Shown: positions 1 to 34,936 of the stretch, in pieces
Layout of the letters: each line of letters begins with the position of its first letter
How positions within the stretch are numbered: position 1 is the stretch's first letter
NCBI GenBank assembly: GCA_027014115.1
Contig: JALWEJ010000058.1
Span: 1 to 34,936, forward strand
DNA: 34,936 nt
Direction of reading: 5' to 3'
Source: Desulfurellales bacterium
GTDB taxonomy: Bacteria > Campylobacterota_A > Desulfurellia > Desulfurellales > Hippeaceae
The notes under the pieces: model-generated
The model's database searches: none
What the model was told of the DNA's origin: nothing
Seen by the model: only the letters and a program-made list of their open reading frames with translations
Position numbers and translations under genes: made by a program

Positions 1-1017
1 TTTGAACATCAAAGAACGTATCTCTTTTATATACTCTATATCTATTGACTTTTTATAAATAAAAGGCCTTAGTGTTTTTAAAAGTTCAAACCCCAAATCT
101 ATGTCGCCAGCTACAGGATAGGCTTTTGTCAAAGCCATCTTTTCCCACAACTGACCAAATGTTGTATAGTAACCCTCATACTCATCAACACTCAAAGACA
201 AAGCGGTTGTTTTTCCTCCCGGGCGCAAACGCATATCAACCCTATAGACAAACCCACCGTCTTTATTATCATTTAACACAGACACAACACTGCCTGCCAA
301 ACGGTTAAAATACTCGCTGTTATCCTCAGAATCATGAACAAAAAGTAAATCTATATCGGATGAAAAATTAAGCTCCTTATTGCCGAGCTTTCCCATTCCT
401 ATAACACAGAATCTGTTTTCATCAATACCATATCTCTTTTTTAACTTCTCTTTTGCAATCCATAAAGCAGATTCAATAAGAGCCGACGCAAGTTCTGAGA
501 GCTCTCTCATCGTCTCTTCAAATTTGCATGCCTTAATAATTTCTCTTGAGGCAATCCTTAAATACTCGTTTTTTCTATACTGTCTTAGATAATATTCCCT
601 TTTATTGTGATTTTCTGTCTTTTTTATTATATCCATAACCTCAACATGAAAATCCTCTTTTGTCTTGTTTTTTTCCATTGTCTCTTTTTCTATAAGCCAA
701 AATATTTTTTGAGGATTGTTGATTAGATAACTTGATAGAGTGTTGGATTGAGAAAAAAGGCCAAACAGCAGCTCACCCACAACCTTAAATGAGACAAAAA
801 GCTCAAATATTGTGGATTTTACCGTTGATTGAGCTATAAAATCTTCGAAATAAGAAAAAGCCATGTCGGCATCTGCACAATTTTGCAGATAACCGTATAT
901 GGCTTCAATGGAATAGTTAAATTCTCTAAAAAGCCTATACTTTGATGTTAGTCTTAAGATGATTTTATAAGCTTTTTTAGCATCATAAAATATAGATAAA
1001 AATTTATCTAATTCTAT
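1..1017 (-). CDS. glnE: Glutamine synthetase adenylyltransferase GlnE (bifunctional adenylyl transferase/removase), 3' end cut off by window
   Basis: Translation of the minus strand gives an open frame from just after the secF stop to base 1, so only the N-terminal part (about 340 residues) is present. GlnE adds and removes AMP on glutamine synthetase in response to PII. The nucleotidyltransferase signature GMGKLGNKELNFSSDIDLLF is encoded at about 345-399, followed by VDMRLRPGG and the LWEKMALTKA helix, which resemble the N-terminal adenylyltransferase half of the family. The start is unresolved. The frame is open back to about 1037 but has no ATG, GTG or TTG until an ATG at 864, which lacks a Shine-Dalgarno and would drop about 50 plausible residues. 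I set the end at an ATA codon (1017) that follows GAGGGG. Family is certain, start is not. Confidence 0.85.
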   Translation of the reverse strand, partial: MELDKFLSIFYDAKKAYKIILRLTSKYRLFREFNYSIEAIYGYLQNCADADMAFSYFEDFIAQSTVKSTIFELFVSFKVVGELLFGLFSQSNTLSSYLINNPQKIFWLIEKETMEKNKTKEDFHVEVMDIIKKTENHNKREYYLRQYRKNEYLRIASREIIKACKFEETMRELSELASALIESALWIAKEKLKKRYGIDENRFCVIGMGKLGNKELNFSSDIDLLFVHDSEDNSEYFNRLAGSVVSVLNDNKDGGFVYRVDMRLRPGGKTTALSLSVDEYEGYYTTFGQLWEKMALTKAYPVAGDIDLGFELLKTLRPFIYKKSIDIEYIKEIRSLMFK

Positions 1018-1019
1018 GC

Positions 1020-2000
1020 TTAATTTCCCCTCACATTCTTCATATCAAACTCTATCTGCTGCTTAAATCTGTCTGCGGAATCCTCCTCTTTCTTTTCAGG
1101 AATTAGAGGACCTTTAAATGCCAAAAGAACAGGAGATGCTATAAATATGGATGAATATGTTCCCGAAACTATACCCACAAGAAGAGCAAAAGACATACCC
1201 TTTAGAGCGTGTCCTCCGAACAGATACAAAGCCAAAACAACAAACAATGTCGTACCTGCTGTCAGTATTGTCCTTGATAGCGTCTCACTAACACCTTTAT
1301 TGATAGCTTCAGTCGGTGACATTTTTCTGTTATTTTTTACCTTTTCTCTAATTCTGTCATAAATAACAATCGTGTCGTTAATGGAATATCCGACTATCGT
1401 TAAAATAGCAGCAACAACATCAAGTGTAAACTCATAACCGAACAGTGACAGAAAGCCAACCGTTATCAAAACATCATGGAAAAGCGCCGCAATAGCACCA
1501 AATGCAAATCTATACTGAAACCTTATGCTTATGTATATTAAAATTGCCAAAAGAGCGATAATAATAGCTTCAAGACCTTTATCTCTAAACTCTTTTCCGA
1601 TTTTCGGGCCTACCATATCCACTTTCATGATTTTGTAGTTGGAATGGAACTGTTTATCTAAAACACTTTTCAGCTTATCCTCTATGTTTTGTGTAGTAGA
1701 GGATGTTGATGTTTTTGTGTAAATAATGTAGTGCTGATTTGTACCGCCAAAGCTTTGAATTCTCGAATCCTTGAATGTTTTCAAAGATGCAACAGCTTTT
1801 CTTAAATCAACAACATTTATAGGCTTATTAAACTGAAGTTGAATAGAGGTTCCGCCTTTAAATTCAATACCAAGTTTCGGACCTCCTTGCATAACAAGGC
1901 TGCCCATGCCTATTAAAATCAAAACAAGTGATATGCCTATTGCAAGTTTAAATTTTGAAACAAAATCTATCAAAACATCGGGTTTTACTATACGAATCAT
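1020..2000 (-). CDS. secF: Protein translocase subunit SecF
   Basis: 326 residues. Inner-membrane partner of SecD that uses the proton motive force to help SecYEG export. An N-terminal membrane segment (about residues 17-37) is followed by the GIEFKGGTSIQLQF periplasmic signature. A periplasmic domain comes next, then five C-terminal membrane helices including the GYSINDTIVIYDRIRE motif that typifies SecF. The ATG at 2000 has AAGGGGG seven bases upstream, and this Shine-Dalgarno overlaps the secD stop codon, so the two are translationally coupled. Full length for the family. Confidence 0.97.
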   Translation of the reverse strand: MIRIVKPDVLIDFVSKFKLAIGISLVLILIGMGSLVMQGGPKLGIEFKGGTSIQLQFNKPINVVDLRKAVASLKTFKDSRIQSFGGTNQHYIIYTKTSTSSTTQNIEDKLKSVLDKQFHSNYKIMKVDMVGPKIGKEFRDKGLEAIIIALLAILIYISIRFQYRFAFGAIAALFHDVLITVGFLSLFGYEFTLDVVAAILTIVGYSINDTIVIYDRIREKVKNNRKMSPTEAINKGVSETLSRTILTAGTTLFVVLALYLFGGHALKGMSFALLVGIVSGTYSSIFIASPVLLAFKGPLIPEKKEEDSADRFKQQIEFDMKNVRGN

Positions 2001-2012
2001 CTAAGAGCCCCC

Positions 2013-3605
2013 TTAAATACTCAACTTATTGGGCTTGAATTTATCAAGCACAATTTCAAAGACTGTTTTTGTAAATGTAACTGCCGTAAACATATTTGCC
2101 AATAGACCTATAGACATTGTAACGGCAAATCCTTTAACAGGACCGCTGCCGAACTGATAAAGTATAATTGCAACTATAAGCGTTGTAATATTGGCATCAA
2201 AAATAGTAACAAAGGCTCTTGCATAACCTGTATTTACGGCATCATAGACACTGCGTCCAATCATTAGCTCTTCCCTGATTCTTTCATATATCAAAACATT
2301 GGCATCAACAGCCATACCTATGGTTAAAGCAATTCCAGCCAATCCAGGAAGCGTCAATGTTGCATGAAACATTGCCAGCGCACCAAGAATAATCAGCACG
2401 TTTATTGCCATAGCAAAATCAGCCAACACACCGGAAAGTTTGTAGTAAAAAATCATAAACAAAATAACAGCCAAACTTCCGAAAATCATTGCCTTTGTGC
2501 CCTTCTCTATAGATATTTTACCCAAAGAAGGACCTATTGTAACCTTCTGCAAAACCTTAACAGGTGCAGGCAGCGAACCGCTCCTTAAAACAATAGCCAA
2601 ATCATGAGCCTCGGTAATGCTGAAGTTTCCTGTTATTTGGCCTCTACCTCCTGTTATTGCACCCTGAATTACAGGTGCTGAATATATCGTATTATCAAGC
2701 ACTATAGCCAATCGTTTTCCTATGTGGCTTGCAGTAAAACTTGAAAAAATCTTTGCTCCTTGAGAATTCAACTCAAATGCAACATAGGGTTGATTCATTG
2801 TTCCGCCAAATCTTACAGAAGCGTTTGTTATCATTGCTCCTGTTATAACCACATCCTTTTTTACAACAAAAGGAATCTTTGACACCTCTCCCGTTGTAGG
2901 ATCTCTTTTTATCTCATAGATAACCTCATCGTCCGGCGGCACATTGCCGTTTAAGGCATCATCAATGTTTGCCTTATCATCAACAAGATGCAGCTCAAGT
3001 CTCGCTGTTCTTCCTATCAGCCTGACAGCTCTGTTTGCATCCTTTATGCCTGGAAGTTCCACAACTATATGGTTCTCACCCGATCTGATAACAGTCGGTT
3101 CTGCAACACCAAACTGGTCTACCCTATTTCTTATAACACTAATAGCCTGGTCTATTGCCTCTTTTTTGAGTTTCTCTGCTATCTTTTCTTTGAGTCTGAG
3201 TTTTATCGGCAAATCCTCAGATACAATTTGATAATTAGGCAAATTTGCCCCAATCAAATCAAGAGCTCTATCCTTATCTTTTCTGTCAACAAGACTTATG
3301 ACTATATCGTTTGTTTTACTGTCCACATAAACCTTATCGTATGCTATTTTTGCGTTTATAAGCTGCTTTTTCAAATTGCCCGATACTCTTGATAAAACAG
3401 CAAAAATTGCCTTATCTGTTTCAACACCCAAAACAAGATGCATACCGCCTTTTAAGTCAAGACCAAGGTTTATTGTATCCTTGGGCATATAACCGGGCAA
3501 TCTTTTTGCAGCATCCTTACCTACAAATGTAGGAACGGCATAAGCTCCAAATAAAGCAATAACAGCAATAATTATTACCAATTTTATTAACGTATAACTC
3601 TTCAT
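2013..3605 (-). CDS. secD: Protein translocase subunit SecD
   Basis: 530 residues, normal for SecD. One N-terminal membrane helix (about 7-25) precedes the LGLDLKGGMHLVLGV signature. A large periplasmic P1 region follows, and then five membrane helices from about residue 375 that include the conserved GMAVDANVLIYERIREE motif. It works with SecF and YajC, which flank it in the order yajC-secD-secF. The ATG at 3605 follows AAGGGG. Nothing unusual in the sequence. Confidence 0.97.
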   Translation of the reverse strand: MKSYTLIKLVIIIAVIALFGAYAVPTFVGKDAAKRLPGYMPKDTINLGLDLKGGMHLVLGVETDKAIFAVLSRVSGNLKKQLINAKIAYDKVYVDSKTNDIVISLVDRKDKDRALDLIGANLPNYQIVSEDLPIKLRLKEKIAEKLKKEAIDQAISVIRNRVDQFGVAEPTVIRSGENHIVVELPGIKDANRAVRLIGRTARLELHLVDDKANIDDALNGNVPPDDEVIYEIKRDPTTGEVSKIPFVVKKDVVITGAMITNASVRFGGTMNQPYVAFELNSQGAKIFSSFTASHIGKRLAIVLDNTIYSAPVIQGAITGGRGQITGNFSITEAHDLAIVLRSGSLPAPVKVLQKVTIGPSLGKISIEKGTKAMIFGSLAVILFMIFYYKLSGVLADFAMAINVLIILGALAMFHATLTLPGLAGIALTIGMAVDANVLIYERIREELMIGRSVYDAVNTGYARAFVTIFDANITTLIVAIILYQFGSGPVKGFAVTMSIGLLANMFTAVTFTKTVFEIVLDKFKPNKLSI

Positions 3606-3623
3606 ATTATGAAACCCCTTGCA

Positions 3624-3926
3624 TCAATATTTTGAAACTATGTTATCTTTTATTATCTTTATATTTACTCCGTCTGCAATTTCTATAACAAAATCGTTTT
3701 CATTGACTTTTGTTATAGTTCCGTAGATACCACTTGATGTTATAACCTTATCGCCCCTCTTCAGAGATTCTATAAACTCCTTGTGTTTCTTTCTTTGCTT
3801 CTGTTGAGGCAAAATCAAAAACAGATAAAACACCACTATTATCAAAACAAGTGGAATAATTTGAGCTAACATTCCTGGCTGACCAGCCCCTCCTGCAGCG
3901 TAAGCATTCTCAACTAACGGAAACAT
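3624..3926 (-). CDS. yajC: Sec translocon accessory protein YajC
   Basis: 100 residues. Single membrane helix (about 19-40, IIPLVLIIVVFYLFLILPQQ) followed by the cytoplasmic tail with QQKQRKKHKEFIESLKRGD and ITSSGIYGTI, the standard YajC pattern. Accessory subunit of the SecDF complex. The ATG at 3926 has GGAGGG close upstream, overlapping the end of the previous gene. It lies 18 bases before secD. Confidence 0.95.
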   Translation of the reverse strand: MFPLVENAYAAGGAGQPGMLAQIIPLVLIIVVFYLFLILPQQKQRKKHKEFIESLKRGDKVITSSGIYGTITKVNENDFVIEIADGVNIKIIKDNIVSKY

Positions 3927-3934
3927 CTTCCCTC

Positions 3935-4150
3935 CTAACGTTTACCCATAAGGTAAAGAATAATTGTAAAGATTATACTTAAAATAACACTTGTAGCAAG
4001 CGGAAAGTAGAATGTAAAATTATCCTTTTTTACAATTATATCGCCCGGCAGTCTACCCAAAAAAGGCATTTTGGGCAAAAACATCATACCCAAACCAACA
4101 AGTATAAGAACAACCCCGCTTGCTATAATAAACTTAGCAATCTCATTCAT
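3935..4150 (-). CDS. DUF2905 small membrane protein
   Basis: 71 residues with two predicted membrane helices (about 7-25 and 46-67) separated by a short loop containing [14 protein letters not shown]. This loop is the hallmark of the DUF2905 family, small bacterial membrane proteins of unknown function. Its start ATG overlaps the ispF stop by four bases (ATGA), so it is translationally coupled. Family assignment is from the loop motif; function unknown. Confidence 0.85.
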
Positions 4151-4629
4151 AAGCCTTCAATTAATGTACATACAGCATAGGCGCTAACACCTTCGCCTCT
4201 TCCTTCAAAACCCATCCCTTCGGTAGTAGTAGCCTTTATATTAACAATATTGTTATTTATTTCAAGTGCATTTGCAATATTCGTTCTCATGGCATCTTTA
4301 TACTGTGCAATTTTGGGTTTCTGCATAACAAGCGTTGTGTCTATATTTAAAATTCTAAAACCTGCCTCTTTTAAAATATCCTTTATTCTGCGTAAAAAGA
4401 AGAGGCTTTTGACATCTTTGTACTGCATATCGGAATCAGGAAACAAATCACCTATATCACCTATTCCCAAAGCGCCAAGCAGCGCATCACAAACTGCATG
4501 AACAAGGCAGTCAGCATCGGAATGACCAAGCAGTCCATATTCATAATCTATATTTACGCCACCCAAAACAAGTTCTCTGCCTTTTACAAGCCTATGAACA
4601 TCAAACCCAAAACCTACCCTAAAAGACAT
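4147..4629 (-). CDS. ispF: 2-C-methyl-D-erythritol 2,4-cyclodiphosphate synthase
   Basis: 160 residues, typical length. Fifth step of the MEP isoprenoid pathway, converting CDP-methylerythritol 2-phosphate into the cyclodiphosphate with loss of CMP. Metal ligands are visible as D10 and H12 (FDVH) and H36 in the GHSDAD motif. The C-terminal [15 protein letters not shown] motif is intact. It overlaps the end of ispD by 16 bases, a common arrangement, here as two separate proteins rather than an IspDF fusion. Confidence 0.97.
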
Positions 4630-5252
4630 TCTGCAAACTCCAAATCTTCTTTTGATGTGATTTTAATGTTTTTTCTCAAACCTTTAACACTCTTTATCCT
4701 GCCAAAAAACTCTTCCCATGCAGCCGCCTCATCCGTATAAATCTTACTGCCGTTTATAATTTTATCGTAAGCTTTTTTTAGTTTTGAATACCTAAAGGCT
4801 TGCGGTGTTTGTGATATAAAAAATTTATCTCTGTTTACTGTGTTTTTTACAAAACCATCTTCGGCAAACTTCAAGGTTTCATATACGGGAATAACCGGTA
4901 TGGATGCATCATACATGCCTGCCGTTTCAATAAGCACATCAATTAATTCATCATTTATCAAAGGTCTTGCCGCATCGTGAATAAGAACAATATCACATTC
5001 GATACGACATAAACCGTTATAAACAGAATGCATTCTCTCTTTTCCGCCCTCTATTGTATCGACAAAATCGAACCTGTTTGCCACAAATTCCAAATCCTCT
5101 TTTTTTGTTACAACAACAATACGCTCACAGTGTTTTTTTAAAACATCCAAACTGTAATCAATTACAAGCCTGTTTTTAAGCTGTACAAACTGCTTCTTTT
5201 TGCCAAACCTACTGCCGCTTCCTGCTGCAACAACCACACAGCCTACACTCAT
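4614..5252 (-). CDS. ispD: 2-C-methyl-D-erythritol 4-phosphate cytidylyltransferase
   Basis: 212 residues. Third step of the MEP pathway, transferring CMP from CTP to methylerythritol 4-phosphate. The N-terminal nucleotide-binding motif [14 protein letters not shown], the HDAARP motif, QTPQAF, TDEA and the C-terminal [10 protein letters not shown] are all present. The start ATG overlaps the stop of the upstream recombinase gene by four bases, and its 3' end overlaps ispF by 16 bases. Confidence 0.96.
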
Positions 5253-6094
5253 TTTAAAATCTCCAATTTATGAAATTCATTCTCCAATGCAGAATCCGAT
5301 ATGTCTGTGTAAATCTGAGTTGTTGTAACGCTTTCATGCCCGAGCATCTCCTGAACAGACCTTAGGGATGCCCCGTTTTCTATCATGTGTGTTGCAAATA
5401 GGTGTCTGAGTGCATGGGGATGGGCATCTATACCTATTGATAAAAACTTTTTTTTGACTATTTTCCATACCGCATACCTTGACAGCTTTTTACCGCTTTT
5501 TGATAAAAACAAAAAATCGCTTGAGTGTTTATCAGCATATTTTATGCGTTCCGTTTTTATGTAAATCTCAATAAATTCAAGTGTTCTTCTGTCAACAGGA
5601 ACAATCCTTTCCTTGCTTGATTTTCCAAAAACCCTTACAAAGCCCGCATCAAACATTATATCCGATATCTTAAGTCCGCACAGTTCACTCACCCTCAATC
5701 CGGCAGCATACATAAACAGCACTATAAGACCGTCTCTGTCGTGAGAAAAAAGGCTTTTAATCCTATCGAATCCTATATATTCCGGGGGCTTTCTTCTGTG
5801 CTTAATATTTTTTATGACATCATAGTCTGCATCTATACCTTTTTTATGAGATAAGAATTTTAAAAAAGTCCTCAATGACGAGAGCTTTCTGTTTATTGTC
5901 GATGTTTTGTAGTGTTTTTGTTCATAATGCTTTTCTGCGAATTCTAATATATTTTTGCTGCTTAGTGAGCGATTTTTAAAAAATTTCGAAAAAGCCTCCA
6001 AATCCTTTGCATAAGCCTCTACGGTGTTATCGGATAACCCTCTATTTATACTTAAATAAAGTAAAAACTCATCAAGCAGAGCATCAATATCCAT
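5249..6094 (-). CDS. Tyrosine recombinase, XerD/XerC type
   Basis: 281 residues. An N-terminal SAM-like DNA-binding domain (about 1-90) is followed by a tyrosine recombinase catalytic domain. Catalytic residues are readable: R134 (AAGLRVSEL), K158, H227 and R230 (HPHALRHLFATH), H253 (MLGHESV) and Tyr262. Length and the intact HALRH box fit the chromosome-dimer resolvase group rather than a phage integrase. The gene overlaps both neighbours (11 bases with the M16 gene, 4 with ispD) and has no att-like repeats nearby. No second Xer gene is in the window, so I leave xerC/xerD/xerH undecided. Confidence 0.88.
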   Translation of the reverse strand: MDIDALLDEFLLYLSINRGLSDNTVEAYAKDLEAFSKFFKNRSLSSKNILEFAEKHYEQKHYKTSTINRKLSSLRTFLKFLSHKKGIDADYDVIKNIKHRRKPPEYIGFDRIKSLFSHDRDGLIVLFMYAAGLRVSELCGLKISDIMFDAGFVRVFGKSSKERIVPVDRRTLEFIEIYIKTERIKYADKHSSDFLFLSKSGKKLSRYAVWKIVKKKFLSIGIDAHPHALRHLFATHMIENGASLRSVQEMLGHESVTTTQIYTDISDSALENEFHKLEILK

Positions 6095-7412
6095 AATCCT
6101 TTGCCAATTTTTTTATTTTATCCTCATAGCTTATTTTGGAAACAATGCCTATTGATACATTACTGAATATTGTTTTAGCACAAGATTTCACATCATCTTT
6201 TGTAACCGAATCGATATTTTTATCAAAATTCTTCCAAGGCAGACCTGTCTTTTTTAACATATAAGCCGAAGATAAAGCATTTGCAACCGATAAAGAACTC
6301 TGAAGCGATATACCCTCTTTGCCTTTAAGATATGTTTTTGCATTATTTATTCTCTCGTTCTTTATAAAATTGTCTATGTGTTTTATGTCTTCAAAAACCC
6401 TCTTAAGTGCATCAATCGTATATCTGTTTTGAGTTTGAAGACCTACAACAAACACACCGCCATTTTCCATACCGTAATTAAAAGCAAAAACAGAATATGC
6501 GTATCCATGTCTTGTCCTTACATCCTGCGCTAAAACAGAGTTTAGATTGCCTCCAAGGATAAATGCAAGCACATCCGCTGCATAATATCTTCTATCCTTC
6601 TTCGGAAAACCTCTAAAAGCAAGGTAGATATAGCTCTGTTTTGCAGGTTTTATTATATTCTTTACATTCAAGCCGGATTTAAACAAAACGGGCTTAAAAT
6701 CGGAAGCTTTTCCCTTTGGTAAAAAAGAAAAATACCGCATTATAAGCTTTCCTATACCTTTAAAGTCTGAAATACCACCTGATACAGACAACACCATATT
6801 TTGCGCATTAACATGGTTTTTGAAAAAATCGACAACATCACTTTTTCTTATACTTTTTATACCGTCAAATGTTCCAAGAGATGTGTGGGAATAGGCTTTT
6901 TGCTTTATCAGATTAACAAACGCCGCATGTATCGCAAGATAATCCTTGTCTTCCTGCAGTGATTTTAAATTATCTAAAGCCTCTTTTTTTACAAATTCAA
7001 AGTTTTTGTCATCAAATCTGCTTTTGAGCATTTGAGAAACAAGACAGAACATCCTTTCTGTATATTTAAGAGGAAATCTTGCATTAATATTTATATACTC
7101 TTTTGCTGCAGATGATGAAACCTCTCCTCCAAACCTATCAACCATTCTTCTAAATTTTTCAGAGCTGAGGTCTTTTGTTGCACATGTCTCAAGGCAGTTT
7201 GCAGTAATATTTGCCTCACCGAATTTTTTATCAAAATAGCTGCCTGCTTTGATTTTTATGTTTAAGCTGATAATGGGCAGGTTTTCGCTTTTGTATATCC
7301 TGTATGTTAGAGAATTTTTCAGTTTACCGTCTTTAAGAAGATTCCCGCTTGCCGAGGATGGCAGACTAAAAGCAAAGAAAATACTAAACAGTATATATGC
7401 AATTTTTTTCAT
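6084..7412 (-). CDS. M16B family peptidase-like subunit lacking the HxxEH zinc motif
   Basis: 442 residues with an N-terminal signal peptide (about 1-21, cleavage near SSASG). The fold is M16 by layout and by the C-terminal half (YIYLAFRGFPKKDRRYYAADVL, SVLAQDVRTRHGYAYSVFA). Where active members have HxxEH, this one reads GEANITANCLETCATKD, so it cannot bind zinc in the usual way. Such proteins pair with an active M16 subunit. The active partner is encoded immediately upstream with a four-base overlap. Probably a periplasmic heterodimeric protease; substrate unknown. Confidence 0.9.
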   Translation of the reverse strand: MKKIAYILFSIFFAFSLPSSASGNLLKDGKLKNSLTYRIYKSENLPIISLNIKIKAGSYFDKKFGEANITANCLETCATKDLSSEKFRRMVDRFGGEVSSSAAKEYININARFPLKYTERMFCLVSQMLKSRFDDKNFEFVKKEALDNLKSLQEDKDYLAIHAAFVNLIKQKAYSHTSLGTFDGIKSIRKSDVVDFFKNHVNAQNMVLSVSGGISDFKGIGKLIMRYFSFLPKGKASDFKPVLFKSGLNVKNIIKPAKQSYIYLAFRGFPKKDRRYYAADVLAFILGGNLNSVLAQDVRTRHGYAYSVFAFNYGMENGGVFVVGLQTQNRYTIDALKRVFEDIKHIDNFIKNERINNAKTYLKGKEGISLQSSLSVANALSSAYMLKKTGLPWKNFDKNIDSVTKDDVKSCAKTIFSNVSIGIVSKISYEDKIKKLAKDYGY

Positions 7413-8755
7413 CTCAAATCACCCCTGTATGAAGAATACGCAAACTTGCCCTTTTGAGGGATTAAAAAACAGTCGCTTTCATTTTCTTCAACAAAATACT
7501 TTAATGCAGCTTTAACAATATCCTCTTTTGTTACATTTTTTATGTAATCCAGATAATGTTTATAGTAATCTTTTAAGCCAAATGCAGCATAAAACGCAAA
7601 TTCCTTATTCTTTTTGCCTAAGCTTTCTTTCTCAAACAGATAATCACTTACACATTTTGCCTTTGCAATATCAAGAAGCTCAGAATCAAACCTGCCTGTT
7701 TTTATTTTATCAAGCTCATTTAGTACTGCTTTTCTTGCTGTGTTAAAATCAACACCTTTTTTTAGGTTTCCGAATATCTCATACAAACCGTAATCGTATA
7801 TTCTTCCCTCATTTCCGCCATCTATAGATACAAATATATTTTTATCTCTGACCAAATCCTTCTCAGCAAGTGCACTCTTTCCTGAAAATAGAATATAGGA
7901 AATCAAATCCAAAACAGGGGTATCTTTACTGCCCTCTTTTGGAATTTTAAAAGCTATGGCAATCTTTTTAAATGGTGAGGGTTTTTTTATGTACATAACT
8001 TTTCTGCCTGTCTGTTTGGGCTCTTTTGTAATATGTCTTGTTATAACCTTTTTTTCCTTATCCTTAAAGAGTTTTTTTGCAAACTCAAATGCCTCTTTTT
8101 TTGAAACATCCCCGGATATAACAACTACAGCATTGTTTGGTTTATAAAATTTTTTGTAATAATTTTTTACCTCATCTATATCGTAGTGTTGAATATCATA
8201 AGCATAACCTATCGGCGTCCATTTATAAGGTGATGCGGTATAGGCAAGATTGTGCAGGGAAAAATACAAAAAACCGTCTGCTGAGTTGTCTATCCGCCAA
8301 AGCCTCTCTTGATAAACAACACTTCTTTCTTTTAAAAACTTATCCTCGTTGAGCTCGAGATTGTTCATATTATCGGCGTAAAAAGATAGAGCCTTTTTCC
8401 ATGCATCTTTTGCAATTGTTACAAAATAAACAGTATAGTCAAACGATGTTTGGGCATTATCCAAACCGCCGTATTTTGAGGTAAGCTTATCTATATAGCC
8501 GTCTTGAAAATGTTTTGAGCCTCTGAAATTCATATGTTCAAGCATATGGGATATGCCTGTAATGGAGTTGTATTCATCCACACACCCGACCTTATACAGA
8601 ACAGTTACATTAACTATGGGTAAAGAATGGTTTTCCTCAACATAAACCCTCAAACCGTTCTGCATCTTAATCGAACTGTATGCACCAAAGGAATTAATAC
8701 TGAAAAAAACAGCAATAAAAATTCCAAAAACAGTTTTACGCATAAGAAAATCCAT
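7409..8755 (-). CDS. M16B family zinc metallopeptidase, active subunit
   Basis: Up to 448 residues. A hydrophobic N-terminus looks like a signal peptide (cleavage near residues 24-26). The inverted zinc motif H70-M-L-E73-H74 is intact and the third zinc ligand is likely E150 in VVYQERLWR, 76 residues later as expected. The listed ATG (8755) overlaps lemA by 20 bases. A second in-frame ATG at 8743 (start MRKTVFG) gives a more usual signal peptide and only an 8-base overlap, and may be the true start. It is paired with the zinc-less subunit downstream. Confidence 0.92.
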   Translation of the reverse strand: MDFLMRKTVFGIFIAVFFSINSFGAYSSIKMQNGLRVYVEENHSLPIVNVTVLYKVGCVDEYNSITGISHMLEHMNFRGSKHFQDGYIDKLTSKYGGLDNAQTSFDYTVYFVTIAKDAWKKALSFYADNMNNLELNEDKFLKERSVVYQERLWRIDNSADGFLYFSLHNLAYTASPYKWTPIGYAYDIQHYDIDEVKNYYKKFYKPNNAVVVISGDVSKKEAFEFAKKLFKDKEKKVITRHITKEPKQTGRKVMYIKKPSPFKKIAIAFKIPKEGSKDTPVLDLISYILFSGKSALAEKDLVRDKNIFVSIDGGNEGRIYDYGLYEIFGNLKKGVDFNTARKAVLNELDKIKTGRFDSELLDIAKAKCVSDYLFEKESLGKKNKEFAFYAAFGLKDYYKHYLDYIKNVTKEDIVKAALKYFVEENESDCFLIPQKGKFAYSSYRGDLR

Positions 8756-9353
8756 AAATCATAGAGGTTTTATTGTCATTTACTGTTCCAAAATTCACCT
8801 TAGGAACACTTCTGTCTTTTGGGGCTTCCACCTTGAAATATGGCATCGGCTTTAAACCCATTTTTGAAGCTATAAAATTATAAGGTATAGAGCGTATCGT
8901 AGAATTGTAAACAGTAACAGCATCGTTGTACCTTTTCCTTGCCACAGCAATCCTGTTTTCTGTTCCTTCAAGATTATCCATAAGCCTTGTAAATTCCTCA
9001 TTCGCCTTCAAGTCGGGATATCTTTCAACAATAACAAGCAGTCTCGATAATGCAGACTCAAGCTGTGTATTTGCTTTTAGCTCTTCATTTGGTGTCTTTG
9101 CTCCCATAAGCTTTGACCTTGCATCGGCAATATGCTCAAACACCTCTTTTTCATGCTGCTCATACCCTTTAACCGTATTGACCAGATTGGGTATCAAATC
9201 GGCTCTTCTTTTTAATTGGACATCAACATTGCTCCAAGCAGCCTTAACATTCTCATCAAGTTTTACAAGCCTGTTGTAGCTCGAATAGTAAAACATACCG
9301 AATGCTATAATTACAAACAGAATAACAGCTATACTGCCAAGTACGCCTTTCAT
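8736..9353 (-). CDS. lemA: LemA family protein
   Basis: 205 residues. One N-terminal membrane helix (about 5-25), then the helical LemA domain with the signature ENVKAAWSNVDVQLKRRADL followed by IPNLVNTVKGY. Further on are the ARKRYNDAV and YNSTIRSIPYNFIA segments. Function is poorly defined; LemA genes commonly sit beside TPM-domain genes, as here. A strong Shine-Dalgarno (GGAGGT) precedes the ATG at 9353. Confidence 0.95.
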   Translation of the reverse strand: MKGVLGSIAVILFVIIAFGMFYYSSYNRLVKLDENVKAAWSNVDVQLKRRADLIPNLVNTVKGYEQHEKEVFEHIADARSKLMGAKTPNEELKANTQLESALSRLLVIVERYPDLKANEEFTRLMDNLEGTENRIAVARKRYNDAVTVYNSTIRSIPYNFIASKMGLKPMPYFKVEAPKDRSVPKVNFGTVNDNKTSMIYGFSYA

Positions 9354-9378
9354 ATATTACCTCCGAAAAAACTAATTA

Positions 9379-10128
9379 TTACCAACTTCCGCCAACTCCG
9401 CCGCCGCCTGATGAGCCACCGCCGAATCCGCCGAATCCGCCGCCAAGACCTCCACCGCCGAATCCGCCGCCAAGAGGGGTTTCCCAACCGCTCCTGTATG
9501 AGCCAAAAAACATCCCCATCAAAAACGGAAAAGAGTAAGAACCTATAAAAAACAGAGCGGCTATCATCATTATGATATCAACAACGGTTATTTTTTTTCT
9601 CGGTTTTACGGGCTTAACTACACCGTTTAGTTTGACATGGTTGGCTTTTGCTACAATTGATGCTACAGCCATTGAACCGTTCAATATACCGCCATTGTAA
9701 TCGCCTTTTTTGAAATATGGAATTATATACCTATCTCTGATTCTGCCAAGCAATCCGTCAGGTAGAATGCCCTCAACACCATAACCGGTATTTATCCTTA
9801 ATTTGTGATTTTTCACATCAATAAGAAATAAGATGCCGTTATCTTTGCCTTTTTGTCCTATTCCCCATTTTTGAAACAGCTCCATTGAGTAGTCGAAAAT
9901 ATCTTCACCACCTGTACCTTTTATTGTAACAACGGTAAATTCAACACCGGTTTTCTGTTTAAGTTCAACAAGCAGTCTATTTAATTTATTTTTTGTGCTT
10001 TGATTCAATACGGATGCAAAATCATTCACATAGCCTACCGGTTTTGGTATATCAGCCGAAAATGAACTTAGAGAAAAAATGAGTATAAATAGAAAACTAA
10101 GCAAGTATCTTATCTGAAATCTCAACAA
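9379..10128 (-). CDS. TPM-domain (YgcG/Psb32-like) protein with glycine-rich tail
   Basis: 249 residues. Signal peptide (about 1-24), TPM domain (about 29-150, with GYVNDFASVLN, GIGQKGKDNGILFLI and RINTGYGVEGILPD), then a membrane segment (about 180-205). The tail is almost entirely Gly with Ser and Phe. This architecture is standard for the YgcG-like partner of LemA. The start is a TTG at 10128, supported by AGGTGGAG seven bases upstream. It lies inside the previous gene, overlapping it by 32 bases. The lemA gene follows 25 bases downstream. Confidence 0.9.
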   Translation of the reverse strand: MLRFQIRYLLSFLFILIFSLSSFSADIPKPVGYVNDFASVLNQSTKNKLNRLLVELKQKTGVEFTVVTIKGTGGEDIFDYSMELFQKWGIGQKGKDNGILFLIDVKNHKLRINTGYGVEGILPDGLLGRIRDRYIIPYFKKGDYNGGILNGSMAVASIVAKANHVKLNGVVKPVKPRKKITVVDIIMMIAALFFIGSYSFPFLMGMFFGSYRSGWETPLGGGFGGGGLGGGFGGFGGGSSGGGGVGGSW

Positions 10129-10762
10129 GATTCTCCACCTCTTTCAAATACTGTTTAAATACGGGAAGCAGTTTATCAAAGCTCATCTTTTCAGAATTCA
10201 TCAAAATTTTAAATGATTCAAGTTTGATGCCAAACTCCTTTTCAAACTCTTCCACAAGCGTCTCGTCATTGATAAGTTTTCCTCTAAGCCTAAGTAAATT
10301 GCGTAGGATAAGAAGAAAATTATACATTGAACGATAAGCTATATTGTCAACCACCTTTCTGTCCAAAGGCAGATCAACAAAGGCACCCTTCAGAATAAGC
10401 AGCTTACTCCTTAATTCATACTCTATCTGTTTTCTCAAGTTATTATCATCAACCTCAAGTTCACTAAACATATTTTCACCATACAGAATCTTCGCATTTT
10501 CTTTTAACTCAAGTATCTCTATACAGAAAACATCCGCTGCATTTTTGAAAAAATCCTTATTGACAACAATGGGTGTGGAATACTGCTTTTTGTATCTTGA
10601 ATACACCTTTTTTATGTCAAGCAAATCATCCGGTTCAACCCTGTCCAAAATAATAAATATACCGTTGTTGTCCAAAAAAGATGTAACACCTATATTGTGA
10701 AGACCTACGCTGATAAGCTTTTCTTTGAAATGCTCCTTCAAAACCTCTACAAACTTACCCAT
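10097..10762 (-). CDS. Conserved protein of unknown function, possibly nucleotidyltransferase-like with a helical C-terminal domain
   Basis: 221 residues, no signal peptide, so cytoplasmic. Residues 1-110 look alpha/beta and contain ADVFCIEILELKENAKILYG, then a mainly helical half begins with LEVDDNNLRKQIEYELRSKL. I recall similar proteins beside lemA/TPM genes in other deltaproteobacteria-like genomes, with a nucleotidyltransferase-like N half and HEPN-like C half. That is memory-based. No G-S-x10-D-x-D catalytic motif of active nucleotidyltransferases is visible. It overlaps tgt by 8 bases and the TPM gene by 32 bases. Confidence 0.65.
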   Translation of the reverse strand: MGKFVEVLKEHFKEKLISVGLHNIGVTSFLDNNGIFIILDRVEPDDLLDIKKVYSRYKKQYSTPIVVNKDFFKNAADVFCIEILELKENAKILYGENMFSELEVDDNNLRKQIEYELRSKLLILKGAFVDLPLDRKVVDNIAYRSMYNFLLILRNLLRLRGKLINDETLVEEFEKEFGIKLESFKILMNSEKMSFDKLLPVFKQYLKEVENLVEISDKILA

Positions 10763-11873
10763 CTCTATTTCCCTTTTTTAAGTTTTCATAAAACTCTTTC
10801 TTAAAAGAGCCAAACCGCTTCTCAAGTATGGCTTTCCTTGCCGACTTTGCCAAGTTTACATAATAATACAAATTATGAATACTGGCAAGCGTGCAAAATG
10901 AAAGCTCTTTTGCTTTCATTAGGTGTCTCAAGTAACCCTTTGAAAAATTCCTGCATGTGTAACATCTGCATCCCTCCTCTATGGGGGACTCATCATTTTT
11001 ATACTCCTGTCTTTTTATATTTACAATACCATATTTTGTAAACAGCGTTCCATTTCTGGCATTTCTTGTGGGCATAACACAATCGAACATATCAACACCT
11101 CTATCGATAAGTTCAATTATATTCTCAGGCTTGCCTACACCCATTGCATATCTCGGCTTATCTTTCGGTAATATATTAGAAACAATATCGGCGGCTCTAT
11201 ACATATCCTCGGTTGGTTCGCCTACACTCAAACCACCTACGGCAAAACCGTCAAACTCAAGTTCACTCATTCTCTCGGCTGCCTCTTTTCTCAAATCATC
11301 AAACACACCGCCTTGAACTATTCCAAATAAAGCTTTAATAGGATAATCTTCTCTTGCTTTGATAGATCTTTTTGCCCACTCTATTGTAATATCAAGTGAA
11401 TCCTTTACATATTTTTTATCCAATGTGTAAGGCGGACATTCATCCAAAACCATAGCTATATCACTTTTCCACCTTGACTGCAGTTCAACAACCTTCTCAG
11501 GTGTAAAAAAATGCATAGAGCCGTCAACATGAGATTTAAACGAAACGCCTTTTTTTGAAATATTTCTTAAATCACTCAAACTAAAAACCTGAAAGCCTCC
11601 ACTGTCTGTCAATATGGCTCGATTCCATCCACTAAATTTGTGCAGCCCTCCTAAAGCCTCTATAGTTTCTATACCAGGCCTCAAATAGAGATGATATGTG
11701 TTGGACAAAATAATTTTTGCACCAACAGCCTTAAGCATACAAGGCAAAATAGCCTTTACCGAGGCGTTGGTTCCAACAGGCATAAAAACAGGGGTTTCAA
11801 CCTTTGTATGCCCCAAATCAACAATACCGGCTCTTGATAAACCGTCTTCTGAAACCAAAGAAAATATGCTCAT
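10755..11873 (-). CDS. tgt: tRNA-guanine transglycosylase
   Basis: 372 residues, normal for bacterial Tgt. Exchanges guanine-34 of GUN-anticodon tRNAs for preQ1 in queuosine synthesis. The catalytic base D90 sits in LTDSGGFQVFSL, and the nucleophile region reads GVDMFDCVMPTRNARNGTLF. The zinc site is the CRCYTC cluster plus a further histidine near HNLYYY. The start overlaps the end of the upstream propeller gene by four bases. No other queuosine genes are in the window. Confidence 0.97.
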   Translation of the reverse strand: MSIFSLVSEDGLSRAGIVDLGHTKVETPVFMPVGTNASVKAILPCMLKAVGAKIILSNTYHLYLRPGIETIEALGGLHKFSGWNRAILTDSGGFQVFSLSDLRNISKKGVSFKSHVDGSMHFFTPEKVVELQSRWKSDIAMVLDECPPYTLDKKYVKDSLDITIEWAKRSIKAREDYPIKALFGIVQGGVFDDLRKEAAERMSELEFDGFAVGGLSVGEPTEDMYRAADIVSNILPKDKPRYAMGVGKPENIIELIDRGVDMFDCVMPTRNARNGTLFTKYGIVNIKRQEYKNDESPIEEGCRCYTCRNFSKGYLRHLMKAKELSFCTLASIHNLYYYVNLAKSARKAILEKRFGSFKKEFYENLKKGNRDG

Positions 11874-12697
11874 TTAAAATAACCGATATAGAGTTTGTCA
11901 GCATCGATAAGAGGGGCAATTAACTTGTTTTTATCTATAAAAAAATCCGCAACGGGTGTATTGAATCGTTTTATCAATTGATGTTTTTTTAGATAAAAAT
12001 CCAAACTCAAAACTGCTCCTGTCTTGTAATCCGAAACAAACACAGAATCGTTTAATACACAAACCCCGTCAAAACCATTATATCCTTTAATGAACGAACT
12101 TTTCAATAGTATACCGTTTGGTGATATAATATTCACAGATGGTTTATCAAAAGAAACCACAGCAAAATTACCTGTTTTTTTCAAGAAAGCTATGCCGTTT
12201 GGGGATAAACCTTTTTTAGAAAAAAACAGCTCTACTTTATTGTTTTTGTCAATTTTGTAGACAGCATCATTCATCGTATCAGTTACATATATACTGCCAT
12301 TTGCATACACTATATCGTTTAAAAATTTTGAGCCTTTTATATTAATACACAACTGTTTTTGGGTTTCCAAATTAAATTCACAAACCCTATCCAAATCGGC
12401 AATATACAGCATATTATCATAGGCAAAAATACCTTTTGGGCTTTTTAATCCATATATATACTTATATTCAAGAATGTTCCCGTATTCATCAAGCTTGGTT
12501 ATAAAACCGTCTCTGTTCTGACTTGCTGCCGATGAACCGATATTTGATACAAACATATAGTTTTTATACATACAAACACTTTCAGGGTGTTGAAAACCTA
12601 TGATATATTTATAGTTTAAAAATTTAAACCCACTAATAAAAATAAGAACAATTACCGCTACAAACAGCAGTATCTTTCTGCCTCTCAAAAATGACAT
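11870..12697 (-). CDS. Membrane-anchored beta-propeller (NHL/SMP-30-like) protein
   Basis: 275 residues. A basic N-terminus and one hydrophobic helix (about 8-25) anchor an exported domain. The rest is made of propeller-like repeats such as GLKSPKGIFAYDNMLYIAD, FLNDIVYANGSIYVTDT and GLSPNGIAFLKKTGNFAVVS, typical of NHL-type blades (about five or six seen). No catalytic residues stand out. It overlaps tgt by 4 bases and the ABC ATPase gene by 13, so it may be a periplasmic partner of that ATPase or simply an operon neighbour. Function not assigned. Confidence 0.75.
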   Translation of the reverse strand: MSFLRGRKILLFVAVIVLIFISGFKFLNYKYIIGFQHPESVCMYKNYMFVSNIGSSAASQNRDGFITKLDEYGNILEYKYIYGLKSPKGIFAYDNMLYIADLDRVCEFNLETQKQLCINIKGSKFLNDIVYANGSIYVTDTMNDAVYKIDKNNKVELFFSKKGLSPNGIAFLKKTGNFAVVSFDKPSVNIISPNGILLKSSFIKGYNGFDGVCVLNDSVFVSDYKTGAVLSLDFYLKKHQLIKRFNTPVADFFIDKNKLIAPLIDADKLYIGYFK

Positions 12698-13521
12698 CTA
12701 ATCAACCTCTCATCATGTTCTTTTAATTCGGGCTTGATTTTGTAGCATAATTCCTGCGAATTGTCACATATTTCTACAAACGGACATGCTGCAGTTTTAT
12801 TGATGGATACCTCTTTAAATCTGTCTTTTGTATAATGCATATCCTCTTTGGGTATAGAACCCATTAAAAATTTCATATAAGGGTGATAAGGGTTGTTTTT
12901 TATGCTGTCTGCATCACCAAATTCAACAATTTCTCCCATATGCATAACCATAAGCAAACCTTTAAACCTAAGAAGTTCTATATCGTGTGTAATAAATATT
13001 ATTGTGATGTTAAATTCCTCATTTAGTTTCTTAAACAGTTCAACTATTTGAAATTTTGTTGTCCTATCAAGGGCACTTGTAAATTCATCGGCAATCAACA
13101 CATCACCTTCAAGCAAAGCCATTGCTGTCAAAACCCTCTGCTTCATACCACCGCTTAAATTGTGCGGATAATATTTCAAAACCCTCTCCACATCAAAGAA
13201 ACCAACCTTTAAAAGTGTGTCTCTAATCAACTCCATATCGTCGTTTATTTCTCTCATTTGAGCTTCTACTGTAAACAGAGGATCTAAAGATTCCGAGATA
13301 TTTTGAGGAACAAAAGAAATTTTCTTGTCGCTGTGCACAGAACCGTTAAAATTTATGCCGTAGAACTTATATATTCCCGATATTATTTTTGCTATTGTGG
13401 TCTTGCCTGCACCCGTTTCACCGACAACTGCAAGTATATCACCATCGTTAAGCTGCAAATTTATATTAGAAAGAACTTTTTTAGTGCCGTAAAACGCCTC
13501 TTTTATATCAATCGAAAGCAT
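12685..13521 (-). CDS. Oligopeptide/nickel-type ABC transporter ATP-binding protein (DppD/OppD family)
   Basis: 278 residues. Walker A GETGAGKTT, signature LSGGMKQRV, Walker B VLIADEFTSALD and the switch histidine ITHD are all intact, so it should hydrolyse ATP. The C-terminal extension carries the peptide-transporter pattern NPYHPYMKFLMGSIP and a Cys motif (CPFVEIC, later C, and RC near the end), as in OppD/DppD proteins. No permease, binding protein or second ATPase lies nearby, so it is an orphan here. It overlaps purE by 14 bases. Confidence 0.88.
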   Translation of the reverse strand: MLSIDIKEAFYGTKKVLSNINLQLNDGDILAVVGETGAGKTTIAKIISGIYKFYGINFNGSVHSDKKISFVPQNISESLDPLFTVEAQMREINDDMELIRDTLLKVGFFDVERVLKYYPHNLSGGMKQRVLTAMALLEGDVLIADEFTSALDRTTKFQIVELFKKLNEEFNITIIFITHDIELLRFKGLLMVMHMGEIVEFGDADSIKNNPYHPYMKFLMGSIPKEDMHYTKDRFKEVSINKTAACPFVEICDNSQELCYKIKPELKEHDERLIRCHF

Positions 13522-13987
13522 CTTTATTTAGCTGTCTAATCTCTTCTTCTTCTTCTTTTGCATTCTCAACCAATCTATTCATCAATTCATTATCCTTCAA
13601 TGCTAAAATTCTAACAGCAAATAAAGCAGCATTTTTTGCACCCTTTTTGCCTATACCAAAACTTGCTACAGGTATACCTCTCGGCATCTGAGCAATAGAA
13701 AAAAGGGCATCCAAACCCATCAAATCACTCGCAACTGGAACACCGAGAACAGGTTTTTGGGTATATGCCGCAAATACACCGGGAAGTGCAGCCGAAAGCC
13801 CTGCTATCACAATTGCAGCTTCATACTCATCATCAACCTTTTTTGCCACCTCTTTTGTTAAATTTGGTGACCTGTGAGCAGATGTTATAAACATATCGCT
13901 TTCTATATCAAATTTGTCCAATATTTCCTTTGCGGCATCCATAAATTCTCTATCACTTTTACTGCCTGCAACTATTGCAATTTTCAT
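13508..13987 (-). CDS. purE: N5-carboxyaminoimidazole ribonucleotide mutase (or AIR carboxylase) PurE
   Basis: 159 residues from the chosen ATG. Purine biosynthesis step giving 4-carboxy-AIR. Motifs GSKSD, SAHRSP and AGLSAALPGVFAAYTQKPVLGVP are intact. The ATG at 13987 is preferred because GGAGGG lies eight bases upstream; an in-frame GTG at 13996 sits directly against that Shine-Dalgarno. No purK is visible in the window. A strong promoter lies just upstream, making this the probable first gene of the long downstream operon. Confidence 0.95.
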   Translation of the reverse strand: MKIAIVAGSKSDREFMDAAKEILDKFDIESDMFITSAHRSPNLTKEVAKKVDDEYEAAIVIAGLSAALPGVFAAYTQKPVLGVPVASDLMGLDALFSIAQMPRGIPVASFGIGKKGAKNAALFAVRILALKDNELMNRLVENAKEEEEEIRQLNKDAFD

Positions 13988-14022
13988 ACCTCTCACCCTC
14001 CATCAATTAACATATAATGCAT

Positions 14023-14050
14023 ATTATAAACAATACGCAGTTTTAAGCAA
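14023..14050 (-). promoter_or_regulatory. Sigma70-type promoter for purE and the downstream operon
   Basis: On the minus strand TTGCTT (14050-14045), a 16-base spacer, then a perfect TATAAT (14028-14023). It is in the 67-base gap between the PHP phosphatase gene and purE. Transcription would begin near 14016, about 30 bases before the ATG. No terminator separates it from the upstream gene. Confidence 0.7.
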
Positions 14051-14054
14051 TATT

Positions 14055-14780
14055 TTAGAGCTCTATAATATCATTCAGTATATTATTGTTTTTGAAATAC
14101 TTTTTAAACACCGATGTCTTTATACTGTGTTTTAATGCATCAATATGCCGCATACCGTGTGTATCGGAACCGAGAAAATCTATTAATCCTTCCTTAAAAA
14201 GCCTTTTTGCCATTTTTTCCACAGGTTTTGAATAGTATCCACTAAAAGAATTGATATTCAGTTGAAGCTTTACACCCTTATTTTTTAAATCAAGATACTT
14301 ATCAAAAGAATTATGCATATAAAAATAGCGCTCCGGATGAGCTAAAACAGGTTTATAGCCCTTTGACTGCATAACAAAAACAGCCTCATCAAGAAATAAA
14401 GGAGCAGTTGAAAACGATAGTTCAAACAGAAGATAGTCATCTCCAAAACTCAAAACATCTCTGCTTTCTACAAGTTCCATAAAATGCTCATCAAGATAAT
14501 ACTCAGCTGCAACATACAGCCTTACATTTAATCCTTCATTTTTAATTTTTTGCTTAAATTTTTCAAACAGACTCAATATATGCTCTTTTGAGTTATCGTA
14601 TTTATGGTGCATAACATGCGGAGTTATAACAAATCTTTCATAGCCGAATCCATTTAGCAAACGCAAAAGTTCTAAAGATTCTTCAAATTTATCACAACCA
14701 TCGTCAATACCTGGCAGAAGATGTGAATGTATATCCGTTTTAATCTTCGGAGTAGTAGCCAGCAGACCTATAACCGCCAT
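14055..14780 (-). CDS. PHP-family protein-tyrosine phosphatase (CpsB/YwqE type)
   Basis: About 241 residues. The metal-binding PHP motif DIHSHLLPGIDDG is near the N-terminus, followed by ITPHVMHHKYD, VLAHPERY and the C-terminal GSDTHGMR, the standard ligand set. Known relatives dephosphorylate the tyrosine tail of the BY-kinase that controls polysaccharide export. That kinase is encoded just upstream and overlaps this gene. I chose ATG 14780, which has GGAGG ten bases upstream inside the kinase's tail codons. A longer frame to 14825 is less likely, and the catalytic domain itself starts only at the end of the kinase gene. Confidence 0.88.
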   Translation of the reverse strand: MAVIGLLATTPKIKTDIHSHLLPGIDDGCDKFEESLELLRLLNGFGYERFVITPHVMHHKYDNSKEHILSLFEKFKQKIKNEGLNVRLYVAAEYYLDEHFMELVESRDVLSFGDDYLLFELSFSTAPLFLDEAVFVMQSKGYKPVLAHPERYFYMHNSFDKYLDLKNKGVKLQLNINSFSGYYSKPVEKMAKRLFKEGLIDFLGSDTHGMRHIDALKHSIKTSVFKKYFKNNNILNDIIEL

Positions 14781-17112
14781 ATTTGCCGTAGCCTCCGTAT
14801 CCGTAACCAGCACTCTCTTTTGCACCGTTTAAAACTATACCGACACTCTTTATTGAAAATTCACTAACATATTTTTGGAAATATTTTAAAGATTCTTTTT
14901 TTGTTACCATCACCCTTGTAACAAGCAAAGATAAATCAGCCTTCTGCATGAGTATCATGGCATCGGTAACTATTCCGACAGGTGGCGTATCTATTATTAT
15001 GTAGTCAAAACGCTTCTTCAAATCATCAAGTACTTCGTCAACCTTTTTTGAGGATATCATCTCTGACGGGTTAGGCGGTTTTGGTCCTGCAGGTATGAGA
15101 TAAAATCCTTCATCTTCAATTTCCACAAGCACATCATCAATAGAGTTTATACCGGACAAAAGTGTGCTCATACCCGAATCAACAGGCACATTTCCAAGCT
15201 CAACATGGAGTTTTGGAAGTCTCAAGTCCATATCCAACAAAACAACCTTTTTGTGGGCTCTTGCAAACATAACCGCAATCATTCTGCTTATGGTTGTTTT
15301 GCCTTCTCCGGGAACGGTTGAAGATACTACAATAATGTTTGTGTCTTTACTGGATGACATAAACTGAATATTTGTTCTCAGCGTTCTAAATGCCTCCATA
15401 AAAACAAATTTCTGCTTTTCGCTTTTTAAAAACGGAATAGAACCGTAAAAAGGAATAGAGGTTATGCGCTCGATATCTTCGGGTGTTTCTATAGTGTTTT
15501 TTAAAAATTCAATCAAAAACGCATAAAAAACACCGAGTATCATTCCGGTAATGATGCTGACCAACAAAATCAATCTTCTTTTTGGTTTGACAGGAACAGC
15601 CGTTCCGTTTTGAGTAAGAAGGGCGGGCTGATCAATAATTCTTGCTGTGGTTGTTCTGGATGCTTCCATTATGGCTGATTCTGTTCTTTTTTGAAGCAGA
15701 AATGAATATATTTTTTCATTAACCTTGTAATTTGTTGTCAAATTAGCAAGTTTCTGCTCCTGTTTAGGCATTCTCTTAATTGATTCTTTGTAATCTGAGA
15801 TGATTTTCTGCAAAGAGTGTTTCCTGCTGTTTATGTTTACAAGATCGTTTTTAACCAAAAAAATTATACTTTTTCTGAGATTGTTGATTTCTTGAGTTAG
15901 TCTAACAACATCAGGATGGAGCTTTGTAAAACTTACAAGCAGCGATTTTCTTTTAAGTAAAGCCTCTTGTAGTTTTTCTATACTCTTCACTAAAGCAGGG
16001 TCTGTTATTTGAACAGCCCCCAATGTTATACCTTCGACATCTTCATTGTTTTTTATATAGTAGAGCAAATTTCTTAATATATTTTCTTCTATTATCAACT
16101 CCTGAAGCTTGCTTTGATATTCACTTAAATTTGTTGCTGTTAAAGCGGCTTTTTCAGATAAATTAACCAAAACATTCTTAGATTTATATTCTTCAAGTTT
16201 CCTTCCTGAAGCCTGAAGAACCTTTCTAATCTCTTCAAGCTGTGAATCTATAAATTTTATGGCATTTCTTGCATTTTTGGTTTTATACTCAAGCTCTTGA
16301 GCCAAATAAGCTTTAATAACAGCATTTGTAATATCAACGGCTCTTCTTTTTACGGTATCATCGAATGTTACCTTTAAGATAGTGGATTTTCTGTTTAACC
16401 TTTCAACATTGATATGTTTTTTTATAAAATCAAACATCAAGTTATTGGGAATAATGGAAAAAAAATACTGTTTGTATTCAAGATTTTGAAGTCGTTCAAC
16501 CTTAATTGAAAACCAAGGCGTAGTAATCACTTGCCCATACGGCAGAATATCATCAAAAATTATATATGGTTTTGTTGTTTTTCTGAGAATTCTCTTTAGT
16601 ATACCCGGTTTTGTGTTAAGAATAAGTCTGTAATGCTTTTTATCTTTAGGAATTAAAATAAATTTGTGTCCCATTATATCTTTATCTATATTTTGAGAAC
16701 TCACAACAAAAGGAACATTTCTGTATAATTCATGCATTCTGTAATGCTTTTTTATAAAATACCTTGTTCCGATGTTTATGTATTGAAGGGATTTTTTTGC
16801 AACATATGTTGATTTGATAATTTCTATTTCATTCTCTACACTGCCTGAGGCTGTCATGGCTGTTGGAATAATGGCAGACAGATCATCGGCCTGATCTAAG
16901 ACACCCCTACTTTGAGCAGGCAACTCTATGGTAGCCAAAGCCCTGTATACACTTGGTTGAAAATAGAGCCATACAAGAGTCGTTACAGCAAAAACAACAA
17001 CAAAAAGAATTATTTCAACATTGTGACGCCAAACGACATCAAACAGCTCTCTTAAATCTATTTCATCTTCTTCGAGTATTCTTTCCTTTTCAAGAAGTTC
17101 CTGATTATTCAT
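14740..17112 (-). CDS. Polysaccharide co-polymerase / BY-type tyrosine autokinase (Wzc-like)
   Basis: 790 residues. N-terminal Wzz domain with membrane helix one (about 31-52), a long coiled-coil periplasmic region (about 250-480, LEEIRKVLQASGRKLEEY and similar), helix two (about 510-532) and a cytoplasmic kinase. Kinase motifs: Walker A GEGKTT at 602-607, Walker A' LLDMD at 625-629, Walker B IIIDTPP around D708. The tail has seven tyrosines in the last 21 residues (770 to 787), the expected autophosphorylation cluster. Controls chain length and export of a surface polysaccharide with the Wza-like protein encoded two bases upstream and the phosphatase downstream. Confidence 0.95.
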   Translation of the reverse strand: MNNQELLEKERILEEDEIDLRELFDVVWRHNVEIILFVVVFAVTTLVWLYFQPSVYRALATIELPAQSRGVLDQADDLSAIIPTAMTASGSVENEIEIIKSTYVAKKSLQYINIGTRYFIKKHYRMHELYRNVPFVVSSQNIDKDIMGHKFILIPKDKKHYRLILNTKPGILKRILRKTTKPYIIFDDILPYGQVITTPWFSIKVERLQNLEYKQYFFSIIPNNLMFDFIKKHINVERLNRKSTILKVTFDDTVKRRAVDITNAVIKAYLAQELEYKTKNARNAIKFIDSQLEEIRKVLQASGRKLEEYKSKNVLVNLSEKAALTATNLSEYQSKLQELIIEENILRNLLYYIKNNEDVEGITLGAVQITDPALVKSIEKLQEALLKRKSLLVSFTKLHPDVVRLTQEINNLRKSIIFLVKNDLVNINSRKHSLQKIISDYKESIKRMPKQEQKLANLTTNYKVNEKIYSFLLQKRTESAIMEASRTTTARIIDQPALLTQNGTAVPVKPKRRLILLVSIITGMILGVFYAFLIEFLKNTIETPEDIERITSIPFYGSIPFLKSEKQKFVFMEAFRTLRTNIQFMSSSKDTNIIVVSSTVPGEGKTTISRMIAVMFARAHKKVVLLDMDLRLPKLHVELGNVPVDSGMSTLLSGINSIDDVLVEIEDEGFYLIPAGPKPPNPSEMISSKKVDEVLDDLKKRFDYIIIDTPPVGIVTDAMILMQKADLSLLVTRVMVTKKESLKYFQKYVSEFSIKSVGIVLNGAKESAGYGYGGYGKYGGYRSAGYYSED

Positions 17113-17114
17113 AT

Positions 17115-17921
17115 TTATTTAGTTAAAACCTTTATAGATACGAATGGTTCCAGAAGTTTTGTAAGGAAATCAAATGATGGGGTTATCTCTTTTAAGTCTC
17201 TATTAAAGCCCTTGATTTTTCTTGGCTCTACATAAACTATATCGTTTGGATGTAAAAACAGAGAACTTATACCTGCCGCCGATATATGGGTTAAATCAAC
17301 AATAATCATTTTCGGATTTCTTAAATTGCCCCTAATAATTTTTATGTGTTTTCTGTCTGCATCGTCTGTTATATCACCACATTTGGCAATTGCCTCCATT
17401 AGTGTCATAACACCGTTATTTATCTGCACAACGCCCGGTTTTCTAACCTCTCCCACAACAAACACCCTGTGATTTACAATATCAACAGAAACATAAGGTT
17501 TTCTTAGATATTTTGCGTAAGCTTTGGTTAGTTTGTCCGCCGCTTCAAACTGCGTTAATCCCTGAACCCTTATCCAGCCAACCAACGGAAGCTGCACTTT
17601 GCCGTCCGGTGATACCAAAATACTCGTTGACTGATTTGTGTTCAAATTGCTTGAACCAATGGAGCTTGTCAATATGGAAGATAATTGACCGCCCTGCGTG
17701 CCTGTCTGATTATAAACTGTTATATTTAATCTATCGAAAGGCATAATTCGGTTTTCAAAAACCACCTCTTTTTTGGTTTCATGATTGTCTTGTGTGACAA
17801 CAACAGGACCTTTAACTTGAAAAAGCCTATAATCATCTTTTGCGCAGGATGAAAGAAAAATAATTACTGCAAACAACAGTATAAAATATAAATTTTTTTT
17901 ATTAACGGAAAAATTCTTCAT
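17115..17921 (-). CDS. Polysaccharide export outer-membrane lipoprotein (Wza-like, Poly_export/SLBB)
   Basis: 268 residues. Lipoprotein signal with lipobox FLSSC, Cys26. The Poly_export domain follows (IMPFDRLNITVYNQ, then LVSPDGKVQLPLVGWIRVQG) with an SLBB-type domain after it (VFVVGEVRKPGVVQINNG, LHPNDIVYVEP). Shorter than E. coli Wza. Forms the outer-membrane channel for polysaccharide, partnered with the Wzc-like kinase two bases downstream. The Shine-Dalgarno (AGGGG) is far from the ATG at 17921, but the lipoprotein signal supports this start. Confidence 0.93.
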   Translation of the reverse strand: MKNFSVNKKNLYFILLFAVIIFLSSCAKDDYRLFQVKGPVVVTQDNHETKKEVVFENRIMPFDRLNITVYNQTGTQGGQLSSILTSSIGSSNLNTNQSTSILVSPDGKVQLPLVGWIRVQGLTQFEAADKLTKAYAKYLRKPYVSVDIVNHRVFVVGEVRKPGVVQINNGVMTLMEAIAKCGDITDDADRKHIKIIRGNLRNPKMIIVDLTHISAAGISSLFLHPNDIVYVEPRKIKGFNRDLKEITPSFDFLTKLLEPFVSIKVLTK

Positions 17922-17957
17922 AAATTCTAAATTAGCACCCCTTTTGTAATCTGTAAA

Positions 17958-17987
17958 AATATAATCATCTTTTGATTAAAAAGTCAA
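17958..17987 (-). promoter_or_regulatory. Promoter for the wza-wzc-phosphatase operon
   Basis: Minus strand TTGACT (17987-17982), 18-base spacer, TATATT (17963-17958), in the 88-base gap between the last gene of the CsgG cluster and the wza-like gene. It would separate polysaccharide export from the CsgG operon, although I see no terminator between them, so readthrough is possible. Confidence 0.55.
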
Positions 17988-18009
17988 TATAAAATAAGCA
18001 GAAACTCAC

Positions 18010-18663
18010 CTATCTGGCAAATTTTACGGATTTGGACATTTTATAAAGTCCCGAAACATTATAATGCTCACTGTACTGTTCGTTGTCCTCAGAACTTGTA
18101 GATATGGTTACCTCAACTCCTGTTTTTATCGCTCCAAACGGTGTGGAATCTTCGCCGTATGATGCTCCGTTTGATGACATATTGTAGGACAAAGACGGCT
18201 TATCCCCAAGCTCAACCTCTGTATCTGTATGAAACACAAGAGAATAGGTATTAAACCCACTTCCTGTCGCTATAACAAAAAAACCACCATTATTGCAATC
18301 ATAGTTATAGACACCCATCCCCACTCTTTCAACTCCTGTTATTATTCCTGTTGAATTGTCGTTGTTGGCCTGATAGTTAATATCTTGATTTACATAAAGC
18401 ATATCTGTGGAATTATCGGATAAGATAACATTAAAATAATCCTCAAGCTTTATTTTTCCGGATATTGAATGAATCTCGTTTGAGTAAAACATATCTTTCT
18501 TGCTTTTATTATCATCTGAGCCACTTGTTTTGCTTGATACATAAATCTTACTTTCATCGAAGCTACCTGTGCTTTCCACACTTGTAGTACTAACTATACT
18601 TGTAGAAAAAGCCGGCTGTATTATAAAACATATAACAACCCAAACAAGCAATACATATCTCAT
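18010..18663 (-). CDS. Secreted Ser/Asn-rich protein, putative substrate or partner of the CsgG channel
   Basis: 217 residues, no family recognised. Signal peptide about 1-20 (cleavage near AFS). The mature part is rich in Ser, Asn, Thr, Asp and Tyr with one Cys (C123). It has two copies of a short motif, YSNEIHSISGKI (60-71) and YSEHYNVSGLY (197-207). A similar element is at the C-terminus of the proteins at 20928-21587 and, weaker, 20201-20851 and 21679-22512. Its ATG overlaps the csgG stop by four bases (ATGA), with AGGA upstream. Coupling to csgG and the shared motif suggest a minor subunit or cell-surface anchor; inference only. Confidence 0.75.
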   Translation of the reverse strand: MRYVLLVWVVICFIIQPAFSTSIVSTTSVESTGSFDESKIYVSSKTSGSDDNKSKKDMFYSNEIHSISGKIKLEDYFNVILSDNSTDMLYVNQDINYQANNDNSTGIITGVERVGMGVYNYDCNNGGFFVIATGSGFNTYSLVFHTDTEVELGDKPSLSYNMSSNGASYGEDSTPFGAIKTGVEVTISTSSEDNEQYSEHYNVSGLYKMSKSVKFAR

Positions 18664-19493
18664 TTTTTCCTAATATGTGGTATTAGAAATAGATTTTTAT
18701 TGTTCTTTATCATATCAACTACAGCATTCGCGGTTGCTATCTCAAAAGCATAATCGGCAGGCAGCTGCCATGCCACACCGGCTTCTGACGATACCAAAAA
18801 CTTTTCACCACCTGCTGTGACAAATCTGAATATATCTGCTCCAATGAGTGTTCCAGACACCCAGCTCTCCTTCAGAGTACTCCATATAATTTCAGAGGTG
18901 TTCATATCCACAAGCCTAAGCTCCACTCCAACCCTTGCAACAGCTTTTCTAAAATGGACTCCAATTGCATCTATATTCAGACCGCCACCGCCACTGTACC
19001 TATCAACATGATAATAAACAACATTACCAGTTACAAGATAATTGGCACCGGTAATTCCACCTTGAGGTCCGTTTCTTTGTATGATACCGATCTGCCTTAC
19101 ACCATTTTTTGTATTTCTGAAATCATGGCTTAACTGATATTCTTTAGATATGGTTATTATATTTTCCTTGGATCTATCTACAATCATCCTGGGGCCAAAT
19201 GCCTTATAAAGTATATGGTACAGCATTGTCTGAGTAGCCTGCGTTATAACCCTTGAATACCTGCCGCGTTCGGAATCTTTATATTGTCCCGTTTTATCGT
19301 AAAAACTACCTACTGTTAATCTTATATTTCTTCTCATAAAGCGTTTGTATGCACCAAGTTCTTTCATAATACCCAAATTTACATCTGCAACACTTTTTAT
19401 ATCGGCTTTTCTAACTTTTGTAAAAGTACAACTCGACATAAAAAACAAAAAAACAACTAAAGCAAAAAAAACAGAATATTTTTTAAACATCAT
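18660..19493 (-). CDS. CsgG-family outer-membrane secretion channel lipoprotein
   Basis: 277 residues, the same length as E. coli CsgG. Lipoprotein signal with lipobox FMSSC, Cys22. Recognisable family segments are YDKTGQYKDS (65-74), TQATQTMLYHIL (84-95), GGLNIDAIGVHFRKAVARVG (170-189), ELRLVDMNTSEIIWS (191-205) and GADIFRFV (218-225), collinear with CsgG as I remember it. CsgG forms a nonameric beta-barrel pore that exports curli subunits. The region matching the pore constriction differs: S74, R78 and Y79 where I recall Tyr51, Asn55 and Phe56. Four-base overlaps on both sides tie it to small secreted proteins. A Caulobacter HfaB-like (holdfast anchor) role is an alternative. Confidence 0.9.
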   Translation of the reverse strand: MMFKKYSVFFALVVFLFFMSSCTFTKVRKADIKSVADVNLGIMKELGAYKRFMRRNIRLTVGSFYDKTGQYKDSERGRYSRVITQATQTMLYHILYKAFGPRMIVDRSKENIITISKEYQLSHDFRNTKNGVRQIGIIQRNGPQGGITGANYLVTGNVVYYHVDRYSGGGGLNIDAIGVHFRKAVARVGVELRLVDMNTSEIIWSTLKESWVSGTLIGADIFRFVTAGGEKFLVSSEAGVAWQLPADYAFEIATANAVVDMIKNNKNLFLIPHIRKK

Positions 19494-19837
19494 TTAAACT
19501 CCCATTCCCAGCTAACTCTTCCCCCGTCTTGTATTTTTGGCTTTGCCGCATCAGATTGAACACCGTCATAAGCAACATCTCCACCCGTACTGCTGACATC
19601 ATTTCCTGTTATATAAACATTCTTTTCACTGTGACTATCGTAATTATAGTAATAATAGCTTCCATATACCGGACGATCTTTGTGGTCAACAGCAGTTGCA
19701 ACCTCCATCAAATCACCAAGGCTTGCGCTTGCGCCAGCTGCAAACATCCTAGGGGCCCAGTGCATATTATCAACAGCAAAAGAGGTAAAAGGTAAAAATA
19801 CAAATCCCAAAGACAAAATAGCAAATTTTATCTTCAT
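19490..19837 (-). CDS. Small secreted protein upstream of csgG, unknown family
   Basis: 115 residues with a clear signal peptide (about 1-21, cleavage at SFA before VDN). The mature 94 residues hold a tyrosine-rich stretch (GSYYYYNYDS, about 59-68) and end in a strongly aromatic tail, RVSWEWEFK. It has no cysteines and no similarity to CsgE or CsgF that I can see. The ATG has GGGAGG six bases upstream and overlaps the previous stop by four bases; its own stop overlaps csgG by four bases. The tight coupling suggests an accessory factor acting with the channel, in the place CsgE/CsgF occupy in curli loci. Confidence 0.75.
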   Translation of the reverse strand: MKIKFAILSLGFVFLPFTSFAVDNMHWAPRMFAAGASASLGDLMEVATAVDHKDRPVYGSYYYYNYDSHSEKNVYITGNDVSSTGGDVAYDGVQSDAAKPKIQDGGRVSWEWEFK

Positions 19838-20286
19838 CTGTCTCCTCCCTGATTTTTATCGTATATTTCTACATCCAAATTATTTTTGTTTTCATTTTTA
19901 AAGTCATTATTATTTTGAACAGGTACAACATTACCTGTAGAGTTAGGCAAAAAAATCAAACCACTGCCTTTTAGTTGATTGTTGATCTCTTTACTCACAT
20001 CTATGTTGTTGCTTACATCAACCGGATAATATCCACTACCATAATTATTAGTATCTTCAACATCAGAACTTACATTATCAGCATAGATTGCACTATTGTT
20101 GTCATATGAAACAAGAGTCGTATTATTATCGGTGATATTGTCAAAAGCAAAAGGGGCCTGCGCAAAAACAAGCACAAAAGCCCCAACTAAAACAGTGATT
20201 CTACTTACCGATATTAAATTTACCCGTATAGTTGTAAGTTCCGCTGGTTTTTTGTTTAAATTTATAATACTCCTCCGATCCTGCAA
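19834..20286 (-). CDS. Asn-rich secreted protein, unknown family, start uncertain
   Basis: Up to 150 residues. A hydrophobic stretch (ITVLVGAFVLVFAQAPFAF) looks like a signal peptide with cleavage near PFA. The mature part is very rich in Asn and Asp (for example DNITDNNTTL, KNENKNNLD). The only conventional start is TTG at 20286, which overlaps the upstream gene by 86 bases and puts about 30 residues before the signal core. No ATG, GTG or TTG lies at a better place, and an AUC just after the upstream TAG would be a rare start. The stop overlaps the next gene by four bases. Function unknown; part of the CsgG operon by position. Confidence 0.6.
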   Translation of the reverse strand: MQDRRSIINLNKKPAELTTIRVNLISVSRITVLVGAFVLVFAQAPFAFDNITDNNTTLVSYDNNSAIYADNVSSDVEDTNNYGSGYYPVDVSNNIDVSKEINNQLKGSGLIFLPNSTGNVVPVQNNNDFKNENKNNLDVEIYDKNQGGDR

Positions 20287-20851
20287 CTTTTACAGCCTGA
20301 GGACTATAAGGACAACTGGCTGCAGCAGTTGTATTGGTATACTTATAGCTGTAAGCATTGGCGCCTATAGAAAGCTGACCGTTACCTTGCGCCTGATTAA
20401 TATTATAACTAACATTAGGATCAGATGAAGAAGAACCTACAGTCTTAAGGTTGCTGTTATAACTATTCCTAACTCCCAAACCTACAGCAGCATTAATATA
20501 CTCACCCTGACTGCTATTATCACTATCGGCATAAGAACCCTGTGTACCGATTTTCTCTGCTGCATTCACATATCCTCTTTCACTGTTAAAACCGAGATTC
20601 ATTGACGTGTTTATTGCCGAACCTATCTTTGCAAAACTGTTCTGGAATTGAGCATTACCTCTCACACCATATACATTTACATCGTACGCACTATTTCCGC
20701 TAACATAAAGACCGTCAACCTCTACATCGCCACTTGAATTATCAAGATTGGAAGTTATAGAAATACCCATACTGTTTGCACATATTGGCAAAGTCAAAGC
20801 CAAAACAGCACTTGCGCAAGCTATCGAAAGTTTTCTAACCTTCCTTCTCAT
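20201..20851 (-). CDS. Secreted repeat protein, putative fibre subunit of the CsgG system
   Basis: 216 residues from ATG 20851, which has AGGAGG five bases upstream; a GTG six bases earlier overlaps that site and is rejected. Signal peptide about 1-25 (cleavage at ICA). The mature protein is rich in Ser, Asn, Gly, Ala and Tyr. It contains three related segments, NSFAKIG (71-77), YVNAAEKIG (94-102) and YINAAVGLG (118-126), whose glycines are 25 and 24 residues apart, close to the 22-24 residue period of curlins. Later comes SYNINQAQGNGQ (148-159), faintly curlin-like. It ends in YNYTGKFNIGK. No known family recognised. Confidence 0.8.
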   Translation of the reverse strand: MRRKVRKLSIACASAVLALTLPICANSMGISITSNLDNSSGDVEVDGLYVSGNSAYDVNVYGVRGNAQFQNSFAKIGSAINTSMNLGFNSERGYVNAAEKIGTQGSYADSDNSSQGEYINAAVGLGVRNSYNSNLKTVGSSSSDPNVSYNINQAQGNGQLSIGANAYSYKYTNTTAAASCPYSPQAVKVAGSEEYYKFKQKTSGTYNYTGKFNIGK

Positions 20852-20860
20852 ATACACCTC

Positions 20861-20912
20861 CTACATTCGCCTTTCATTTTACAGTAAATGTTACTGCAAA
20901 AAACGAATGTAG
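20861..20912 (-). promoter_or_regulatory. Intergenic stem-loop abutting the ribosome binding site of the 216-residue protein gene
   Basis: Perfect outer inverted repeat CTACATTCG (20861-20869) and CGAATGTAG (20904-20912). It encloses an inner hairpin with CAGTAA (20882-20887) and TTACTG (20891-20896), which extends through a G-U pair and A-U pairs in the minus-strand RNA. There is no U-tract after it, so it is not a terminator. One arm ends against the AGGAGG of the downstream gene (20862-20857). It could tune translation or act as an mRNA processing or stabilising site between two subunit genes. Confidence 0.6.
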
Positions 20913-20927
20913 CATAATGCATTCCAA

Positions 20928-21587
20928 CTAATTCATTTCAGCTGTATTATATATGGAAAATTTACCTGTCACATGTATATGCCTACTGTAGGTTTGAGAT
21001 AGATTGCCACTATCTGTGGATATGCTTAAAGATGTTCCGGTTTGTAAATCATTATCCAATGTATTTGAATTTGCATAGATTGCATATGATGCAGATTGCA
21101 TTGGGCCGGGTGTTTCTGTCATGCTCCCACCAACATAACCGTCTGACAGTTTTGCTTCATATCCTGATGCAGACCCCATATTCAACCTTGTTATACTTTG
21201 TCCGCACGGACCTGCCGAACAACATGAACTTGCACCCATTTTATCACTTACATTTAAATAACCGAGGGCAGATTCAGGGTTAAGTGCCTTATATCCTGCA
21301 AATGAAGAGTGATAAGCAGAACCTGTTGAATCTACTGCAGTTATATTATGTATTCTTGTATAACCAACACCATCTGTTGATGCATTAAATGAATTTTCAA
21401 TTTTTCCTTTAGTATTAACATTTGGTGGCTGGTATATATGTGAATAATCTTGACTCACGGCTGCACCGCCATACGATGTTATATCAATTGTTGAATAGAA
21501 GGGAGTCATAGTAACGTTGTCTGAAGCAAAAGAGTATATGCTTAAAAACAGAAAAATAGTAACCACAAAAAAAGTCATTTTTTTCAC
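20928..21587 (-). CDS. Secreted Ser/Gly/Tyr-rich protein, putative fibre subunit of the CsgG system
   Basis: 219 residues. GTG start at 21587 with GAGG six bases upstream. Signal peptide about 1-21 (SFA, then SDN). It shares with the protein at 20201-20851 an SSFAG element (94-98) followed by GYLNVSDKMGA (109-119), and ends with YSRHIHVTGKF (200-210) like the protein at 18010-18663. A cysteine cluster, SCCSAGPC (C122, C123, C128), could form disulphides outside the cell. No known family recognised. It is the first gene after the terminator of the abundant-looking gene at 21679. Confidence 0.8.
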   Translation of the reverse strand: MKKMTFFVVTIFLFLSIYSFASDNVTMTPFYSTIDITSYGGAAVSQDYSHIYQPPNVNTKGKIENSFNASTDGVGYTRIHNITAVDSTGSAYHSSFAGYKALNPESALGYLNVSDKMGASSCCSAGPCGQSITRLNMGSASGYEAKLSDGYVGGSMTETPGPMQSASYAIYANSNTLDNDLQTGTSLSISTDSGNLSQTYSRHIHVTGKFSIYNTAEMN

Positions 21588-21622
21588 GACTCACCTCTCG
21601 TTTTTAAAAAATAAAAGATACT

Positions 21623-21651
21623 AAAAAGGCGAACCCTTTCGGATTCGCCTT
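21623..21651 (-). terminator. Rho-independent terminator after the 277-residue secreted protein gene
   Basis: In minus-strand RNA the stem AAGGCGAAUCC pairs with GGGUUCGCCUU (11 pairs with one U-G) around a GAAA tetraloop and runs into five U residues. It begins 27 bases after the stop codon and 36 bases before the next start. An identical copy is at 34838-34866. Confidence 0.9.
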
Positions 21652-21721
21652 AATAGAAGTTTAAGTTAAAATTTAAGACTAAGGAACTTTGTCAATGTTT
21701 GTCTTAAGAGCACTTGCTGCA
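21623..21721 (-). repeat. 99-base direct repeat, copy 1 (gene 3' end plus terminator)
   Basis: Identical over all 99 bases to 34838-34936, where the window ends. It covers the last 14 codons, stop, 3' untranslated region and terminator of the secreted protein gene. The match stops exactly at the U-tract side of the terminator, where flanks diverge. Confidence 0.97.
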
Positions 21722-22512
21722 GGAATAACAGAGTTGTATTTCATAGTCTTTGTGAATTTTACAAGACCCTTAGCAGATGTGTGCTGTGCATAAGACATAG
21801 TTGTTCCGCCCTGCTCTACAATATTTGCTGCCATACCTGCTGCTACACTACCAACAGCATTGTCGTTCTGAGATACTACACCAAGACCTCTGGCATCAAC
21901 TGAGTAGTTCAAGCTTGGAATAATTGTTTTCATATTGCCAACAGCTGTTACATCAGCATTTGTTGTTACAGCAGCATACTGAACATCAAATTTTGACCCT
22001 GCTGCTACATCGCCATTAGCTTTAGGAGTCTTAGCTGTAGTTGTACCACAGAATGTTGCATAATCTGTGCTCTGAGCAGGCTGACATCTCTGATACTGAA
22101 TCTTCTCTGTTCCTGTGAATGTACCTGCATTCAATCCCTCATATAGAGTGTTGAATGTAATCTTGTTTGATGTTTTTACATTTGGAGTAGCAGCATTAGC
22201 TTTTCCAACAGCTGCAAAAGCAGATACAACATGTGTCTGTCCGTTTGTTGCTGCAAAGTCTTTTGTATAAGTTATGCCTGTCTTTCCTTCTCCACCTTCT
22301 GCTGAGTTATTATCCAATGTCAACTTGTAATCCTCTGTCTCTGAGTATGTAGCATCATTTGTAGCCTCAACAAAAACATCAGCGTTTGCTGTGATGTTAG
22401 CTGTTTCATTGTCAGGATCCTGAGCTGTCAAAGCTGAGCTTGTGCTAGCCAAACCAAATACAAATGTAGCCACTACTGCTGATAAACCTACCTTTTTAAG
22501 AACTTTATTCAT
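21679..22512 (-). CDS. Secreted Ala/Thr/Asn-rich protein, putative major subunit of the CsgG system
   Basis: 277 residues, no family recognised. Signal peptide about 1-27 (STSSA then LTA). The mature protein is rich in Ala, Thr, Asn, Val and Gly, with two cysteines (C143, C155) that could close a small loop. It carries SAFAAVG (97-103), similar to SFAKIG of the protein at 20201-20851, and YAQHTSAKGLVKF (241-253), similar to the Y-S-x-H...G element ending its neighbours. It has a strong Shine-Dalgarno (GGGAGG), a long leader, two candidate promoters and its own strong terminator, all fitting high expression. Its 3' end is duplicated at the window end. It lacks a type IV pilin leader. Confidence 0.8.
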   Translation of the reverse strand: MNKVLKKVGLSAVVATFVFGLASTSSALTAQDPDNETANITANADVFVEATNDATYSETEDYKLTLDNNSAEGGEGKTGITYTKDFAATNGQTHVVSAFAAVGKANAATPNVKTSNKITFNTLYEGLNAGTFTGTEKIQYQRCQPAQSTDYATFCGTTTAKTPKANGDVAAGSKFDVQYAAVTTNADVTAVGNMKTIIPSLNYSVDARGLGVVSQNDNAVGSVAAGMAANIVEQGGTTMSYAQHTSAKGLVKFTKTMKYNSVIPAASALKTNIDKVP

Positions 22513-22811
22513 TCCAAAAACCTCCCTGTCTAGAATAATTTTTCTTTTTTTCTTTTTCTTTTAGAGTGTGAAACAAAATTACCAAACCCCAAACCAATCC
22601 GTTAACTTTAAAAAGCTACCTAAAAAAGCACCTCCTTGCCCAATGCTTTTGGACTGCTATGTTACACAACAAAAATGATTTGTCAAGCCCAATTTTAACC
22701 AAAAGTAAACTCCTTAAAAATACTATTAATTAACTATTCCTAAACAAATTTAGCAAATTTAACAGAAAAGTCAAGAATTAAATACATTCTTTTTCTCAAA
22801 AAACAGCTGTT
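22513..22811 (-). promoter_or_regulatory. Promoter and leader region of the 277-residue secreted protein gene
   Basis: No gene in these 299 bases. Two tandem sigma70-like promoters on the minus strand: TTGACT (22774-22769), 16 bases, TAAATT (22752-22747); and TTGACA (22686-22681), 16 bases, TAACAT (22664-22659). The second would give a leader of about 140 bases. Within it AAAAGCA and TGCTTTT (22650-22644 and 22630-22624) can pair around a 13-base loop that holds an AAGGAGG with no coding frame of note after it. An overlapping alternative hairpin pairs GTCCAA with TTGGGC. The true ribosome site GGGAGG lies eight bases before the ATG at 22512. Confidence 0.55.
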
Positions 22812-22823
22812 CTAACTGTTTAT
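22794..22823 (-). terminator. Weak terminator after the MTH1187-family gene
   Basis: Minus-strand RNA: AAACAG pairs with CUGUUU around a nine-base loop that includes the TAG stop, followed by a run of U. Short, AT-rich stem, so termination is uncertain. Confidence 0.4.
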
Positions 22824-23123
22824 GTCACCTATTTTGCTTTTTATGGATGCTATTTTCTGCTCCATCCTATTGCTTCTATTTTTTCTTATATCGAATTTTA
22901 TTGTAGAATAGATTCTACTGCAGTCAGCCTCAAGCTGCTCGTAGGCTTGTTTTATCACAAAAAGAGCCTCATCCATTGTCTCAACCTCAAAAACCGTTCC
23001 CATTGGCGTCAAGGTATAGGAAACATCACTATCTTTAAACATTTTTAAAATTCTACTGACATATTCACTTACACTTTCACCCTTATCGGTCGGAAACATA
23101 GCAAACTCGACCAAAACAGACAT
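22812..23123 (-). CDS. MTH1187/YkoF-type (DUF77) thiamine-binding-like protein
   Basis: 103 residues, normal for the family. Starts MSVLVEFAMFPTDKGESVS and continues with SYTLTPMGTVFEVETMDEAL, the ferredoxin-like fold pattern of MTH1187-family proteins, some of which bind thiamine or its precursors. Cytoplasmic. Its ATG directly follows the stop of the thioesterase gene. Role in this organism not determined. Confidence 0.85.
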   Translation of the reverse strand: MSVLVEFAMFPTDKGESVSEYVSRILKMFKDSDVSYTLTPMGTVFEVETMDEALFVIKQAYEQLEADCSRIYSTIKFDIRKNRSNRMEQKIASIKSKIGDINS

Positions 23124-23525
23124 CTAATCCCCCTTTACGCAAGGTAAATTTTCAACACATTTTGGCAGTTTCGTAATCTTTGAATTGTTTTTTACAGAAA
23201 CAGACAGTATATCTATAGAAGCCCTCAAATCATCTTTCACCTTTATATCAAAATGCAGAACAATGCTTGCCTTTTTTATATTCTTTATGTCCACATAAAC
23301 ATCCGCAGTCTCACCAAGCTTCAAGCTTTTTACATATTCGGCTTTAACCTCTTTTACAATCAGATAAATACCTTCATAATGCAGTTCAAATAAATCGCAA
23401 TTATGTTTAATAAAGAACTCCTGTTTTGCCCTTTCGCACAATTTTAGATAGTTTGCATAGTATACAACACCTCCGGCATCTGTATCATCGTAATATATTT
23501 TTGTGGAGTAGCTCAATTCACACAT
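23124..23525 (-). CDS. Acyl-CoA thioesterase, YbgC/4-hydroxybenzoyl-CoA thioesterase family
   Basis: 133 residues, single hotdog domain. The active-site segment YYDDTDAGGVVYYANYLKLC is a textbook YbgC motif with the catalytic Asp (DTDAGG). In E. coli ybgC sits with tol-pal, but here it sits between pgi and an MTH1187-family gene. The ATG overlaps the pgi stop by eight bases. Confidence 0.92.
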   Translation of the reverse strand: MCELSYSTKIYYDDTDAGGVVYYANYLKLCERAKQEFFIKHNCDLFELHYEGIYLIVKEVKAEYVKSLKLGETADVYVDIKNIKKASIVLHFDIKVKDDLRASIDILSVSVKNNSKITKLPKCVENLPCVKGD

Positions 23526-24735
23526 TGCTTTCCTCCGTTAGTAAAGTTTTTGCATACTGTTTTCCAAACTCAACACTCGGCTGATCAAACGGATTTATAT
23601 TCAATATCTCACCGGCTTTTGCTGCAGCAATCATCAAAGATATATAAAAAGCCCCAAGCAAAAATTCATCTCTACGCTTCAGCAGTATATTAACACAATT
23701 AATACCTATTTCTCTCAATGATTTCAGGGTAGCCTCTTTTTCAGCTTGCATAATCTTTGATATGGTTTTTTTACTCAAGTATTCAAACTCTTCAAAAACA
23801 CCAGTCTCAAAATCACACAAACTAATAGTATCTACAAATACAACTATTTTATCTTTTTTTCCGTCTCTATAGAGCTGCAGTTGAGAATGTTGATCTGTCG
23901 TGCCGAGAGCTTTAACGAGTGTTTGTCCGTGACCGTTTTTTCCGAGACTTTCAGCCCAAAGCTGTCTAAACCAATCCGCAGCACTATATAAAACATCCTT
24001 ATACACAAACATTACAAGAATATCTTTTTTGTTTTTATACTCGCCAATTGAAAATGCAGCAAAATCATTCGGAAAGCTCCACCCGTTTCTAAATGCTCTA
24101 ACAGCTGTTTTTGCACCCTCGATAAAATCATCTATATCGTTATCAAAAAAAGCCAAAGGCAGAAGTACAACAGGTGTAAATACACTATACCTTCCTCCGA
24201 CATCTTCAGGCATACAGAAAACTTTTATTTTTTCTTTCTCTGCAAATTCATACAAAAAACTTCCCTTTGTTGTTGTAATAACGAAATGTTCATTTGTATT
24301 TTCATGTAGAATCTCTTTTGCTTTTGTATAAATCACATTTAATTGAGCGACTGTCTCTGTTGTTGTTCCACTTTTTGAAACAATATGAAAAAAAGTATCT
24401 GTAAAATCCAAAGACAATATAAACTCAAGCCTCTCGGGGTCAATATTGTCGAGTACAAAGTATCTCTTTTTCTTCTTATGGTTTGCATATATTCCGTTTA
24501 AAAACTCATGCGCAGCTGTGGCACCAAGGGCACTTCCCCCAATGCCTACTTGAATAAAGTTGTTAAAATGTTTTTTTGTTTTCACAAATTCTTTTATATT
24601 TACTGTTAAATCCTTAACACATAAACTTCTCACAAAAGAATAATTAGTTTTATAATTTAATTTAAAATCGTATTTGCTGTCAAATTCATACTCTATAAGA
24701 CTCTCTATTTTTAATATTTCAGGTATTTTTCTCAC
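23518..24735 (-). CDS. pgi: Glucose-6-phosphate isomerase
   Basis: 405 residues, on the short side for bacterial Pgi but complete. Interconverts glucose 6-phosphate and fructose 6-phosphate. Motifs: GIGGSALGATAAHEFL, the phosphate-binding VSKSGTTTET, PEDVGGRYSVFT, the catalytic region ESLGKNGHG and GTTDQHSQLQLYRDG, and the C-terminal NPFDQPSVEFGK with the catalytic Lys. The start is GTG (24735) with AAGGG upstream. It lies 12 bases after the chemoreceptor gene, with fba further upstream in the same run of genes. Confidence 0.95.
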   Translation of the reverse strand: MRKIPEILKIESLIEYEFDSKYDFKLNYKTNYSFVRSLCVKDLTVNIKEFVKTKKHFNNFIQVGIGGSALGATAAHEFLNGIYANHKKKKRYFVLDNIDPERLEFILSLDFTDTFFHIVSKSGTTTETVAQLNVIYTKAKEILHENTNEHFVITTTKGSFLYEFAEKEKIKVFCMPEDVGGRYSVFTPVVLLPLAFFDNDIDDFIEGAKTAVRAFRNGWSFPNDFAAFSIGEYKNKKDILVMFVYKDVLYSAADWFRQLWAESLGKNGHGQTLVKALGTTDQHSQLQLYRDGKKDKIVVFVDTISLCDFETGVFEEFEYLSKKTISKIMQAEKEATLKSLREIGINCVNILLKRRDEFLLGAFYISLMIAAAKAGEILNINPFDQPSVEFGKQYAKTLLTEESNV

Positions 24736-24747
24736 AATAGAAAGCCC

Positions 24748-25935
24748 TTATAGTTTAAACATGTCTATTTCTTGATTGAGCATTTTCAATTCTTCTGTAA
24801 GTTTATCCATCTCTTTAGAAACATTACTGCTCGATTTTTTATTCTCCTCGGCAAAAATATCAATTTGATGCACTTGCGACTCAATTTCGGCAATGGAAGA
24901 AGAAAGTGTTTCCAAACCTTCAAAAAAATTATTCAATTCTTCATTGGTGGAGTTTGTTTCATTCTGTATCTCATCTATTGCTAATCTTACATTCTCTGTT
25001 TCTTTTTTGCTTTTTGAAGACTGTTTAGCAGCCTCTTCTATGGAGTTTATAAACAAATCAGACTGTCTGTTCAGATTCTCTATCATATCGGCTATATTTT
25101 TTGTTGAGTTATGCGTATTCTCAGCAAGTTTTCTAACCTCATCGGCCACAACTGCAAAGCCTCTACCTGCTTCTCCGGCTCTTGCAGCCTCTATTGCAGC
25201 ATTTAGTGCAAGCAGGTTTGTTTGATCAGCCACATCACCTATGGTCTTTACCAAATCACTCATTTGAGTGGTAATAATTTTAAAATCCTTGATTTCATTC
25301 TGCATATTTAATATTTTCTCGGATAATCCATCCATAAATCTTATATTGCTTTCTATGGATGCAATATTTTTGTTAAATATAGTTCCCGTTGCATCCAATC
25401 TGCTTTTTATGCTTTCCAATCTATTCATAAATTCCTCATAGGTGGTAGATGCATACTCAATAGCCTTTTTTATCTCATCTATGGCATTGGATGTATCGGC
25501 TGCAGAAAGTTTTACTCTGTCAGTATCTTTTTTTACATTTTCGGACTGTTCACTGATTGTTTTTATAAGTTCATCTATTTGCAGTATAATACCCCTTAAA
25601 GATTCAATAGATAAATTAAAAGTATTGGCAAGCAGCCCTATCTCGTCATTTGAAGACAGCATAGAGTTGTCTGATATAAGGGTTGAGATATCCTTACTCT
25701 TCATTTTTTTTACAACATGGGACATATTTTTAAGCTGTTTCAAGATTGTAATCTTAACAATAAAAAAACTACTCAAACCAACAACTATACCAGCAGCCAT
25801 ACAGGATGCCTTAAAAATAACTGCATATTTAGGTATAACACGAACAAACAGCTCTGCGAAATAGGGAAAAACAAACCCCATAACTATACCGAATGAAAGC
25901 ATAAACACAAACAAAAGACGCGTAAAACTTTTCAT
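24748..25935 (-). CDS. Methyl-accepting chemotaxis protein lacking a periplasmic sensor domain
   Basis: 395 residues. Two membrane helices (about 7-29 and 37-65) are joined by only about ten residues, so there is no extracellular ligand domain. A HAMP-like linker follows (about 62-115), then a coiled coil and the highly conserved signalling hairpin [20 protein letters not shown] and [16 protein letters not shown]. The C-terminal arm returns to about residue 395. The design suggests sensing at or inside the membrane. It sits between fba and pgi; AAAGGA precedes the ATG. Confidence 0.93.
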
Positions 25936-25963
25936 ATTACATTCCTTTTAAAAATAAAAACAT

Positions 25964-26950
25964 CTAAACTCTAAAAGCAGACCCTAAAACATCTCTGTTT
26001 TTTCTTTCATACATCTTTACAAGCTCATCTCTTGCGGGTCCAAGATATTTTCTTGGGTCAAACTCTTCAGGCTTATTCCATAGAATCTCTCTAACCTTCG
26101 CAGTCATTACCAAACGACCGTCAGAATCAATATTTATTTTACAAACCGCACTCTTTGCAGCTTTTCTTAGCTGGTCCTCAGAAACTCCAACAGCACCCTC
26201 AAGATTTCCGCCGTACTTATTAATTGTTTTTACATACTCTTGAAGCACACTTGATGCACCATGAAGAACAATCGGGAAACCTGGAATTCTTTTTTCAACC
26301 TCTTCCAGTATATCAAATCTTAATGGAGGCGGTTGCTCTCCATCTTTTATCTTAAATTTGTAAGCACCGTGAGAGGTTCCTATTGCAATTGCTAAAGAAT
26401 CGACACCTGTTTTTTTGACAAAATCCTCAACATTGTCCGGGTTTGTGTATGTATGTTCTTCTGCTTTGACATCATCCTCAATACCCGCTAAAACACCAAG
26501 CTCACCCTCAACCGTTACATCATATTTATGGGCATATTCAACAACCCTTCTTGTAAGCTCAACATTTTCATCGTAGGTCAGATGGCTTCCGTCAATCATG
26601 ACAGACGAAAAACCCATATCAACACAGCTCTTACATAATTCAAAACTATCACCGTGGTCAAGATGCATAGCTATCGGTATCTCTTTTAAATTATTTTCAT
26701 CTGCTATTTCTTTCATCAGTTCAACAGCACCCTGGCCCATCCATCTTAAAAGCGTCTGATTTGCATAATTTCTTGCACCCTTAGAAACCTGAAGTATAAC
26801 AGGCGATTGGCTCATTGTGCAGGCCGTTATTATAGCCTGCAGCTGCTCCATATTGTTAAAATTATAAGCTGGAACCGCATATCCGTTTTTCATTGCATCT
26901 TCAAACATCTTCCTCGTATTGGAAAATCCAAGATCGGCGTAGTGAATCAT
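25964..26950 (-). CDS. fba: Class II fructose-bisphosphate aldolase
   Basis: 328 residues. Zinc enzyme that cleaves or forms fructose 1,6-bisphosphate. Signature MHLDHGDSFELCKSCVDMGF (about 95-114) carries a zinc His and the catalytic Asp. VEGELGVLAG, GTSHGAYK and VLHGASSV give the other metal and phosphate ligands. The good Shine-Dalgarno GGAGGTG precedes ATG 26950, with a promoter about 50-75 bases upstream. First gene of the fba-mcp-pgi run. Confidence 0.95.
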   Translation of the reverse strand: MIHYADLGFSNTRKMFEDAMKNGYAVPAYNFNNMEQLQAIITACTMSQSPVILQVSKGARNYANQTLLRWMGQGAVELMKEIADENNLKEIPIAMHLDHGDSFELCKSCVDMGFSSVMIDGSHLTYDENVELTRRVVEYAHKYDVTVEGELGVLAGIEDDVKAEEHTYTNPDNVEDFVKKTGVDSLAIAIGTSHGAYKFKIKDGEQPPPLRFDILEEVEKRIPGFPIVLHGASSVLQEYVKTINKYGGNLEGAVGVSEDQLRKAAKSAVCKINIDSDGRLVMTAKVREILWNKPEEFDPRKYLGPARDELVKMYERKNRDVLGSAFRV

Positions 26951-26994
26951 ACAAGCACCTCCACATCAATTTATAAGCTTTTGCACATCTATTA

Positions 26995-27023
26995 TTTATA
27001 TTATGATTTTTATTTACAATCAA
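26995..27023 (-). promoter_or_regulatory. Promoter for fba and downstream genes
   Basis: Minus strand TTGATT (27023-27018), 17-base spacer, TATAAA (27000-26995), in the 88-base gap between gph and fba. A start near 26988 would give a leader of about 38 bases. Confidence 0.6.
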
Positions 27024-27038
27024 GGAAAAATTAAAAAG

Positions 27039-27677
27039 CTAAAGTATCGAAATCAGCTCTTTCGGTGAGTTTACAACAAAATCAACAGAATACCTATCAA
27101 GTATGCTTACATCTCTAAATCCGTACGATGCCCATATAATGCCGAATCCAACACTCTTTGCAAGCTCTATATCGCTCTCTGAATCACCGACAATAAAACT
27201 GTTTTTTATGCTTAACTTGTGTTTCTTTGACAATTTCTCTATGGGTTCTGGATGTGGTTTCTTATTGTTAAATGTATCCCCACCGACAACATCTTTAAAA
27301 TAACCATCTATACCCAAACCTTCAACAACCTTATATGCAAAAATCTCGCTTTTGTTGGTTACTACAAACAACTCATATTTTTTTCTTACATACTGCAGCA
27401 TTTCCAAAACACCATCATAAAGAACCGTATTGTCAAGCAGGTGCTGATAGTAATAATTTAGAAAATATTCAAAAAAATCATCAAAAACATCCATCTTGCC
27501 CTGCAGTCTCAAGCAGTCAACAAGCAGCTGCCTTACACCCGTTCCAACAAATTCATATATTTTTTCATTTTTTATGGGTTTTAAATCAAAATATTTCAAT
27601 GCGGCATTAACACTATTTGCTATATCGAGTTTTGAATCTATAAGTGTTCCGTCCAAATCAAAGAATAGGGGCTTCAT
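27039..27677 (-). CDS. HAD-family phosphatase, phosphoglycolate phosphatase (Gph)-like
   Basis: 212 residues. HAD motif I is FFDLDGTLIDS with nucleophile D7 and D9. Motif II VVTNKS, motif III Lys in NNKKPHPEP and motif IV IVGDSESDIELAKS are all intact, with a helical cap between. Best fits Gph, removing 2-phosphoglycolate, but related sugar-phosphate phosphatases cannot be excluded. The ATG must be at 27677 because motif I follows at once. It has no Shine-Dalgarno and lies within the U-tract region of the fabF terminator. Confidence 0.85.
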   Translation of the reverse strand: MKPLFFDLDGTLIDSKLDIANSVNAALKYFDLKPIKNEKIYEFVGTGVRQLLVDCLRLQGKMDVFDDFFEYFLNYYYQHLLDNTVLYDGVLEMLQYVRKKYELFVVTNKSEIFAYKVVEGLGIDGYFKDVVGGDTFNNKKPHPEPIEKLSKKHKLSIKNSFIVGDSESDIELAKSVGFGIIWASYGFRDVSILDRYSVDFVVNSPKELISIL

Positions 27678-27678
27678 G

Positions 27679-27711
27679 AAAAAAATGAGGCGCTTAAAAA
27701 ATTAAGCGCCT
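27679..27711 (-). terminator. Rho-independent terminator at the end of the fatty-acid operon
   Basis: Perfect ten-pair inverted repeat AGGCGCTTAA / TTAAGCGCCT (27711-27702 and 27697-27688), four-base loop, then CA and seven T in the minus-strand sense. The fabF stop codon TAG overlaps its first arm, and the gph ATG follows about ten bases after the stem. Confidence 0.88.
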
Positions 27712-28945
27712 ATTCGAATTTTTTGAATACAACAACCGCATTTGTTCCGCCAAAACCAAACGAATTTGACATGGCATAAGCTATACTTTTCTCAACAGCT
27801 TCATGCGGTGTATAAAACAGATCACACTCATCATCGGGATTATCAAGATTGATTGTAGGTGGTATAATTGAATTTTTTATTGCAAGCACACTGAAGACAG
27901 CTTCAACACCACCTGCTGCACCAAGAAGATGTCCTGTTACGGATTTTGTAGAGCTTATTGCTACATTGTAAGCATGCTCTCCAAGAACCTCTTTAATAGC
28001 TTTTGTTTCTATAATATCGTTGAAATGGGTAGATGTGCCGTGTGCATTTATATAATCTATATCATTTGGTGTTATCTTTGCATCATCTACTGCCATTTTT
28101 ATTGCATAAACAGCCCCTCTGCCCTTTGGGTCAGGTGCTGTAAAATGGTACGCATCGTCACTCATACCAAAACCGGCAAATTCAGCCAAAATTTCAGCAC
28201 CTCTGTTTTTTGCATGCTCATACTCCTCAAGTACCATAACACCTGCACCCTCTCCGATTATAAACCCATCTCTGTCTTTATCAAACGGTCTTGATGCCTT
28301 TTTGGGTTCATCATTCCTTGTTGAGAGCGCCTTCATGTTTGCAAAACCGGAAACAGCAAGAGGAGTTATTGTGGATTCTGTACCACCACACACCATAACA
28401 TCCGCATCACCATACACTATAGACCTGGCAGCAAGACCAATAGAGTGAGTCCCCGTTGCACACGCTGTTACATCACTATAGTTTGGGCCTTTTAAGCCAA
28501 ACTGCATAGCTATATTACCACTTGCCATATTAATTACAGCAATCGGTATAAAAAACGGCGATACACCTTTTTGTCCTCTCTTCAGATATGTCTCGTTGTA
28601 TTTTTCGATAGTATGAAGTCCACCTATACCAGAACCAACACTAACACCAATTCTGAAAGGATCTTCTTTTTGAATATCCAAACCAGACATATCTAATGCT
28701 TCCTTGGATGCAGCAATGGCGTACAAAGAAAAGAGATCTATTTTTTTTACATCCTTCTTTTCAACATAATCAAAGGGTTCAAAGCCTTTAACCTCACCGG
28801 CAATCTGCACTGTAAGACTGCTTGCATCAAAACGTGTAATTTTATTTATGCCGCTTATACCTTTGCAGGCATTATCAAAGCTCTCATTCGCTGATAAACC
28901 AACAGGCGTTAATGCCCCTACGCCTGTAACAACAACTCTTCTCAT
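27710..28945 (-). CDS. fabF: 3-oxoacyl-[ACP] synthase II
   Basis: 411 residues, normal length. Condenses acyl-ACP with malonyl-ACP in elongation. The catalytic triad is visible: Cys in VTACATGTHSIG, His in NAHGTSTHFND and His in SVTGHLLGAAGG. The C-terminal GFGGTNAVVVFK is intact. It follows acpP by nine bases and ends inside the terminator stem. Confidence 0.97.
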   Translation of the reverse strand: MRRVVVTGVGALTPVGLSANESFDNACKGISGINKITRFDASSLTVQIAGEVKGFEPFDYVEKKDVKKIDLFSLYAIAASKEALDMSGLDIQKEDPFRIGVSVGSGIGGLHTIEKYNETYLKRGQKGVSPFFIPIAVINMASGNIAMQFGLKGPNYSDVTACATGTHSIGLAARSIVYGDADVMVCGGTESTITPLAVSGFANMKALSTRNDEPKKASRPFDKDRDGFIIGEGAGVMVLEEYEHAKNRGAEILAEFAGFGMSDDAYHFTAPDPKGRGAVYAIKMAVDDAKITPNDIDYINAHGTSTHFNDIIETKAIKEVLGEHAYNVAISSTKSVTGHLLGAAGGVEAVFSVLAIKNSIIPPTINLDNPDDECDLFYTPHEAVEKSIAYAMSNSFGFGGTNAVVVFKKFE

Positions 28946-28954
28946 AAGATTGAC

Positions 28955-29185
28955 CTATTTATGGTTTTCTACATAATCAATCGCATCCTTAACCGTTGCA
29001 ATTTTTTCTGCATCAGAATCAGGAATATCTATACCGAATTTCTCCTCCATTGCCATAACAAGCTCAACTGTATCCAAAGAATCTGCACCCAGATCCTCAA
29101 CAAACTTAGCCTCAGGCTTTACCTCTTCTTCATCAACTCCCAACTGCTCAATAATAATCTGTTTTACCTCATCAGCAACTGACAT
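28955..29185 (-). CDS. acpP: Acyl carrier protein
   Basis: 76 residues, strongly acidic. The phosphopantetheine attachment site is S36 in [20 protein letters not shown]. Carries acyl chains for the flanking Fab enzymes and PlsX. A strong Shine-Dalgarno (GAGGAGG) precedes the ATG in the 21-base gap after fabG. Confidence 0.98.
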
Positions 29186-29206
29186 AATACCAACCTCCTC
29201 TTATTT

Positions 29207-29950
29207 TTATATATATAGTCCACCACTAATATTAATGACTTCACCTGTAATATAAGAAGCCTCTTCAGATAAAAGAAACTCCACCAAATTGGCAACATCT
29301 TCAACAGTTCCTAATCTTTTCAAAGCAACCGAGTTAACAAGCGTCTTTTTTTGGATTATGTTGAGTTTTTCTGTCATATCCGTCTCTATAAACCCCGGAG
29401 CTACTGCATTAACCCTTATATTTCTTGAGCCAAGCTCTTTTGCCAAAGATTTTGTAAAACCTATAAGCGCTGCTTTTGATGCTGCATAGTTGGACTGTCC
29501 GGCATTACCCATCAATCCAATCACGCTTGACATATTTATAATAACACCAAATTTATTCTTTATCATCCACCTTGATGCATGTTTTGCTATATTGAAAGCA
29601 CCCTTGAGATTGACATTCAAAACCTTGTCAAACTCTTCTTCGCTCATTTTCATAAGCAGGTTATCTTGGGTTATTCCTGCATTATTTATCAAATAATCTA
29701 TTTTTTTATACTGTTTTATAATGGAATCAATAGCCTCTTTTGAAGCCTCAAAGTCAGAAACATCAAACTTAAAGAGTTCGCATTCGCCACCGTCTCTTCT
29801 AATTTCCTGCTGCAGCTTATTAGCAGCCTCGTCACTACTTGAGTAGTTTGCCAAAACAATAATACCTTTTTTAGCAAGCTGTTTTGCTATCTGCGCACCT
29901 ATACCCTTTGATGCACCACTAATGAATGCAACATTTCCTGCAAATTTCAT
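29207..29950 (-). CDS. fabG: 3-oxoacyl-[ACP] reductase
   Basis: 247 residues, short-chain dehydrogenase. NADPH-binding GASKGIGAQIAKQL, NNAGITQDNLLMKM, the catalytic Ser in NMSSVIGLMGNAGQ and Tyr-x3-Lys in SNYAASKAALIGF are all present. Its ATG overlaps the fabD stop by four bases. Confidence 0.96.
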   Translation of the reverse strand: MKFAGNVAFISGASKGIGAQIAKQLAKKGIIVLANYSSSDEAANKLQQEIRRDGGECELFKFDVSDFEASKEAIDSIIKQYKKIDYLINNAGITQDNLLMKMSEEEFDKVLNVNLKGAFNIAKHASRWMIKNKFGVIINMSSVIGLMGNAGQSNYAASKAALIGFTKSLAKELGSRNIRVNAVAPGFIETDMTEKLNIIQKKTLVNSVALKRLGTVEDVANLVEFLLSEEASYITGEVINISGGLYI

Positions 29951-30882
29951 ACTCTATCCTTATAACTGTTATAGCTTTCCAAGTCAACAACATAATTAAT
30001 ATCAGCTTTCCTATAATCCCTCTTCAGCATTGCCGACAAAACATTTTTGGGTCCGAATTCAACAAATTCGTCACACCCAAGTTCCATAGATTTTTCTATA
30101 TTTTGAACCCACCTAACAGGCTTTGTAATCTGCTCTATTAAATATTTTTTAATATTATCTTTTTTATCCATAATATCAGAATAGACATTTTCTATTACTG
30201 GTTTTTTCGGGTCATTTATCGTTATCTCATCAAGCACCTTCACCATCTTTTCTTCGACCGGCTTCATAAGATTGCAGTGAAATGGTGCACTCACATTCAA
30301 AGGAATAGTCTTTCCTAAACCTTCTTTTTTTGCTTCTTCTACTACACGCTCAACGCCTTTTTTGTATCCCGATATTATTACCTGATTTTTAGCATTGTAG
30401 TTTGCAATGTTGCAGTAGCTGTCACTTGATTCAGCACTTACGGTACTGCATAATTCCTCTACCCTTTCATGTTTTTTTGTCAAAACAGCAGCCATTGCTC
30501 CAACACCCTCTTTGACCGCTTCCTGCATAAAATGTCCTCTATTGTGCACCGCAAAAACAGCATCTTTAAAATCTATGGAACCGCATGCAACAAGAGATGA
30601 ATATTCACCAAGAGAATGCCCTGCACTTACATCAAAGTCAAAATCCGTCTCACTTTTTATAAGGTTGTATACTGCTACAGACACAGTTAATATTGCAGGT
30701 TGAGCATTTTCCGTTAAGGTTAGCTTATTCTCAGGTCCTTCAAACATCAACTCTTTCAAAGAAAAGCCCAACACATCATCGGCTTTTTTAAATGTATCTT
30801 TTACTATATCAAATTTATCATAGAGCTCTTTACCCATGCCCACAAATTGAGAACCCTGACCGGTAAACATCAAAAAACGCAT
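29947..30882 (-). CDS. fabD: Malonyl-CoA:ACP transacylase
   Basis: 311 residues. N-terminal FTGQGSQFVGMGKEL, nucleophile Ser in GHSLGEYSSLVA, and the active-site His in SAPFHCNLMKP. Supplies malonyl-ACP to FabH and FabF. It starts two bases after the fabK stop and overlaps fabG by four. Confidence 0.96.
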   Translation of the reverse strand: MRFLMFTGQGSQFVGMGKELYDKFDIVKDTFKKADDVLGFSLKELMFEGPENKLTLTENAQPAILTVSVAVYNLIKSETDFDFDVSAGHSLGEYSSLVACGSIDFKDAVFAVHNRGHFMQEAVKEGVGAMAAVLTKKHERVEELCSTVSAESSDSYCNIANYNAKNQVIISGYKKGVERVVEEAKKEGLGKTIPLNVSAPFHCNLMKPVEEKMVKVLDEITINDPKKPVIENVYSDIMDKKDNIKKYLIEQITKPVRWVQNIEKSMELGCDEFVEFGPKNVLSAMLKRDYRKADINYVVDLESYNSYKDRV

Positions 30883-30884
30883 GT

Positions 30885-31832
30885 CTAAACCTCAAATAAA
30901 CCGTTTATTTTTGATACGGAATCTTTGGCTTCTTTTATAATATCTTCAACAATTTCTTTTACGGGTTTAATATCCTTAATGAGTCCTGCAATCTGACCTG
31001 CCATAATGCTTCCGTTCTGTAAATCACCGTCTCTTGCTGCAACCTTTAACTTACCCTCACCAAATCTTTCAAGCTCTTCCTTGCTTGCACCGCTTGCCTC
31101 AAGCTTCATAAACTCTCTTGCTAATTTGTTTTTAATTATTCTCACAGGATGACCTGTCGCTCTTCCTGTAACAACTGTATCTCTATCTTTTGCTTTTACT
31201 ATAGATTCTTTGTATCCATCAACTATCGTACAGTTAGTTGTTGCAACAAAACGCGTCCCCATTTGAACACCGCTTGCACCCAAAGCTAAAGCGGCAACAA
31301 GACCTCTGCCGTCTGCAATACCACCTGCTGCTATAACAGGGATATTTAAAACATCAACAACCTGTGGAACCATAGCCATCGTTGTAAGCTCGCCTATATG
31401 ACCTCCGGATTCCATACCCTCGGCTATAACGGCATCAGCCCCGATATCCTCCATTCTCTTTGCCAAAGCAACAGATGGGATAACGGGTATAACTTTGGCA
31501 TTAATTGACTTAAAGCCATCCATATATTTCCCCGGATTCCCCGCACCTGTTGTTACAACACTTACACCATGTTTTAAAACAACATCAACAACATCATCAA
31601 CAAAAGGGGATAAAAGCATTATATTCACACCAAAAGGCTTCTCTGTTAACTGTTTTGCCTTTATGATTTCTGTTTCCACCCAATCTGCAGGTGCATTACC
31701 CGCAGCAATTATACCAAGTCCGCCTGCTTCAGAAACAGCAGATGCCAAAGCAGCATCGGATACCCAAGCCATACCACCTTGCAGTATCGGATACTTTATA
31801 TTCAAAATATCACATATTTTTGTCCTTAACAT
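30885..31832 (-). CDS. fabK: Enoyl-[ACP] reductase II, FMN-dependent (FabK)
   Basis: 315 residues from ATG 31832, chosen because AGGGGG lies five bases upstream; in-frame GTG and TTG codons just before it overlap that site. The sequence follows Streptococcus FabK as I recall it: YPILQGGMAWVSDAALA, FGVNIMLLSPFVDD, VVTTGAGNPGKYM, AEGMESGGHIG, AAGGIADGRG, VQMGTRFV and NGSIMAGQIAGL. Last reductive step of elongation. Its place between fabH and fabD argues against nitronate monooxygenase. FabK-type reductases are not the target of FabI inhibitors such as triclosan. Confidence 0.95.
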   Translation of the reverse strand: MLRTKICDILNIKYPILQGGMAWVSDAALASAVSEAGGLGIIAAGNAPADWVETEIIKAKQLTEKPFGVNIMLLSPFVDDVVDVVLKHGVSVVTTGAGNPGKYMDGFKSINAKVIPVIPSVALAKRMEDIGADAVIAEGMESGGHIGELTTMAMVPQVVDVLNIPVIAAGGIADGRGLVAALALGASGVQMGTRFVATTNCTIVDGYKESIVKAKDRDTVVTGRATGHPVRIIKNKLAREFMKLEASGASKEELERFGEGKLKVAARDGDLQNGSIMAGQIAGLIKDIKPVKEIVEDIIKEAKDSVSKINGLFEV

Positions 31833-31844
31833 CAACACCCCCTT

Positions 31845-32828
31845 CTACCACCTAATAACCGCAGCAGACCAAGTAAGACTTGCTCCGAAACTATTAAGCA
31901 ATATCGTATCTCCTTGTTTTATCTTTCCATTTTTGTTTGCCCAATCAAGCGCCAAAGGTATAGATGCAGCAGATGTATTTGCATGCTTGTCTATTGTTAT
32001 TACAACCTTTTCATCGGGCAGTTTTGCCCTTTTTGCAACACCTTCTATAATCCTTTTGTTCGCCTGATGCGGAATCATTAAATCCACATCTTCAAAATCC
32101 ATATCCAAATCGGACAACACCTCTCTGCTCACATCCATTATGCTTCTTATGGACATCTTAAATGTTTCATTACCCTTCATCTTTATATAAATATCTCTAT
32201 TATCTATCGCTTGTTTAGTGCATGGATTTAGGCTACCCATTGCCGGCACCTGCATCAAATCCGTATATCCACCGTCAGAATGCAGCTTAATACCCAAAAT
32301 TCCTTTATTTTCTTCATCCGTCTTTTCAAGTAATACACAAGCTGCGCCGTCTGCAAATATAACGCATGTGCTTCTATCTTTATAATCTGTTATTCTGCTT
32401 AATGTTTCAGCACCTATTACTAAAACTTTTTCTGCCAAATTTGACCTTACATAGCCGTCTGCAACGGATAAGGCATACATAAAGCCGCTACATGCAGCAT
32501 TTATATCAAAGCCAAAAGCATTTTTGGCACCCAGTTTTTCTTGAACAAACAGAGCCGTGGCGGGAAGAGGTTTATCGGGTGTAACCGTAGCAACTATAAT
32601 TGCATCTATATCCATAGAGTCAACATTGGCGTTATTCAATGCATCCAAAGCAGCTTTGTAAGCCAAATCCGATGTGGCCTCACCATCGCTTGCTATATGC
32701 CTTACTTTTATTCCCGTTCTTTGTGTAATCCATTCATCGCTTGTATCCACCATCTGTTCCAAATCTCTATTTGTAAGGGTTTTTTCAGGCAGATACGAAC
32801 CGGTTGATACTATTTTAGCCCTCATCAT
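31845..32828 (-). CDS. fabH: 3-oxoacyl-[ACP] synthase III
   Basis: 327 residues from ATG 32828, preceded by AAGG six bases upstream; an in-frame TTG at 32834 is less likely. Starts fatty-acid synthesis from acetyl-CoA and malonyl-ACP. Catalytic Cys in FDINAACSGFMYAL, His in MIPHQANKRI and Asn in KHANTSAASIPLAL are present. Overlaps plsX by 14 bases. Confidence 0.96.
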   Translation of the reverse strand: MMRAKIVSTGSYLPEKTLTNRDLEQMVDTSDEWITQRTGIKVRHIASDGEATSDLAYKAALDALNNANVDSMDIDAIIVATVTPDKPLPATALFVQEKLGAKNAFGFDINAACSGFMYALSVADGYVRSNLAEKVLVIGAETLSRITDYKDRSTCVIFADGAACVLLEKTDEENKGILGIKLHSDGGYTDLMQVPAMGSLNPCTKQAIDNRDIYIKMKGNETFKMSIRSIMDVSREVLSDLDMDFEDVDLMIPHQANKRIIEGVAKRAKLPDEKVVITIDKHANTSAASIPLALDWANKNGKIKQGDTILLNSFGASLTWSAAVIRW

Positions 32829-33849
32829 TACCAACCTTCCTTTGTTTTTCTAATACATTACATTCCGCACAAGCACTTTCTATTTTTGAGTTTATATTTT
32901 CCTTTGAAAACTTATACGCCTTTAGAATAGCATTTTTTACAGCAACAGCATCACTTCTTCCATGACTGATTATACATACACCGTCTATTCCAAGAAGCGG
33001 TGCGCCGCCAAACTCAGAATAATCAACCTTCTGTTTAATAAGCCTTACGGCAGGTTTTGCAAGCAAAAATCCAACCTTATACCAAAAACTTTTCTTTATC
33101 TCTTCTTTTAAAAATTCAGCAACAATATGCGGTACAGATTCACTTGTTTTTAAGACAATATTGCCCACAAAACCGTCACAGACAACAACATCAGCTACAT
33201 CTTTGAATATCTCGTTTCCTTCCACATTACCTATAAAATTTATTCTGCTTTGCTCAAGCAGTTCATAGGCACTTATTGAAAGCTTATTGCCTTTGCCTGG
33301 CTCACTTCCGTTATTGAGTATTCCCACTTTGGGTAATAATATACCCAGCATATATTTAACGTAAACATTTCCCATAATTGCAAACTCAAGCAAGTTTACG
33401 GGTTTGCAGTCAACATTTGCCCCAACATCAAGCAGCAATACATTACCTTCAAGTGATGGCAGAAGTGCAGCTATAGCAGGTCTTGAAACACCTTTAATGC
33501 GTCCGAGCATAAACATGGATAAAGCCATTGCAGCACCCGAGTTGCCCGCTGTTACAAAAGCATCGGCTTTTTTTTCTTTAACGAGATTTATGCCTACAGC
33601 CATAGAGGATCTGTTCTTTCTCAAAGCAGAAGAGGGCTTGTCGGCCATACCTACAACATCTTCTGCATCTTCAATAAGCAATCTTCCTTTGTCATATGTA
33701 TACTTCTTAAGCTGTCTTTTAATTTCGTCTTTATAGCCTGACAGTATTATGGATAAATCATCGCTTTCATTCAAAGCATCTACAGAGCCTTTTATGATTT
33801 CATCGGGTGCATAATCGCCACCATATGCATCAACAGCAATAAAACTCAT
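32815..33849 (-). CDS. plsX: Phosphate acyltransferase PlsX
   Basis: 344 residues. Makes acyl-phosphate from acyl-ACP for phospholipid synthesis. Signature segments: AVDAYGGDYAPDEIIKGSV, KPSSALRKNRSSMAVGINLV, GNSGAAMALSMFMLGRIKGV, RPAIAALLP, DVGANVDCKP and CDGFVGNIVLKTSES. The C-terminal 25 residues (with CAECNVLEKQRK) extend past the usual end and are poorly conserved in type. Starts directly after the rpmF stop, in the classic rpmF-plsX-fabH order. Confidence 0.96.
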   Translation of the reverse strand: MSFIAVDAYGGDYAPDEIIKGSVDALNESDDLSIILSGYKDEIKRQLKKYTYDKGRLLIEDAEDVVGMADKPSSALRKNRSSMAVGINLVKEKKADAFVTAGNSGAAMALSMFMLGRIKGVSRPAIAALLPSLEGNVLLLDVGANVDCKPVNLLEFAIMGNVYVKYMLGILLPKVGILNNGSEPGKGNKLSISAYELLEQSRINFIGNVEGNEIFKDVADVVVCDGFVGNIVLKTSESVPHIVAEFLKEEIKKSFWYKVGFLLAKPAVRLIKQKVDYSEFGGAPLLGIDGVCIISHGRSDAVAVKNAILKAYKFSKENINSKIESACAECNVLEKQRKVGNDEG

Positions 33850-34029
33850 TTATTCCTCTACGGTTACCACCTCTTTGTCCTTATAGTATCCGCATGACGG
33901 ACAAACCCTGTGAGGAAGTTTATATTCACCGCAGTTTGGACATTTTGTCAAGGGTATATTTGACAACTTTTTATGGGTTGCTCTTTTTGCAGCCCTTGAG
34001 TGTGAAGATTTTCTTTTTGGTTGAGCCAT
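33850..34029 (-). CDS. rpmF: 50S ribosomal protein L32
   Basis: 59 residues. Begins MAQPKRKSSHSRAAKRATHK as L32 does, followed by a zinc ribbon with cysteine pairs in KCPNCGEY and RVCPSCGYY, so this is the zinc-binding form. The ATG at 34029 has AGGAGA upstream. The TAA stop is immediately followed by the plsX ATG. Confidence 0.97.
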   Translation of the reverse strand: MAQPKRKSSHSRAAKRATHKKLSNIPLTKCPNCGEYKLPHRVCPSCGYYKDKEVVTVEE

Positions 34030-34050
34030 TTTTTCTCTCCTTTTTTAATA

Positions 34051-34467
34051 TTAAACTAATTCAAGTGCACTAAAAAAATATCCTATCTCAAAATCTGCAG
34101 ACTCCTTTGAGTCAGACCCGTGAACAGCATTCCTTTCTATATCTGTAGCAAACTGTTCTCTTAGTGTTCCCTCTTTTGCATCTTTAGGGTTTGTTGCGCC
34201 CATAAGCTCTCTGTAATCTGCTATAGCATTGTCTTTTTCCAATACCATTACAACAACAGGACCCTCTGACATAAATGTTGTCAATGAATCATAGAACGGC
34301 CTTTCTTTATGGACAATATAAAAGCCTTCTGCCTGTTTTTTCGTCAAATGTATCTTCTTCATTGCAATAATGGAAAAACCGTTTGACTCCAGTATATCTA
34401 TAACTTTACCTGCATTGTGTGCACTTACACAGTCCGGTTTAATAATAGACAGTGTTCTTTCTTTCAC
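34051..34467 (-). CDS. ndk: Nucleoside diphosphate kinase
   Basis: 138 residues, full length. Balances nucleoside triphosphate pools by a phospho-histidine. The N-terminal [10 protein letters not shown], the [13 protein letters not shown] segment and the active H116 in RNAVHGSDS are intact. Its start overlaps the stop of the zinc-ribbon gene by four bases. Confidence 0.98.
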
Positions 34468-34700
34468 TTTTTGACCTCCTTGCTATTTGTATCTGTTTTG
34501 GAAACAGAATTATTTGAATTTTTATAGTCTGTTACATACCATCCGTTACCCTTTAGCTCAAAGGATGTTTGAGAGATAAGTTTTTTTATACCACCCTCTT
34601 TACTACAGTTTGGACAGACAGATGGTGCAGGATCGCTCATTTTCTGCAAAAGCTGAAACCTATGCAAACAAAACTCACACTCATATTCATAAATCGGCAC
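34464..34700 (-). CDS. FmdB-type zinc ribbon protein
   Basis: 78 residues from GTG 34700, chosen because the family begins MPIYEY and GGAG lies six bases upstream; a TTG at 34715 overlaps that site. The zinc ribbon has C-x2-C pairs in [10 protein letters not shown] and SVCPNCSK, with the QKMSDPAP family motif between them. The C-terminal 30 residues are low-complexity Ser/Asn/Lys. Putative regulator or zinc-binding protein of unknown role. First gene of the lipid operon. Confidence 0.88.
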
Positions 34701-34756
34701 ATCAAACTCCAACACACAAATTTAAGGCAACTCAAAGCCTTTGCAAATGACACAAG

Positions 34757-34785
34757 AAATTAACATAACTTGTTCAATCAGTCAA
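34757..34785 (-). promoter_or_regulatory. Candidate promoter of the fmdB-ndk-rpmF-plsX-fab operon
   Basis: Minus strand TTGACT (34785-34780), 17-base spacer, TAATTT (34762-34757). It is preceded by very A/T-rich DNA (34786-34837) that could act as an UP element. The -10 is weak, so the call is tentative. The gap 34701-34837 holds no gene. Confidence 0.4.
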
Positions 34786-34837
34786 TATTTTTATTAAAAG
34801 TAATATAATAAAAAAAGAATTTAAATTTATTAAACAA

Positions 34838-34866
34838 AAAAAGGCGAACCCTTTCGGATTCGCCTT
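34838..34866 (-). terminator. Rho-independent terminator, second copy
   Basis: Identical to the terminator at 21623-21651: 11-pair stem, GAAA loop and U-run in the minus-strand sense. It ends transcription of the duplicate secreted-protein gene before the lipid operon promoter. Confidence 0.88.
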
Positions 34867-34893
34867 AATAGAAGTTTAAGTTAAAATTTAAGA

Positions 34894-34936
34894 CTAAGGA
34901 ACTTTGTCAATGTTTGTCTTAAGAGCACTTGCTGCA
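34894..34936 (-). CDS. 3' end of a second copy of the putative major secreted subunit gene (partial)
   Basis: Last 14 codons on the minus strand, reading AASALKTNIDKVP and stop TAG, identical in DNA and protein to the end of the gene at 21679-22512. The 5' part lies beyond the window, so whether the copy is full length, identical throughout or a fragment cannot be judged. Confidence 0.8.
   Translation of the reverse strand, partial: AASALKTNIDKVP

Follow-up and report, generated by a model that had tools for sequence, protein, structure and literature searches.

A CsgG-type export locus with candidate non-curlin substrates beside polysaccharide export genes in a Desulfurellales bacterium

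A gene for a CsgG-family outer-membrane pore lies among six genes for small, apparently secreted proteins in a 34,936-nucleotide stretch of a Desulfurellales genome (the whole analysed stretch is referred to as the window), and the group is read here, with a probability of about 0.6, as an export locus in its own right, built on a CsgG-type pore, passing substrates other than curlins and working like the Caulobacter holdfast anchor rather than like curli. Curli are exported through CsgG and the holdfast anchor through its HfaB form, and CsgG pores also serve as engineered nanopores. The genes of the locus and of the adjoining polysaccharide export cluster, with the evidence for each in brackets, are as follows.

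14055..14825, minus strand: CpsB/CapC-type polysaccharide-associated phosphatase (PF19567, 153.8 bits)
14740..17112, minus strand: Wzc-like chain-length determinant and tyrosine autokinase (Wzz, GNVR, AAA_31; TIGR01007 170 bits, cut-off 108)
17115..17921, minus strand: Wza-like lipoprotein for polysaccharide export, lying 88 bases downstream of the csgG operon (Poly_export 65.6 bits, SLBB_2 51.8 bits)
18010..18663, minus strand: secreted 217-aa protein, Ser/Asn/Gly/Thr-rich, member of a new family (family HMM, Smith-Waterman)
18660..19493, minus strand: csgG, CsgG-family outer-membrane lipoprotein pore, 277 aa (PF03783, PDB, Foldseek, trees)
19490..19837, minus strand: secreted protein of 115 aa, encoded directly upstream of csgG (ORF, 4-base overlap)
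19834..20286, minus strand: Asn-rich protein with a hydrophobic signal-like stretch (ORF)
20201..20857, minus strand: secreted 216-218-aa protein, starting at GTG 20857 or ATG 20851 (composition)
20928..21587, minus strand: secreted 219-aa protein with a GTG start, probable family member (Smith-Waterman)
21679..22512, minus strand: secreted protein of 277 aa on which the new family is founded (genome searches)

The product of 18660-19493, the sole CsgG of the genome, is a genuine CsgG, as the first-pass annotation had proposed. It passed the curated cut-off of Pfam PF03783 (69.3 bits, E 3.7e-19; cut-off 20.8), it matched the E. coli CsgG structures in the PDB over residues 57-246 in a phmmer search (E 3.7e-10), and its lipobox cysteine C22, for which lipidation is predicted from sequence, was conserved in every one of 30 aligned CsgG proteins. 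The AlphaFold model (pLDDT 72, calculated from an input alignment that already contained CsgG homologues) is likewise CsgG-like, the best Foldseek match being CsgG 6l7a with E 2.1e-15, TM 0.46/0.51 and rmsd 10. The polysaccharide-export lipoprotein PelC appeared as a lower-scoring match (4e-6).

In phylogenetic trees, both the curli clade (support 100/99) and the HfaB clade (98/96) exclude this CsgG, which forms a long branch of its own and whose placement is therefore uncertain; it appears to be a deep branch beyond the two clades. A single-query search of viral contigs and 84,980 species genomes found no close relative, and none of the 24 other phylum genomes had a csgG orthologue. The Wza-like gene also lacked an orthologue in the 24 phylum genomes, four of which gave partial weak matches, and in the relatives compared the conserved flank was not adjoined by any part of the block 14055-22512. 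Conserved synteny of the small genes with csgG could not be demonstrated because no second genome carrying the locus was found among the phylum relatives and the 84,980 species genomes. The locus may, at somewhat less than even odds, represent a third, independent CsgG-dependent export branch that is neither curli nor holdfast anchor, with genus-restricted surface proteins, its own pore partner and a Wza/Wzc exporter.

The reading as an anchor-like export locus draws on the arrangement of the genes around csgG. The open reading frames given at first pass were all found again. The 4-base overlaps reported at first pass for the genes from 20286 to 18010 are indeed present at three junctions (19834-19837, 19490-19493 and 18660-18663), and csgG is thus overlapped by 4 bases on each side by a secreted-protein gene (19490-19837 and 18010-18663). 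For the 19834-20286 gene the start codon is uncertain: TTG 20286, the only canonical start yielding a full signal peptide, lies 86 bases inside the upstream gene. The gene at 21679-22512 seems to form a unit by itself, preceded by a sigma-70-like site at 22686-22659, of a kind no commoner here than in shuffled sequence, and followed by a terminator-like hairpin at 21651-21626; its leader contained no riboswitch or other RNA family above the Rfam thresholds.

Ser, Asn, Gly, Thr, Tyr and Gln together account for 37-57% of the small proteins after removal of the signal peptides, which were assigned by visual inspection only; in the 31 other genes of the window the mean is 29% and the highest value 38%. 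The 20201-20857 protein reaches 57%, and the 115-aa protein alone falls inside the normal range. None of the six reached a meaningful score with any Pfam or NCBIfam family.

The 18010 and 21679 proteins share ancestry by sequence comparison and define one new family of at least two firm members of the locus. The former scores 24.2 bits to an HMM of five core members, a value reached by none of 1000 shuffles, and aligns to the latter with a Smith-Waterman z of 8.6. The 20928 protein probably belongs to the family as well, as suggested by its similarity to the 18010 protein (Smith-Waterman p 0.003, z 4.0), and was undetected by the family profile; the 20201 protein is possibly a distant member (p 0.045 against the 18010 protein; by profile, 8 of 1000 shuffles were as good). 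Membership of the 19834 protein found no support from the profile, and single family motif blocks in the four remaining small proteins were non-significant once multiple testing was taken into account. A PDB profile search with the family returned nothing significant, and the structure model of the 21679 protein (mean pLDDT 38) was too poor for a structure search.

The 21679 protein has three paralogues elsewhere in its own genome (58%, 35% and 34%), all unlinked to csgG, and the family has one member in the sister genome, the only other genome of the genus compared (97% complete), from which CsgG is absent. Given these members, the family in its entirety has no fixed link to CsgG, which weighs against the main reading, and the substrate family postulated at first pass is narrowed accordingly to two firm, one probable and one possible member in the locus, leaving two proteins unsupported. 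The same distribution lends some weight to the view, unlikely on balance, that the small proteins reach their destination by another route and that CsgG is a pore for something else, such as Wza-linked polysaccharide or peptide traffic, with which the Foldseek match to PelC would also agree. However, the PelC similarity is far weaker than that to CsgG, the 4-base overlaps link csgG with a secreted-protein gene on either side, and in known cases CsgG and HfaB pores carry out proteins encoded in their own locus (PMC6707917; PMC3521004).

The earlier remark that CsgE, CsgF and the curlin repeat were not visible extends to the genome: profile searches for CsgE, CsgF and the curlin repeat PF07012 gave no genome-wide match even at E<=10, and purpose-built profiles of CsgE and CsgF found none in the window. 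In the curli-type CsgG loci fetched, csgF was present in 83 of 83 and csgE in 82 of 83. A highly diverged curli system, in which CsgF, CsgE and curlins are hidden among the small proteins and changed beyond recognition, is correspondingly improbable, the more so as CsgG falls outside the strongly supported curli clade. Such a system would account for the constriction-loop region (DKTGQYKDSERGRYS), which has DxTGQYK...[FY]S..[VI]TQ in common with curli CsgG, for the NCBIfam scores, higher for the curli CsgG model (40.7 bits) than for the HfaB model (24.9 bits, below its cut-off of 300), and for the 115-aa protein gene in the csgF position. The best HMMER alignment to CsgF, which is non-significant, pairs LMEVATAVDHKDRP of the 115-aa protein with CsgF LLnnAqaqndhkdp, but at -0.3 bits it leaves the identification of this protein as CsgF unsupported.

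A true but diverged HfaABD anchor, with the 115-aa protein as HfaA, CsgG as HfaB and the 18010 protein as HfaD, is very unlikely in spite of a like layout without csgE/F in the plasmid HfaB-type loci L181, L182, L185 and L186 and of Wza/Wzc neighbours that parallel HfsDAB, since CsgG lies outside the HfaB clade and is by profile nearer to curli CsgG (with the HfaB model, HfaB-type pores reach 68-195 bits and the CsgG of the window 25), and the six small proteins, compared with the HfaA- and HfaD-position proteins of the plasmids rather than those of Caulobacter, scored pairwise no better than shuffles (best p 0.02 in 36 comparisons, chance level), which leaves them unsupported as HfaA or HfaD.

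The Wza-like, Wzc-like and CpsB genes, which played no part in the earlier interpretation, favour a polysaccharide-linked surface structure. Glycosyltransferase genes were not evident in the window, which speaks against the anchor-like reading, as do the failure to obtain a confident fold for the candidate substrates and to find a second genome with the locus. The GC content of the block 14055-22512 (0.33-0.41) is not unusual beside the 0.36 of the window, and a foreign origin by base composition was rejected.

In the proposed anchor-like export system, the small proteins would enter the periplasm via the Sec system and cross the outer membrane unfolded through an oligomeric pore formed by CsgG. 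The 115-aa protein, whose lack of homology to CsgF or HfaA counts against the proposal, would act at the pore in the place of either. The Ser/Asn/Gly/Thr/Tyr-rich proteins would then assemble on the cell surface as a fibre, matrix or anchor and hold or reinforce polysaccharide delivered by the adjacent Wza/Wzc machine, in the manner of HfaABD with HfsDAB; the locus thus probably builds a surface coat or anchor of another kind than curli. In Caulobacter, HfaB is needed for the surface location of HfaA and HfaD, and HfsDAB is the polysaccharide secretion partner (PMC6707917). If CsgG serves unrelated substrates without CsgE and CsgF, it would show how few requirements the pore has for exporting a protein and which features let a substrate through, and members of the new secreted family can be tested as possible fibre or matrix components outside the cell.

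Compared with known systems, the locus resembles curli (type VIII) in a CsgG pore with a lipobox cysteine and a DxTGQY constriction-loop region, in Ser/Asn/Gly/Tyr-rich small secreted proteins and in a small gene directly upstream of csgG; it differs in the lack of CsgE, CsgF and curlin repeat, in a CsgG outside the curli clade and in substrates outside known families. The phage CsgG-CsgF pairs of pelagimyophages and Melnitz (PMC9004378) also have CsgG without curlins, but they are phage-borne, keep csgF and have a proposed lysis role, whereas this locus is a chromosomal operon with secreted proteins. Two CsgG-family proteins from the same bacterial family (L002 and L004) match PF03783 as well, but have neither the DxTGQY constriction loop nor a secreted-protein operon and form a separate clade (98/93). 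Unlike HfaABD, the locus encodes secreted proteins without detectable homology, and more of them (up to six), and its CsgG lies outside the HfaB clade. With HfaA-HfaB-HfaD and the four plasmid HfaB-type loci it shares a CsgG-family pore gene amid secreted-protein genes without CsgE/CsgF, the order 19490 gene, csgG, 18010 gene matching the HfaABD-type layout and the 115-aa gene standing where curli operons have csgF and several HfaB-type loci have a small secreted protein. As the Caulobacter anchor is paired with the polysaccharide secretion machine HfsDAB, so this locus adjoins Wza/Wzc.

The window comprises positions 1-34936 of contig C58, in a 1.72 Mb genome estimated to be 99% complete.

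Genes of the csgG block in transcription order (aa, amino acids; secretion is predicted)
22512-21679, minus strand: 277-aa secreted protein, first
21587-20928, minus strand: 219-aa secreted protein, second
20857/20851-20201 (two starts), minus strand: 216-218-aa secreted protein, third
20286-19834, minus strand: Asn-rich secreted protein, fourth
19837-19490, minus strand: 115-aa secreted protein, fifth, directly before the CsgG gene
19493-18660, minus strand: CsgG, sixth
18663-18010, minus strand: 217-aa secreted protein, directly after the CsgG gene
88 bases past the 217-aa protein gene, minus strand: Wza-like, Wzc-like and CpsB-like genes, last in the block

The product of 18660-19493, described as CsgG-like in the first-pass annotation, is a genuine CsgG, on which PF03783 (69.3 bits versus a cut-off of 20.8), phmmer against E. 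coli CsgG structures (E 3.7e-10, residues 57-246) and the predicted model all agree. Against a profile made from 84 CsgG hits in curli loci it scored 82.9 bits, and its lipobox cysteine C22 is shared by all of the 30 sequences aligned. Structure prediction, proposed earlier as a check on this 277-residue protein, gave an AlphaFold model of pLDDT 72 from an input alignment containing CsgG homologues; its 25 best PDB matches were curli CsgG structures (top E 2e-15), with modest global TM-scores of 0.46-0.51 and an rmsd of ~10. The curli constriction-loop region D-x-T-G-Q-Y-K...[FY]-S...[VI]-T-Q is retained, and Y51, N55 and F56 of mature E. coli CsgG, in the numbering of the structure papers, correspond to S74, R78 and Y79 in a gap-free alignment of that region.

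The lack of CsgE, CsgF and a canonical curlin repeat noted earlier was confirmed, as none of them was matched anywhere in the genome at E≤10. By comparison, csgF was present in 83/83 curli-type loci and csgE in 82 (the exception being a short contig), a set made up of three curli CsgG loci and 80 more retrieved with an alignment of those three CsgG and the present one, and tilted to curli since curli CsgG supplied part of the search patterns. Dueholm et al. (PMC3521004) found the CsgE and CsgF models to be curli-specific and regarded additional CsgG hits as probable paralogues within a larger family. In a tree of curli, HfaB-type and other CsgG, each of the three groups formed a supported clade and the present CsgG lay inside none; in an earlier tree lacking HfaB it adjoined the curli clade; its exact position is unsafe owing to a very long branch. 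Judged from its genes by the usual tests, the locus is no curli system.

None of the six small proteins had a meaningful-score match in Pfam or NCBIfam. All six had been called Ser/Asn/Gly/Thr/Tyr-rich, which held for five, whose S+N+G+T+Y+Q content exceeded that of every other window gene tested; the 115-aa protein fell within the normal range. Within its own genome, the 277-aa protein is paralogous to proteins encoded on contigs C34 (58% identity), C98 and C42, and a single homologue occurs in G001, the only other available genome of the genus; a profile search of 242 genomes found no further match. AlphaFold modelling of the family gave nothing usable (mean pLDDT 38). The suggestion of a dedicated substrate family was upheld in part. 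The 217-aa protein belongs with the 277-aa protein (Smith-Waterman z 8.6), scoring 24.2 bits against a profile of the five other members, a value reached by 0/1000 shuffles. For the 219-aa protein a relation is probable (p 0.003 against the 217-aa protein), and the family profile did not detect it. Whether the 216-aa protein is a member is uncertain: its p value was 0.045 and, by profile, 8/1000 shuffles were equally good. The 115-aa and Asn-rich proteins showed no reliable relation to the family.

Elsewhere, a family member is encoded immediately 3' of an MCP (chemotaxis receptor) gene, with ~50-60 bases between them (L029:4522-6909 and L030:6133-8481), a pair kept in both genomes of the genus and away from any csgG. 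At another locus (L028:4048-6291), the gene of a 294-aa member follows, after 15 bases, one whose product is a secreted right-handed beta-helix protein (Beta_helix 82 bits, NosD-like).

The 4-base overlaps said to link the four genes from 20286 to 18010 are present at three junctions (19834-19837, 19490-19493 and 18660-18663). Ahead of its hydrophobic stretch, the Asn-rich gene has one canonical start alone, a TTG that lies 86 bases within the gene before it (20201-20286); the missing good start near the signal-like stretch possibly reflects a sequence error or the use of a rare start codon. The listed ORF of the CpsB-like phosphatase overlaps the gene of the Wzc-like kinase (14740-14825), and the kinase bears a C-terminal Tyr/Gly-rich tail, GYGYGGYGKYGGYRSAGYYSED, like BY-kinases with autophosphorylation tails.

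No second example of the locus was recovered that could show the conserved synteny of the small genes with csgG, named earlier as support. The flanking genes keep the order fba-(mcp)-pgi-ybgC in several relatives, but the small-protein, csgG and Wza/Wzc/CpsB genes were beside them in 0/7 relatives examined. Across the phylum (25 available genomes), this CsgG had no match in the 24 others and this Wza gave weak partial matches alone; two genomes from the same bacterial family carry a different CsgG-family gene, which lacks the constriction loop and secreted neighbours. In base composition the block is ordinary and thus lends no support to recent acquisition; loss elsewhere is possible too.

Overall, the original observation was borne out, with a real CsgG, no CsgE, CsgF or curlin, and small predicted secreted proteins of no known family around it. 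From its sequences, the locus is a predicted CsgG-family export system with non-curlin, non-Hfa secreted proteins, and the most economical reading is that the CsgG pore would export the proteins of its own operon. G001 (97% complete) carries a family member without CsgG, so family membership does not imply CsgG-dependent export, and the claim is best limited to proteins encoded with csgG.

The nearest functional parallel is the holdfast anchor of Caulobacter, whose HfaB resembles CsgG and is needed for the surface location of HfaA and HfaD; the Hfa complex acts with HfsDAB, proteins of polysaccharide secretion (PMC6707917). HfaB-type plasmid loci of Vibrio, Variovorax, Pacificitalea and Loktanella place the pore gene beside secreted-protein genes without csgE/F; the pore gene sits between two such genes in the latter three, whereas in Vibrio both follow it. 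The Vibrio alginolyticus plasmids (L181:3818-5750) encode an HfaB-like CsgG, which scores 139 bits against the HfaB model, and a pair of secreted proteins, one of which carries repeats of ATAVGNN-type motifs; neither csgE nor csgF is annotated there. The Variovorax paradoxus plasmid (L182:2370-6687) encodes an HfaB-like pore (195 bits) with a small Ser/Asn-rich protein on one side and, on the other, a very large protein annotated as S-layer family. The secreted proteins of the present locus differ in lacking detectable homology to the HfaA- and HfaD-position proteins, whereas its layout is similar and Wza/Wzc genes adjoin it. Because of this HfaB-like layout and the adjoining Wza/Wzc genes, a polysaccharide-linked anchor or matrix would be likelier here than a free fibre of the curli type.
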